NCBI RefSeq assembly: GCF_027579695.1
Contig: NC_083577.1
Location: 59,244,241 to 59,308,240 of the forward strand
Source: Neoarius graeffei
Lineage: Eukaryota > Chordata > Actinopteri > Siluriformes > Ariidae
DNA: 64,000 nucleotides
Reading direction: 5' to 3'
Part shown: positions 1 to 64,000 of the stretch, one piece after another
Position numbering within the stretch: position 1 is the stretch's first letter
Layout of the letters: each line of letters starts with the position of its first letter
Program-made: the position numbers and the translations under genes
Notes under the pieces: generated by a model
What the model was told of the DNA's origin: nothing
Database searches by the model: none
Seen by the model: only the letters and a program-made list of their open reading frames with translations

Positions 1-2
1 AT

Positions 3-973
3 GACCCCGAGGCTTTTATCATGCTCTTCGAGCAAATCGCAGAGGCCTCGGGGTGGCCGATGGAGCAGCGCGCGGCGCGCCTCCTCCCCCTGCTAACGGG
101 AGAGGCACAGCTGGCCACGCTACAGCTCCCCGCCGACCACCGGCTGGCCTATGCGGACCTCTGCTGGGCTGTCCTCCAGCGCGTGGGGCGCACCCCGGAG
201 CAGCAGCGTCAGCGCTTCCGCGCTTTGAGGAAGTCGGCCGGCCGTTCGCGTTTGGCCAGCAACTTCGGGATGCCTGCTGGCGGTGGCTGAGGGCCAACAA
301 CCGTGACGCTGAGGAGATCGTCGATCAGGTGGTGCTGGAGCAGTTCATCGCGCGCTTGCCGACAGGAACCGGGGAGTGGGTCCAGTGCCACCGCCCAGTG
401 TTGCTGGATCAGGCCATCGAGCTGGTGGAGGACCATTTGGCGGCTGTTCCGGCGGCAGGACAGCAGACAGCCTCTTCTCTTCTCTCCTCTTCTCTCTCTC
501 TTTCTCTCCCTCCTCCTGTGTCCCATCCTCGCCCCATTCCCCCACCGTGGAGGCAGGGGCCGGCACCACCCCAGCCGGCCCGCCACACCCGCGGTGCCCT
601 CCCGTTTCTCCCTTCTGTGTCTGTCTCTCTCCCCCCTCAGGTGAGTGAGCCCCTGAACACCGGTGCAGAGAGGAAGCCCGGGCCGGTTTGCTGGCACTGT
701 GGGGAACCAGGCCACCTCCAACAGCAGTGTACGGCAATGGAGGTGGGCGCGGTGGTTTGGATCCCCGACACGCCAGAAGCCGCCCTCGATTGGGCCGGAG
801 CGTATCGCATACCGGTGAGTATTCAAGGGGATACATATCAGGCGTTGGTGGATTCTGGTTGTAATCAGACCTCAATTCACCAAAGCCTGGTGCAGAACAA
901 GGCATTGGGGGGAGCACAGGGGGTGAAGGTGTTGTGTGTGCATGGGGATGTTCACAGCTACCCTTTGGTGTAG
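3..973 (+). pseudogene. Gag (SCAN-like capsid, zinc knuckle) running into protease, broken
   Basis: The capsid portion starts in the frame of position 3 (residues such as MLFEQIAEASGWP) and continues in the frame of position 2 after a shift near 230. The stretch around 262-450 (motifs CWRWLRANNRDAEE and FIARLPTGTGEW) looks like a SCAN domain. Published work derives SCAN from Gmr1-like gypsy capsids. A CCHC zinc knuckle, CWHCGEPGHLQQQC, lies at 689-730 and would bind genomic RNA. It is followed by an aspartic-protease motif, LVDSGCNQT, with the catalytic Asp at 851-853. A stop at 971 cuts the protease. The segment between capsid and knuckle (about 470-650) is low-complexity Ser/Pro/Leu. The start codon is outside the window. 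Confidence 0.8.
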
Positions 974-1378
974 GTCCACATTTTTTTCCGAGGGGAAAAA
1001 TTTATAGTGAAGGCGGCGGTTAATCCTCGCCTTACCCACTCTTTAATTTTGGGGACTGATTGACCGGGATTTCGGGATTTAATGACATGCTTAGTAAAGA
1101 GTGGGTCCTGCCATTTAACAGGGGGAGGGCCCGGTGTCGCTTTGGCGGGAGCAGCTGTCACAGAGCCGTCTACGTCATCTCCACGTCAGAGTGAGGAGCC
1201 ACCGGCCCCTCCTCTCTCTATTGGGGAATCCCTCGCAGATTTCCCATTAGAGCAGTCGCGAGACGAGACTCTGTGACATGCATTTGACCAAGTGAGAGTA
1301 ATCGATGGTCAAACGCTCCAGCCGAACGCCACCCCGTTCTTCCCCTACTTCGTGATTGTGAAGGATAGGTTATACTGA
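974..1378 (+). pseudogene. Protease C-terminal part and linker to integrase, broken
   Basis: The frame of the gag-protease region continues with protease-like sequence (VNPRLTHSLILGTD) up to a stop near 1061. It is followed by a proline-rich linker and a short conserved stretch (PNATPFFPYFVIVKDRLY) just before a stop at 1376. In Gmr1-like elements this linker joins protease to integrase directly. No RT motif occurs here, which supports the rearranged pol order and argues against a simple deletion of gypsy RT, because RT is found intact further downstream. Confidence 0.6.
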
Positions 1379-2560
1379 GTGACGCAGGACACTCAAACTA
1401 AAGAGCGAGTCACGCAACTTTTAATTCCAAAGAGCCGCCGGGAATTGGTATTCCAGGTGGCTCACTTTAATCCAATGGCTGGACACTTAGGGCAGGATAA
1501 GACACTAGCCCGAATAATGGCCCGATTCTATTGGCTGGGGATTCGCGGCGATGTTCATAGGTGGTGTACGGCGTGCCGCGAATGCCAGTTAGTAAATCCA
1601 GTGGCCATTCCAAAAGCGCCTTTGCGCCCTCTACCATTAATTGAGACCCCGTTCGAAAGGATTGGGATGGATCTCATCGGGCCATTAGATTGGTCAGCAC
1701 GAGGGTACCACTTTATATTAGTTCTGGTGGACTATGCAACGCGATACCTGGAAGCAGTGCCTCTGCGCAATATCTCAGCACGCAGTATTGCAGAGGCGCT
1801 CTTCCGCGTTATCTCCCGAGTTGGAATCCCGAAAGAGATTCTGACTGATCAAGGCACCACATTTATGTCACGGACACTGCGCGAACTGTATGGGTTATTG
1901 GGGATTAAGCCGATCCGCACCAGCGTGTATCACCCACAAACGGACGGTTTAGTGGAACGGTTCAATCGCACCCTCAAGAATATCATTAAAAAATTCGTAA
2001 GTGAGAACGCACGTAATTGGGATAAGTGGCTCGAGCCCTTGTTGTTTTCAGTGCGAGAGGTCCCCCAAGCCTCCACGGGGTTCTCCCCGTTCGAATTATT
2101 ATATGGGCGTAAGCCACGCAGCATTCTAGATGTGCTGCGGGAAAATTGGGAGGAGGGACCTTCACAAAGTAAGAACGAAATTCAATACGTTATGGACCTG
2201 CGCGCAAAACTCCACACGCTCACCCACCTAACCCAGGAGAATTTGCGGCAGGCCCAAGAACGGCAAGCCCGCCTGTACAACAAGGGTACGCGCCTTAGAG
2301 AGTTCACACCGGGAGATAAGGTACTCGTACTGTTGCCCACATCGAGCTCCAAATTGATCGCCAAGTGGCAAGGACCCTTTGAGGTCACACGGCGAGTCGG
2401 GGACGTCGACAATGAGGTGAAGCGAACGGACAGGGGTGGGGCGCTACAGATTTACCACCTCAATCTGCTTAAACTCTGGAATGAGGAGGTCCCTGTGGTG
2501 TTGGTGTCGGTGGTTCCGGAGAAGGCAGAGCTGGGGCCGGAGGTTCAAAAAGGGGCATTG
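1379..2560 (+). pseudogene. Integrase domain of Gmr1-like pol
   Basis: Uninterrupted reading frame. The HHCC zinc-binding domain is visible at about 1455-1590 (residues H...H in VAHFNPMAGHLG, then CTACREC). The catalytic core follows: GMDLIGPLDW gives the first Asp near 1671, TDQGTTF the second near 1847, and HPQTDGLVERFNRTLK the Glu near 1953, forming D,D,E. A C-terminal part with the KWQGPFEV motif (about 2364) matches the chromodomain-less GPF/Y module of gypsy integrases. The integrase would insert the cDNA copy. The open frame has no own start and runs straight into RT, so it was part of a polyprotein. Confidence 0.87.
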
Positions 2561-3963
2561 GCATCACGTACCTCTCCGGTCCCCTGTGGAGACCACCTCT
2601 CCCTGACCCAACTCACGGAGGTCGCCCAGTTGCAGACCGAGTTTTCGGATGTGTTCTCGCCCCTGCCCGGTCGCACTAACCTCATAGAGCACCACATAGA
2701 GATGCCCCCGGGGGTGGTAGTGCGTAGCCGCCCTTACAGGCTACTCGAACACAAAAAAAAGGTGGTTCGGGAAGAACTTGAGACCATGCTCGAAATGGGC
2801 ATCATCGAGGAGTCCCACAGTGACTGGAGCAGCCCGGTGGTCTTGGTACCCAAGGCCGACGGGTCGGTCCGGTTCTGTGTGGACTATAGAAAAGTCAACG
2901 CGGTGTCTAAATTCAACGCGTACCTAATGCCTCGTATTGATGAGTTGCTCGATCGACTCGGCACGGCTTGCTTTTATTTGACACTGGATTTGATGAAGGG
3001 ATATTGGCAGATCCCCTTGACTCCACTATCCTGATAAAAAATGGCCTTTTCCACACCGTTTGGATTACACCAATTCGTCACACTTCCTTTTGGGCTGTTT
3101 GGGGCGCCCGCTACATTTCAGCGGCTGATGGACAGGGTCCTCCGCCCCCACGCCACGTATGCGGCCGCTTACCTAGATGACATCATCATCTATAGTAATG
3201 ACTGGCCGAGGCACCTCGAACATCTGACGGCTGCCCTTAGGTCGCTGAGGCGAGCGGGGCTCACAGCCAACCCAAAGAAGTGTGCGATTGGGCGGGTGGA
3301 AGTACGGTATCTGGGCTTCCACTTGGGCAACGGGCAGGTGCATCCCCAAATTAATAAGACGGCAGCAATTGCAGCCTGCCCAAGACCAAAAAGGGGGTGA
3401 GACAGTTCCTGGGGCTGGCTGGCTATTACCGTAGGTTTATACCTAATTATTCGGACGTCACCAGCCCGCTGACTGATCTGACTAAAAAGGGGGCACCAGA
3501 TCCGGTCCAGTGGACGGAGCAATGCCAGCGGGCTTTCTCTGAGGTAAAGCCTGCACTGTGTGGAGGGCCGCTTTTACACTCCCCTGACTTCTCTCTCCCC
3601 TTTATGTTGCAGACGGATGCGTCGGACAGAGGGCTGGGGGTGGTTTTGTCCCAGGAGGTGGAGGGGGAGGACCGCCCAGTCTTGTACATCAGCAGGAAGC
3701 TGTCGGTGCGTGAGGGGCGCTACAGCACCATAGAGAAAGAGTGTTTGGCAATCAAGTAGGCGGTCCTCGCCCTCCGCTACTACCTGCTGGGACGCCCTTT
3801 CACCCTCTGTTCGGACCACGCGCCCCTCCAGTGGCTCCACCGCATGAAGGATGCCAACGCGCAGCTCACCCGTTGGTATCTGGCACTCCAACCCTTTAAT
3901 TTCAAGGTGGTCCACAGGCCGGGGGCGCAGATGGTCGTGGCGGACTTCCTCTCCCGTCAAGGG
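2561..3963 (+). pseudogene. Reverse transcriptase and RNase H of Gmr1-like pol, broken
   Basis: RT motifs in order: HHIEMPPGVVVRSRPYR, VPKADGSVRFCVDYRKVN, YFTLDL-type motif (FYLTLDLMKGYWQIPL, near 2970), then two adjacent stops at 3032-3037, then TPFGLHQFVTLPFGLFGAPA, and the catalytic YLDDIIIYS near 3172. The frame changes near 3395. RNase H follows, with QTDASDRGLG near 3613, EKECLAIK, a stop at 3757, and SDHAPLQWLH. It ends with ADFLSRQ just before a G-rich polypurine tract (3961-3975). All key catalytic residues are still recognisable, so inactivation is by nonsense and frameshift changes and not by domain loss. Confidence 0.88.
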
Positions 3964-4057
3964 GGGGGGGGGGGAGTCGGCTGCAGGCCGGACAGCCGCC
4001 CGGCCTGAGTCGGGCGGTGGGGGTATGTGGCAGCGGGGGCATGGTCAGGGGGGCTCC

Positions 4058-4339
4058 TGTGACAGGAGGGCGGAGTCAGGGAAGGTAAGTGGCAGAATCA
4101 CTACACCTGAGAGCAATTAACCTGTGTTTGTGTGTCTTCCCAGTGACTGCGCCCTATTTAAAGAGGGAGAGCAGAGAGCAGAGGAGCTCATCCCCGAACC
4201 AGACGCCGGTTGTGTGTGTGTGTCTGTGTTAGTCACTGGATATTGTTAGACTGAAAAGTGTGGCAATAAAGCCTAGTTGTAAACCTGATCTCTGTCCTGC
4301 CATCCTCTGTGCTCCACCCACTCATATAGAACTGCTACA
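4058..4339 (+). repeat. 3' LTR of the Gmr1-like element
   Basis: Begins TGTGACAGGAGG after the polypurine region and probably ends at CTGCTACA (4339), giving the usual TG...CA ends. It holds a TATA-like TATTTAAA at 4155-4162 and a poly(A) signal AATAAA at 4265-4270, the expected U3/R order. The 3' limit is inferred. An end about 35 bp earlier cannot be excluded, because the next element (an L2 LINE) starts immediately and no second LTR is in the window for comparison. Confidence 0.65.
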
Positions 4340-5032
4340 GTCAGCTTATTTCCATCTACGTAATATCTCACGCCTGCACCCGTCCCTCACACCCAACAGT
4401 ACCGCTATCCTGGTCCACACCCTGGTTACATCCCGCCTTGACTATTGTAACTCCCTTCTTTTTGGTTTATCTGACAAGTCCATCCATAAACTGCAACTGG
4501 TTCAAAACTCTGCCGCCAGAATTATTTTCAGAACCCCCTCCTACAGTCATATCACACCTGTCCTGCAGCAACTCCATTGGCTTCCTATCAAATTTTGCAT
4601 CATCTATAAAATCCTACTTTTTACCTTCAAGGCCATCAACACCCTCACCCTCCCAGTACCTTACTGAGCTCCTCCACACCAACATACCCAGCTGTACTCT
4701 CAGGTCCTCCTCCTCCATCCAACTCACCCTCCCACTTGCTCGCTTGTCCACCATGGGGTCGAGAGCCTTCAGCCGCTCAGCCCCCCACCTCTGGAACTCC
4801 CTGCCACAGAACATACTGATTCCATCATCTCCTTCAAATCTTGCCTCAAAACCCACCTTTTCCGACAAGCATAGTCCCTTTTAATCTGGGACTGGAATGA
4901 CCCTACCGTTGCACTTTATTTCTGTTTTTATTATGTTTTGCACTATTTTGATTTTTTCATTTTATCGATTGCTTTTATTATTGTCTTTGTATGGTGACCT
5001 TGAGTGTCCTGAAAGGCACCTATAAATAAAAT

Positions 5033-5064
<32 letters not shown>
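4340..5064 (+). mobile_element. L2-type LINE, 5'-truncated 3' end
   Basis: Codes for the C-terminal end of an L2/CR1-group reverse transcriptase: [31 protein letters not shown] and HWLPI are visible from about 4345 to 4580. A frameshift near 4660 moves the tail (SRAFSRSAPHLWNSLP) to another frame, ending about 4884. A 3' UTR and a terminal (ATT)n tract at 5034-5064 follow, typical of L2 3' ends. The upstream RT domain is absent, as expected for a 5'-truncated insertion. Confidence 0.82.
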
Positions 5065-5067
<3 letters not shown>

Positions 5068-5444
5068 AACAAATACATTAAGAAGGTAAAAATTGCACTA
5101 ATTACCTTTTGATGAGGCATACCTGTTAATTGAAAAGCATTCCAGGGCCCTGTACTACGAAGCGGGTTTTCTGGCTTACCAGGGTAACTTCGAGAGTAAC
5201 TTGATCACGTGCAGCGTAACTTCCCGATTAACCCATACTACGAAGGTTGGCTATGTTCAAACCGAGGTATGCTGCCATGGCAATTTATGCTGCATCTCAA
5301 ACCTGCTCGTCTCAGGTTATGTTCTTGGTTAACCCGAGGTTTCCGATTAACCACACCCTTTTTAAACACCACCTCTCCACCGACATTTCCTCTAGAGACA
5401 ATGCCAGCGTACCTGGATGACCCGTGCGATATCAGAGCGCAGAT

Positions 5445-6388
5445 TAGAGATGGGATTTATGGCTCTTTGATGGGATCCGCATCTTTGTGATCCGTTCTTT
5501 GAAAAGAGCCGTTCAAAAGACTGGCTCATTTGGCTCTTTTTAAATATTTATTCAGTTTTAAGAAGACAGCGTCTAAAGAAGCCAGATCCCTCTGCTTAGA
5601 CAGTGACATCAATATTTCTGGAAATACCTTTTATATAAAGCAACCTAGACTTACATTATTGTAACCCCTAAACGCTCATAAATAACCATTAAAAAACAAT
5701 GAGGGCTTCAATGAATGTCCATGCAGAACGGCTTTTCTGTAAAAAAAAAAAAAAGAACCCACTCAAGAACATAGTTACCAAGAAGGCAAGAATATTTTAT
5801 AGAAAAACACTTGTTTTACAAAAATATTTAAGTCTGAGATACAAAATAGATACAACTACAATAAATATAACACAAGAACTAGTTATCACACAAGAACATT
5901 TTAATAGAAAAAACCAAACTTTCTATATTAAAAATATTGAAATTGTAACAAAAATAGATACAACTAAACAGTCAGATAAATAGATAAAGTTATAACAAGA
6001 ACACAAGATTATTTTAATAGGAAAAAACAAACTATTAATGCAAAAAATATATTATTATTAGAAAAATAGATACTAGACAAACAGATAAATAAATAAAATA
6101 CACAAAAATAGAACAAACAAAATGACGATAGAATAAATTAAATGAACGTCCATGCAAAGTAGTTTTCCCACAATATTATCATTAATATCACACAACAACA
6201 TTATAAACTATATACAAAACAATTTGAACTATTAGGCAAACAGATAAAACTTGAATAAATAAAAGGCAAATGCTGTTTAGCCTACTTCTTGTCCTTGGGC
6301 AAAAGCTTTTTCATCTGAAACACAGTACAGAAAAAGAACGACAGAAAGAACGGCTCCCCCAGCTCGAGACTCGAGAGTCACAACACTA
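5445..6388. mobile_element. Non-autonomous hAT element inside the Harbinger first exon
   Basis: Flanked by a perfect 8-bp duplication GCGCAGAT (5437-5444 and 6389-6396). The ends are TAGAGATGGGATTTATGG and ...GTCACAACACTA, imperfect inverted repeats of the hAT TA-G--TG type. The interior is very AT-rich with no transposase; the one longish open frame (about 5699-5983, lysine-rich) is ordinary AT-rich DNA. The 8-bp duplication and removal restoring the HARBI1 frame make the boundaries firm. Confidence 0.8.
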
Positions 6389-6819
6389 GCGCAGATTGTG
6401 AGGGGCTCTCTCCGGAGGGCAAGGGTATTTAGAGACCGCCAGAATCCGCTGGCATACCCAGACGATGTTCTTCATGAACGATATAGATTCTCAGCTGAGG
6501 GAATTCGTTACCTTTGCCAGCTGATCGAGGCAGACGTCTGCAATGTAACCCGCCGAAGCCAGGCCCTCACAATCGAGCAAATTATGTGCTTGTCATTGCG
6601 TTACTTTGCCAGTGGACAATATATGTATTCCATCGGCATACATGTCAACCTTTGGTCAATCAAACCTGTATAACCAACCTCCAAAATCCGTATTTCCCTT
6701 ATAAAGTCCGTATAAGATGCAAATTAAAATAATTTACCTAAAATTTGAATGATAATTAGCAATGATATATCCCAGTTACTTTTTATTCAATATTAATAAC
6801 AATAAACCTTCAGAATGAA

Positions 6820-7047
6820 TACAAAGTATTTTTCCAGTCTCACCTGTGAAGGGTAATCCCATGTGATCTCGTTTGGATGGTAAACCTGTTGGTACAGTTA
6901 AACGCAGCACGTGAATGAGGCATCTTTATTCTCGGCTACTGTATACCAGAGACGGTTGAAGAATCTCCACTTTGTCCCATCCAATATGGCGGCAAGGATG
7001 ATGTATGATTCTACGCAGAAGGCGGCGTCTATGTTTATATGTCTATG
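6820..7047 (-). mobile_element. Terminal fragment of a P-like THAP element
   Basis: Inverted relative to, and closely matching, the left 240 bp of the complete P-like element at 9965-10902, including the outer end CATAGACATATAAACAT (7047 downward), the YY1-like motif CCAATATGGCGGC, and the THAP exon with its splice donor. The match stops near 6820. It lies within the larger TIR element at 6637-7326, so it is either an insertion or an acquired part of that element. Confidence 0.7.
6844..6923 (-). pseudogene. THAP-domain first exon (first Cys lost)
   Basis: Starts with ATG at 6923-6921 and ends at a GTGAGA donor, an 80-nt exon equal in length to the intact copy at 10098-10177. The protein begins MPHSRAAFNCTNRF. 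The first Cys of the THAP C2-CH zinc site is replaced by Arg here, whereas the sister copy keeps it. THAP domains bind DNA at transposon ends. Downstream exons are not present. Confidence 0.65.
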
Positions 7048-7682
7048 ACTTCCCGGTTGGCGGGATTCTCGCAATGCGGTGTGCGCGTGATCAAAAGTGG
7101 AACGAAGTCTCGCTACCACAAGATAACGCACGATTTCATAAGACTCTTTACTGGCTGTCTGTGGTGTACAGTACGTTTATCATCGTGGGAATTGATTATA
7201 GCTCTAAATAAATATTGAAGTTTTTTTTTAAAGAATCCGTATAACTTTATTTATATGCCCGTATACTACGTTTATTGAATCAAATCCGTATAAAATACGG
7301 ACATTCCGTATAGGTTGACATGTATGCATAGGTGATGCTGAAAACCTCAGTAAGAACACTGTATGTCGTATGATTCGCAAAGTGGTACTTGCCCTAACCA
7401 AACTGATGAATGCATTTGTCGTGTTCCCTGGGCATTTAACCGCACTTCAGATCAAAGAAGGGTTTTATGCAATCGCAGGTAATTACTAATATCAAATTGT
7501 GTCTGTTTGCCTACTCTCATAGAGACAATTGTGACTGACAATTGATAAGACTAACAAAATATACAGGTTTCCCAAGAGTAATAGGAGCCATTGACTGCAC
7601 TCACATCCCAATCCGTGCACCCCTGGGAGAGCATGAGGGGGATTATGTGAATAGAAAATCCTTCCATAGCATCAACGTACAG

Positions 7683-8270
7683 GTAAAAGGTCTACTTCAT
7701 ATAGGGCCACATTCAAATAGGTCATGTCCATACCTCAAATCAACCTGTCAGTACTGGTCCCATTTTGCATTAGGTGATGTCAATTTTTCAAGCAGTAACA
7801 CAAAATAAAGAAAAGCCAAAATCACCACTCATTCCTACTGTATTTATTTATTCAAGTTCTCCCGTTCCTGAAAAGAAAAGACAGAAAAGCCAAATGAATG
7901 CTTGCTTGCACGCGCACATATACACACACACACCATTATGAATGATGTTTTTATATTTCATTTTCACCTGTTGCCAGGTGCGTTTGGCACTGCTGTTGCC
8001 TCTGAAATGTTCACAGGACATACACCAACTTAGTCAAAGGGACTGAACAGTCAGTCATCCTAATTCATGTGACCCTGTGCACATATCAGCTTAAGTAGGC
8101 TACTCCATGAATTTACCATACCAAATTTTATTCAGGATTTTTCGGACATTAAACAAGCTATATATGACTGGGGCCACGTCGAAGGACCATTTTCTGTGAC
8201 TTGTGATTGATCATGAAGCTTTCTCTCATCCTATACTTCTGTTCTGGAACATGTAGAAGGGAGAATGTAC
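7683..8270. other. Harbinger interior without recognisable exons
   Basis: Lies between the last HARBI1-like exon and the Myb-like exon. It contains a short CA-rich tract near 7918-7934 and otherwise AT-rich sequence. The catalytic Asp/Glu part of the nuclease expected here was not found in any frame, which suggests internal deletion or heavy decay. Confidence 0.55.
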
Positions 8271-8429
8271 TTACGCATTTACTCGATCGGCAATTCGTTG
8301 CCAACATGCTTGCCGCTCCTTATTGGCAGCCGCTGTGTTAGATTTTGCTCTTAATGTTGTTTTGAACTCCTCGTAGCTTTGCATTATGACAGCGCATTCT
8401 TCCTCCGTGAAGTACGGCGACTGTGCCAT
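8271..8429 (-). CDS. Myb/SANT-like DNA-binding exon of the Harbinger element
   Basis: A 52-codon open exon starting MAQSPYFTEEECAVIMQSY and reading on to KERQACWQRIADRVNA. The TEEE...W spacing matches the Myb/SANT-like (NAIF1-type) proteins that are the second gene of Harbinger transposons and bring the nuclease to the DNA. A GTAAGT splice donor overlaps the apparent stop, so it is probably exon 1 of a spliced gene transcribed away from the right terminus, convergent with the nuclease gene. No further exon was found; the rest of the gene is probably deleted. Confidence 0.72.
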   Translation of the reverse strand: MAQSPYFTEEECAVIMQSYEEFKTTLRAKSNTAAANKERQACWQRIADRVNA

Positions 8430-8911
8430 TGTGAACAGTGGTGATTTGCGCTGATAACCTCCCCTTTCATGTGAATGTGCATTAACCCTGATTAGGTTAA
8501 CACAGGTTCAACAAATCAACTTCATAACTGGTGTCGTAGTACCGTTTAACCCCAAACAAGATAACCAGGTTTTGTCAACCCCGGTTTAGCGGGGGAACCC
8601 TGGGTTACTTCTGGGTAGGTTGACCTCCGTTTGTAGTACAGGGCCCAGGTGAATACCTCATGAAGCTGGTTAAGATAATGCCAATAGTGTGCAAAGTGTC
8701 ATCGAGGGAAACGGTGGCTACTTTGAAGAATCTAAAATATGAAAAAAATTAACTTTTTTTGTTTGCCACATTATTCAGTATTAGGGCTGTCAAAGTTAAC
8801 GCGATCTCAATTTATCGCGATTAAAAAAAATAGTGCCGTTAACGCAAATTCTAATTTGGCCCTGCGAGTCACCCGTAGTTCCTGTTGAGGCTTGTCACGC
8901 GCTGCTTCTAT

Positions 8912-9934
8912 AGACCCCTTTCACATGACGTCACCGCGCCGCGAGATTTTGTTAGGCGCCATATTGGAAGACCAAGTACATGCACTCACAATATAAAACA
9001 AAGTACGAGCGAGAGTAAAGTGACACGATGGATGATAATTCGGGTTATGTGAGTACATTACCAGCTGCAGAAAGGGCACGGTATGTGGAGAAACTGGCTG
9101 TGATTGATGGGTTTGACCCATATGATAAGACTCGCGGCAAGGGAGAATGGAAACATAAGGAGGACCGGACACCAATTCTGCCATCTGTTTGCTACCCAGA
9201 CATTGTAAACTATTTGTTGTTTACACCCAGTGCCTACACTCAGTGTTCGAACTATGCCGATATTTTCGGGGGGTCCCTTTTTCCCTTGGGGGGTGCTTGC
9301 GCTTGTCTCGGAGCGCGGATCTCCAAACACATGAGAAGCCTATTTTACGCACATATCGCGCGGACTCCACACCTCCACACACGCATCACGTCTGAAGTCA
9401 TAACTCATCAGGGGAAATCGTGTCCACATTGGCATGTTCAAAAAACAACCTCGCGTCAACAATGATACCACACGCAAGAAAAAAAACAAACAGTCAGGCT
9501 ACTCAACAACCAACCTGGCAGCAGCGAGCAAGCCCCAAACCATCCTAAATTATTATTATTATTAAATTGTAGAAGTCTGGGAGGCTTGCTCCTCATACAG
9601 TTATCAACTTGGGGCCAATTTAGCATGTTTTAAATCTGAATTTCTTGCGTTTGCTTACCTCAAAGTGTCCGCAGATCATGCACAGACTTATCCATTATAT
9701 CCACAGTTTTTTGCCAAGTCTCACACAGGTTTCTTTCAAGTCTACTGTTGGGCCAATAAATCATAAATAAAACAGCTCAGATTTATTTGTTTAAGTCGTT
9801 TGCCACTCCACTTTATTCTCGTGGGTTCACATACCGCTGCTGTTATTTCCCCCTAATCACGAGTTTGTTGGTCTTCCAAAATGGCGCAGGGTCTGTTTAC
9901 TTCCGGTTACGGGTGACGTCAGTGAAAGGGGTCT
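8912..9934. mobile_element. ISL2EU-like DNA transposon, copy 1 (internally deleted)
   Basis: Ends AGACCCCTTTCAC and GTGAAAGGGGTCT, flanked by AT on both sides (a 2-bp duplication, as known for ISL2EU). TGACGTCAC lies just inside the left end and GTGACGTCA inside the right end, each followed inward by a YY1-like motif (GCGCCATATTGG, CCAAAATGGCGC). It encodes a YqaJ/SWIM-type first exon from the left. No THAP exon is seen at the right, so the transposase side is deleted. It is nested in the hAT element. Confidence 0.72.
9028..9465 (+). pseudogene. N-terminal exon of ISL2EU YqaJ/SWIM-type protein, truncated
   Basis: Opens MDDNSGYVSTLPAAERARY and contains ARYVEKLAVIDGFDPY and CYPDIVNYLLFTPSAYT. 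This is the conserved start of fish proteins that go on to a SWIM zinc finger and a YqaJ-like viral-recombinase/exonuclease domain, which ISL2EU transposons carry as their second protein. The homology stops near 9240, in the SAYTQ region, and the rest of the frame looks like unrelated sequence. The catalytic domain is absent. Family assignment is by recall of conserved residues. Confidence 0.6.
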
Positions 9935-9964
9935 ATAAGAGTAAGTGTGAGTGACGGAGAAAGG

Positions 9965-10902
9965 CATAGACATATAAACATGGACGCCGCCTTCTGCGTA
10001 GAATCATACGTCATCCTCGCTGCCATGTTGGATGTGGCAAAGTGGAGATTCTTCAACCGTCTCTGGTATAGCGTCTAGACAGTAGCTGAGAATAAAGATG
10101 CCTCATTCATGTGCTGCGTTTAACTGTACCAACAGGTTTACCGTCCAAACGAGATCACATGGGATTACCTTTCACAGGTGAGACTGGAAAAATACTTTTC
10201 AATACTGTTTCTTCAGTCTTCAGTTTCCCAGCTCATCTCCACCGGGTAGGTGTAGAGTTATAAGCAGTGAGAATTAGATAATACAGTGCCACACTATGAT
10301 GAATGTTTTTAACCTTTCTGAATGTGAAGGAATAAGTGATGTATTTTGTTTTGGTATGACATTAGAACCTGGCCGAACTCAGTTTGGCGGTCATTCAGCT
10401 CACTTTATTCAACGAGAGTAGGTCTGTGTGGTGACTCAATAAATAAAGCAGTACATTTTTATTTTCATTCACTATTTCCAGTTTTTCCACTATTTCCATC
10501 ATTTATCATATTCAGTCTTGTAGGTTGGTTATTGTGGCCTCAGGTTTTGGTAGCTTGCTACGGTATGCTGACTGATTAGCTTACCTGAGCTATCTATCGC
10601 GTATCTGTCGCTAGTTTGCAGTGTACAGGGTATTTCGCACACTATTTATAACCATCACATTAAAAGTTATATATGTTGTTTTGATGCCTGTTTGTTTCCC
10701 AAATATATACATGTGTGTCTTAATGGGTGAATAAAAGGCATCGAGTTAAATATTATTGTAGAAAGGGGCTTTATGAAGTTCAGTCCATTTACTTGCATTG
10801 GTTTACGGGAAAGATTTGCTACATCCAATATGGCGGACACTCTGACGTATCCCAGCAACGGGCCACCAGGCTCAATGCGGCGTCTATGTTTATATGTCTA
10901 TG
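9965..10902 (+). mobile_element. P-like (THAP-bearing) DNA transposon, non-autonomous
   Basis: Perfect 8-bp duplication GAGAAAGG (9957-9964 and 10903-10910). Inverted ends CATAGACATATAAACATGG and its complement, extending through GACGCCGC. P elements also have ends beginning with CA, 8-bp duplications and an N-terminal THAP domain, and this element has a THAP first exon at 10098-10177 with a splice donor. YY1-like ATGGCGG or GCCATGTTGG motifs lie near both ends. No RNase-H-like transposase is visible downstream, so it is internally deleted. Confidence 0.72.
10098..10177 (+). CDS. THAP-domain first exon of the P-like element
   Basis: ATG at 10098 opens MPHSCAAFNCTNRF, matching the start of THAP zinc fingers (C-x4-C in the first half of a C2-CH site), continuing to ...ITFHR, then a consensus CAG/GTGAGA splice donor at 10177/10178. 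A THAP domain would bind the transposon's own ends. The second half of the domain (W, C-x2-H) should be on the next exon, which I could not find; the element is probably deleted there. The first-Cys difference from the 6.9-kb copy marks this as the better-preserved version. Confidence 0.7.
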
Positions 10903-11232
10903 GAGAAAGGTCTGTTAAACGGGAAGTTTCATTTCAAAAGAAGAGTGTGACCATTTTCTCTTGTCCCAGTAGTTTTTAACAAGTATTTTTAGCATAAAAT
11001 GTGTTCACCATTTTAATTGTAACATTTCACTTTAAAAGCCTTATTCATTTACATAGATTTTAAAAAATGAGATTAATCGCGATTAAATTTTTTAATCGTT
11101 TGACAGCCCTATTCAGTATATGTTCCATATGTTATTTCATAGTTTTGATGTCATCAGTTTTATTCAACAATGTAGAAAACAGCCAGAATACAGAAAAAGC
11201 TTTGAATAAGTAGGGGTGTCCAAATTTTTGAT

Positions 11233-12261
11233 AGGTACAGTATATCATATTTATATTCTCTTTGAGAATGTCTGAGGCACTTCCTGGTGACTAACACAGG
11301 GACAAGTAGTTTCATCTCCGTTTAATAAATCATCAAATAAAGGTTCGTTTGTTCATAATGTCATATTGACCTCCAATATTCCAGTAAATATCCTGTCATT
11401 CTTTCTGGCGATGCAATTGATCCTGTTTATTTTCAGAAATGGCACAGTGGTTTTTTGAGAAGGGGTGCATTTACAGCTGTTAAATGGCTGCTCTTAGTGC
11501 CAGACTACCACACTGTGGATAAGAGGAGAAAGCTATTTGATCATGTGTTATACTGTGTGTGTACTCCATGACTACCAAGGTCAGTGTAAGATTGCCCTTG
11601 GCCAAGTCTAGACGCCCACAGCAGGCTCCAAACCATAGCCAGGATCCCTCTCATGCTCACCCTCTGGTCCGTGCTTACATGCCACACACCAGTCTGCAAT
11701 CATACATACCTTTTTTTTTTATTATTATTGATGTGCTGCACTGAGTTGTGAATTGCTGTTATTCTCTGAAAATGTACTCTGTATGCTCTGTATTCTAGTG
11801 TGCCTAGAAGCCCCAACATGAGATTAATTTCCTCCCTCAAGCCAGACTGTGAGGCACAATTATGTACTAACTGAAGTTGTTTTGCCCCAGACGGGTTTGG
11901 TAATGAGACAAAGAGTGCCATGGGGCTGAACAGAGTTCATTCCTTTTTCTCACTTGTGTAAACCCTAAAGCTTTCCTGAATTACTCCTCAGCAGGGATCC
12001 AAACAAACCACTGGCACAGATTTGGAACTAGCAGAAGAGGGCAGGGACGATGGAGTAAAGAGACAAGATTGACTTTGCCAAGAAACTATCTTCAACAGCA
12101 TGTAATGAGAACAGAATCAATAAAGAGAATTTGTGCTGAAAGTAAAGAAGAGGCAACAAAGTGAGTATGGAGGAAAAAACAAATGGAAGTTGGGAAAAGA
12201 AGAATCAGTGGAGTACATGGTCCTGCAGTTGTAAGAGATGTGGAAACAAGACAAGATCGGA
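11233..12261. other. Intergenic, no feature seen
   Basis: Ordinary AT-rich DNA with a short (ATT)-rich tract near 11715-11730. No open frame longer than about 70 codons looks coding, and no transposon termini were recognised. Confidence 0.6.
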
Positions 12262-12600
12262 TAGATAACACATTATTGATTACCAAGAGGGGAAATTTGG
12301 ATGTTCACAGCAGCAGAAAGACAGGCAGTAAAGTATACATAAGAAACAAAGTCCAAAAAAATTTTAAATACTATCATGTATAAGATGATAATGAGCAATA
12401 AAAACAACAAATGAGCAAACAACTGTACATGTAGTGCAAAAAGATATGATAGTGAGCAATAAACAAATGAACAAAACTGGTTGAGGTAGTGTCCAAGTGT
12501 AGTGCAAAATGGCATGATAAAGAGCAGTAAACAAGTGACCAAAACAGGTTGAGGCGTCTAAAGTGTTCGATATTTAAGAAACCAAAGTAGGAATATAAAT
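12262..12600 (-). repeat. Dispersed repeat copy 1 (LINE 3'-end-like), with internal duplication
   Basis: Shares its order of words with 15540-15745: TATTGAT, GGGAAA, GATGTT, CAGCAGAAAGACAGG, GAGCAATAAAAA, CAAATGAGCAAACA. The left end resembles, in reverse, the GGGATTAATA-type 3' end of fish Rex-like LINEs. Between about 12435 and 12560 a unit of roughly 65 bp (TGTAGTGCAAAA... GGTTGAGG) occurs twice. No coding potential. Confidence 0.5.
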
Positions 12601-12879
12601 TAAATTGTCTGGGTTAGGAATAAATGTGTGTTTTGCCAAGGTGTATGTACAGTGCCTTGCAAAAGTATTCATCCCCCTTGGTGTTTGTTCGGTTTTGTTG
12701 CATTACAAGATGGAATTAAAATGGATTTTTGGAGGGTTAGTACCATTTGATTTACACATCATGCCTACCACTTTAAAGGTGCACATTGCTTTTTTTTATT
12801 GTGACACAAACAATAATGAAGATGAAAAAACAGAAATCTGGAGTGTGCATAAGTAACTCCCACCCACCCCCCAAAAAAG

Positions 12880-15091
12880 TCAATACTTTGTAGAGCCACC
12901 TTTTGCTACAATTGCAGCTGCAAGTCTCTTGGGGTATGTCTCTATTAGCTTAGCACATCTAACCACTGGGATTTTTGCCCATTCCTCAAGGCAAAACTGC
13001 TCCAACTCCTTCAAGTTAGATGGGTTGTGTTGGTGTACAGCAATCTTCAAGTAATGCCACAGATTCTCAATTGGATTGAGGTCTGGGCTTTGATGAGGCC
13101 ATTCCAAGACATTTAAATGTTTCCCTTTAAACCACTCCAGTGTAGCTTTAGCAGTATTTTTAGGGTCATTGTCCTGCTAGATCATGAACCTTCGTCTCAG
13201 TCTTAAACCTCTGGCCAACTCAAACAGGTTTTCCTCCAGAATTGCCCTGCATTTAGTGCCATCCATCTTTCCTTCAGTCCTGACCAGCTTTCCTGTCCCT
13301 GCAGATGAAAAACATCCCCATAGCATGATGCTGCCACCACCATGCTTCATTGTAGGGATGGTGTTCTCAGGATGTTGGGTTTGCGCCACACATGGCATTT
13401 CCCATGATGGCCAAAAAGTTCAATTTTTGTCTCATTTGACCAGAGAATCTTCCATGTGTTTGGGGAGTCTGCCACGTGCTGTTGGCAAGGCAAGGCAAGT
13501 TTATTTATATAGTGCATTTCATACACAGTGGCAGTTCAATGTGCTTTACAGAGGTAAAAGCAAAACAGTAAACAATAGAAAATAAAATTACATAAAATAA
13601 AGGGGGAAGAAGAGAGAAAGTTCAGTAAAAACAGCAGAATAAAATGGAATAAAAGTTAAGTAAAGTTTAAGACATGCAAAGACTGTAAAAGTTAAGTAAA
13701 GTTTAAAACATGTAAAGATGATGATATTTATCAATTAGCAGAAAGCATCTGAAAACAGCTTGGTCTTTAATCTAGATTTGAAGATGCCAACAGCAGGAGC
13801 ATTTTTAATGTCCTCTGGGAGTTGGTTCTATAGCTGTACTGCATAGTAGCTAAAAGCTGCTTCACCACACTTTGTTTTAACAACAGGTTTTACCAGTAAA
13901 TTTTGCTGCTGCGATCTGGTAGATCTGATCGGGTTAGGCCGCTGCAACATATCAGGTAATTGGGCCCTGTACCATTTAGATATTTGTACACCAGCAGCAA
14001 TGCTTTAAAGTCAATTCTGTAGCTTACTGGAAGCCAGTGAAGGGACCTTAGAACTGGAGTAATGTGCTCTGTTCTTTTTGTTCGTGTGAGAACCCTAGCC
14101 GCTGCATTTTGAACCAGCTGAAGTCGTTTGATGGTCTTTTTTGGCAGGCCTGTGAAAAGGCCATTGCAGTAATCAACCCTACTAGAGATGAAGGCATGTA
14201 TAAGTTTTTCCAGATCATTTTTTGACATAAGTCCTCTTAGTTTGGAAATGTTTTTTAGGTGATAAAATGACAATTTAGTGATTGCTTTCATGTGACTGTC
14301 AAAGATTAGCTCGCTGTCAATGAAAACACCAAGATTTTTAACCATATCTTTTGTTTTAATCCCCTTTGTGTCAAGAATAGTGGTAATCCTGAGTCTTTCA
14401 TCTTTTTTCCCAAATAGAATTACTTCTGTTTTATCTGTGTTCAGCTGGAGAAAATTTTGTGACCTCCAGTTGTTGATTTGGTCGATACACTGGTAGAGAC
14501 ATTCAAGGGGGGCATAATCATTAGGTGATAGAGCAAAATAAATTTGGGTGTCATCTGCATAGCAGTGATACAAAATTGAGTTGTTCTTGATAATTTGTCC
14601 AAGTGGGAGCATATAAAGGTTGAATAGTAATGGTCCAAGGATCGACCCCTGGGGGACACCACAGGTCAAGGACATTGATGTTGAAACCATGAAATGTTGT
14701 TGGGCAAACTCCAAATTTGTTTTTTTAAGCAATGACTCTTTTCTGGCCACTCTTCCATAAAGCTCCACTCTGTGGAGTGTACGGCTTAAAGTGGTCCTAT
14801 GGACAGATACGCCCATCTCTGCTGTGGATCTTTGCAGCTCCCTCAGCATTATCGTTGGTGTCTTTGTTGCATCTCTGATTAATGCCTTCCTTGCCTGGTC
14901 TGTGAGTTTTGGTGGGTGGCCTTCTCTTGTTGGGTTTGTAGTGGTGGCATATTCTTTCCATTTTGCTATAATGGATTTAATGGTGCTCCCTGGGATATTC
15001 AAAGTTTGGGATATTTTTTATGACCCAACCCTGATCTATACTTCTCCACAACGTTGTCTCTGACCTGTTTGGAGTGCTCCTTGGTTTTCAT
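12880..15091 (-). pseudogene. Tc1-like transposase, split and frameshifted
   Basis: Start MKTKEHSKQVRDNVVEKYRS at 15091. The frame shifts near 15003, then the helix-turn-helix region continues (IPGSTIKSIIAKWKEY, TLSRTLHRVELYGRVARK). It is broken by the LINE at about 14697. After the LINE come KHGGGSIMLWGC (13340 region), a further break near 13180, and the C-terminal [16 protein letters not shown] with the catalytic Glu near 13060, ending at a stop at 12880. DDE-type cut-and-paste transposase of the DD34E group; inactive. Confidence 0.85.
13487..14696 (-). mobile_element. L2-type LINE, 5'-truncated, inside the Tc1 transposase
   Basis: Minus-strand RT with CGVPQGSILGPLLFNLYM, the YADD active site (HCYADDTQIYFA near 14560), SSRVDYCNGLF and LHWLPVSYRIDF. 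The 3' end on the left is an L2-type tail with repeated GGCAA words (13484-13500). A weak target duplication, GTTGGC at 13481 and GTTGGGC at 14697, flanks it. The RT is open until about 13890 and lacks the upstream endonuclease. It fuses in frame to the Tc1 N-terminus (see findings). Confidence 0.85.
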
Positions 15092-15536
15092 GTTGTTTGC
15101 TTTGTAGTGTTGCAGAGTCAGGGTCCTTCCGGAACAGGTTGATTTATACAGATGTCATGTGACAGATCATGTGACACTTTGATTGCATACAGGTGGATCT
15201 TAATCAACTAATTATGTGACTTATGAAGTGAATTGGTTGGACCAGCTCTTATTTAGGGGTTTCATACGAAAGGGGGTGAATACTTATGTGCACTCCAGAT
15301 TTCTGTTTTTTCATCTTAATTATTATTTGTGTCACAATAAAAAAACAATGTGCACCTTTAAAGTGGTAGGCATGTTGTGTAAATCAAATGGTGCTAACCC
15401 TCCAAAAATCCATTTTAATTACAGCTTGTAATGCAGCAAAACATGACAAACACCAAGAGGGATGAATACTTTTGCAAGGCACTGTAGCTTGGAAGGAAGG
15501 TCAGGGAGTGACAACTAGAGAAAAAGGTACAAAGGA

Positions 15537-15745
15537 GCACCTCAACACTTTATTGATCCACAGGTAGGGAAAGTCGGATGTTAACAACAGCAGAAAGACA
15601 GGGTAAGAAGTATAGATAAAGATACAGTACAAAAATATAAAATATAAAAATACTATAATGTAATATAGTAATGAGCAATAAAAAAAACCAACAACAAATG
15701 AGCAAACAGCTGTACAAGATATGATAAAAGATATGATAAGAAGGT
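15537..15745 (-). repeat. Dispersed repeat copy 2 (LINE 3'-end-like)
   Basis: Begins TTTATTGATCCACAGGTAGGGAAA and shares CAGCAGAAAGACAGG, GAGCAATAAAAA and CAAATGAGCAAACA with 12262-12440 in the same order and orientation. It stands just right of the Tc1 element that separates the two copies. Confidence 0.5.
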
Positions 15746-15911
15746 TTAGTTACACACAGTTATACAACAGCAATCAACAAACAAAACATAAAATTCAGCC
15801 CAGTTTTCAAGTGCATCAACAGATTGTCAGAAATGGTACAATAAGCTTTTGTTCCATTTTTATATGAATGTATGTGAATTAATGTATTGATGCTGTTATA
15901 CTTGCCTGAAG

Positions 15912-18900
15912 GGGGACAAGTAGCAAACCTTCACGTGGTGTCCCTTGTTAATCTGGCATCGCCAGAGACCAATTGCTACAACACACGGAGAGTGCAAAAC
16001 TTCAGGGGTGGTAAAAGGATAGACCCTCGGCCCCGACCATGGCTTCCTTTAAAATCTGCACCTTCAATGCAGAAGGAATGTCCCAAGACAAATCAGTCCT
16101 CCTGTCACAAATGGACGTGGATTTTTTTTGTGCCTCCAAGAGACCCATAAAAATACCACACCCCCTAACATCCCAGGAATGGCTTTGATAATCCACCGCT
16201 CTAGCCAGACTCACGGAAGTGCTATCTACGCTCGGGACTCATCCATCCTTTCCCAGAGCAAGGATTGCACATTGAATGGGATCGAAATACTTCGCGTGGA
16301 AACTGAGAAAGTCACCTTAATCTCGGTGTATAAGCCACCACCGATCCCGTTTGAATGGCCCGCTAATTTTGACTTTGGAAATAAGGTTTTATTGGGGATT
16401 TCAATAGCCATAATACCTTATGGTGCTATGACCATAATAACAATGAGGGTGAAGCAGTCGAGGAATGGGCCCTAAACAACAACTTGACGCTACTCCACAG
16501 CGCAAAGGATAAACCATCTTTCTCTAGAGCTAGATGGAAACAAGGGTACAACCCAGACCTCGTCTTTGTATCCTCGCAACATCGTCACAACTTCGAAAAA
16601 TCAGTTATGAGCCCCATACCAAAATCACAACACAGACCAATCTTGGTCGAAGCTAAGCCCGTTTTACGACCAAGGGTTACCACCAAGCCCATGCCACGCT
16701 TCAACTTCTGTAAAGCAAACTGAGACAACTTCCCTGCAGAGTTAGATGAAAGTGTTGCTGCTATACCACCAGCATCGCAGCACTATGAAAATTTCCAGAA
16801 GCTTGTATGGGATTGTGCTAAGCGCAACATTCCCAGAGGATGTAGGAAAGAATACATCCCAGGTCTAAACACCGAAAGCAGAGAAGTCTTTGATGAGTAT
16901 GTGCGTGCATATAATGCAGATCCATTCACAGAGAATACGATAGAACTGGGCAAAGTCCTCATCGCACTTGTTAGTGATGAGAGAAAGGTGCGATGGAAAG
17001 AAACCATAACCAGCACGGACTTAACTCACAATAGCAGGAAGGCGTGGAATATGATTAGGAAACTTGATTGCAACAAGGAGCCGCCAAGACGATCTGCTGC
17101 GGTGACACCAAACCAAGTCGCGAACCAGCTCTTGATGAATGGAAAACCCATCAACAAAGAAAGAGGATGTCTACAGAAGATGAAAAATGAAATGGCACGC
17201 GTCATGAACACCTGTGACGACCAATTCAAACCATTCACGATTGAAGAAGTAAATGCAGCTATAAAACAACTAAAGCCAGGAAAAGCTGCAGGACTTGATG
17301 GAATCCCTCTGGAGACTGTTCAGCACTTCGGAGGACGAACCAGGAACTGGCTTGTAAGCTTCTTCAACTCGTGTGCGACATCCTACACCATTCCCAAGAT
17401 ATGGCGAAAATCGAGGGTTGTTGCTCTTCTGAAACCAGAGAAAGAGCCCGAAGATCCTAAGAGTTATCACCCAATCTCACTCTTGTGTGTACTCTATAAA
17501 GTAAACGAGAGATTGTTATTGGAGCGAATAGCACCCTCAGTTGAAGATCAACTAATCCCCGAACAAGCAGGGTTTCGACAAGGTAAATCGTGCTGCGGGC
17601 AGGTTCTAAATCTCACGCAGTACATCGAAGATGGCTTCGAGGCTAAATAGATCACTGGCGCTGTGTTTGTGGACCTGTCTGCAGCTTACGACATGGTGAA
17701 CCATAGGTCATTGCTCATGAAGTTAGCCAAGACAGTAAGCAACATCCCAACTGTCCGAATTATAGAGTCTTTGTTGACAAACAGAAGATTCTTTGTCGAA
17801 ATGGATGGAAGGAACAGCCCCTGGAGGAGCCAAAAGAACGGCCTACCACAGGGCTCTGTCCTATCCCCGATATTATTTAATATTTACACGAACGATCAGC
17901 CAGTCTTCAACAATGTCAGAAGATTTCTGTATGCTGATGATTTGTGTCTAGCGACACAATCTGATAGTTTCAAGACTATCCAACAAAGGCTAACTGAATC
18001 ACTTGAGGCACTGACCAAATACTATACAAAATGGTCCCTGAATGCAAACCCAGGAAAGACTCAAGTTTGCACTTTCCACCTGAATAACAAGGAATCCAAG
18101 ACCACCCTGGATATCAGATGGAACGGCAAGCTGCTTAAGAACACCAAGCACCCCATTTACTTAGGAGTGACCTTGGACAGGACACTGTCATTCAGGGAAC
18201 ACATCCTTAAGTTAAAGAAGAAGATCTCCAGCAGAAACAACTTGCTGGCCAAACTGGGAAACTCTAACTGGGGAGCCGACGCCAACACCATCCGAACAAC
18301 AGCTTTAGCACTGTGCTATTCAGTTGCTGAATACTGCGCTCCTGTTTGGGCTAGGTCTGCACATGCCAACAAAGTAGACCCCTCACTGAATAGTGCATAC
18401 CGCACCATAACAGGAACCATGCGTGCGACCCCACTGCCAAGCTTGTATAGGCTGTCAGGCATTGCACCGCCCAACGTACGACGAGAAGCTCTGTCTCATG
18501 CAGAGCGGTTCAAGCAGGCCAACGATGAGCGCCATTCACTTCACCAGCACCAGGAAGTACCTCGCCGTCTTGCCTAGTGCAAGAGCTTCATCACCGTTGA
18601 ACCTCTCGACCCTGCTCAGACATCAAATTTCCGTCTTGAAAGATGGAAAGACCTAGACGACGCCGATCTCAACGCAGCGCTTCCCAAACATCAAGAGCAG
18701 TTGCCAACAGGAAGCTCTCTCAGTTGTAAGGACTGGGTGACATTGAACCGGGCAAGGAGTAAAGTGGGTAAAACGAAGAAGAACCTGGCACGTTGGGGTA
18801 TTGTGACAGATGCAAGATGTCCCTGCAGCGAAGAACAGACGATGGACCACATCTTACGGGACTGTCCACTAGGTCCTCACTGCTCTGATGTGGACCTAAG

Positions 18901-18960
18901 AGAAGTCACCAACACCGCCATCTCCTGGATAAAGCACTATCGTGACAAGATATGATGATG
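15912..18960 (+). mobile_element. Near full-length non-LTR retrotransposon (Jockey/I-like)
   Basis: Bounded by a perfect 12-bp duplication ACTTGCCTGAAG (15900-15911 and 18961-18972). It contains an endonuclease, RT and C-terminal cysteine motif in one broken reading unit and ends in a short GATGATG tail. About 3.05 kb, long enough for a single-ORF LINE with a short 5' leader (15912-16038). Clade assignment is tentative: it is not L2 and not Rex-like. Confidence 0.8.
16039..18955 (+). pseudogene. LINE endonuclease-reverse transcriptase, broken
   Basis: ATG at 16039 opens MASFKICTFNAEGMSQ, an apurinic-endonuclease start. A frameshift in a T-run near 16121 leads to CLQETHKNT, and further shifts follow near 16390-16470. 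SRARWKQGYNPDLVFVSS and SQHRPILVE close the endonuclease. After a stop at 16721 the RT region runs: LKPGKAAGLDGIPLE, WRKSRVVALLKP, EQAGFRQGKSC, stop near 17648, VFVDLSAAYDMVNH, NGLPQGSVLSPILFNIY, and the active site FLYADDLCLA near 17930. After a shift near 18577 the tail has CPCSEEQTMDHILRDCP, a zinc-knuckle-like motif. It ends at 18955. Confidence 0.85.
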
Positions 18961-19229
18961 ACTTGCCTGAAGCTACAGTATGACTTAGCTCAGGGGTTAT
19001 TTTATAGTACAATTTTATCATTATTTAATATACAGTACTTCACACTATTTATTCTATAAAAACATTGACTAAAATTAATACACTTACTGAAATAAAATTA
19101 TTAATTCTCAATGTCTCTTTCCAAAGATGAAATATTTCGCATTAATTGTCAAATATTAGTGATAACAGTGAAACTACTGCATTAGCCATTACTAAATTTT
19201 CTCTTCATATCTCTCGTTGACCAAATTTA

Positions 19230-19750
19230 CACTCACCAGCCACTTTATTAGGAACACCCATACACCTGCTGTTTGATGCCGTTATCTAATCAGCCGATCC
19301 CTTGACAGCAGCACAGTGCATCAAATCATGCAGATACAAATCAAGAGCTTCAGTTAATCTTCACTTCAAACATCAGAATGGGAAAAATTGTGATCTCTGT
19401 GACTTTCACTGTGGCATGGGTGTATTTCAGAAACTGCTGATCTCCTGGGGTTTTCACACACAACAGTCTCTAGAGATTACACACATTGGTGCGAAAAACA
19501 AAAACACTGAGTGAGCGACAGTACTGTAGGTGGAAACGTCTTGTTGATAAGAGAGGTCAGAGGAAAATAGCGAGATTAGTTTGAGCTGCCAGGAAGGATA
19601 TAGCAACTCATAGCAACTCTTTACAACCATGATGAGCAGAAAAGCATCTCAGCATGCAACAGCAGAAGACTACATTGGGTTCCAGTCCTGCAGCCATGAA
19701 CAGGAATCTTAGGATCAAGAACAAGTTCCTATTAAAGTGGCTGGTGAGTG
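19230..19750 (+). mobile_element. Short Tc1-like element (non-autonomous), copy 1
   Basis: TA-flanked ends CACTCACCAGCCACTTTATT and TAAAGTGGCTGGTGAGTG. Closely similar to 56089-56964, but about 120 bp of the interior present there (including the helix-turn-helix start) is partly missing. No usable transposase. Confidence 0.85.
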
Positions 19751-19752
19751 TA

Positions 19753-21193
19753 TATTTCATAACTTATCAGTACAACTATCAAAACAACACAAACACAACT
19801 CCAGATAAGGTATTTTATTAAAACACTAAGCATTACTATTCTTCTAACAAGAACACTTGATGTTCACATTATCGTGCTTACCTTCTGTGTGGTCAAGTAA
19901 TAGAAGACCTTATAATTAGGGGGCGTGGGATAGTTACATTTGGATTCAGACATTTTCATGATATATTACTCCAGTTACATTTCAGATCTCAGTGTTACTC
20001 TGCCAAACATATTGCAAATTTAGTAGCTACTGTTAATAAGCTTCTTTTTTACAGGTTTTTTGTGATGGAATGGGGTATAAAGTGGTGGTAGTGTGTTGCA
20101 TGCAGTGTGTTATGATGGATGTGTGTGGTGAGCAGGGCGCAGCAGGGCAGCTGAAGCTGTCACCTTCTGTTACTGTGACTGTTCTTCTACCAGAACGTGA
20201 CAGCTGCTCCTAAACAGACAGATACAGCAAGAGGGCCAGGAACTCTTCTCTCATCCATGCACAACTCTACATGAGAGCAACACTGGACGGAAATCAGGAG
20301 GCCTGATATTAAATATTCATTTGAACTCTAGCTCATCCCCTGTGCAAACCACTCAGTGAAAGCAGCTGTCACCAAAACATTGGCGACAGAGATGAGAGAG
20401 AGGAAAAAAGAGATGATGGAGTATCAAATACAAATGAGGCACATACATCAAACAGGCATTTTTCAAAGCCGTTGATATCATTTGTGTAAGAATCTGATCA
20501 TTCTCACAATTTCCAAATCAATGTCTGACTATAGACTGATATCATCTGTAGTGTTTCTTAATGGCCTGTTAAATCAACCATTTGGATATTTGACAGGACA
20601 AATTAAATGTAAGATAAATATGCAAGGAAACATCTTAAAATCATGTGGCTTAGTGAGTGCTACTGAGTGATATTGCCAGCCTGTCTGTATGTAAATTAGT
20701 GTGTTAGGTGACACAGCAGATGCTTTTGGTAAGCGAGCAGGGAGTCCAATAAGTTGTTATAATAAGAAGCAGCTGCCGCTCAGGCTACAAGACGAGAGGT
20801 GAATGTGACCAAAGTTAATGAAAACATGGCATGGACAGATGGTGATGCCCTGTTTTTGAGAAGACCTTCATGTATCCTGTTCTTTACATGTGTCCTGTCT
20901 GTAAAAAAAAAAAAAATCGCAACACGTGATATATTCACCCAGATCTGGTGATTAAAAATGTTAGGGGGAAAAAAAACTACTAGCAAGGGAAAAAAATAAA
21001 TAATTAACCCCAAACACCCCCCACCCACCCCCGCCAAAGAAGGATTCTTAAATGGTTATATACTGTAGATTAGCTGAGGGTTTTTGGCTTCTTAAGCCCT
21101 TTCAAAAATGAAAATGCTGTTTTAGACTTCTACATAGAGAGAAGAACCTGCAATAGATTTAACTTCTATTTTTTCATCTAAGAGTCTAAGTTC
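19753..21193. other. Intergenic, no gene seen
   Basis: AT-rich DNA with poly-A and poly-C tracts near 20900-21035. The longest open frames are about 60-85 codons with no recognisable motifs. Also nothing recognised in 18973-19228. Confidence 0.6.
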
Positions 21194-21195
21194 TA

Positions 21196-22668
21196 CTGAT
21201 TCCAAAAAAGTTGGAACATTGTGTAAAACGGAAATAAAAACAGAATGCAATGATTTGCAAATCTTTTTTTATACCTATATTCAGTTGAATAACACACAAA
21301 AACAAGATATTTAATGTTCAAACTGAGAAACTATATTGTTGTTTGTAAATATATACTCATTCTGAACTTGAAGCCTGCAACACATTCCAAAAAAAGTTGG
21401 GACAGGGGGAACAAAAGACTGGGAAAGTTGTGGAATGCTCAAAAACACCCATTTGGAACATTCTGCAGGTAAGAGGTGATAATATCATGACGGTATTAAA
21501 GGGGCAGCCTCGAAAGACTCGGATGTTCACAAGAAAGGATGGGGTGAGGCTCACCACTTTGTGAAAAACTGCATGGGCAAATAGTCCAACAGTTTAAGTA
21601 CAACGTTTCTCAACATACAGTTGTAAGGAATTTAGGGATTTCACCATCAACAATCCATAACATCAAAAGATTCAGAGAATCCAGAGAAATCTCTGCACAT
21701 AAAGGGTAAGGTCAAAAACCAGCATTGAACACAACACCCGTAACCTTTGAAATCTGGCATGATTGTATAAAAGATGTTACTACATGGACTTGGGAACACT
21801 TCGGAAAACCATTGTCAGTAAACACAGTTCATTGCTGCATCTGCAAAAGTCGTATATCAACAACATCCAGAAATGCCGGCAACTTCTCTTGGCCTGAGCT
21901 CATCTGAGATGAACTGACACAAAGTGGAAAAATGTACTGTGGTCTGACGAGTCCACATTTCAGATTGTTTTTGGAAATCATAAATGCTGTGTCCTCTGGG
22001 CTAAAGAGGAAAGGGACCATCCAGACTGTTATCAGCACAAAGTTCAATAGCCAACATCTGCGAAGGCACCATTAATGCTGAAAGGTACCTACAGGTTTTG
22101 TAGCAACATATGTTGCCATCAGAACAACATCTTTTACAGGGACTTCCCTCCTTATTCCAGCAAGACAATGCCAAGCCATTTTCAGCATGTGTTACAACAG
22201 CATGGCTTCATAGTAAAAGAGTGCGGGTGCTAAACTGGCCTGCCTGCTTCCCATGGAAGCTGTATGGCACATTATGAAGCACAAAATACGACAACAGAGA
22301 TGCTGGACTTTTGAGTTACTGAAGTCGTATATCAAGCAAGAATGGGAAAGAATTTTACATTAAGAGCTTCAACAGTTAATGTCCTCAGTTCCCAAATGCT
22401 TACTGAGTGTTGTTAAAAGAAAAGGTGATGTAACACAGTGGTAAACATGCCTCGTCTCAACTTTTTTGGAATGTAGTTGCAGGCAACAAAATTCAGAATG
22501 ACTGTATATTTACAGAAAAACAATAAAGTTTATCAGTTTGAACATTACATATCTTGTCTTTGTATTGTAGTCAATTGAATATAGGTTGAAACAGATTTTG
22601 CAAATCATTGCATTCTGTTTTTATTTACATTTTGCACAGCATCTCAACTTTTTTTGGCATTGAGGTTG
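21196..22668 (+). mobile_element. Decayed Tc1/mariner element with ACTTTTTTGGAAT-type ends
   Basis: Ends read CTGATTCCAAAAAAGTTGGAAC and ...CAACTTTTTTTGGCATTGAGGTTG; subterminal TTTTTATTTAC and TGCAATGATTTGCAAAT also repeat in inverse order. Plus-strand transposase traces survive: [14 protein letters not shown] near 21930 (first catalytic Asp) and a corrupted SSKTMPSHFQHV near 22160, with many stops. Related by its ends to the elements at 30722-32307 and 55283-58394, but clearly older. Confidence 0.75.
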
Positions 22669-23194
22669 TAGTTGCAGGCAAGCACTGTCTTCCACTGAGA
22701 AATCTTGCAAATACCAGATTAAAGAAATCAGAGATAATGTTTTTCATTTCAGTAGAAAGGCTGACAAAATATAAATATTTAAAGGGAGAGTGTTTAGCTT
22801 ACCTGTCTCAGTGCAGAGTGAATGGAACTATTTTGTTTCATTTGCATATTGTGCCAAAGCAATTACAGTAACGCACATTATTATAATTATTACATGTTTC
22901 ATGCATAAAAGCACAACATCCTCCAAATCTGCATTTTCTCTGATCTCCAAATGTGTATGCTGAGAGTGTCTTCAAACAAAGACAAAAATATCCAGACACT
23001 TCTCAAGTGGAAATGATGTGACATTTCCCTGGAAAGACAGCCTTTAAGATGATATGTTATTATGAGGATCAACAGGTCAACCCCCTCTCATTATCACAGT
23101 TTCATCTGTTGCTTTAGATATTTCCACCCTACAGTTTACTCCGAATGCAGTTATACTGTGATACCATTTCATTATTTATTACTGTTTCTCAGTG
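22669..23194. other. Intergenic, no feature seen
   Basis: No terminal repeats, RNA gene or coding-like frame recognised. Confidence 0.55.
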
Positions 23195-23645
23195 GGAAAA
23201 GTAAAGAAGAAGAAGAAGAAGCCTTTATTTGTCACATGCACACTCAAGGAAAGGGAAATTTGTCCTCTGCATTTAACTCATCTGAAGCAGTGAACACACA
23301 CATGCACATACACATACAAGTGAGCAATGAGCACACACACACATACCCAGAGCAGTGGGCAGCTATACTACAGCACCCAGGGAGCAGATGGAGGTTAGGT
23401 GCCTTGTTCAAGGGTACTTCAGCCAAGGTTGCCCCATGTTAACCTAACCTGCATGTCTTTGGACTGTGGAGGAAACTGGAGCACCCAGAGGAAACCCACA
23501 CAGACACAGGGAGAACATGCAAGCTCCACACAGAAAGGCCCCCGTTGGGTGCTGGACTAGAACCCAGAACCTTCTTGCTGTGAGGCAACAGTGCAAATCA
23601 CTACACCACCGTGCCACCAGAGAGCATGGGGTAGTGCTTATACAC
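23195..23645 (-). mobile_element. Composite SINE, minus strand
   Basis: Read on the minus strand, the head is a tRNA-like stretch (GGTGGCACGGTGGTGTAGTG) followed by the DANA/V-SINE-like body (TTTCCTCTGGGTGCTCCAG, CCAAAGACATGCAGG). The remainder (23220-23440) is a different body ending in a TTTATTTGTCACATGCACAC sequence next to a (GAA)n run at 23204-23221. The same second body occurs alone at 54790-55072. Two SINE modules are thus joined. Confidence 0.72.
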
Positions 23646-23716
23646 AGTAATTGAAAAATGACTTAAACACTATTAATAATTAATTTATGTCTGAGAATTT
23701 GTTTAAAAAGACATTC

Positions 23717-23895
23717 CATGGCCTAATGCTTAGAGAAGCAGCTTTGGGACCAAAAGATCACCCGTTCAATTCCCTGGACCAGCAGGAATGGCTGAAGTGC
23801 CCTTGAGCAAGGCACCTAGCCCCCAACTGCTCCCTGGACTGCTCTAGGTATGTTGCTCTGATAAGAATGGCTGTTAATGCAATGTAAATAAGGCA
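23717..23895 (+). mobile_element. tRNA-derived SINE fragment
   Basis: GGCCTAATGCTTAGAGAAGC resembles a pol III A box and CCCGTTCAATTCC a B box, followed by GCCCTTGAGCAAGGCACCTA, a body word shared with the second module at 54860. About 180 bp; no clear target duplication. Confidence 0.6.
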
Positions 23896-24785
23896 AAGAA
23901 CATAAGAGGTGTGTTATATTTTTAAGACTCTAACATGTGAATTGCATCCTCAAGAAATAAGGTGTGCATTCTGACATGTTCTGATCTTCTTTCATCTCCA
24001 AGCTCCATCATTACACAGTAACTGATGTAACACTATAAATATTTTCAATTTTCTCTTGTTAAAACATTTGTTGTTATAGCATATCTGGACATACTGTAAA
24101 TTTGTTCTGACAGACTGTCAGCACCAATTAGAAGACATGCTGTATGAAAAAACAAGACCAGACTGGTAGATTAGACAGAGGGAGTCTTTCTTTCTTCCTC
24201 TCCCTAACAAAAACTAGAATAGAAAAAAAAGAAACCTGCTCGCATATAATTCACACAAGCCCCTCTCAATTTTGTTACGTATCTTCTCTCATTTTCAGCA
24301 TGGACTCATAATCTGTCAGCTGTTAAGTGAATTCTTGAAATCTAAATGGACCTGTACTTTATATTTCACAGGTCAGTAATTAAGAATAACAATAACAGCC
24401 TTTTTAAAATGGGCCTTTTGTTTTTCATGGAATAACAAGAGTATGTATTCCATCTTTGGAGGCTTTGTGTCTGGAAATATGCAATGAACTATACATTCAG
24501 AGCTCTGTGTGGTTTCTATGGAATTTTGGAACTTTCATGCAAATGTCATTGATCAAAATACTGGTGCTTCCATATTCATGGTGCATGAAGAGGGCAGGTG
24601 AAGTGGAAAAGAAATAGGTGTCATGAGTAAGTGAACATTACCATCTCAGACTTTAAAATAGTTAAAAGCAAAATTGTTTCTTTAATTTGCTATATCCATA
24701 TATAAAGATTATGTGCAATGATTTGGAAATACTTTGGAACTTGCAGTGTTAGTATTGTACAGAAGTCCAGAAAAGCCATGTCTTC
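23896..24785. other. Intergenic, no feature seen
   Basis: AT-rich; no open frame or repeat end recognised. Confidence 0.55.
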
Positions 24786-24864
24786 AGTATTGTTCTACAG
24801 TGTAGAAAATAGTCCAAATACAGAAAAACCTATGGATGAGCAGGCATGTCCAAACTTTTGACTG
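24786..24864 (+). mobile_element. Tc1-like 3' end fragment
   Basis: GTTCTACAGTGTAGAAAATA leading to CATGTCCAAACTTTTGACTG, the 3' end of the same Tc1 family as the 5.1-11.2 kb remnant. Truncated at both sides and abutting a SINE. Confidence 0.65.
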
Positions 24865-25062
24865 TGTTGAGTTTGCATGTTCTCCCCGTTTCTGCATGGG
24901 TTTCCTCCGGGTGCTCTGCTTTCCTCCCACTGTTCAAAGGACATGCAGGTTAGGTGAAAATACCCAGCCACTGGGGTGGCACAAGCCAGTGCATACTTAG
25001 TGTCTGTCCCAAGCCCAGATAGATTGGTGAGGGTTGCATCAGGAAGGACATCCAGTGTAAAA

Positions 25063-25505
25063 TGTCACATCTGCATGCGTTTGTCACACCCACCAGCCAC
25101 AACCTATCACTCATGCCCACGCACAGTCACGCTGTCAGCGAACAGCATGCACATCAAGGACTAATTACATGCACCTGTCCCAGATTAGAGTGCAATCAGC
25201 TCATGCTTATAAGGACGCTGAACACCAATAGATTTTGTGAAATAACCACTCAGTACACTCGTATCTGACCTTATCAAAGCCTTCTGTTTATATTGTTTTC
25301 CTGGTTTCTGACTCATGTTTTTATTTCGGCTTCTGTCCTTTGTCTTTGCCTAGTCTAGTCTGTTTGTTCCTCTCATGACCTTTGCCTGTCTTCTGGATTT
25401 TGATTCTGCCTAATGTTTTGGACTTGTATGTCTGCATATTGTTTTTATAATAAACACACTCTTCTAGCAATTACTGTACATCTGTCTACTGCCACTTATC
25501 TGACA
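25063..25505 (+). repeat. 5' LTR
   Basis: TGTCACATC... to ...CTTATCTGACA. Shares AAGGACTAATTACATGCACC, CTTTGCCTAGTCTAGTCTGT and a TATAATAAA stretch near 25447 (likely poly(A) signal region) with the 3' LTR at 26699-27136. A TTATAAGGACGC TATA-like motif lies near 25208. Confidence 0.85.
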
Positions 25506-25522
25506 GATTACTTCACCAACAC

Positions 25523-26499
25523 ATGGATGTGGCAGAAGAGAGTAGATACGCTGCTCAAAGCCACACCAGGGTTTCCATTCCTCAGCCTGGATTGGTAATT
25601 TTTCTCCAACAGCTAGGGTTGGACATATTGCGACCCTGTGATGGAGTGGAGTATCCCCCAACTGGGTTCCTTCTACAATGTGTGCCCTTTTACTCAGACA
25701 TGGTGGAGCTCAAGCCTTCTGAGCACTTCTGGGTGGACTGCATGATATACTGGCTCACTGGGCGAGCAGGCCAATGGGTGGAGTATCTGCTCAGAGTCGA
25801 ACAGCCATGCCTCGGAGACTCCAAGTCGTTCAGCACCATGTTCATGCACCTGTTCCAGGCTCTAGGGAAGGAGGATCCCCTAGAAATTTTTTTTGAGGGG
25901 CTGATGCTCCAGAGGTTGACGCAGTGGCAGAAGAGGAGGCCTTCGTTCCTGAGCTTCATCCAGAAGCTGACACAGCAGCAGATGAGGAGGCCTTTGCTTC
26001 TGAGCTCCCTCCAGAAGCGGACGCAGTGGCAAACAAGGAGACCTTTGCTCCTGAGCTCCCTCCAGAGGCCAACGCAGTGGCAGACAAGGAGGCCTTCGCT
26101 CCTGAGCTCCCTCCAGAGGCCGATGCAGTGGTAGCCGAGGAGGCCTTCATGCCTGAGCTCCCTCCAGAGGCTGATGCAGTGGCAGGCGAGGAGGCCTTCG
26201 CTCCTGAGCTCCCTCCAGAGGCCGATGCAGTGGCAGGCAAGGAGGCCTGCACTCCTGAGCTCCCTCCAGAGGCCGCCAGGGCGGCTTCTGTTCCAGATTT
26301 CAGCAGGGACAAAATCTTTGCTCTGCCGCCGGGCTTTGAGGACATCATCGCCCCACAGTCAGGCTTCAGCAAGAACAAGACCATCATTCAAACAAAGCTG
26401 ATGCCTGTCTCTGAGTCCAAGCCCATGTTCATGCCTATGCTCATGTCCATGTCTATGCCTGAATCCATGCCTAAGCCTCGACCTGCATCCATGACCTAG
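25523..26499 (+). pseudogene. Gag-like protein with acidic tandem repeats
   Basis: First part (25523 to about 25890) is gag-like: PFYSDMVELKPSEHFWVDCM, then LTGRAGQWVEYLL and SFSTMFMHLFQALGKEDP, the pattern of gypsy capsid N-terminal regions. A T-run at 25889-25896 shifts the frame. The following frame encodes seven or so 17-residue acidic repeats of the form EADAVAGEEAFAPELPP (about 25920-26290), then a Met/Pro-rich tail to 26499. No zinc knuckle. The repeat unit is 51 bp, so the array keeps its frame when units are gained or lost. Confidence 0.65.
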
Positions 26500-26698
26500 T
26501 CCAAGCCTGAACCAAAGCCTCCACCTGTGTCCTCACCCCCATTCAAAGCCCAACCAGAACCCAAACCTTCGCCCAAGCCCATGTTATGGTGCCACGTCCT
26601 GTCAGAGTGGAGCTCCATGGAAATGCCAGGTCCTCCTCCCCAGGGCTGTCCAAGGAGGGTTTTAGCTCCCGGAAGGAGCTCTTTGGGGTGGGTGTTTC

Positions 26699-27136
26699 TG
26701 TCACATCCACTCGCGTTCGTGTGCGCCCGCCAGCCATGAATTATCACTTACGTCCACGTGAAGTCATGCTCTCAATGAGCAGAGCACACCTCAAGGACTA
26801 ATTGCATGCACCTGTCCCAGATTAGAATGCAATCAGCACACACTTATAAGGATGCTGAACACCAACAGATTTTACAAAGTAATCACTCAGTACACTTGTG
26901 CCTGACCTTACCAAGCTTTCTCTTTATATTGTTCTCCTGGTTTCTGACTCACATTTGTATTTTGACTTCCACCCTTTGTCTTTGCCTAGTCTAGTCTGTT
27001 TGTGCCTTGCATGACCTTTGTCTGTCTTCTGAATTTTGATTTCTGCCTAATGTTTTGGACTTGTATGCCTGGATATTGTTTTATAATAAGAACCCTCTTA
27101 CAGTAATTACATCTGTTTACTGCCACTTACCTGACA
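26699..27136 (+). repeat. 3' LTR
   Basis: TGTCACATCC... to ...CTTACCTGACA, preceded by a G-rich stretch (CTCTTTGGGGTGGGTGTTTC) where the polypurine tract is expected. Slightly shorter than, and diverged from, the 5' LTR. Confidence 0.83.
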
Positions 27137-27225
27137 TAAACCTATGCCAAATCAAATATGTGGATCTGGATGATCCGCTGCGCAACCCCGAACAGGAGCA
27201 GCCGAAAGAAGACAGTGAATAATTA

Positions 27226-27579
27226 TTGATTTTTGTGAGAACAAAAAATTTCATATATTTTTAAACAGGAAAATGTGTTATTGAATAAAAATGTGTTTAG
27301 AAATGTACACACTTCATTGTGCAAACCCAAATGTGATAGAAGCTCAAAAACCCAGTTATAGGATTTCAGATGCTTTTGTTTTATCGGTATTGTAGCTGCT
27401 CTTTTCTTTCATCAAACTGGCCTTGATGGTGTGGCAGAGAAAGTGGAAAAACAGCACCATGGGGTCTGAGTGCTAATGAATGTCAGTTCTCCCATCTTGC
27501 TGAATAGACACCTGATATCTGTTAAACTATAGTGAAAGCTCCAACTGCATGTGTGAAGTCAGAGAGTAGTGCACTGAAC

Positions 27580-27620
<41 letters not shown>

Positions 27621-28138
27621 CAGATCCAGCCTTAATTGACAGCCAGGCCAGCTCTGGCAGTGGTGATCTGTTTCAAGGAGATATCTGTGAGAATGGAGCA
27701 TGTGGAAGAAGCTTCTGCACACTATCAAATTAATAGTCTTGGATTTGAAGTCACCACACTTGCCAACAAGAAGTTTTCAAACAAATGACTTGGCATGTTT
27801 GCAAATTTTCACTTTTCTGAAGATTTGTGAGTTTTGTCTAAGGTGTAGAAATAACAAGATAGAAGAAAACTGTCTTGTACCATTTTTTAAAGATAAAGCA
27901 GAGAACTTTATTTTACACCCCCACTCTGCTTTACTGTACTGTTACAGAGTCATTACACACAGTGAATTTCAGTCTGTGTTTAAATGTGCAAGAATTTGTA
28001 AGCATTTAAGTTGAAAACATTCAAAAACTTAACCAAAATTAACAACAGAATGTGAAGAAATAACAGCTTTGACATTATGTCAAATATGTCTATGTATGAT
28101 GTAGAGAGATCTCCTGAAGTTAGCATGCTAACCAGCTA
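27226..28138. other. Intergenic with an (AG)n microsatellite
   Basis: AG dinucleotide run at 27590-27616. The rest is AT-rich with no recognisable gene; open frames up to about 100 codons (27700-28014) have no motif and no supporting context. Confidence 0.55.
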
Positions 28139-30721
28139 CAGTGGTGCTTGAAAGTTTGTGAACCCTTTAGAATTTTCTATATTTCTGCATAAATATGACC
28201 TAAAACATCATCAGATTTTCACACAAGTCCTAAAAGTAGATAAAGAGAACCCAGTTAAACAAAGGAGACAAAAAATATTATACTTGCTCATTTATTTATT
28301 GAGGAAAATGATCCAATATTACATATCTGTGAGTGGCAAAAGTATGTGAACCTCTAGGATTAGCAGTTAATTTGAAGGTGAAATTAGAGTCAGGTGTTTT
28401 CAATCAATGGGATGACAATCAGGTGTGAGTGGGCACCCTGTTTTATTTAAAGAACAGGGATCTATCAAAGTCTGATCTTCACAACACACATTTGTGGAAG
28501 TGTATCATGGCACGAACAAAGGAGATTTCTGAGGACCTCAGAAAAAGTGTTGTTGATGTTCATCAGGCTGGAAAAGGTTACAAAAACTATCTCTAAAGAG
28601 TTTGGACTCCACCAAGTACAAATTGGAGGAAATTCAAGACCATTGTTACCCTCCCCAGGAATGGTCGACCAACAAAGATCACTCCAAGAGCAAGGCGTGT
28701 AATAGTCGGCGAGGTCACAAAGGACCCCAGGGTAACTTCTAAGCAACTGGAGGCCTCTCTCACATTGGCTAATGTTAATGTTCATGAGTCCACCATCAGG
28801 AGAACACTGAACAACAATGGTGTGCATGGCAGGGTTGCAAGGAGAAAGCCACTGCTCTCGAAAAAGAACATTGCTGCTCCTCTGCAGTTTGCTAAAGATC
28901 ACATGGATAAGCCAGAAGGCTATTGGAAAAATGTTTTGTGGACGGATGAGACCAAAATAGAACTTTTTGGTTTAAATGAGAAGCCAACAACAAGCTGTGG
29001 GTAACAAAGGACATCAAAGCCCTCTTAAATGAGAAGAAGAGGGCTTTCAGAGCCGGCAACAAGGAGGAGGTGCGAGGAGTACAGAATGAACTGAGAGAAA
29101 CTATCAGGGAGGCCAAGGAAAAGTACAGGAGGAAGTCGGAGTGGAAACTCCAACAGAACAACATGAGAGAGGTGTGGAGTGGAATGAAGACCATCACTGG
29201 TTACAAGCCAACCAACGGTGAAGGAGTGAATGGCAATGTGGAAAAGGCGAATGAGCTGAATCTTTTTACTTCAACAGATTTGATGGCGTGACCCCAACCC
29301 ACCACCACCACTCTTTTGCGGGATGGCTACAATCACACACTTCACATTCTCTCCCCTCCCCCGCCTCTTCTTGCCCAAACTCATCCCCGTTTCAGGACCT
29401 CGCTCGCACCTCCTCAACAGATCCCCTGGGTGAGCACCCCCCCCAAGAAACACCTTCATTCCTCCCCCACCCATCACCTCCACACCAATCATCAGCAAGG
29501 CGCAAGTGAGAAGACAGCTGAAGAGACTCCATGCAGGAAAATCAGCAGGCCTGGATGGTGTTAGCCCCAGGGCCCTGAAGACCTGTGCCCTCCAGCTAAG
29601 TGGAGTACTTCAGCATGTCTTCAACATGAGCCTGGGTCTTCAGAGACTCCCCGTGCTGTGGAAGATGTCATGCCTCGTCCCTGTACCGAAGAAGCTGCAT
29701 CCCAGTGACCTCAAAGACTACAGGCCCGTGGCATTGATGTCACACATCATGAAGACCCTTGAGAGACTCATCCTGGAGCAGATCCGGCCTATGGTCCAAC
29801 CACTTCTTGACCCCCTTCAGTTCGCCTACCAGCCCTGTCTTGGAGTAGAGGACGCAATCATCTACCTGCTCAACAAAGTCTACAGCCACCTGGACAAGCC
29901 AGCCAGCACTGTGAGGATCATGTTTTTTTTATTTCTCCAGTGCTTTTGACACCATCCGGCCAGCTCTGCTGGGTGAGAAGTTGACAGCGATGCAGGTGGA
30001 TGCCCCACTGGTGTCCTGGATTGTGGATTATTTGACTGGCAGACCACAGTATGTGCGCTTGCAGTGCTGTATGTTGGACATAAGTGATCAACAACACCAG
30101 GGCTCCGCAAGGGACTGTCCTCTCTCCTTTCCTTTTCACTCTCTACACCACTGATTTCAACTGCTGCACGGAGACCTGCCAACTCTAGAAATTTTCTGAT
30201 GACTCTGCAGTGGTTGGACGTATTAGTGGTGGTGATGTGAGCGAGTACAGGATGGTGGTGGACAACTTTGTCATGTGGAGCAGGAAGAACCACCTCCAGC
30301 TCAATGTGATGAAGACGAAAGAACTGGTGGTTGATCTGAAGAGAATCAGGGCCCCGGTGAACCCCGTTAACATCCAAGGGGTCAGTGTGGACATGGTGGA
30401 GGAATATAAGTATCTGGGGTGTACTTGGATAATAAACTGGACTGGTCTAAAAACATGGACACGGTATACAAAAAGGGCCAGAGCCGTCTCTATTTTCTGA
30501 GATGACTGAGGTCCTTCAACATCTGCCGAACGATGCTGCGGATGTTCTATGAGTCTGTGGTGGCCAGTGCCATCCTGTACGCTGTTGTCTGCTGGGGCAG
30601 CGGCTTGAGGGTGAAGGACACTAACAGACTCAATAAGATCATCAGGAAGGCCGGCCATGTTGTACGCGTGGAACTGGACTCTCTGACAGTGGTGTTGGAG
30701 AAGAGGACACTGTCCAAAATA

Positions 30722-32307
30722 CAACCCCGATTCCAAAAAAGTTGGGACAAAGTACGGAATGCAATGATGTGGAAGTTTCAAAATTCCATATTTTATTCAG
30801 AATAGAACATAGATGACATATCAAATGTTTAAACTAAGAAAATGTATCATTTAAAGAGAAAAATTAGGTGATTTTAAATTCATGACAACAATACATCTTA
30901 AAAAAGTTGGGACAAGGCCATGTTTACCACTGTGAGATATCCCCTTTTCTCTTTACAACAGTCTGTAAACATCTGGGGACTGAGGAGACAAGTTGCTCAA
31001 GTTTAGGGATAGGAATGTTAAACCATTCTTGTCTAATGTAGGATTCTAGTTGCTCAACTGTCAGGTCTTTTTTGTCGTATCTTCCATTTTATGATGCGCC
31101 AAATGTTTTCTATGGGTGAAAGATCTGGACTGCAGGCTGGCCAGTTCAGTACCCGGACCCTTCTTCTACGCAGCCATGATGCTGTAATTGATGCAGTATG
31201 TGGTTTGGCATTGTCATGTTGGAAAATGCAAGGTCTTCCCTGAAAGAGACGTCGTCTGGATGGGAGCATATGTTGCTCTAGAACCTGGATATACCTTTCA
31301 GCATTGATGGTGTCTTTCCAGATGTGTAAGCTGCCCATGCCACACACAGTAATGCAACCCCATACCATCAGAGATGCAGGCTTCTGAACTGAGCGCTGAT
31401 AACAACTTGGGTCGTCCTTCTCCTCTTTAGTCCGAATGACACGGTGTCCCTGATTTCCAAAGAACTTCAAATTTTGATTCGTCTGACCACAGAACAGTTT
31501 TCCACTTTGCCACAGTCCATTTTAAATGAGCCTTGGCCCAGAGAAGACGTCTGCGCTTCTGGATCATGTTTAGATACGGCTTCTTCTTTGAACTATAGAG
31601 TTTTAGCTGGCAATGGCGGATGGCACGGTGAATTGTGTTCACAGATAATGTTCTCTGGAAATATTCCTGAGCCCATTTTGTGATTTCCAATACAGAAGCA
31701 TGCCTGTATGTGATGCAGTGCCGTCTAAGGGCCCGAAGATCACGGGCACCCGGTATGGTTTTCCGGCCTTGACCCTTATGCACAGAGATTCTTCCAGATT
31801 CTCTGAATCTTTTGATGATATTATGCACTGTAAATGATGATGATGTGTTCAAACTCTTTGCAATTTTACATTGTCGAACTCCTTTCTGATATTGCTCCAC
31901 TATTTGTCGGCCCAGAATTAGGGGGATTGGTGATCCTCTTCCCATCTTTACTTCTGAGAGCCGGTGCCACTCCAAGATGCTCTTTTTATACCCAGTCATG
32001 TTATCGACCTATTGCCAGTTGACCTAATGAGTTGCAATTTGGTCCTCCAGCTGTTCCTTTTTTGTACCTTTAACTTTTCCAGCCTCTTATTGCCTGGTCC
32101 CAACTTTTTTGAGATGTGTTGCTGTCATGAAATTTCAAATGAGCCAATATTTGGCATGAAATTTCAAAATATCTCACTTTCGACATTTGATACATTGTCT
32201 ATGTTCTATTGTGAAATACAATATCAGTTTTTGAGATTTGTAAATTATTGCATTCCGTTTTTATTTACAATTTGTACTTTGTCCCAACTTTTTTGGAATC
32301 GGGGTTG
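30722..32307 (-). mobile_element. Tc1/mariner element (CAACCCCGATTCC ends) inside the LINE
   Basis: TA-flanked, ends CAACCCCGATTCCAAAAAAG and its complement, subterminal GTTGGGACAAAGTAC in both. Transposase on the minus strand. Shares end type with 21196-22668 and 55283-58394, but is the best preserved of the three. Confidence 0.9.
30924..31999 (-). pseudogene. Tc1/mariner transposase, two frameshifts
   Basis: ATG at 31999 (MTGYKKSILEWHRLSEVK), helix-turn-helix region with SFTVHNIIKRFRESGRISVH, then SVNTIHRAIRH, and [14 protein letters not shown] (first Asp). A shift in the 31430-31470 overlap leads to [24 protein letters not shown] (second Asp) and [16 protein letters not shown] (Glu). A second shift near 31050 leads to RQEWFNIPIPKL and the end KGDISQW at 30924. 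All catalytic residues remain; only frame breaks prevent expression. Confidence 0.87.
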
Positions 32308-34136
32308 TAAAAACAATCTTAAACTGTCCTTCCCACCCTCTACATGAGGAGCTGGTCAGCCACAGGAGCACGTTCAGTAAACGGCTGATTCTTCCACGCT
32401 GCACAACTGAGAGACACAGGAAATCATTCCTACCTGTTGCAGTCAAGCTGTACAATGCCGCTGTATAACTGTGGTACATTGTCTTACCATGTATACTGTA
32501 TCCTTAACTCAGGTGCAATATATGTATATAGGAATCACTGTATATAAAATCACTTCATTTTGCTTTTACTTAAGTTATTGAATTTATTTAATTTAATTTT
32601 ATTTTATTTATTCTTTTTTCAGATGATTTTATCTTCTATTTTTAGACATGTTTACTTCTTCTCTGACTAAGGAGCTTGGTGGCAAATTTGAATTTCCCTC
32701 CAGGGATTAATACAGTAATTCTGATTCTGTTATGTTTGGAGAAAGAAAAACACTGCATTCCAGCATAAGAACCTTATCCGATCTGTGAAACATTGTGGTG
32801 GTAGCATTATGGTTTGGTCCTGTTTTGCTGCATCTGGGCCAGGACGGCTTGCCATCATTGATGGAACAATGAATTCTGAATTATACCAGCAAATTCTAAA
32901 GGAAAATGTCAGGACTTCCATCCATGAACTGAATCTCAAGAGAAGGTGGGTCATGCAGCAAGACAACGACCCTAAACACACAAGTCATTCTACCAAAGAA
33001 TGGTTAAAGAAGAATAAAGTTAATGTTTTGAAATGGCCAAGTCAAAGTCCTGACCTTAATCCAATCGAAATGTTGTGGAAGGACCTGAAGCGAGCAGTTC
33101 ATGTGAGGAAACCCACCAACATCCCAGAGTTGAAGCTGTTCTGTATGGAGGAATGGGCTAAAATTCCTCCAAGCCGGTGTGCAGGACTGATCAACAGTTA
33201 CCGGAAACGTTTAGTTGCAGTTATTGCTGCACAAGGGGGTCACACCAGATACTGAAAGCAAAGGTTCACATACTTTTGCCACTCACAGATATGTAATATT
33301 GGATCATTTTCCTCAATAAATAAATGACCAAGTATAATATTTTTGTCTCATTTGTTTAACTGGGTTCTATTTATCTACTTTTAGGACTTATGTGAAAATC
33401 TGATGATGTTTTAGGTCATATTTATGCAGAAATATAGAAAATTCTAAAGGGTTCACAAACCTTCAAGCACCACTGTAGCCTGGAGACAAGACTGTCTGTC
33501 CATCTCAAAATACCACTTTGTATTTTCATCACATAGACAAGTAACTAGCATTGTTGGTAAGGTCAAGTTGTGGTGTTTCATCTGATATATACTCCACCTC
33601 ATGGCAATGAACACTTCATGAACAATTCAACTGAGAAAAAGAGAGCATGAATTTGGACACAATCTGTGCCTGTTGCGTTCACTTTAGCCTCACTCACAAC
33701 CCACCGTAAGTGTTTTGGACACACACGGGTCACACGGTTTGGTAGATTGCAGCCATGCCACAGGGTCACGGTGAACCCGGGGGAAAGTTTGGGGGAGGAG
33801 TACAGGCAAAGTACTTGTCACGTACAGGTTGCACACCTGACTTCCTTGAGGCGTGGGAAAAATTGCGCCGTTAGCCTGTGGAAAGCATATATCTGACGCA
33901 CATGATCAGTGTGTGTTCAGTGAGTGTGGAGTGTGTGAGACTTGCATTTTACCAGTTTCCTGCGCTATGAGTTCGGGGTGCACTTGTGAAGTGTGTGTGA
34001 TGCATGTGATTAGCATGTTACAATCACTCATAACTTGCGTGTGATACAAGCCAGGAGTGGGCATAAAACCAGCGTGTCTGCAGCATTCTGCATCTGTCTT
34101 TCGACTGAAGAACATTGGATATTTTGTGGGAAAAAC

Positions 34137-34171
34137 AGGATAAAGCGGCTAGAGATAATGAGAATGAATGA
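34137..34171 (+). repeat. Isolated SINE 3' tail
   Basis: AGGATAAAGCGGCTAGAGAT followed by AATGAGAATGAATGA, the last about 30 bp of the dominant SINE family in this window, with no body upstream. Either an extreme 5' truncation or the relic of a deletion. Confidence 0.6.
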
Positions 34172-34373
34172 AATTTAGAAAATGGGACCCAAGAAGAAGT
34201 GAGCAAAAGTGAAGTAACCCAGCCTGAAACAGCAGAAGGGGAGGAGGAGGAAGAATTTAATGATGATGATGATGATGATGGTAGCAGCACCGGCGAGCCC
34301 TGCATGGACAGGGAGAAGTATGCCTTCAAGCCGGCAGAAAGCACAGCACCCCGCCAGAGGGATTTTCACAGGT
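34172..34373 (+). other. Possible acidic exon in the Harbinger-like element
   Basis: The frame starting just after a stop near 34171 is open to a GTAAAT donor at 34374: it reads TQEEVSKSEVTQPETAEG, a run of five Glu, then six Asp, then EPCMDREKYAFKPAESTAP. A TATA-like site lies about 115 bp upstream. There is no in-frame ATG before the acidic run, so either the exon is not first or the start was lost. I do not recognise the protein; composition alone suggests a nuclear protein. Confidence 0.35.
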
Positions 34374-34433
34374 AAATACACATGCTTTAAACATTCATTT
34401 CAGTATCTATAGGCTTATGTAATTAATATTATA

Positions 34434-36046
34434 CAGGTGCTGGTCATATAATTAGAATATCATGAAAAAGTTGATTTATTTCAGTAATTCCATTCAAAAA
34501 GTGAAACTTGTATATTATATTCATTCATTACACACAGACTGATATATTTCAAATATTTATTTCTTTTAATTTTGATGATTATAACTGACAACTAATGAAA
34601 ACCCCAAATTCAGTATCTCAGAAAATTAGAATATTGTGAAAAGGTTCAATATTGAAGACACCTGGTGCCACACTCTAATCAGCTAATTAACTCAAAACCC
34701 CTGCAAAGGCCTTTAAATGGTCTCTCAGTCGAGTTCTGTAGGCGACACAATCATGGGGAAGACTGCTGACTTGACAGTTGTCCAAAAGACAACCATTGAC
34801 ACCTTGCACAAGGAGAGCAAGACACAAAAGGTCATTGCTAAAGAGGCTGGCTGTTCACAGAGCTCTGTGTCCAAGCACATTAATGGAGAGGCGAAGGGAA
34901 GGAAAAGATATGGTAGAAAAAAGTGTACAAGCAATAGGGATAACTGCACCCTAGAGAGGATTGTGAAACAAAACCCATTCAAAAATGTGGGGGAGATTCA
35001 CAAAGAGTGGACTGCAGCTGGAGTCAGTGCTTCAAGAACCACCACGCACAGACGTATGCAAGACATGGGTTTCAGCTGTCGCATTCCTTGTGTCAAGCCA
35101 CTCTTGAACAAGAGACAGCGTCAGAAGCGTCTCGCCTGGGCTAAAGACAAAAAGGACTAGACTGCTGCTGAGTGGTCCAAAGTTATGTTCTCTGATTAAA
35201 GTAAATTTTGCATTTCCTTTGGAAATCAAGGTCCCAGAGTCTGGAGGAAGAGAGGAGAGGCACAGAATCCACGTTACTTGAGGTCCAGTGTAAAGTTTCC
35301 ACAGTCAGTGATGGTTTGGGGTGCCATGTCATCTGCTGGTGTTGGTCCACTGTTTTCTGAGGTCCAAGGTCAACGCAGCCATCTACCAGGAAGTTTTAGA
35401 GCACTTCATGCTTCCTGCTGCTGACCAACTTTATGGAGATGCAGATTTCATTTTCCAACAGGACTTGGCACCTGCACACAGTGCCAAAGCTACCAGTACC
35501 TGGTTTAAGGACCATGGTATCCCTGTTCTTAATTGGCCAGCAAACTTGCCTGACCTTAACCCCATAGAAAATCTATGGGGTATTGTGAAGAGGAAGATGT
35601 GATACACCAGACCCAACAATGCAGAAGAGCTGAAGGCCACTATCAGAACAACCTGGGCTCTCATAACACCTGAGCAGTGCCACAGACTGATCGACTCCAT
35701 GCCACGCCGCATTGCTGCAGTAATTCAGGCAAAAGGAGCCCCAACTATGTATTGAGTGCTGTACATGCTCATACTTTTCATGTTCATACTTTTCAGTTGG
35801 CCAACATTTCTAAAAATCCTTTTTTTGTATTGGTCTTAAGTAATATTCTAATTTTCTGAGATACTGAATTTGGGATTTTCATTAGTTGTCAGTTATAATC
35901 ATCAACATTAAAAGAAATAAACATTTGAAATATCAGTCTGTGTGTAATGAATGAATATAATATACAAGTTTCACTTTTTGAATGGAATTACTGAAATAAA
36001 TCAACTTTTTCATGATATTCTAATTATACAGTATGACCAGCACCTG
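34434..36046 (+). mobile_element. Tc1-like transposon in the Harbinger-like element
   Basis: TA-flanked ends CAGGTGCTGGTCATATAATT and its near complement AATTATACAGTATGACCAGC + ACCTG, with long inverted repeats (about 190 bp). 1.6 kb, nearly full length, not interrupted. Confidence 0.92.
34753..35755 (+). pseudogene. Tc1-like transposase, four or more breaks
   Basis: ATG at 34753 opens MGKTADLTVVQKTTIDTLHK. Helix-turn-helix KVIAKEAGCSQSSVSKHING is followed by RTTTHRRMQDMGF. A stop at 35158 comes just before the first catalytic block (KVMFSD near 35180, itself followed by a stop). VMVWGAMSSAGVG precedes a frame change near 35355, then FQQDLAPAHSA (second Asp) and [15 protein letters not shown] (Glu), a stop at 35600, then the tail to GAPTMY at 35755. 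Inactive. Confidence 0.87.
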
Positions 36047-36522
36047 TATACCCAGAGTCTTGCCCCTCGTGTCACGTGCAGGTCGCGTGCGCTGTGTGCA
36101 GGTCACGTGCGCTGCATGCACACCACACATAGGGGTATAAAGTAAGATGTACTTCTGTCTTGTGCGCTGCACAAATAGCAAGTGTAGTGTAGTATTTCTG
36201 AGGCATGTCTCTCATACAATGACTGTGCGTCACTCATGAGTCTTACTGTCATCACAAAAAGCCCCTACTAGCCGCGCTGCTGACTTGGTTCAGGCGTACA
36301 AAAGGAGTACGGGTCCCATACGTAGTGTATGCGTTCTTGATTTGTTGCAAGGCCTGTAGAATTTGCATGTGCAGGACCAAAAGTATCTACGGGCAGTCTG
36401 CGACCTTCTACGGCGCTGAACGCATGCAAGTGTCGCGCAAGTCTCAAGCACGGTTTTGCCAATTTTTTTTTACCATAGACCGCCCGTAGCAGCATGTACA
36501 GTGGGTTGTGAGTGAGGCTTTA

Positions 36523-37398
36523 CATATCTGTTGTGTCGCAAGCTGTAGTGACCTCATGCACTACTGATGAGTGAGTTGCTGTGGCTGTTTTCTTGCTAAA
36601 AACTGAGCTCAGCAAGCTATAATGTAAATGTAACACTGACAGCTCAGGGAAAGAGGAACTGGGAGACAGGCTTCACAACTCAACTTGTGCTTTATTTTTA
36701 ATTTAGAGGTCATATTTTGGTGCCTTTATTTTCTCTCCATTTTCTCCACTGGGTAGCTCAGTTCTCTCTGTCTGATTGCCAGTTTCTCTCTGAAAGAACA
36801 CAAAAGACCAGGCACCAGTAATCAAACACAGGTGAAACTCATCACGTGTTACCTGCCGGTTCTATCTGACTCCTCATCGTACACAGCTGCTCGATCACAC
36901 CCTCAGTGTAAAATACAGGCTGATGGTACACATGAAAATTATAACACAATAATGTTATCTTGACTAACTCTTACAGTTTCAGCACTTTGTTCATATTTTG
37001 TGTATTCTTGCCATGGTGTAAGTTAGAAGTTGGCTTATAACTGATGACAGTAAAGTTGGATTGTATGAACCCAGTAGTGGCTTCTATGAGAGTGGTGGTG
37101 GTGGTGCATTTGGGGGAAGAGGGAGGAGGGACTGTGCATTTCCTTGTTTGTAATGATGGAGTGCACACTCCAACTCTCTGAAGATATACTACCCCCATTT
37201 GTTTGCAGTATGGCGTATGAATTCACCAGGTAGCTAATTCTTACCCATTGCACATTTAAGTCTGCTCTGGATTCAAACTGCTGAAACAGCACTAATTCAG
37301 AACAAGGTGTTAATTCTGTTCTGCATTGTGACTTGCATAATCAATTGCAGAGCTTTGCAATCAGTAGTAATTAACAGATATATCTTTATTCATTCATC
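36523..37398. other. Intergenic, no feature seen
   Basis: No coding-like frame or repeat terminus recognised. A GGTGGTGGTGGTG run lies near 37092-37104. Confidence 0.55.
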
Positions 37399-37535
37399 TT
37401 CAATAACTGTTTTATCCTGGTCAGGGTTGCAGTGGATCTGGAGCCTATGCAAGGGATGTATATCCTTGGCATGAGGCAGGAATACACCCTGAATGGGTTG
37501 GGACCAGGCACACACACACACACACACTCATAGGG
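37399..37535 (-). mobile_element. Old SINE 3' fragment
   Basis: Read in reverse, shares the GGGTGTATTCCTGC... / CCAGATCCACTGCAACCCTG layout of the V-SINE-like bodies, next to a (CA)n run at 37510-37527. Diverged and truncated. Confidence 0.5.
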
Positions 37536-37819
37536 TCAATAGTCAATGGTGTATGTCCATTTAATTACACTTACAAACTAAAGCAGTGTTGCATCATTGC
37601 ATTATTTATTAGCTATGCTGTCTCATCATACTTTTCTATTTATAAGGATCTTATAAGGGTCAAGCTTCTAAGGATCAAGAGAATCGTGAATAATAATGAA
37701 GGGAACATTGAGCTTTAGGGCCATATGTAGCTTACTAGGCTTTTTGCACCTGTTTTTAAGTGTAATTATATACAAAGCTAAATGAGTCGTTTAAGCAGCA
37801 CACTAGATACACTTCTCTT

Positions 37820-38128
37820 GGGTGGCACGGTGGTGTAGTGGTTAGCACTGTCACCTCACAGCAAGAAGGTTCCAGGTTTGAACCTCATGGCCAACAAGGG
37901 CCTTTCTGTGTGGAGTTTGCATGTTCTCCCGTCTGCATGGGTTTCCTCCGAGTTCCCCCACAGTTCAAAGACATGCACAAGCCAGTACATACTTAGCACC
38001 AGTCCCAAGCCCAGATAGATTGGGAAGGGTTGCGTCAGGAAGGGCATCTGGTGTAAAACCTATGCCAAATCAAATGTGGCGGGGGGAGGTCCACTGTAGT
38101 GACCCCTAATGGGAGCAGCCGAAAGAAG
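37820..38128 (+). mobile_element. SINE (short 3' subfamily), 18-bp target duplication
   Basis: tRNA-like head GGTGGCACGGTGGTGTAGTG, body TTTGCATGTTCTCC, and a distinct 3' part (AGGGTTGCGTCAGGAAGGGC, GAGCAGCCGAAAGAAGAC). Flanked by ACTAGATACACTTCTCTT (37802-37819) and the same with one change at 38129-38146. It shows what the split SINE at 24865-27225 looked like. Confidence 0.85.
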
Positions 38129-38270
38129 ACTAGATACACTCCTCTTCCTCATACATATGCATTTGAGGAAGGCTTGTGCAAAAAAAGGTGGGGATAACAG
38201 AAAGTGCAGTTAATAAGGCTACATATTTTGTTTATTGCACGAAACTTTTTTAATCCATCCTCATCAAGTT

Positions 38271-38627
38271 CTATCCATTACCTGTAACCTCTTATCCTGT
38301 GCAGGGTCGCAGGCAAGCTGGAGCCTATCCCAGCTGACTATGGGCGAGAGGCAGGGTACACCCTGGACAAGTCACCAGATCATCACAGGGCTGACACAGA
38401 GACAAACAACCATTCACACCCACAGCCAATTTAGAGCCACCAATTAGCCTAATATGCATGTCTTTGGACTGTGGGGGAAACTGGAGTACCCAGAGGAAAC
38501 CCACAGAAACACAGGGAGAACATGCAAACTCCATCCAGAAAGGCCCTTATCGGCCACTGGACTCGAACCCAGAACCTTCTTGCTGTGAGGCGACAGTGCT
38601 AACCACTACACCACTGTGCTGCCCCTT
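38271..38627 (-). mobile_element. SINE, minus strand, 11-bp target duplication
   Basis: Dominant family, full length, flanked by CTCATCAAGTT (38260-38270) and CTCACCAAGTT (38628-38638). Tail is AGGATAAGAGGTTACAGGTA, different from the TGAGA-repeat tails of younger copies. Confidence 0.83.
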
Positions 38628-38983
38628 CTCACCAAGTTTTGAAATATAATTTGCAATAATACAATACCCATTTAGGCCCTTGGTGAAATAATTATGAAGT
38701 GAAATGACACCATTTTATTATTGATTGTTATTTGGCTGCTTTTCTCAGCCCTGATAATAGCACTTATGCTGTAGTGCAAAAATATATACATATCTTAACA
38801 AGCAAAATTCAACAAATATTTCTCGATTATGTTTTTAAACAATAACATGATTATTAAACCTATATGTAGATATTCTTATTCATTTCAAGCTTGAAACTGT
38901 GTTGTTCTATTGGCAGATATTTATTATTACATGTATTTCAAGTTTCTATTTTTTATTTTATTTATTAAATTATTGTATAATTT

Positions 38984-39305
38984 ATCCTTCTACAGGGTCG
39001 CAGGCAAGCTGGAGCCTATCCCAGCTGACTACGGGCGAAAGGCGGGGTACACCCTGGACAAGTCGCCAGGTCATCACAGGGCTGACACATAGACACAGAC
39101 AACCATTCACACTCACATTCACACCTACGGTCAATTTAGAGTCACCAGTTAACCTAACCTGCATGTCTTTGGACTGTGGGGGAAACCGGAGCACCCGGAG
39201 GAAACCCACACGGACACGGGGAGAACATGCAAACTCCGCACAGAAAGGCCCTCGCCGGCCACGGGGCTCGAACCCGGACCTTCTTGCTGTGAGGCAACAG
39301 CGCTA
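38984..39305 (-). mobile_element. SINE, minus strand, head truncated at a Tc1
   Basis: Starts with the tail (TTATCCTTCTACAGGGTCGC) and stops in the tRNA-like head at GACAGCGCTAA, exactly where Tc1 sequence begins. The Tc1 left terminal repeat (about 80 bp) is missing, so a deletion or recombination joined SINE head to Tc1 interior. Confidence 0.78.
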
Positions 39306-39359
39306 ATATTTGCAAATTATGGTGGAAAATAAATATTTGGTCAATAACAAAAGTCCATC

Positions 39360-40756
39360 TCAATACTTTGTTATATACCCTTTGTTGGCAATGACAGAGG
39401 TCAAACGTTTTCTGTAAGTCTTCACAAGGTGTTCACACACTGTTGCTGGTATTTTGGCCCATTCCTCCATGCAGATCTCCTCTAGAGCAGTGATGTTTTG
39501 AGGCTGTCGCTGAGCAACGTGGACTTTCAACTCCCTCCAAAGATTTTCTATAGGGTTGAGATCTGGAGACTGGCTAGGCCACTCCAGGACCTTGAAATGC
39601 TTCTTACGAAGCCACTCCTTCGTTGCCCGGGTGGTGTGTTTGGGATCATTGTCATGCTGAAAGACCCAGCCACATTTCATCTTCAATGCCCTTGCTGATG
39701 GAAGGAGGTTTTCACTCAAAATCTCACGATACATGGCCCCATTCATTCTTTCCTTTACACGGATCAGTCGTCCTGGTCCCTTTGCAGAAAAACAGCCCCA
39801 AAGCATGATGTTTCCACCCCCATGCTTCACAGTAGGTATGGTGTTCTTTGGATGCAACTCAGCATTCTTTCTCTTCCAAACACGACAAGTTGAGTTTTTA
39901 CCAAAAAGTTCTATTTTGGTTTCATCTGACATTCTCCTGATCCTCTTCTGAATCATCCAAATGCTCTCTAGCAAACTTCAGACGGGCCTGGACATGTACT
40001 GGCTTAAGCAGGGGGACACGTCTGGCACTGCAGGATTTGAGTCCCTGGCGGCGTAGTGTGTTACTGATGGTAGCCTTTGTTACTTTGGTCCCAGCTCTCT
40101 GCAGGTCATTCACTAGGTCCCCCCATGTCTCATCTCATTATCTCTAGCCGCTTTATCCTTCTACAGGGTCGCAGGCAAGCTGGAGCCTATCCCAGCTGAC
40201 TACAGGCAAAAGGCGGGGTACACCCTGGACAAGTCGCCAGGTCATCACAGGGCTGGCACATAGACACAGACAACCATTCACACTCACATTCACACCTATG
40301 GTCAATTTAGAGTCACCAGTTAACCTAACCTGCATATCTTTGGACTGTGGGGGAAACCGGAGCACCTGGAGGAAACCCACGTGGACACGGGGAGAACATG
40401 CAAACTCCGCACAGAAAGGCCCTCGCCGGCCACGGGGCTCAAACCCGGACCTTCTTGCTGTGAGGCGACAGTGCTAACCACTACACCATCGTGCCGCCGT
40501 CCCCCCGTGTGGTTCTGGGATTTTTGCTCACCGTTCTTGTGATCATTTTGACCTCACGGGGTGAGATCTTGCGTGGAGCCCCAGATCGAGGGAGATTATC
40601 AGTGGTCTTGTATGTCTTCCATTTTCTAATAATTGCTCCCACAGTTGATTTCTTCACACCAAGCTGCTTACCTATTGCAGATTCAGTCTTCCCAGCCTGG
40701 TGCAGGTCTACAATATTGTTTCTGGTGTCCTTTGACAGCTCTTTGGTCTTAGCCAT
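39360..40756 (-). pseudogene. Tc1-like transposase, split by a SINE and frameshifted
   Basis: ATG at 40756 opens [20 protein letters not shown]; helix-turn-helix [20 protein letters not shown]; the SINE enters after TTRGD (40498). It resumes at 40128: [31 protein letters not shown], a small deletion near 39940, then [13 protein letters not shown] (Asp), [24 protein letters not shown] (Asp), [16 protein letters not shown] (Glu), ending GYITKY at 39360. The C-terminal 200 codons are open. Confidence 0.88.
40129..40498 (-). mobile_element. SINE, minus strand, in Tc1 transposase
   Basis: Dominant family, full length, flanked by GTCCCCCCATGT (40117-40128) and GTCCCCCCGTGT (40499-40510). Confidence 0.88.
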
Positions 40757-40828
40757 AGTGGAGTTTGGAGTGTGACTGTTTGAGGTTGTGGGCAGTTGTC
40801 TTTTATACTGATAACGAGTTCAAACAGG

Positions 40829-41193
40829 GGCGGCACGGTGGTGTAGTGGTTAGCGCTGTCGCCTCACAGCAAGAAGGTCCTGGGTTCGAGCCCCGGGGCC
40901 GGCGAGGGCCTTTCTGTGTGGAGTTTGCATGTTGTCCGCGTGGATTTCCTCCGGGTGCTCCGGTTTCCCCCACAGTCCAAAGACATGCAGGTTAGGTTAA
41001 CTGGTGACTCTAAATTGACCGTAGGTGTGAATGTGAGTGTGAATGGTTGTCTGTGTCTATGTGTCAGCCCTGTGATGACCTGGCGACTTGTCCAGGGTGT
41101 ACCCCGCCTTTCGCCCGTAGTCAGCTGGGATAGGCTCCAGCTTGCCTGCGACCCTGTAGAAGGATAAAGCGGCTAGAGATAATGAGATGAGAT
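40829..41193 (+). mobile_element. SINE, plus strand, in Tc1 5' region
   Basis: Full length with GATGAGAT tail; perfect 13-bp duplication GAGTTCAAACAGG (40816-40828 and 41194-41206). Head has A-box-like GTGGTGTAGTGGTTAGC and B-box-like GGGTTCGAGCCCC. Confidence 0.9.
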
Positions 41194-41499
41194 GAGTTCA
41201 AACAGGTGCCATTAATACAGGTAACGAGTGGAGGACAGAGGAGCCTCTTAAAGAAGAAGTTACAGGTCTGTGAGAGCCAGAAATCTTGCTTGTTTGTAGG
41301 TGACCAAATACTTATTTTACCAAGGAATTTACCAATTAATTCATTAAAAATCCTACAATGTGATTTCCTGGATTCTTTCCCCCATTCTGTCTCTCATAGT
41401 TGAAGTGTACCTATGATGAAAATTACAGGCCTCTCTCTTCTTTCTAAGTGGGAGAACTTGTACAATTGGTGGCTGACTAAATACTTTTTTGCCCCACTG

Positions 41500-41966
41500 T
41501 ATTTTCCAAATGGTATAGGCACCCTAATCAACAATCAACAATTAGAGCAACAGAATAGAGTTTAATTGCACACTTTTCTAGAAAGTAGCTACCTCATTCT
41601 GTAAATTGCTGTCCTTTTATTAAAACCAATTTGTAATCCAATGGACTATGAGCCATATTAATGCCATCCATACCATCTACTTGTTCTTGTTCTACTTGTT
41701 TAATAAAAATTTTATACAGATTAATTTTGTAGGCACTCCAAGGTGCAGTTTGCATGATGAGCTATAGTACTGTGCAATAATTCAGATGCACTGTGGGAAA
41801 ATCGAGCTGTGTTTTGCACCACACTCCTTTAATTATGTACATCTGGCCATCTAGACCACAGTGTGTGAAAGAGGGAGAGTTGTGCAAGCTTAATCTAGGT
41901 TAAAGAGTCCATAAAGCTGAGTGTTGTACAGATCAGAGGTGGGATGAATTATAAGAGAGAAATAGG

Positions 41967-42039
<73 letters not shown>

Positions 42040-42462
42040 TTATTACTCATTCTCCCATCAGGGGTTTAAGCGTGTGCTTTGCTCTAAGTTGGAGGTGCGT
42101 GCTAGGGAGCAGGTGTGAATATTCCAGTGCAGCATCAGTCCCAGAGCACGCTGCAGGCTGCAGATAGAGGCTGGAGGTGTGGGAGTGTTACAGCCCCATG
42201 CCATTACTGCCACTGTCCCCTGAGTCCAACTACCAAAAGCCATCCATCTTCTCCATGACTACAGGAGTCTCAAGAGAACAGCCAGATTCTATTAAATTTT
42301 TAATACTCAAATTCTTCCTTACAGCTAGAAATGGAGGCAGTAAAGTTAATTGAGAGTGAGTTCCATGTAATAAAAATATTTATGAAATGTACTTTGAAAT
42401 AATTCATGAGGACAGGCTCTTCATATTACAGCTGACAGGCATACATTCTGGATTTCTGCTGT

Positions 42463-42500
<38 letters not shown>

Positions 42501-43079
42501 TTCTGCCCTCTCCTATTGACTGAGCTTTAGAAATATCACACACTAGCAGGAGAGTTAGAGTGATAAATAATTAGATGGCATCCAACTAAAAGCGGAGCAT
42601 ATTAATCTCAGCCAGGTGTGTGTGTGTGTGTGTGTATAGGTCATTGGGTGTTGTAGAGGGTGTTATAGGTTTGTGTGTGTATTTCTCCATTAGAGTTAAT
42701 GGCTCTGATGATGAAGTAAATGGTTTTATGGTTCCTCATCTTCCCATGGGGAGACAGGAAGTATTTAAGACCTGCTGCTGCTCTGATGGATTTTTCAATC
42801 TGACAGTTGAAATGTTCTCTGTTTTCAGCACAGTTCATAATATTATCATTATAAATTATAACTGATAACTCTGAGGAAGCATCTGCAGACACTGTCATAC
42901 TAATAGTAGTGTCACACACATCAAATCATGACTAATTACGGTGCTTTTCCTTTAGCCCGTTCACTTTTCACTAAATGTGTCAGGACAGCAGCAAATGTCA
43001 ATTTGTCTCAAAGGATATTGATTGTGTTCATATTAAAGCAGTGCCAGTGTTTGGTACAGAACATACTATATTATATAGA
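41500..43079. other. Intergenic with microsatellites
   Basis: (TG)n at 41971-42038, (CT)n at 42467-42498 and a shorter (TG)n at 42616-42635. No gene-like frame or transposon terminus seen; apparent Cys-Val repeats in translation come from the TG run. Confidence 0.65.
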
Positions 43080-43339
43080 CATAAGCATTTTACTGGGAAA
43101 TACACCACTCGTATCTTTCATACGAGCTACATCCAAGACATTGAGTGACATATTTTTCAATATGTCACTTGTGAGGATATTGATGAATTGTTTTCATAAA
43201 TTTGGGGACTTTTTGTTGATGAATGTGTCTATATAATAAAAAGAAAATCACATGTTGGCTTGAAGACGTGAGGTTTATCTTCTCGTATTGAAAAACCTGC
43301 ATTTTTCATACGAAATACATCGTGGATCTGAGTGACACA

Positions 43340-43490
43340 TTTAAATAATATTGGCTGGCTTTGAGTGGTCTATCAGATATATTCCATTCAGCTAGCATGA
43401 TACCGAACGAGTCGAAGACAAGTTCAGTATCATGCTAGCTGAATGGAATATATCTGACAGACCACAAAAAAGAGCCAGCCGATATTATTA
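43340..43490. repeat. Inverted repeat (hairpin), about 60-bp arms
   Basis: AATAATATTGGCTGGCT... GGAATATATCTGAYAGACCAC pairs with its complement on the other side of a loop of about 23 bp (around 43412-43434). Core arm CATTCAGCTAGCATGATAC is perfect. Could extrude as a cruciform or stem in RNA. Confidence 0.75.
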
Positions 43491-43856
43491 TTATAATACA
43501 TACACACACACTCTCTTCATATCAGCATTCTCGAAGGCCAATGCTAGCTTACCCGCAAGTCAGCGCTGACAGCGCGGCAGTGAAGTCACCTTCCAGGAGT
43601 GTAGCGTTCATCAGTAGTGTTAGCGAATGCTAATAAAGCAGTCAAGTCAGTGCTATCAAGAACAAGTAGCACAGGCTAACAACCGAGAAACTAAGACTTC
43701 TGTCTCCTGACTCTTCTTCCATGCATGCTCGCTAAAGTATTTTTCACTCAGATTCATTTCCCTGTGTAATTTACTTAGTTACTTTTAAAATCAACGTCGA
43801 TAATTACACACAATGGAGTGACCTGGCAGCCAAAATTCTCTCAAACTCTTCCATTT

Positions 43857-44084
43857 TTAATGAAGCAAACCTGGTGGCCATGTTTGTTTATAAATTGTCA
43901 CAGTCGCTCGCTCGTGCGGAAGTTTCAGGTCTCCGATGTGTCTCTTTTCCAGTTTTTCAATGTCTGTTGGTATGTTTTTCTCTTGTAAATATGTGTAAAG
44001 AATATCTAGTGAAGTTTTGGTAGCCTTTTGGGTTTTCAGCGCGTCGTTCTCTTTCATAGAGAACAAAGAAATGGTTCTGCGCAT
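43857..44084 (-). pseudogene. Crypton-like (DUF3504) tyrosine recombinase N-terminal fragment
   Basis: Reads MKENDALKTQKATKTSLDIL then YTYLQEKNIPTDIEKLEKR. This resembles the start of the tyrosine-recombinase-related DUF3504 region in Crypton elements and their derivatives (core-binding, SAM-like helices). After EKRHI the match ends, and the frame closes at 43857. No catalytic Arg/Tyr part found nearby. Assignment is from remembered family pattern. Confidence 0.45.
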
Positions 44085-44730
44085 GAGTAGCAGAAAAGTT
44101 TCTTATTGGATATTCGCATCAGCTCTGATGTGTGACGTCATGTTGTTTTGACAATCTGCAATATCGTAAACCATATTCAACGCTCACTGGGTAGACTGGC
44201 GTAATACACGTAGGATAAGTGGTATGCTAACAATATTGCATGCTATCAAACCAAATGAATGGAACCCACTCGAAGGGAATAGAATACATATTTTTATTCC
44301 ATCGGAAAAGTGCTCTGTATGTATAATAATTCCCGATATTTCACTCCGATGATGTCACTCCCAGTGTTTTCCCGCTGACTACATACGCGTTGTCAAAATG
44401 GCAAACCAGTTCAAAATTAAAATTTTTTTGATTAACTTGCATTTTTTTTGTTTGTTTGTTTGTTTTTTGTGGATGTGTCCATATAATATAAAGAACATTA
44501 CATGATGGCACGAAGATATGAAGTTTATCTTCTTGTATTGAAAATATTTTCAGTTGTTCACTCACTTGTGAATATATTCACCACTTGAAGAGAAACTTCA
44601 TATCTTTGTGTGACCGTGTAATGTCCTCTATGTATGCTGGGGTTAAATTTGTGTATACAGCATGATAAATCATGATTATGATAAACCTGTTCACATCCCT
44701 GTTAAGTATTCTCAATGTATAAGTATATGA

Positions 44731-45012
44731 CACCATGAGTTGGCCTAGTGGTTAGTGTGTCTGCCTCTTGATCGGGAGATTGCGAGTTCTGTTCACGGTT
44801 GGGTCGTACCAAAGACCATCATGAAAATGGTACCTACTGCTGTCTGGCAAGGCACACTGCAATACAGATGCAAGTGGAGAATCAAACTCTCTGGTCACCA
44901 GAGGACTAGCCCCCCACTGTAACCCTAGCTATGTAATAGGCGAGGGGCCAAGGGTTATGGAGATTGGCGCTGCCCTATGCACCACATGGTGTGGGAAGGG
45001 ACTTTGATAAGT
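44731..45012 (+). mobile_element. tRNA-derived SINE, second family
   Basis: Head TGGCCTAGTGGTTAGTGTGT (A box) and GCGAGTTCTGTTCACGG (degenerate B box), body TACCAAAGACCATCATGAAA, AGGACTAGCCCCCCACTGTA, end GTGTGGGAAGGGACTTTGAT. Different from the dominant SINE; single copy in this window. Confidence 0.75.
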
Positions 45013-45601
45013 ACATGACAATTAGCTTTACTAATCTAGTCTGATAACTAGCACTGCATTCGGTAAGTAACTATGAGATCTGTTTTATATTATGGCTTTG
45101 TGTAGAATAGCTTTAATCTATTATACAAATGAGAATTGCAGGCCATCTAACTGCCTCTTGGCATTTTTGATTGATCTTACTCATTTCCTTTCTTTCAAAT
45201 AAAATAATTAAGAAAACACCATCCTAAATGTCAAATTGGCATAGAGAGGCTGTTACGTCTATCCAACAGTATGTGTCCCAGTTTCAGAAAAAAGGAGATC
45301 AGAGAGCATGGACATGGATGTGGATATGGGAGGGGACACAGAGTGACAGAGTCTGAAATAAATGAGCATTATGAATACACATGCATGAGCTTACACATTT
45401 TCTCTTTTCGTAGGAAAAAGATTGAAAAGATTGAACTTTTAGCACAGTAACATTTTTAGGAGAATTTTTGATCTGATATGAATTTAGATTAAAATAAAAT
45501 CAACAAATCAATACCTACAACAGAAGCTTTCAGAAACAGCATCTGGATATAAACACGGGAGGTTGGCACCAGACTGTGATCCCATTAGATGAGAGAGAGA
45601 G

Positions 45602-45641
<40 letters not shown>

Positions 45642-45984
45642 TTCCCTGATTGATATTCATATAATCAGGCGCCTTGAGGAAGTGAGACCCAGGGAGGCCA
45701 TCACTCCTCTCCAGCAATCAGAGGCTTTGTGCCAGAAATCAAAGCCCCCTGAAAGACATATTGAGACACCTTCAGCCACCTTTACACATTTGTGATACAA
45801 GAAATATATGAAATGTTGTCTTTGATGTTGTCTGAAAGAAATTTCAGTATCATAATATAGTGTATTTGCTTATTCCTGCATTGCATGCAGTTATTAAACA
45901 ATGCCTGATAAGTCAAGTTATAGAATTAACCTACAATAATAGTTTATTACCAACAGTTTATTTAGCAAATATAGGCAGTTTTGC
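45013..45984. other. Intergenic with (GA)n microsatellite
   Basis: (GA)n at 45590-45639 with one GC interruption. No coding-like frame recognised. Confidence 0.6.
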
Positions 45985-46358
45985 GGCAGCACGGTGGTGT
46001 AGTGGTTAGCGCTGTCGCCTCACAGCAAGAAGGTCCTGGGTTCGAGCCCCGTGGCCGGCGAGGGCCTTTCTGTGCGGAGTTTGCATGTTCTCCCCGTGTC
46101 CGCGTGGGTTTCCTCCGGGTGCTCCGGTTTCCCCCACAGTCCAAAGACATGCAAGTTACTGTAGGTTAACTGGTGGTTCTAAATTGACTTTAGGTGTGAG
46201 TGTGAATGGTTGTCTGTGTCTATGTGTCAGCCCTGTGATGACCTGGCGACTTGTCCAGGGTGTACCCCGCCTTTCGCCCGTAGTCAGCTGGGATAGGCTC
46301 CAGCTTGCCTGCGACCCTGTAGAAGGATAAAGCGGCTACAGATAATGAGATGAGATGA
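45985..46358 (+). mobile_element. SINE, plus strand, 11-bp target duplication
   Basis: Dominant family, full length; perfect GGCAGTTTTGC duplication (45974-45984 and 46359-46369). Tail GATAATGAGATGAGAT. Confidence 0.88.
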
Positions 46359-46369
46359 GGCAGTTTTGC

Positions 46370-47780
<1,411 letters not shown>

Positions 47781-48125
47781 CCATCCATCCATAGCCTGTG
47801 AATGGTCACAGGCAAGTTAGAGCCTATCCCAGCTGACTATGGGCGAGAGGTGAGGTACACCCTGGACAAGTCACTAGGTCATCGCAGGGCTGATACATAG
47901 AGACAAACAACCATTCACACCTACGGTCAATTTAGAACCACCAATTGGCCTACCCTGCATGTCTTTGGACTGTGAGGGAAACCGGAGCACCCGGAGGAAA
48001 CCCATGCAGACACGGGGAGAACATGCAAACTCCATACAGAAAGGCCGCCGTTGGCCACTGGGCTCAAACGCAGAACCTTCTTGCTGTGAGATAACAGTGC
48101 TAACCACCATACCACTGTGCCGCCC
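47781..48125 (-). mobile_element. SINE, minus strand, 15-bp target duplication
   Basis: Older copy with a CCATCCATCC-type tail; flanked by TATCTAGTGTACCTT (47766-47780) and TATCTAGTATACCTT (48126-48140). Confidence 0.85.
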
Positions 48126-48222
48126 TATCTAGTATACCTTTAAAGTTTTATTCTAAAAACTACTGTACTTACAGTTCATTTATGAACTTTAAATTGTTTT
48201 TTAAAGGTACACTATATCCATA

Positions 48223-48930
48223 GGTGGCACGGTGGTGTAGTGGTTAGCACTGTCGCCTCACAGCAAAAATGTTCTGGGTTCGAGGACAGCGGCCTTTTTG
48301 TATGTAGTTTGCATGTTCTCCCCGTGTCTGCGTGGGTTTCCTCTGGGTGCTCCGGTTTCCCCCCACAGTACAAAGACATGTAGGTCAGGCTAATTGGTGG
48401 CTCTAAATTGACCATAGGTGTGAATGTAAGTGTGAATGGTTGTTTGTCTCTATGCATTGGCCCTGCAATGACCTAGCGCAGTGTTTCTCAACCTTTTTTC
48501 AGTCACGGCACCCTTCAGAAGTATGCGAATTCTCAAGGCACCCCCCCATATAAAATATACGCATTCACGCTGATCATATGCTGACCCCGGCAGTGACGTT
48601 GTGACATGGGAAAGGGGACTGTGAGACAAATTTTGATGACGCATGAGGTGGCGATGATCTGCATTAGTGTAACTATCGTTTTTTGGAATTTTAATTCATT
48701 TTATTTATTTCAATGTTAAAATATATAATTTTTTGACGGCACCCCTAACGAAGCCAGACGGCACCCCAGGGAGCCATGGCACCCTGGTTGAGAAAGGCTG
48801 ACCTAGCGACTTGTCCAGGGTGTACCCTGCCTCTTGCCCATAGTCAGCTTGGATAGGCTCCAGCTTGCCTGGGATCCTGCACAGCATAAGTGGCTACGGA
48901 TGATGGATGGATGGATGGATGGATGGACAG
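48223..48930 (+). mobile_element. SINE, plus strand, split by a hAT MITE
   Basis: Perfect 12-bp duplication ACTATATCCATA (48211-48222 and 48931-48942), GGATGGATGG tail. Body interrupted at GACCTAGCG by the MITE at 48479-48800. Confidence 0.87.
48479..48800. mobile_element. hAT-type MITE inside a SINE
   Basis: Ends CAGTGTTTCTCAACC and GGTTGAGAAAGGCTG, perfect 8-bp duplication ACCTAGCG (48471-48478 and 48801-48808). 322 bp, no coding. Repeated GGCACCC words occur in both subterminal regions in inverse order. Confidence 0.87.
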
Positions 48931-49270
48931 ACTATATCCATATTTCCAGGTGAAAGATATATTAAAGGTACAAAAAAGCATGAAGAAATCACCCCAGCAA
49001 TGAGGAAAGATACATTTTAGTGCTTTTTTCTTTATTCAGAATCTAGCATTGTTTCCTCTCATCATATGCTAAATACAGGCTGTATAAAATGGTAATTACA
49101 GTGCTGCTTGAAAGTTTGTGAACCCTTTAGAATTTTCTATATTTCTGCATATAAAACATCATCAGATTTTCACACAAGTCCTAAAAGTAGATAAAGAGAA
49201 CCCAGTTAAACAAATGTGACAAAAATATTATACTTGGTCATTTATTTATTGAGGAAAATGATCCAATATT

Positions 49271-49639
49271 GACGGCACGGTAGTGTAGTGGTTAGCGTTG
49301 TCGCCTCACAGCAAGAAGGTCCGGGTTCGAGCCCTGTGGCTGGCGAGGGCCTTTCTGTGTGGAGTTTGCATGTTCTCCCTGTGTCCGCGTGGGTTTCCTC
49401 CGGGTGCTCCGGTTTCCCCCACAGTCCAAAGACATGCAGGTTAGGTTAACTGGTGACTCTAAATTGACCATAGGTGTGAGTGTGAATGGTTGTCTGTGTC
49501 TATGTGTCGGCCCTGTGATGACCTGGCGACTTGTCCAGGGTGTACCCCGCCTTTCGCCCGTAGTCAGCTGGGATAGGCTCCAGCTTGCCTGCGACCCTGT
49601 AGAACAGGATAAAGCGGCTAGAGATAATGAGATGAAATT
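49271..49639 (+). mobile_element. SINE in the Tc1 copy B terminal repeat
   Basis: Dominant family, full length; 10-bp duplication ATCCAATATT (49261-49270 and 49640-49649). Confidence 0.88.
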
Positions 49640-50564
49640 ATCCAATATTACATATCTGTGAGTGGCAAAAGTATGTGAACCTTTGCTTTCAGTATCTGGT
49701 GTGACCCCCTTGTGCAGCAATAACTGCAACTAAACGTTTCTGATAACTGTTGATCAGTCCTGCACACTGGCTTGGAGAAATTTTAGCCCATTCCTCTGTA
49801 CAGAACAGCTTCAACTCTGGGATGTTGGTGGGTTTCCTCACATGAACTGCTCGCTTCAGGTCCTTCCACAACATTTCGATTGGATTAAGGTCAGGACTTT
49901 GACTTGGCCATTCCAAAACATTAACTTTATTCTTCTTTAACCATTCTTTGGTAGAACGACTTGTGTGTTTAGGGTCGTTGTCTTGCTGCATGACCCACCT
50001 TCTCTTGAGATTCAGCTCATGGACAGATGTCCTGACATTTTCCTTTAGAATTTGCTGGTATAATTCACAATTCATTGTTCCATCAATGATGGCAAGCCGT
50101 CCTGGCCCAGATGCAGCAAAACAGGCCCAAACCATGATACTACCACCACCATGTTTCACAGATAGGAAAAGGTTCTTATGCTGGAATGCAGTGTTTTCCT
50201 TTTTCCAGACATAACGCTTCTCATTTAAACCAAAAAGTTCTATTTTGGTCTCATCCATACACAAAACATTTTTTCAATAGCCTTCTGGCTTGTCCACGTG
50301 ATCTTTAGTAAACTGCAGATGAGCAGCAATGTTCTTTTTGGAGAGCAGTGGCTTTCTCCTTGCAACCCTGCCATGCATACCATTGTTGTTCAGTGTTCTC
50401 CTGATGGTGGACTCATGAACATTAACATTAGCCAATGTGAGAGAGGCCTCCCGTTGCTTAGAAGTTACCCTGGGGTCCTTTGTGACCTCGCTGACTATTG
50501 AGGTATTTCACCTGACGTCACAGGGTCACGTGACGCCCCGGTGTCCACCATTTTGGACGGCAAG

Positions 50565-51125
50565 CTAGCTAATGTCAACAACAGTAGCTAGTATGTTACT
50601 GTAGCAATATTTACGTTCAGTCATTTGGATGACTGTTAAAACCTTTCAGTCTCAAGTTTTTCCTTTACTGGATTTACTAGTTTACTGAGCTAGCGCGCGA
50701 TGGCTCCCGGCTCGGCCGGCTAGCGCGCGATGGCTCCCGGCTCGGCCGGCTAGCGCGCGATGGCTCCCGGCGCGGCCGGCTAGCGCGCGATGGCTCCCGG
50801 CTCGGCCGCCGAGCACGCGATGGCTCCCGGCTCGGCCGCCGAGCGCGCGATGGCTCCCGGCTCGGCCGCCGAGCGCGCGATGGCTCCCGGCTCGGCCGGA
50901 GAGCGCGCGATGGCTCCCGGCTCGGCCGGAGAGCGCGCGATGGCTCCCGGCTCGGCCGGAGAGCGCGCGATGGCTCCCGGCTTGGCCGAGTGCGCTAGCT
51001 CAGTAAACTAGTAAATCCAGTAAAGGAAAAACTTGAGACTGAAAGGTTTTAACAGTCATCCAAATGACTGAACGTAAATATTGCTACAGTAACATACTAG
51101 CTACGATGTTGTTGACATTAGCTAG
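50565..51125. repeat. Foldback with about 133-bp arms around a minisatellite
   Basis: GCTAGCTAATGTCAACAACA... to ...TTTACTGAGCTAGCGC (50565-50697) pairs almost perfectly with 50990-51125. The loop is a 30-bp tandem array. Lies inside the ISL2EU-like copy 2. No flanking duplication was resolved. Confidence 0.85.
50690..51000. repeat. GC-rich 30-bp minisatellite, ten units
   Basis: Each unit contains TGGCTCCCGGCTCGGCCG. Units fall into blocks by their 3' part: three GGCTAGCG, three GCCGAGCG, three GGAGAGCG, and one variant end unit. It translates to MAPGSAAERA-type repeats only because 30 is divisible by 3. Confidence 0.92.
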
Positions 51126-51288
51126 TGCTAACAGCTAGTTGCTAATACACTGCTACAACTACACCAACCCTAATAATACAGTTCTTGGTCATTGCCTGGT
51201 AACAGCAAATTTATAACGGGTCATGTCTCAACAGACTAAGAAGTTATTTCAATGACATTTAATAACATTTTGTTTATCCTGAGGACCG

Positions 51289-51658
51289 AAAGTAAATGAA
51301 AATGTGAACAAACCTTAGCTGTAATAAGATGGCGACCACCAGCTCCAGGGACGACCCGCTGATGTAGGCATGTTACCCAGCCTGACACAAAATATTTGTA
51401 GGCATCCAAACTCGTATACGCTTTCAGATCAATACCTGTGTATGGCGATGGGTTTTTAACGACATAGGTATACAGATCATGTGGGCCGAAGTCAGGTAAA
51501 GACGAGGGCTTCGTGTACTTCCGTACGTCAGTGAACAATCCTGGTGGAAGCAGGTAAACGTCGTTCTCTAAGCCTGCTAACCTCAATTTTTGCAAATACC
51601 TCTCCCTCTGCTCGCCCTGTAAATGCCCTACGTCGCTGGATAGTGAAGGTGTTTTCTG
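51289..51658 (-). pseudogene. N-terminal exon of ISL2EU YqaJ/SWIM-type protein
   Basis: Likely start MQKTPSLSSDVGHLQGEQRE at 51658, although the frame is open up to the terminus at 51781. Conserved words: RERYLQKLRLAGL, LPDFGPHDLYTYVV, YTGIDLKAYTSLDAYKYFVS and GWVTCLHQRV, ending LITAK at an AAG/GTTTGT splice donor near 51317. This is the best-preserved of three such exons in the window and shows the conserved start of the SWIM/YqaJ protein family. Downstream exons with the SWIM finger and nuclease are absent, deleted with the element's interior. Confidence 0.65.
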
Positions 51659-52442
51659 CATCTCGCTCCTTTTTCTTTTATGTTTTTCGTTTGTCGCCTT
51701 CCTCGCATTCAAACTGATTCGAGCCGTGCCGTCCAAAATGGCAGCATCACATGACTTGGTCACGTGAGTGAAATACCTCAATTACACGCCTTGCTCTTGG
51801 AGTGATCTTTGTGAGTCGACCACTCCTGGGGAGGGTAACAATGGTCTGGAATTTCCTCCATTTGTACACAATCTGACTGACTGTGGATTGGTGGAGTCCA
51901 AACTCTTTAGAGATGGTTTTGTAACCTTTTCCAGCCTGATGAGCATCAACAATGCTTTTTCTGAGGTCCTCAGAAATCTCCTTTGTTCGTGCCATGATAC
52001 ACTTCCACAAACATGTGTTGTGAAGATCAGACTTTGATAGATCCCTGTTCTTTAAATAAAACAGGGTGCCCACTCACACCTGATTGTCATTCCATTGATT
52101 GAAAACACCTGACTCTAATTTCATCTTCAAATTAACTGCTAATCCTAGAGGTTCACATACTTTTGCTACTCACAGATATGTAATATTGGATCATTTTCCT
52201 CAATAAATAAATGACCAAGTATAATATTTTTGTCTCATTTGTTTAACTGGGTTCTCTTTATCTACTTTTAGGATTTGTGTGAAAATCTGATGATGTTTTA
52301 GGTCATATTTATGCAGAAATATAGACAATTCTAAAGGTTTCACAAACTTTCAAGCACCACTGTATATTATCAATACATTTACAGTAACACTTCTTGCACC
52401 GTGTTTGTTCTGCAGCTGTAATGTCAGTTTTATAGTTTAGAT

Positions 52443-52612
52443 TCTGCTCCTGCTCAGGGTCACGGTGGACCTAGGGCCTATCATGGGAACACTGGGTGGG
52501 AGAGGCATGAATACACTGTGAATTGGATGCTAGTTCCTTGCAGGACATCATACATTCATTTCTAGGGGTTATTTAGAGTCACCTATCCACAGTACACCTA
52601 CCCAGAGGAATC
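52443..52612 (-). mobile_element. Old SINE fragment
   Basis: CAGGGTCACGGTGGACCTAG, GCATGAATACACTGTGAATT and TTTAGAGTCACCTATCCA follow, in reverse, the 3' half of V-SINE-like bodies. Strongly diverged, head missing. Confidence 0.5.
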
Positions 52613-53111
52613 GCGCATGGTAAGATGCAAGATTTATTTATACAGCAAACTTTATATAGCAAGACTCTGTTTTCTAATGATAAGATTTTACTTTAAAGTC
52701 CACTCAGAACAACTGCAAGTGTTTACTGTGATAGTCACACTTCCTTTCTACTCTCATTTCATGTTTGTCTCTCAATTAAGGCCAGGAAGTGAGGAGACAG
52801 TAATTACATAGCATGCAAGGCTAATATTATGTAATTGAACTAATGATGTGCTCAAATATGAGAATGAACATTTCAAAGACTATAACCAAGGATATGGCTT
52901 TTGTTCTGAGTTTTATGACATTAAGATACAGAAGAAATCAACATCAATGGTTTTTAAACATTGCGTACAAGTTATTATTCTTTATTCTTCATTATTCATT
53001 ACTAATTCTTAAAGAACTTGAAGTTGAACTTGGTTCTAGCTCTTTCAGGACACAATGAAGAGTCTGTAGTTTAAATGAAATGAATGTGGATTCCTTGTGG
53101 TATAAACCCAA
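52613..53111. other. Intergenic, no feature seen
   Basis: AT-rich; no frame or terminus recognised. Confidence 0.55.
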
Positions 53112-53508
53112 AGCTGGGCAACACGGTGGTGTAGTGGTGAGCACTGTTGCCTCACAGCAAGAAGGTTCTGGGTTCTAGCCCAGTGGCTGATGGAAGCCTT
53201 TCTGTGTGGAGTTTGCACGTTCTCCCCATGTCTGTCTGTGTGGGTTTCCTCCGGGTGCTCCAGTCTCCTCCACAGTCCAAAGACATGCACGTTAGGCTAA
53301 TTGGTGGCTCTAAATTGACCGTAGGTGTGAATGGTTTTTAAACATTATGTTTGGTATTATTGTTTGTCTCTCTATGTCAGTCCTGCAATGACCTGGTGAC
53401 TTGTCCAGGGTGTACCTCACCTCTCGCCCATAGTCAGCTGGGATAGGCTCCAGTTTGCCTGTGACCCTGCACAGGATAAGCGGTTATGGATAATGGATGG
53501 ATGGATGG
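53112..53508 (+). mobile_element. SINE, plus strand, 10-bp target duplication
   Basis: Older copy of the dominant family with GGATGGATGG tail; ATAAACCCAA at 53102-53111 and 53509-53518. Confidence 0.84.
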
Positions 53509-53518
53509 ATAAACCCAA

Positions 53519-54789
53519 GACTTCAAGAACTCCATCTGGCTGTAGTTAGCACTGTATATTTATTATAATCTCATGCATGAATATGGATAATATCATATAC
53601 TGCTAACCATCTAAAAATGAGATTATTTCCCTAATGGCACTTCTACTTTCAAGTGCCCTGTGTTCTTCCCTGCTTGGTAATTTTGTCCACTGTTTATGTG
53701 CCCATGTACCAGCGTCTCATATTTTCCTTTGTTGAAAATGTTCAAAGCAGCTGGCAAAGCAATAGACCTCACAAGACCACCGTGTACCTGTGTAAGTCTC
53801 AGACCATTTTTGGAAGGCTTTGAAGCTAACACCAGGTCGAGCACAAAAACTCAGGGATGGCAGCCAATTACATGAAAATTGTTCTTGCTTCTGCAGATGA
53901 CTCTTTTGTCATGTCATTCTCCTTGGTCTCCCCAAAAAATGTGAAAGAGCATCTTATTTTCTGCCATTACACTTTTTAATGGCTTGTAATTTAAAACCAA
54001 GAAAGTACGAATAATAATCTGAAGTTGTTCCAGACAACATCAGAGAACATAAAACAATATAATGTTAAAGACTGCTTTACACTTTCTGTTTCTCTTCTCA
54101 ACTTTCCCAGCACCTATGAGATCAGCCACGAGATCAAAACTCTGTTTGAGAAGTTTGCTGTGGAACAGAAATAGGTGGTTCTGTCAGGGTGTAATGATAC
54201 AACTACAAAAATGCATGTCACTCCTCATGCGGCAAGAGAAGTACATTTTAGAGGTAAACAGGAACATGTGGCCAATTAAAAGAGCATGACGGATAGCAGT
54301 GGCAACATGGCGACTGACAGCTTTTCCCGGGTACCTGTGGACAGGTTATAAATAGATCCTGTATCAGACACAATGTTTTTTTCACCATCTCACTGTCAGC
54401 TGTGTGCTGCTTCATGGGTGGCTGTACTGTTTGCTTTTTGTTCTACATGTTGGATAACATTCCAACATTTAGACGGATTATTTTATCTCACTGCTTATAG
54501 TTGACGTTGACCTTGAATAGTCTGTATTATATTTTGTATAGTCAGAATTATATCGTTAATAGTTTAAAAAAAAAGGCCTTGTCAGGTGAGAAGCATTTTA
54601 GGCTAAACCTGCCTGCTATGCTCTGCAGAGATGATCACACCTACCTACTGTGAAATATAGAAATATAGGACGTATTTGATGCTCATCACTATAGGGACTC
54701 TCTTGATTATCAGTGGCATCAAGAATTCCCAAAATTATCAGGATATTTTGGTAGAAACCCAGGTAGCATCTGGGAGGCTATGTCTTACC
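53519..54789. other. Intergenic; one possible exon fragment
   Basis: Mostly unremarkable AT-rich DNA. At 54070-54252 a pyrimidine-rich tract and TTTCCCAG acceptor (54110) precede the reading TYEISHEIKTLFEKFAVEQK, a TAG at 54172, and a further open stretch to a GAG/GTAAAC donor at 54252. I do not recognise the protein; it could be a host exon, a captured exon or chance. A TATA-like TTATAAATAG lies at 54345. Confidence 0.4.
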
Positions 54790-55072
54790 AGAAGATCTTT
54801 CAACAAAGACATGCGGTTAGGTTAACATGGGGCAGCTATGGCCTAAGGTTGGGCTGAAGTGCCCTTGAGCAAGGGCACCTAACCCATAACTGCTCCCCGG
54901 GTGCTGTAGCATAGCTGCCCACTGCTCTGGGTATGTGTGTGTGCGCTCATCTCTCACTTGTGTGTGCATGTGTGTGTTCACTGCTTCAGATGGATTAAAT
55001 GCAGAGGTTAAATTTCACTGTGTGCTTAATTCTGTGCTTGATGCACGTGTGACAAATAAAGGCTTCTTGGCT
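54790..55072 (+). mobile_element. SINE module also found in the composite at 23.2 kb
   Basis: GACATGCGGTTAGGTTAACATGGGGCAG, GCCCTTGAGCAAGGGCACCT, TGGATTAAATGCAGAGGT and the end ATGCACGTGTGACAAATAAA match the 23220-23440 body in opposite orientation. Followed by an A-run at 55089-55107. Confidence 0.68.
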
Positions 55073-55456
55073 TCGGCAAGACAGTCATCAAAAAAAAAAA
55101 AAAAAAACCACTGCAAAATAAAAAGCCCACTGATTTGAAGCCTGTTGAAAGCCTGTGGCCTGAGATGAAGAGAGAGCTGTCCGTAAGTGCATGGCTACCA
55201 GTAAACCCCAAACATCAGGAAAAATACTGCAGGGAATGATCCCAGACTAAAAAACAAAACCCGACAACATCTCACACTTGTACAAACCCCATTTCCAAGA
55301 AAGTTAGGATATTTTCGAAAATGCTATAAAAACAAGAATATATGATTTGTTAATTCACGTGAACCTTTATTTAACTGACAAAAGTACAAAGAAAAGATTT
55401 CCAATGTTTTCACTGACCATGTATTTTGTAAATATAAACTATTTTAGAATTTGATG

Positions 55457-55827
55457 TGGCGGCACGGTGGTGTAGTGGTTAGCGCTGTCGCCTCACAGCA
55501 AGAAGGTCCTGGGTTCGAGCCCCGGGGCCGGCGAGGGCCTTTCTGTGTGGAGTTTGCATGTTCTCCCCGTGTCCGTGTGGGTTTCCTCCGGGTGCTCCGG
55601 TTTCCCCCACAGTCCAAAGACATGCAGGTTAGGTTAACTGGTGACTCTAAATTGAGCGTAGGTGTGAATGTGAGTGTGAATGGTTGTCTGTGTCTATGTG
55701 TCAGCCCTGTGATGACCTGGCGACTTGTCCAGGGTGTACCCCGCCTCTCACCCGTAGTCAGCTGGGATAGGCTCCAGCTTGCCTGCGACCCTGTAGAAGG
55801 ATAAAGCGGCTAGAGATAATGAGATGA
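55457..55827 (+). mobile_element. SINE, plus strand, 10-bp target duplication
   Basis: Full length; GAATTTGATG at 55447-55456 and GAATTTGACG at 55828-55837. Confidence 0.87.
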
Positions 55828-56088
55828 GAATTTGACGCCTGCCACACACTCAAAAGAGTTGGAACAGAGGCATGTTTACCACTGTGTTACTGTTTTACAT
55901 CACTTTTCCTTTTAATTACACTTTTTAAAATAATTTAGGAACTGAGGACAATAATTTTTACAGTTTTGCCAGTGGAATTTTTTCCCCTTCTTGCTTGATA
56001 CGAGACTGCTCAACATTCTCATATCAAGCTTTCTCCTTGTGTAATACAGTTTCAGGTTGCATTTCTTGATGCTGCAGTGGACTGCGTA

Positions 56089-56964
56089 CACTCACTGGCC
56101 ACTTTATTAGGAACACCCATCCACCTGCTGTTTGATGCAGTTCTCTAATCAGCCGATCCCTTGACAGCAGCACAATGCATAAAATCATGCAGACACAAAT
56201 CAAGAGCTTCAGTTAACGTTCACTTCAAACATCAGAATGGGAAAAATTATCATCTCTGTGACTTTCACTGTGGCGTGGGCGTTGGTGCCAGATGGACTGG
56301 TTTGAGTATTTCAGAAACTGCTGATCTCCTGGGGTTTTCACACACAACAGTCTCTAGAGTTTACACAGAATGGTGCGACAAACAAAAAAACATTGAGTGA
56401 GTGACAGTTCTGTGGGTGGAAACGTCTCGTTGATAAGAGAAGGCAGAGGAAAATGGCCAGATTGGTTCGAGCTGCCAGGAAGGATATAGCAAATCATAGT
56501 AACTCTTTACAATCATGGTGAGTAGAAAAGCATCTCAGCATGCAACAGCAGAAGACCACATTGGGTTCCACTCCTGCCAGCCAAGAACAGGAATCTTAAG
56601 CCTAGGTCACAACCGGACGTACGATGTTTTGGCCGTGCGATTTTTGGCGTTTCCCAAATCGCTGCGTTTTTTTTGTTCGTGGAGAAAGACGCACGTTGGC
56701 CGTAAGTTTGTCTTGCAACCTGAAAAAAACATAAGCGCCTGTAGAGTTTGTTTGACATGACAAAGAACCTCCGTGGCCGGTCTGCGGCCAGTCTACGGCT
56801 CGAAAATCAGCACGTTACACGCGCGCCCTCTGTGCGTTTCACGCGCGCCCTCTGTGTGTTTCTTGCGTTTTTTGCACGTAGACCGGCCGTAGGAGCACGT
56901 ACAGCCGGTTGTGACCGAGGTTTTAGAATCAAAAACAAGTTCCTATTAAAGTGGCCGGTGAGTG
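56089..56964 (+). mobile_element. Short Tc1-like element, copy 2, with MITE
   Basis: TA-flanked ends CACTCACTGGCCACTTTATT and TAAAGTGGCCGGTGAGTG. Codes for a Tc1 N-terminal helix-turn-helix fragment (LSISETADLLGFSHTTVSRV, about 56293-56360) and then decays. A Harbinger-type MITE sits at 56599-56922. Homologous to 19230-19750. Confidence 0.87.
56599..56922. mobile_element. Harbinger-type MITE
   Basis: Ends AGCCTAGGTCACAACCGG and CCGGTTGTGACCGAGGTT, flanked by TTA (56596-56598 and 56923-56925). The sister Tc1 copy at 19.7 kb shows the empty site CTTAGGATC. 324 bp, CpG-rich relative to its surroundings, with a 21-bp direct duplication CACGCGCGCCCTCTGTG. Ends resemble those of 33687-36518. Confidence 0.75.
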
Positions 56965-57379
56965 TAAGTGACAATTGTTTTCTGAAGTACTCCCAAGCCC
57001 ATGTCGTTATATTTATCACAGTAGAATGACAGTTTCTTACATGATGTCATCTGAGGCCTTGAAGGTCATGCACATTAAACAATGGTTTCTGGCCTTGCCC
57101 TACACAGACTGAGATTTCTCCAGATTCCCTTAATCTTTTCACAATATTATGTATTGTACATGATGAAAGACCTAAATTCTTTTCAAGCTTGCAGTGAGAA
57201 ATGTTCTTTTTGAACTGATTGACAATTCCCTCACAAAGTTTGGCACAAAGTATTAAGCTACAACTCTCTTTGCTAGGTAAAGACTGAGCTTTTCGTGAAT
57301 GCTCCTTTTATAGGCTACCCGTTCATGATACCCTCACCTGTTTCAAATACACCTGCTTATTGTGGAATGTTTCAAAACT

Positions 57380-57752
57380 CATCTCATTATCTCTAGCCGC
57401 TTTATCCTGTTCTACAGGGTCACAGGCAAGCTGGAGCCTATCCCAGCTGACTACGGGCGAAAGGCGGGGTACACCCTGGACAAGTCGCCAGGTCATCACA
57501 GGGCTGACACATAGACACAGACAACCATTCACACTCACATTCACACCTACGGTCAATTTAGAGTCACCAGTTAACCTAACCTGCATGTCTTTGGACTGTG
57601 GGGGAAACCGGAGCACCCAGAGGAAACCCACGCGGACACGGGGAGAACATGCAAACTCCGCACAGAAAGGCCCTCGCCGGCCACGGGGCTCGAACCCGGA
57701 CCTTCTTGCTGTGAGGCGACAGCGCTAACCACTACACCACCGTGCCGCCCCT
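57380..57752 (-). mobile_element. SINE dimer, first unit
   Basis: Full-length minus-strand copy. GTTTCAAAACT precedes it (57369-57379), separates it from the next unit (57753-57763) and follows that unit (58140-58150). Confidence 0.88.
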
Positions 57753-57763
57753 GTTTCAAAACT

Positions 57764-58139
57764 CATCTCATCTCATTATCTCTAGCCGCTTTATCCTTCT
57801 ACAGGGTCGCAGGCAAGCTGGAGCCTATCCCAGCTGACTACGGGTGAAAGGCGGGGTACACCCTGGACAAGTCACCAGGTCATCACAGGGCTAACACATA
57901 GACACAGACAACCATTCACACTCACATTCACACCTACGGTCAATTTAGAGTCACCAGTTAACCTAACCTGCATGTCTTTGGACTGTGGGGGAAACCGGAG
58001 CACCCAGAGGAAACCCACACAGACACAGGGAGAACATGCAAACTCCGCACAGAAAGGCCCTCGCCGGCCACGGGGCTCGAACCCGGACCTTCTTGCTGTG
58101 AGGCGACAGCGCTAACCACTACACCACCGTGCCGCCCCT
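57764..58139 (-). mobile_element. SINE dimer, second unit
   Basis: Full-length minus-strand copy with a longer GATGAGAT tail, flanked by the same GTTTCAAAACT on both sides. The three copies of the site are explained by a second insertion into the first one's duplication or by duplication of one unit. Confidence 0.88.
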
Positions 58140-59606
58140 GTTTCAAAACTGTGTAACTCAAATATTTTATAAACTTTTTGCTCTTCAAATTTTTTGGACT
58201 TCAAATTCCTCTGTCCCAACTATTTTTTAAGTGATATCTGCAAAATACAAGCAAGTTGGCAAACCAAAAATATTAGGAGTCATTTTATTATATGTTTGTC
58301 AGTTTAATAAAGGTTCACGAATATTTACAAATTGCACATTTTTGTTTTTATTGCATTTTAGGAAATATCCCAACCTTTCTGGATATGAGGTTTGTAAATT
58401 TGCTAATTATTTTCAAAACTCAGTTTGTCTGGCAAGTTATTAAAGGTTAATAATAATGACAGAGTTAATTTTCTTATTTTTTCTAATAGCTTAATTTAAA
58501 TGAAATAGAACTTAGAATGAACTAGAAGTGTTTGTTTGAATTCATATTTAGTTGTACATGATATTAGGTTCAAAAAAGCATTACATATGTAGTAGCTTCC
58601 AGCAGACTTTATACAAAGAAGTGTGTGAGTAATTACCTTGCCCGGGAGGGAGTCCACAGGGGACGTGGTATTGTTTTCAGTGTGGTTTGTTTGTTTTTTT
58701 TGTTAGCAACATTACGGGGAAACAGCAGGACCAAATATTCATGAAATTTTCAGGATAGATGGGCATTTGTCTCAAATAGAACTTCCAACATTTTGAGGGT
58801 CATCCGGTCAAGGTCAACAAAAAGGTCAAAATTGGGGAGGGTTTTTTGTGATATCTTCCTTCATATTCATCATATTTACTTCAAACCAATTCCAAAATGT
58901 TCATCTTTCAATTCTGCTTACACTGATGTGCTACATGATGGGGTATCTCTCATAGTTTTCTTAGCGGTTGGGGGTCAAATGTCAGGGGGGTCAAGGTCAT
59001 CGCTAAAATTTGCATATTTTCCATTATAACTTGAAAACTGTTAGAGATAGAGAGATGTTTATCATTATCAACATATAGGAAGTCATATATGGGCTTTCAT
59101 TTGGCAGCATGACCTTTGACCTTGTTTGTTTGTGTGTGTCTGTTAAAAATCTAGCGTCTAGACGGTTGCACTGATTGACTTCAAATTTTCAGGATAGGTG
59201 GGCAATGGTCCGTAGATTACCTGATTAAATTTTGGGGGTAATGGGATCAAGGTGAAGGTCAAGGTCACCAGAAAGGTCAACCTTTCGGTCAAAATAACAT
59301 TTTCCATTATAACTCAAAAACGGTTGCCGATAGACAAATGTTTACTATTATGAGCATATAGGAACTCCTATATCGTCTTTTATTTGGCACTATGACCTTT
59401 GACTTTAAGTGATCTTGAAAGGTCAAACTCAAGGTCACGGGTTTTCAGAGGGCTATAGATAGTTTTCACTGACGTCACGGCATTCTGGGGAATGCCCTCC
59501 AGCCGCCATCTTGTGGGGCAAACAAAACGGACCATCGCCATTACCGGCTACGTTATCTCAGACGAATTTATGAAGTTATATAGTCAGTTTTCTAAAATAA
59601 AGATCA

Positions 59607-59792
59607 ATGTCGGCAAAATCAAGCAAACAGAAGTATATAGATAAATTAGACGACATCTCACGACAACGGTATGCAGCCAAACTGGCCTTGATTGAGGGAA
59701 TTGACCCCTACGAAGTGGACAAAGATGCATTTTCAAGTGACTATGCAGGGCTGCCAAAACCTGAAACTGCCAAAGCCTGCTCCAAAGCCTGA
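59607..59792 (+). pseudogene. N-terminal exon of ISL2EU YqaJ/SWIM-type protein, truncated
   Basis: MSAKSSKQKYIDKLDDISRQ, then RYAAKLALIEGIDPYEVDKD, parallel to RYVEKLAVIDGFDPYDK in copy 1. The frame then runs into a short internal repeat (KPETAKACSKA, with CCAAAGCCTGAAACTG duplicated at about 59755 and 59780) and stops. Interior exons deleted. Confidence 0.62.
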
Positions 59793-59847
59793 AACTGACT
59801 TCATCAAACTTTAAAGGCTGTCTGATATATACAACTTTATATATTCA

Positions 59848-60284
59848 CAGCGCGCCTTTTGTCGGATGCCGCCTTTTTCACGGCTGAATCGTGCAGATCC
59901 GATTTTTTTTGGGGGGGGCGTTGGAGTGTCTGATTATAATTTCAAAGTAAATTCTGTATTAAAATTACTAAATAAGCAAATCCGTTACAGTCCATGAAAC
60001 AGGAAGTATAAGGATGAGAAAAAAACAGTTTAAATCGGAAAGCTGCGCACATTTGTGCAGTCCTGCACACCGCTCAGGCTGCGCAAATGTGCGCAGCTTT
60101 CTGATTTAAACTGTTTTTTTCTCATCCTTATACTTCCTGTTTCATGGACTGTAATGGATTTGCTTATTTAGTAATTTTAATACAGAATTTACTTTGAAAT
60201 TATAATCAGACACTCCAACGCCCCCCCCAAAAAAAAAAAATCGGATCTGCGCGATTCAGGCGGCATCCGCCAAAAGGCGCGCTG
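59848..60284. repeat. Foldback element, about 200-bp arms
   Basis: CAGCGCGCCTTTTGTCGGAT... pairs with ...CAAAAGGCGCGCTG. The arms are almost identical over their full length and meet at a short loop (TCCTGCACACCGCTCAGG, about 60060-60078). Little divergence between arms implies recent formation or gene conversion. It contains G- and C-runs (59930-59938 and 60222-60228) in the arms. Confidence 0.9.
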
Positions 60285-60532
60285 TTTGCATCCCAAACAC
60301 AAATCAAATCATACAGAATAGACCTAAAATGTTTTTCAAAAATGACCCTTGTGTGAGTGAAGTGACAAGTTTCAAATAGAAACATGACAAACGAGCGATA
60401 TTAAGTGTACATTACAATGTAAACTTACACTCAGCGGTTCCAGTTAGGACATTCTCCAGAGATTGTTCACATGATGTTTTGGTTTCCAAAAACAAACTTA
60501 AACACAATTGATTGTTTATTTAAACAACTTAC

Positions 60533-60746
60533 CACTTATAAAATGATCGGAGCAGACTTTGCTGTGTTTGGAAGGCTGATAATCCTTGCGGTTGATTCTC
60601 GCAAGCCATAGATTTCTCCTTTGTATGCTGAGTTTCTTTGTTTGCTCGCCTTCGTGCTCCCGTACAGTGGGAATTCCATAAAAGCTCCGCTTGACTTCAT
60701 CATTTGACCTATTACGACAGCCGTGAATACAACAGATGTGCACCAT
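60533..60746 (-). CDS. THAP-domain exon of ISL2EU-like copy 3
   Basis: ATG at 60746 opens MVHICCIHGCRNRSND, with the C-x4-C of the THAP zinc site, then FYGIP, RRNLWLARINRKD (the conserved Trp), and SKVCSDHFISG with the C-x2-H. This is an essentially complete THAP C2-CH finger with all four ligands. It ends at an AGTG/GTAAGT donor. In ISL2EU elements a THAP finger precedes the DDE transposase, which is missing here. The exon is intact and could still be spliced to something else. Confidence 0.75.
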
Positions 60747-61166
60747 TGCTAGCTTTAAATAGCCTGCTTGGGTTCTTTTGAAGACTTTGTACTCGCGCGT
60801 TACAATGTGTGCTTAGTCACCCGTACGGTAAGCTTGACCTGCAAGATGGCCGCCACTAGGGAATCTCCGACTCTGTGACGTCATATGAAAACTATCTATA
60901 AATTGGAAACGGTTGATGGTAGACATATGTTTACCATTATCAACTTATAGGAAGTGCCATATGGGCTTTCATTTGGCACTATGACCTTTGACCTTGAATA
61001 ACTTTGAAATGTCAAATTCAAGGTCATGGATTTTCATAGGACTATAACTTGACAGCTGATGATTGAGAAATATTACCATTATCAACATATAGGTATAAAA
61101 TAAGTGCTGCCAGGCCAGGTTTGTTTTGCCTGGCAACACTTGTCTAAAATGTAAATGGTTAAAGTG

Positions 61167-61480
61167 GGGCGGCATGGTGGTGTAGTGGTCAGGACTGTTG
61201 CCTATAGCAAGAAGGTTCTGGGTTCAAACTTCACAGCCAACGAGGGGCCTTTCTGTGTGGAGTTTGCATGTTCTCCCCATGTCTGTACGGGTTTCCTCTG
61301 GGTGCTCCGGTTTGCCCCACAGTCCAAAGACATGCAGCCAGGTTAACTGGCTGCTCTAAACTGTCTATTGATCAAGCTTGGAGAGGGATGGGCTCGACCA
61401 AGTTTAAATGCCTGAAACACACCAATTAAAATGTCATCAGTGTTGCTCTTGCTGGCTATAGGGAAAAGAAGAAGAAATGG
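61167..61480 (+). mobile_element. SINE with a different 3' body
   Basis: The head and central part (GGCGGCATGGTGGTGTAGTG, TTTGCATGTTCTCCCC) match the dominant family up to AAAGACATGCAG. The tail is unlike the others: CTGCTCTAAACTGTCTATTG, GAGGGATGGGCTCGACCAAG, ending AAAGAAGAAGAAATGG. GGTTAAAG flanks it (61157 and 61479). Confidence 0.72.
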
Positions 61481-61667
61481 TTAAAGACAGTTAATTCTAT
61501 CATGCCATTCGTTGTGTATGCCTGAAAGTATATGCCAGTGTTTTTGAAGTTTGCTCTAAATGCATAATAAATGTAGACTATTCCTGCCACATGTTCTAAA
61601 CATTCAGCTTTTATCCCCAATCTTCACCTCTAGATTATACTGATTTTACCTCTTAGATCTCTGCTTT
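61481..61667. other. Intergenic, no feature seen
   Basis: Short AT-rich spacer. Confidence 0.5.
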
Positions 61668-62047
61668 GGCGGCACGGTGGTGTAGTGGTTAGCACTGTCA
61701 CCTCACAGCAAGAAGGTCCTGGGTTCAAGCCCCGGGGCCGGCGAGGGCCTTTCTGTGCGGAGTTTGCATGTTCTCCCCGTGTCCGCGTGGGTTTCCTCCG
61801 GGTGCTCCGGTTTCCCCCACAGTCCAAAGACATGCAGGTTAGGTTAACTGGTGACTCTAAATTGACCGTAGGTGTGAATGTGAGTGTGAATGGTTGTCTG
61901 TGTCTATGTGTCAGCCCTGTGATGACCTGGCGACTTGTCCAGGGTGTACCCCGCCTTTCGCCCGTAGTCAGCTGGGATAGGCTCCAGCTTGCCTGCGACC
62001 CTGTAGAAGGATAAAGCGGCTAGAGATAATGAGATGAGATGAGATGA
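61668..62047 (+). mobile_element. SINE dimer, first unit
   Basis: Full-length copy ending in a GATGAGATGAGATGA tail, followed by the spacer GTTTTGAAACAGG, the same sequence that separates the 57.4-58.1 kb pair when read on the opposite strand. Confidence 0.87.
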
Positions 62048-62060
62048 GTTTTGAAACAGG

Positions 62061-62435
62061 GGCGGCACGGTGGTGTAGTGGTTAGCGCTGTCGCCTCACA
62101 GCAAGAAGGTCCGGGTTCGAGCCCCGTGGCCGGCGAGGGCCTTTCTGTGTGGAGTTTGCATGTTCTCCCCGTGTCCGCGTGGGTTTCCTCCGGGTGCTCC
62201 GGTTTCCCCCACAGTCCAAAGACATGCAGGTTAGGTTAACTGGTGACTCTAACTTGACTGTAGGTGTGAGTGTGAATGGTTGTCTGTGTCTATGTGTCAG
62301 CCCTGTGATGACCTGGCGACTTGTCCAGGGTGTACCCCGCCTTTCGCCCGTAGTCAGCTGGGATAGGCTCCAGCTTGCCTGCGACCCTGTAGAAGGATAA
62401 AGCGGCTAGAGATAATGAGATGAGATGAGATGAAA
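62061..62435 (+). mobile_element. SINE dimer, second unit
   Basis: Full-length copy with a GATGAGATGAGATGA tail. No GTTTTGAAAC follows it, and none precedes the first unit, unlike the pair at 57.4-58.1 kb. Confidence 0.87.
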
Positions 62436-62449
62436 AATGATAAAGCTTC

Positions 62450-62461
62450 TGCGCATGCGCA
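62450..62461. promoter_or_regulatory. Perfect NRF1-type site
   Basis: TGCGCATGCGCA, the palindromic consensus for the NRF1 activator, which usually sits in CpG-rich promoters of housekeeping genes. It is 15 bp beyond the SINE tail and about 490 bp upstream of the candidate start codon at 62944. Confidence 0.6.
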
Positions 62462-62699
62462 ACACTTTTCTCACCCCCCCCCAAAAAAAAAATTCAAGCT
62501 TCTCTGTATAATTTAATGGTGAAACCTTTTAGATTGTAAGAAAAAAAAACGTTATACATAGTTTTCTGTCTTATCTATGATAAGACGATTTATATTATCA
62601 CAATATGGGTTTCTACGGGACATTTTCCGAAAGCTTTCAGTTACAAAATAGCTTTATCGGGATAAATGTTTAATTTTTAACACTGCTGAAAGAAGCTGC

Positions 62700-62946
62700 G
62701 CATTAATCACCGCAGTGTAAGTGTTTTTTTTTTTTTTTTTTAGGGTTCACTAAATTAGTTTCCGATTGAAGAAACAATTCGAGTCAGTTAACTCGGCTCG
62801 TTTCTCTCACTGTTTTGCTGCTCAGCGCTCGAGCGACACAACTTCCGTCCTTCGTGAACTTTGAACCTTGACTGAGTTATCCAATCAGCTTGCAGTTTAT
62901 TGGGTAGTGGAGGAGAAGTTCGGTTGCTAAATGCTAAGTCAACATG
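62700..62946 (+). other. Candidate host gene promoter and first exon ending at ATG
   Basis: CpG frequency rises from about 62755. A CCAAT motif (62880) and nearby ATTGG precede CTAAGTCAACATG with ATG at 62944-62946, immediately followed by the consensus donor GTGAGT at 62947. First exons that end with the initiator codon are known in several vertebrate housekeeping genes. The product cannot be named because only Met is encoded here. The next exon is beyond the window or unrecognised. I infer the gene from signal content and the absence of transposon marks. Confidence 0.45.
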
Positions 62947-64000
62947 GTGAGTTACATGTTGCCGACATTTTAAAAGAACGGACAGTAGGTGTAGGTTTTA
63001 GCGATAAAACAGTATGAGCATGTATCAGAGAAGCTGATGTAATAGCTGTGTGGTTATAATAATGTGTATATGTACGGAATAGTGAGTGTGTTGAAGAGTT
63101 AGCACTGTAGCGAGGCGCCGCCGCGGCGTGCCGAATGAATGAGGCACTGAGGGAGTGCTGTTAGCGCGCTTGCTATTGTTATCCCGAGTGTCTGTTTCCG
63201 CATGTAAACAAGTTCAGGTCTTTATGTTTTATATCTCGGTTAATTTTATTCCAGCACTATACTACAGATATACAGTGAAAAAGGAGCTAGTTAGCCCACA
63301 GTGTTAGCTACGCGAACCGGAGTCTGACTTCAGTTTAGTAAGACTGTGTGTGAGAGAGAGCACTAAAAAGGTCAGATATAAAATACATAAATTGTGAGTG
63401 GATGTGTGAACTAAACACAACCGAGCTACACGTTCAGTTTACAAGTCTAAACATGAACCTTGTTGTCACATCTAAGCTGTGGTTTCGGCTAACGGTAGCT
63501 GACTTGCTAACTGAGTGAAGTTTAACTTCTGGACAGAAAAGAAAAGCTTCACTTCTAACAAGCTCCTTCAGAAAGATCTGCCTCTCTGTAAAAAAAAAAA
63601 GTTATATTTCCTCTAAGGCAAGGTACTAGAGGTGAATAGAGTAATTAAAAATGCGTTTCTTTTGCCAGTTTATTGCTAATATTCTTTCTTTTAAAAAAAC
63701 CCACTAAATTTGCATGTATGTGTGCAAAACAGGCTTCCTGTAATTAAATCTGCATACTTAACAAAACTCATGTTGGAATGAAAATATTTATTCACTTTGA
63801 AGGCATGACTCTAGAGAGACTTTTACAGAAAAGTCTGTTGGAAAGGGCATCCCTTTCTTGTTTAATATAGGAAATAATTAATGTTAATAATTTTAATTAA
63901 TATTTTACAACATCTTTAGTAGAAGTGCAACAAGATTTTAAAAGTACAAAGTGATTTACTGGAGCAGACATGCATTAATTGGTTTAAAAGGTCATCATAA
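62947..64000 (+). other. Candidate first intron, no exon seen
   Basis: CpG-rich to about 63150 (GCGCCGCCGCGGCG at 63115), then AT-rich. Not recognisably repetitive, unlike almost everything to the left. No convincing downstream exon to 64000. Confidence 0.4.

Follow-up and report, generated by a model that had tools for sequence, protein, structure and literature searches.

The ISL2EU transposons are a group of the PHIS (PIF/Harbinger-like) superfamily and are known from teleosts; the mean length reported for them is 4840 bp (PMC4482050, PMC9179366). They generate an AT target-site duplication, carry a THAP/HTH/DDE transposase gene together with a gene for a YqaJ protein, and their terminal inverted repeats (TIR) are described as usually beginning with GG. 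The YqaJ partner is thus already in print, and its role is stated as an open question in PMC4482050, in line with the first-pass annotation of the locus studied here, which called this partner poorly understood. In the gonads of medaka, expression of ISL2EU is testis-biased according to PMC9179366. A second system of interest is ProtoRAG, the RAG transposon of lancelets, in which both TIRs drive transcription and contain the site GCCATCTTG (PMC7481187). YY1 binds to this site, which has a part in transcriptional regulation and makes precise cleavage more likely. The ProtoRAG transposase is unrelated to that of ISL2EU and the accessory gene is a different one, so any likeness between the two would be convergent.

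The present study concerns a 64,000-nucleotide stretch of the Neoarius graeffei genome (C9:59244241-59308240; 2.34 Gb were searched), hereafter the window. The interval 59457-60897 is a complete, non-autonomous element of the ISL2EU type, a kind already known, and represents a family that we call F1. Perfect 12-bp TIRs, an AT duplication and gene-end exons at both termini confirm the assignment made at first reading, and the limits are exact, with AT dinucleotides bordering AGATAGTTTTCA...TGAAAACTATCT (Table 1). F1 and its larger relatives share with the described ISL2EU elements the AT duplication and the pair of transposase and YqaJ genes, but F1 is internally deleted, and the copy in the window keeps THAP exon 1 and a fragment of YqaJ exon 1 alone. 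The TIRs of F1 and of a second family in the window, F2, begin with AG and those of a third, F3, with TG, whereas the THAP end of F4, a family found elsewhere in the genome, begins with GG; the AG start of F1 counts against the assignment, although the source's "usually" leaves starts with AG or TG compatible with membership of ISL2EU.

Table 1. Features of the three ISL2EU elements (window coordinates; position 1 is the first base of the 64,000-nucleotide stretch).
Feature	Coordinates	Strand	Evidence or remarks
Non-autonomous ISL2EU element F1, 1441 bp	59457..60897		40 scored genome matches, ends, AT duplication
AT target-site duplication, left	59455..59456		sequence; AT on both sides in 32/34 two-ended copies
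AT target-site duplication, right	60898..60899		sequence; single AT in paralogous empty site 60946-61093
TIR AGATAGTTTTCA	59457..59468	+	perfect 12-bp TIR, F1
TIR, other end of F1	60886..60897	-	perfect 12-bp TIR
TGACGTCA (CRE-type palindrome), F1	59470..59477		left end, position 14
TGACGTCA, F1	60876..60883		right end, position 15 from that end
CCATCTTG (YY1-type core) inside GCCATCTTG	59506..59513	+	F1 left end
CCATCTTG (YY1-type core)	60842..60849	-	F1 right end
Truncated first exon of YqaJ gene, F1	59607..59792	+	50 native codons plus 11 others to a stop; donor absent
Captured palindromic foldback repeat	59847..60285		in place of 48 bp of intron in larger relatives
THAP exon 1, F1	60533..60746	-	71 complete codons, then donor GTAAGT; Pfam THAP E 1.7e-10
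ISL2EU family F2, 1023 bp, TIR AGACCCCTTTCA	8912..9934		AT duplication; related larger element L114/L115
YqaJ-type first exon of F2	9028..9243	+	match to first exons of YqaJ genes
TGACGTCA, YqaJ end of F2	8926..8933		YY1-type core at 8959-8966
TGACGTCA, other end of F2	9914..9921		YY1-type core at 9877-9884, minus
ISL2EU family F3, 1282 bp, TIR TGAGGTATTTCAC	50499..51780		AT duplication; THAP-side relative L118
YqaJ-type first exon of F3	51311..51661	-	limits approximate, hand-counted
TGACGTCA in F3	50513..50520		YY1-type cores 50548-50555, plus, and 51734-51741, minus

Forty copies of F1, among 3555 first-look candidates, were scored and aligned, namely the window copy and 39 fetched ones; all cover 85-100% of the element. 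The 39 others are 91-97% identical to the window element, and the 40 diverge from the family consensus by 1.4-4.5%. Both ends are present in 34 of them, flanked by AT on both sides in 32 of these 34. When the flanks of 33 copies were joined and compared with the sequences collected here, an uninterrupted repeat was matched in nine cases, seven of them gapless at the junction, where the site reads AT in five, including the window copy with its counterpart given in Table 1, and AC in two. The bases outside the AT are a mixture of T and A rather than strictly A|AT|T, the target sequence of ISL2EU (T..A 15, A..A 7, T..T 6, A..T 4; n=33, one further copy having AC on the right). These end counts, like those of motif exactness within F1 given below, used patterns that demand AT at the left end. 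A genome-wide count of F1 through its exact 33-base left junction (212 + 195 occurrences) was dropped: four of five sampled sites with this junction are F1, but L094 lies in another context, and the junction therefore provides no clean count of copies.

Larger relatives that share both ends of F1 were recovered at three loci (L078, L079 and L080). They span 4.9, 5.3 and 6.5 kb, of which the first two are to be compared with the mean length reported for ISL2EU, and the longest holds an insert that is Tc1-like by eye. These larger elements with F1 ends carry both genes predicted by the first-pass annotation, which supports its reading. The YqaJ gene comprises, in this order, exon 1, a SWIM-like CxC-x6-CxH stretch, the YqaJ domain (Pfam E 1.3e-21 in L080) and a C-terminal PHD-like finger. 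The gene at the opposite end has matches to THAP (E 5.2e-9, L079), HTH_Tnp_4 (E 6.7e-20, L078) and DDE_Tnp_4 (E 8.3e-39, also L078); the DDE region of L079 is spread over two frames. At 86% identity or more, seven of 13 DDE matches in the genome, among the matches listed, are free of stops. Aligned with these relatives, positions 1-300 of the F1 consensus correspond to the YqaJ end and positions 301-323 are filler at one deletion junction, repeating the nearby GCCTGAAACTG. There follow 67 bp that are located between the first two exons of the THAP gene in the relatives, then a palindrome that replaces 48 bp of theirs, and finally 602 bp that make up the terminus on the THAP side.

The palindrome was considered as a native part of ISL2EU and rejected, being missing from the larger relatives and occurring in three other contexts at six of 20 sampled genome sites (L091-L110), the other 14 sites being F1-like. 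Exact matches to its arm number 775 + 755 in the genome. It is a foldback repeat with long arms and outer ends GGGATGCAAACAGCGCGCC, one end having 473 + 470 exact genome matches.

F1 very probably arose by deletion from an ISL2EU cut-and-paste transposon with two genes and became a non-autonomous family of many copies. It keeps both ends of the larger relatives and has lost nearly all of the YqaJ and THAP-HTH-DDE genes that run inward from them. The transposase encoded by larger copies, perhaps together with the YqaJ protein, would bind these ends and move F1 in trans. The two exons would persist because each end of F1 is at the same time the start of a gene, and not because their products are needed. 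The TGACGTCA or CACGTGAC motif beside the TIR and the YY1-type site some 40-50 bp into the element are most likely host-factor sites that would drive both genes.

These terminal motifs recur in the two other ISL2EU elements of the window. The intervals 8912-9934 and 50499-51780 had been annotated at first reading as two further copies retaining the YqaJ-type exon; each does keep such a first exon (E 2e-11 for F2 and 4e-13 for F3 against YqaJ-type first exons), but they belong to families of their own, the sole DNA match of F1 to either being 48 bp at 77% to F2. In F2, a possible remnant of THAP was suspected by eye in a translation of the end at 9934. F3 contains an internal palindrome (50584-51104) with perfect 113-bp arms around what appears by eye to be a tandem array of ~30-bp units. 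Within the window TGACGTCA occurs six times against 0.62 expected, and five of the six lie at ends of F1, F2 and F3; near the sixth, at 44133, no element end is visible by eye, and it was taken as a chance occurrence. An inward CCATnTTG is found at all six ends of the three elements (21 in the window as a whole, both strands), and at both ends of F1 it is part of the nine bases GCCATCTTG, the YY1 site that ProtoRAG likewise has in both ends (PMC7481187), with a function demonstrated in ProtoRAG and presumed in F1.

Beyond the window, twelve family ends were sampled with one count each, i.e. the YqaJ ends of F1-F6 and the THAP ends of F1-F4, F7 and F8 (F4: L081-L086 and L111; F5: L064/L065/L112; F6: L087; F7: L113; F8: L117). 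TGACGTCA or CACGTGAC (CRE/E-box motifs) is present in 10 of the 12, and so is CCATnTTG. TGACGTCA was found at all six THAP ends and at two of the six YqaJ ends; CACGTGAC stands at two further YqaJ ends (F3 and F4), and those of F5 and F6 have neither. CCATnTTG occurs in five of six ends on either side, missing from the THAP end of F7 and from the YqaJ end of F6, which accordingly lacks both classes of motif. Repeat copies were left out (five of the six F4 copies, L088 of F1, L115 of F2 and L118 of F3), as were the YqaJ end of F2 and the nested F4 in L114 and three stretches in which no end was identified (L089, L090, L116). Random stretches of the window contain a CRE/E-box motif in ~0.3% of cases (80 bp each) and a YY1-type core in ~1.5% (130 bp each); the ISL2EU families share ancestry, and their ends are therefore not independent tests. 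Among THAP ends fetched after the motifs had been discovered (L115, L117, L118), three of three have both, with L117 alone representing a new family. At the YqaJ ends of F1 copies TGACGTCA is exact in 25 of 34 and the YY1-type core in 29 of 34; the figures for the THAP ends are 30 of 39 and 34 of 39. In the F1 copy L088 the CRE position reads TGACATCA. The locus L114 (reverse complement, ~422-1423) has a copy of F4 inserted into the YqaJ end of F2, where it splits the YY1-type site of that end.

Alternatively, TGACGTCA and CCATnTTG might be what the transposase of the element itself recognizes (through its THAP or HTH domain), an extended TIR that merely resembles CREB/ATF and YY1 sites. We regard this as possible, though the less probable reading. 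Wherever a TGACGTCA-bearing end has an assigned first base (by eye for F8; F5 and F7, which lack one, do not enter the position counts), the motif begins at element position 14 or 15, in seven of seven cases, as would be expected of a strict distance to the cut site, and because this fixed distance fits a transposase site too, both readings stand. Against a transposase site speak the replacement of TGACGTCA by CACGTGAC at two YqaJ ends and the variable start of the YY1-type core, which is 48-51 at the THAP ends of F1, F2, F3 and F4 and at the YqaJ ends of F1 and F2 but 38-40 at the YqaJ ends of F3 and F4 and in F8. The TIR site of ProtoRAG, moreover, binds and acts through YY1 (PMC7481187). 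Under the host-factor reading some of the end sites may additionally help the transposase to find the ends, as YY1 does in ProtoRAG. The testis-biased expression of ISL2EU in medaka would fit an action of CREM at the CRE-type sites.

The retained exons were compared with those of the larger relatives. The first-pass annotation had placed at opposite ends of the element the first exon of a YqaJ/SWIM-type nuclease gene and an intact THAP exon with a splice donor; both are present, but the YqaJ-side exon is truncated and donorless. The Pfam THAP model (PF05485) matches 60519-60746 on the minus strand, where GTAAGT directly after 60533 is the splice donor. The interval 59607-59792, searched alone, has no Pfam match, and neither a SWIM nor a YqaJ domain was found in the retained exons submitted to Pfam; the first 50 codons of the F1 consensus peptide on this side are nevertheless 84-98% identical, at four loci, to first exons upstream of YqaJ domains. 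Relative to the consensus, changes in the THAP exon over 40 copies number 100 (nonsynonymous), 39 (synonymous) and 4 (stop), against 170.6, 55.5 and 8.3 expected from the substitution spectrum of the whole element; in the YqaJ exon over 39 copies they number 54, 17 and 1 (98.3, 38.3 and 9.8 expected). Since the total number of changes is below expectation in both exons, only the ratio of nonsynonymous to synonymous changes was used, and with ratios near neutral the F1 exons look like passengers.

This bears on the idea that selection keeps the THAP exon for the sake of a short repressor, or of a fusion of THAP with host sequence. Internally deleted repressor forms exist in other transposons, the reading frame and donor are intact in the window copy, and the exon is free of stops and gaps in 21 of 40 copies. 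The near-neutral ratio argues against such a product, as does the frameshifted subfamily, in which 16 of 40 copies share a 4-bp deletion (as part of a longer gap in a single copy) and which multiplied anyway; we consider selection on this exon improbable. The last 150 bp of F1 occur in two versions, both of which are also found in larger relatives, and these combine with presence or absence of the deletion in all four ways (9, 7, 5 and 19 copies, the last group including one that stops short of its end), which suggests recombination, exchange of ends or recurrent deletion. That the exons are unrelated host exons captured by the element, a doubt raised with the original annotation, has practically no probability left, the same exons opening both genes in larger relatives with the same TIRs.

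The pairing of the two genes extends over the genome. Pfam YqaJ matches number 71, at least two of which are pieces of one gene, and a search for DDE matches that started from the F1 DDE protein listed at least 150 places. Among the matches listed, an ISL2EU-type DDE match lies no more than 12 kb from 58 of the 71 (chance expectation 0.0015 per match), and the nearest one is on the other strand, downstream of YqaJ, in 58 of 58. Relatives missing one of the genes had been named as a point against the annotation; the pairing holds in these 58 cases. The word "divergent" suits the genes only in that they are situated at opposite ends; both read inward and are convergent.

The YqaJ proteins of ISL2EU share with the YqaJ/lambda-exonuclease family (PF09588) the G..E, D and E-x-K positions, which are invariant in 11 aligned proteins (L112, L080, L111 and others), and differ from it by a SWIM-like CxC...CxH stretch before the domain, a PHD-like finger after it and extra conserved cysteines. 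The CxC-x6-CxH stretch is present in the proteins of the relatives, yet Pfam did not report a SWIM zinc finger there. Of 30 loci (L048-L077), 23 have a PHD-type Cys/His pattern after YqaJ; many of the 30 belong to one family, and the pattern was scored without a control. The finger of L112 matches YNG2 (E 9e-16) and that of L080 matches ING2 (E 7e-7); Pfam PHD models gave no match for L080, L111 and L112, and for L113 a PHD-like model reached 25.4 bits, below its cut-off of 27. In ING2 the cage residues for H3K4me3 are Y/M/W. Residues like these stand in L064/L112 (Y, M and W) and in L057/L113 (W, M and W), but not in F1 (I, R and S). As a separate observation, C-x-C-C between the catalytic D and E-x-K and a cysteine just after E-x-K are invariant in the 11 aligned proteins, the third cysteine being absent from L048, L049 and L052, outside this set; a metal or Fe-S site is possible.

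The arrangement of terminal motifs and the PHD-like finger of the YqaJ partner seem to be the new parts, the kind of element and its gene partners being known; in the open-access literature searched, ISL2EU is described neither with CRE/E-box and YY1-type end motifs nor with a YqaJ protein that has a PHD-like finger. In jawed vertebrates, RAG2 has a PHD finger. It is conceivable, though on balance doubtful, that ISL2EU independently acquired a control kit resembling that of RAG, in which the ends act both as CREB/ATF (or E-box) plus YY1 promoters and as transposase-loading sites, and an ING-type PHD finger directs the exonuclease partner to active chromatin. If the reading is true, the many deleted copies would distribute promoters ready for use, each followed by a THAP first exon with its splice donor, and THAP-host fusion transcripts become possible. 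Host-factor-like sites that are nearly fixed at element ends constitute a testable rule, and short ISL2EU families are natural carriers of a first exon with its donor. A predicted nuclease joined to a histone-reader-like finger, and convergent with the transposase wherever the pair was found, offers a handle on the role of the YqaJ partner.

Several genomic clusters were observed besides. On C17, copies of YqaJ/DDE lie at 2.2, 2.6, 3.05, 3.65, 4.09 and 4.52 Mb, at a spacing of ~0.4-0.6 Mb, and five of the six keep a YqaJ exon of 532-549 codons. Domestication of the gene was considered and rejected in view of dN/dS values from 0.33 to 1.3 in the nine pairs that gave a value and of shared flanks; L079, L080 and L088 share a flank, and at least these are therefore duplicates of one insertion, apparently copied by segmental duplication. 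On C11, at least 11 DDE matches (51-53% identity, open frames of 416-425 codons) lie within 2.4 Mb (37.98-40.32 Mb) on a contig with zero YqaJ matches, and may represent an amplified or perhaps domesticated group of genes. At 6.4-8.6 Mb on C22 there are at least eight short DDE fragments, with frames of 76 codons and two TGA apiece.
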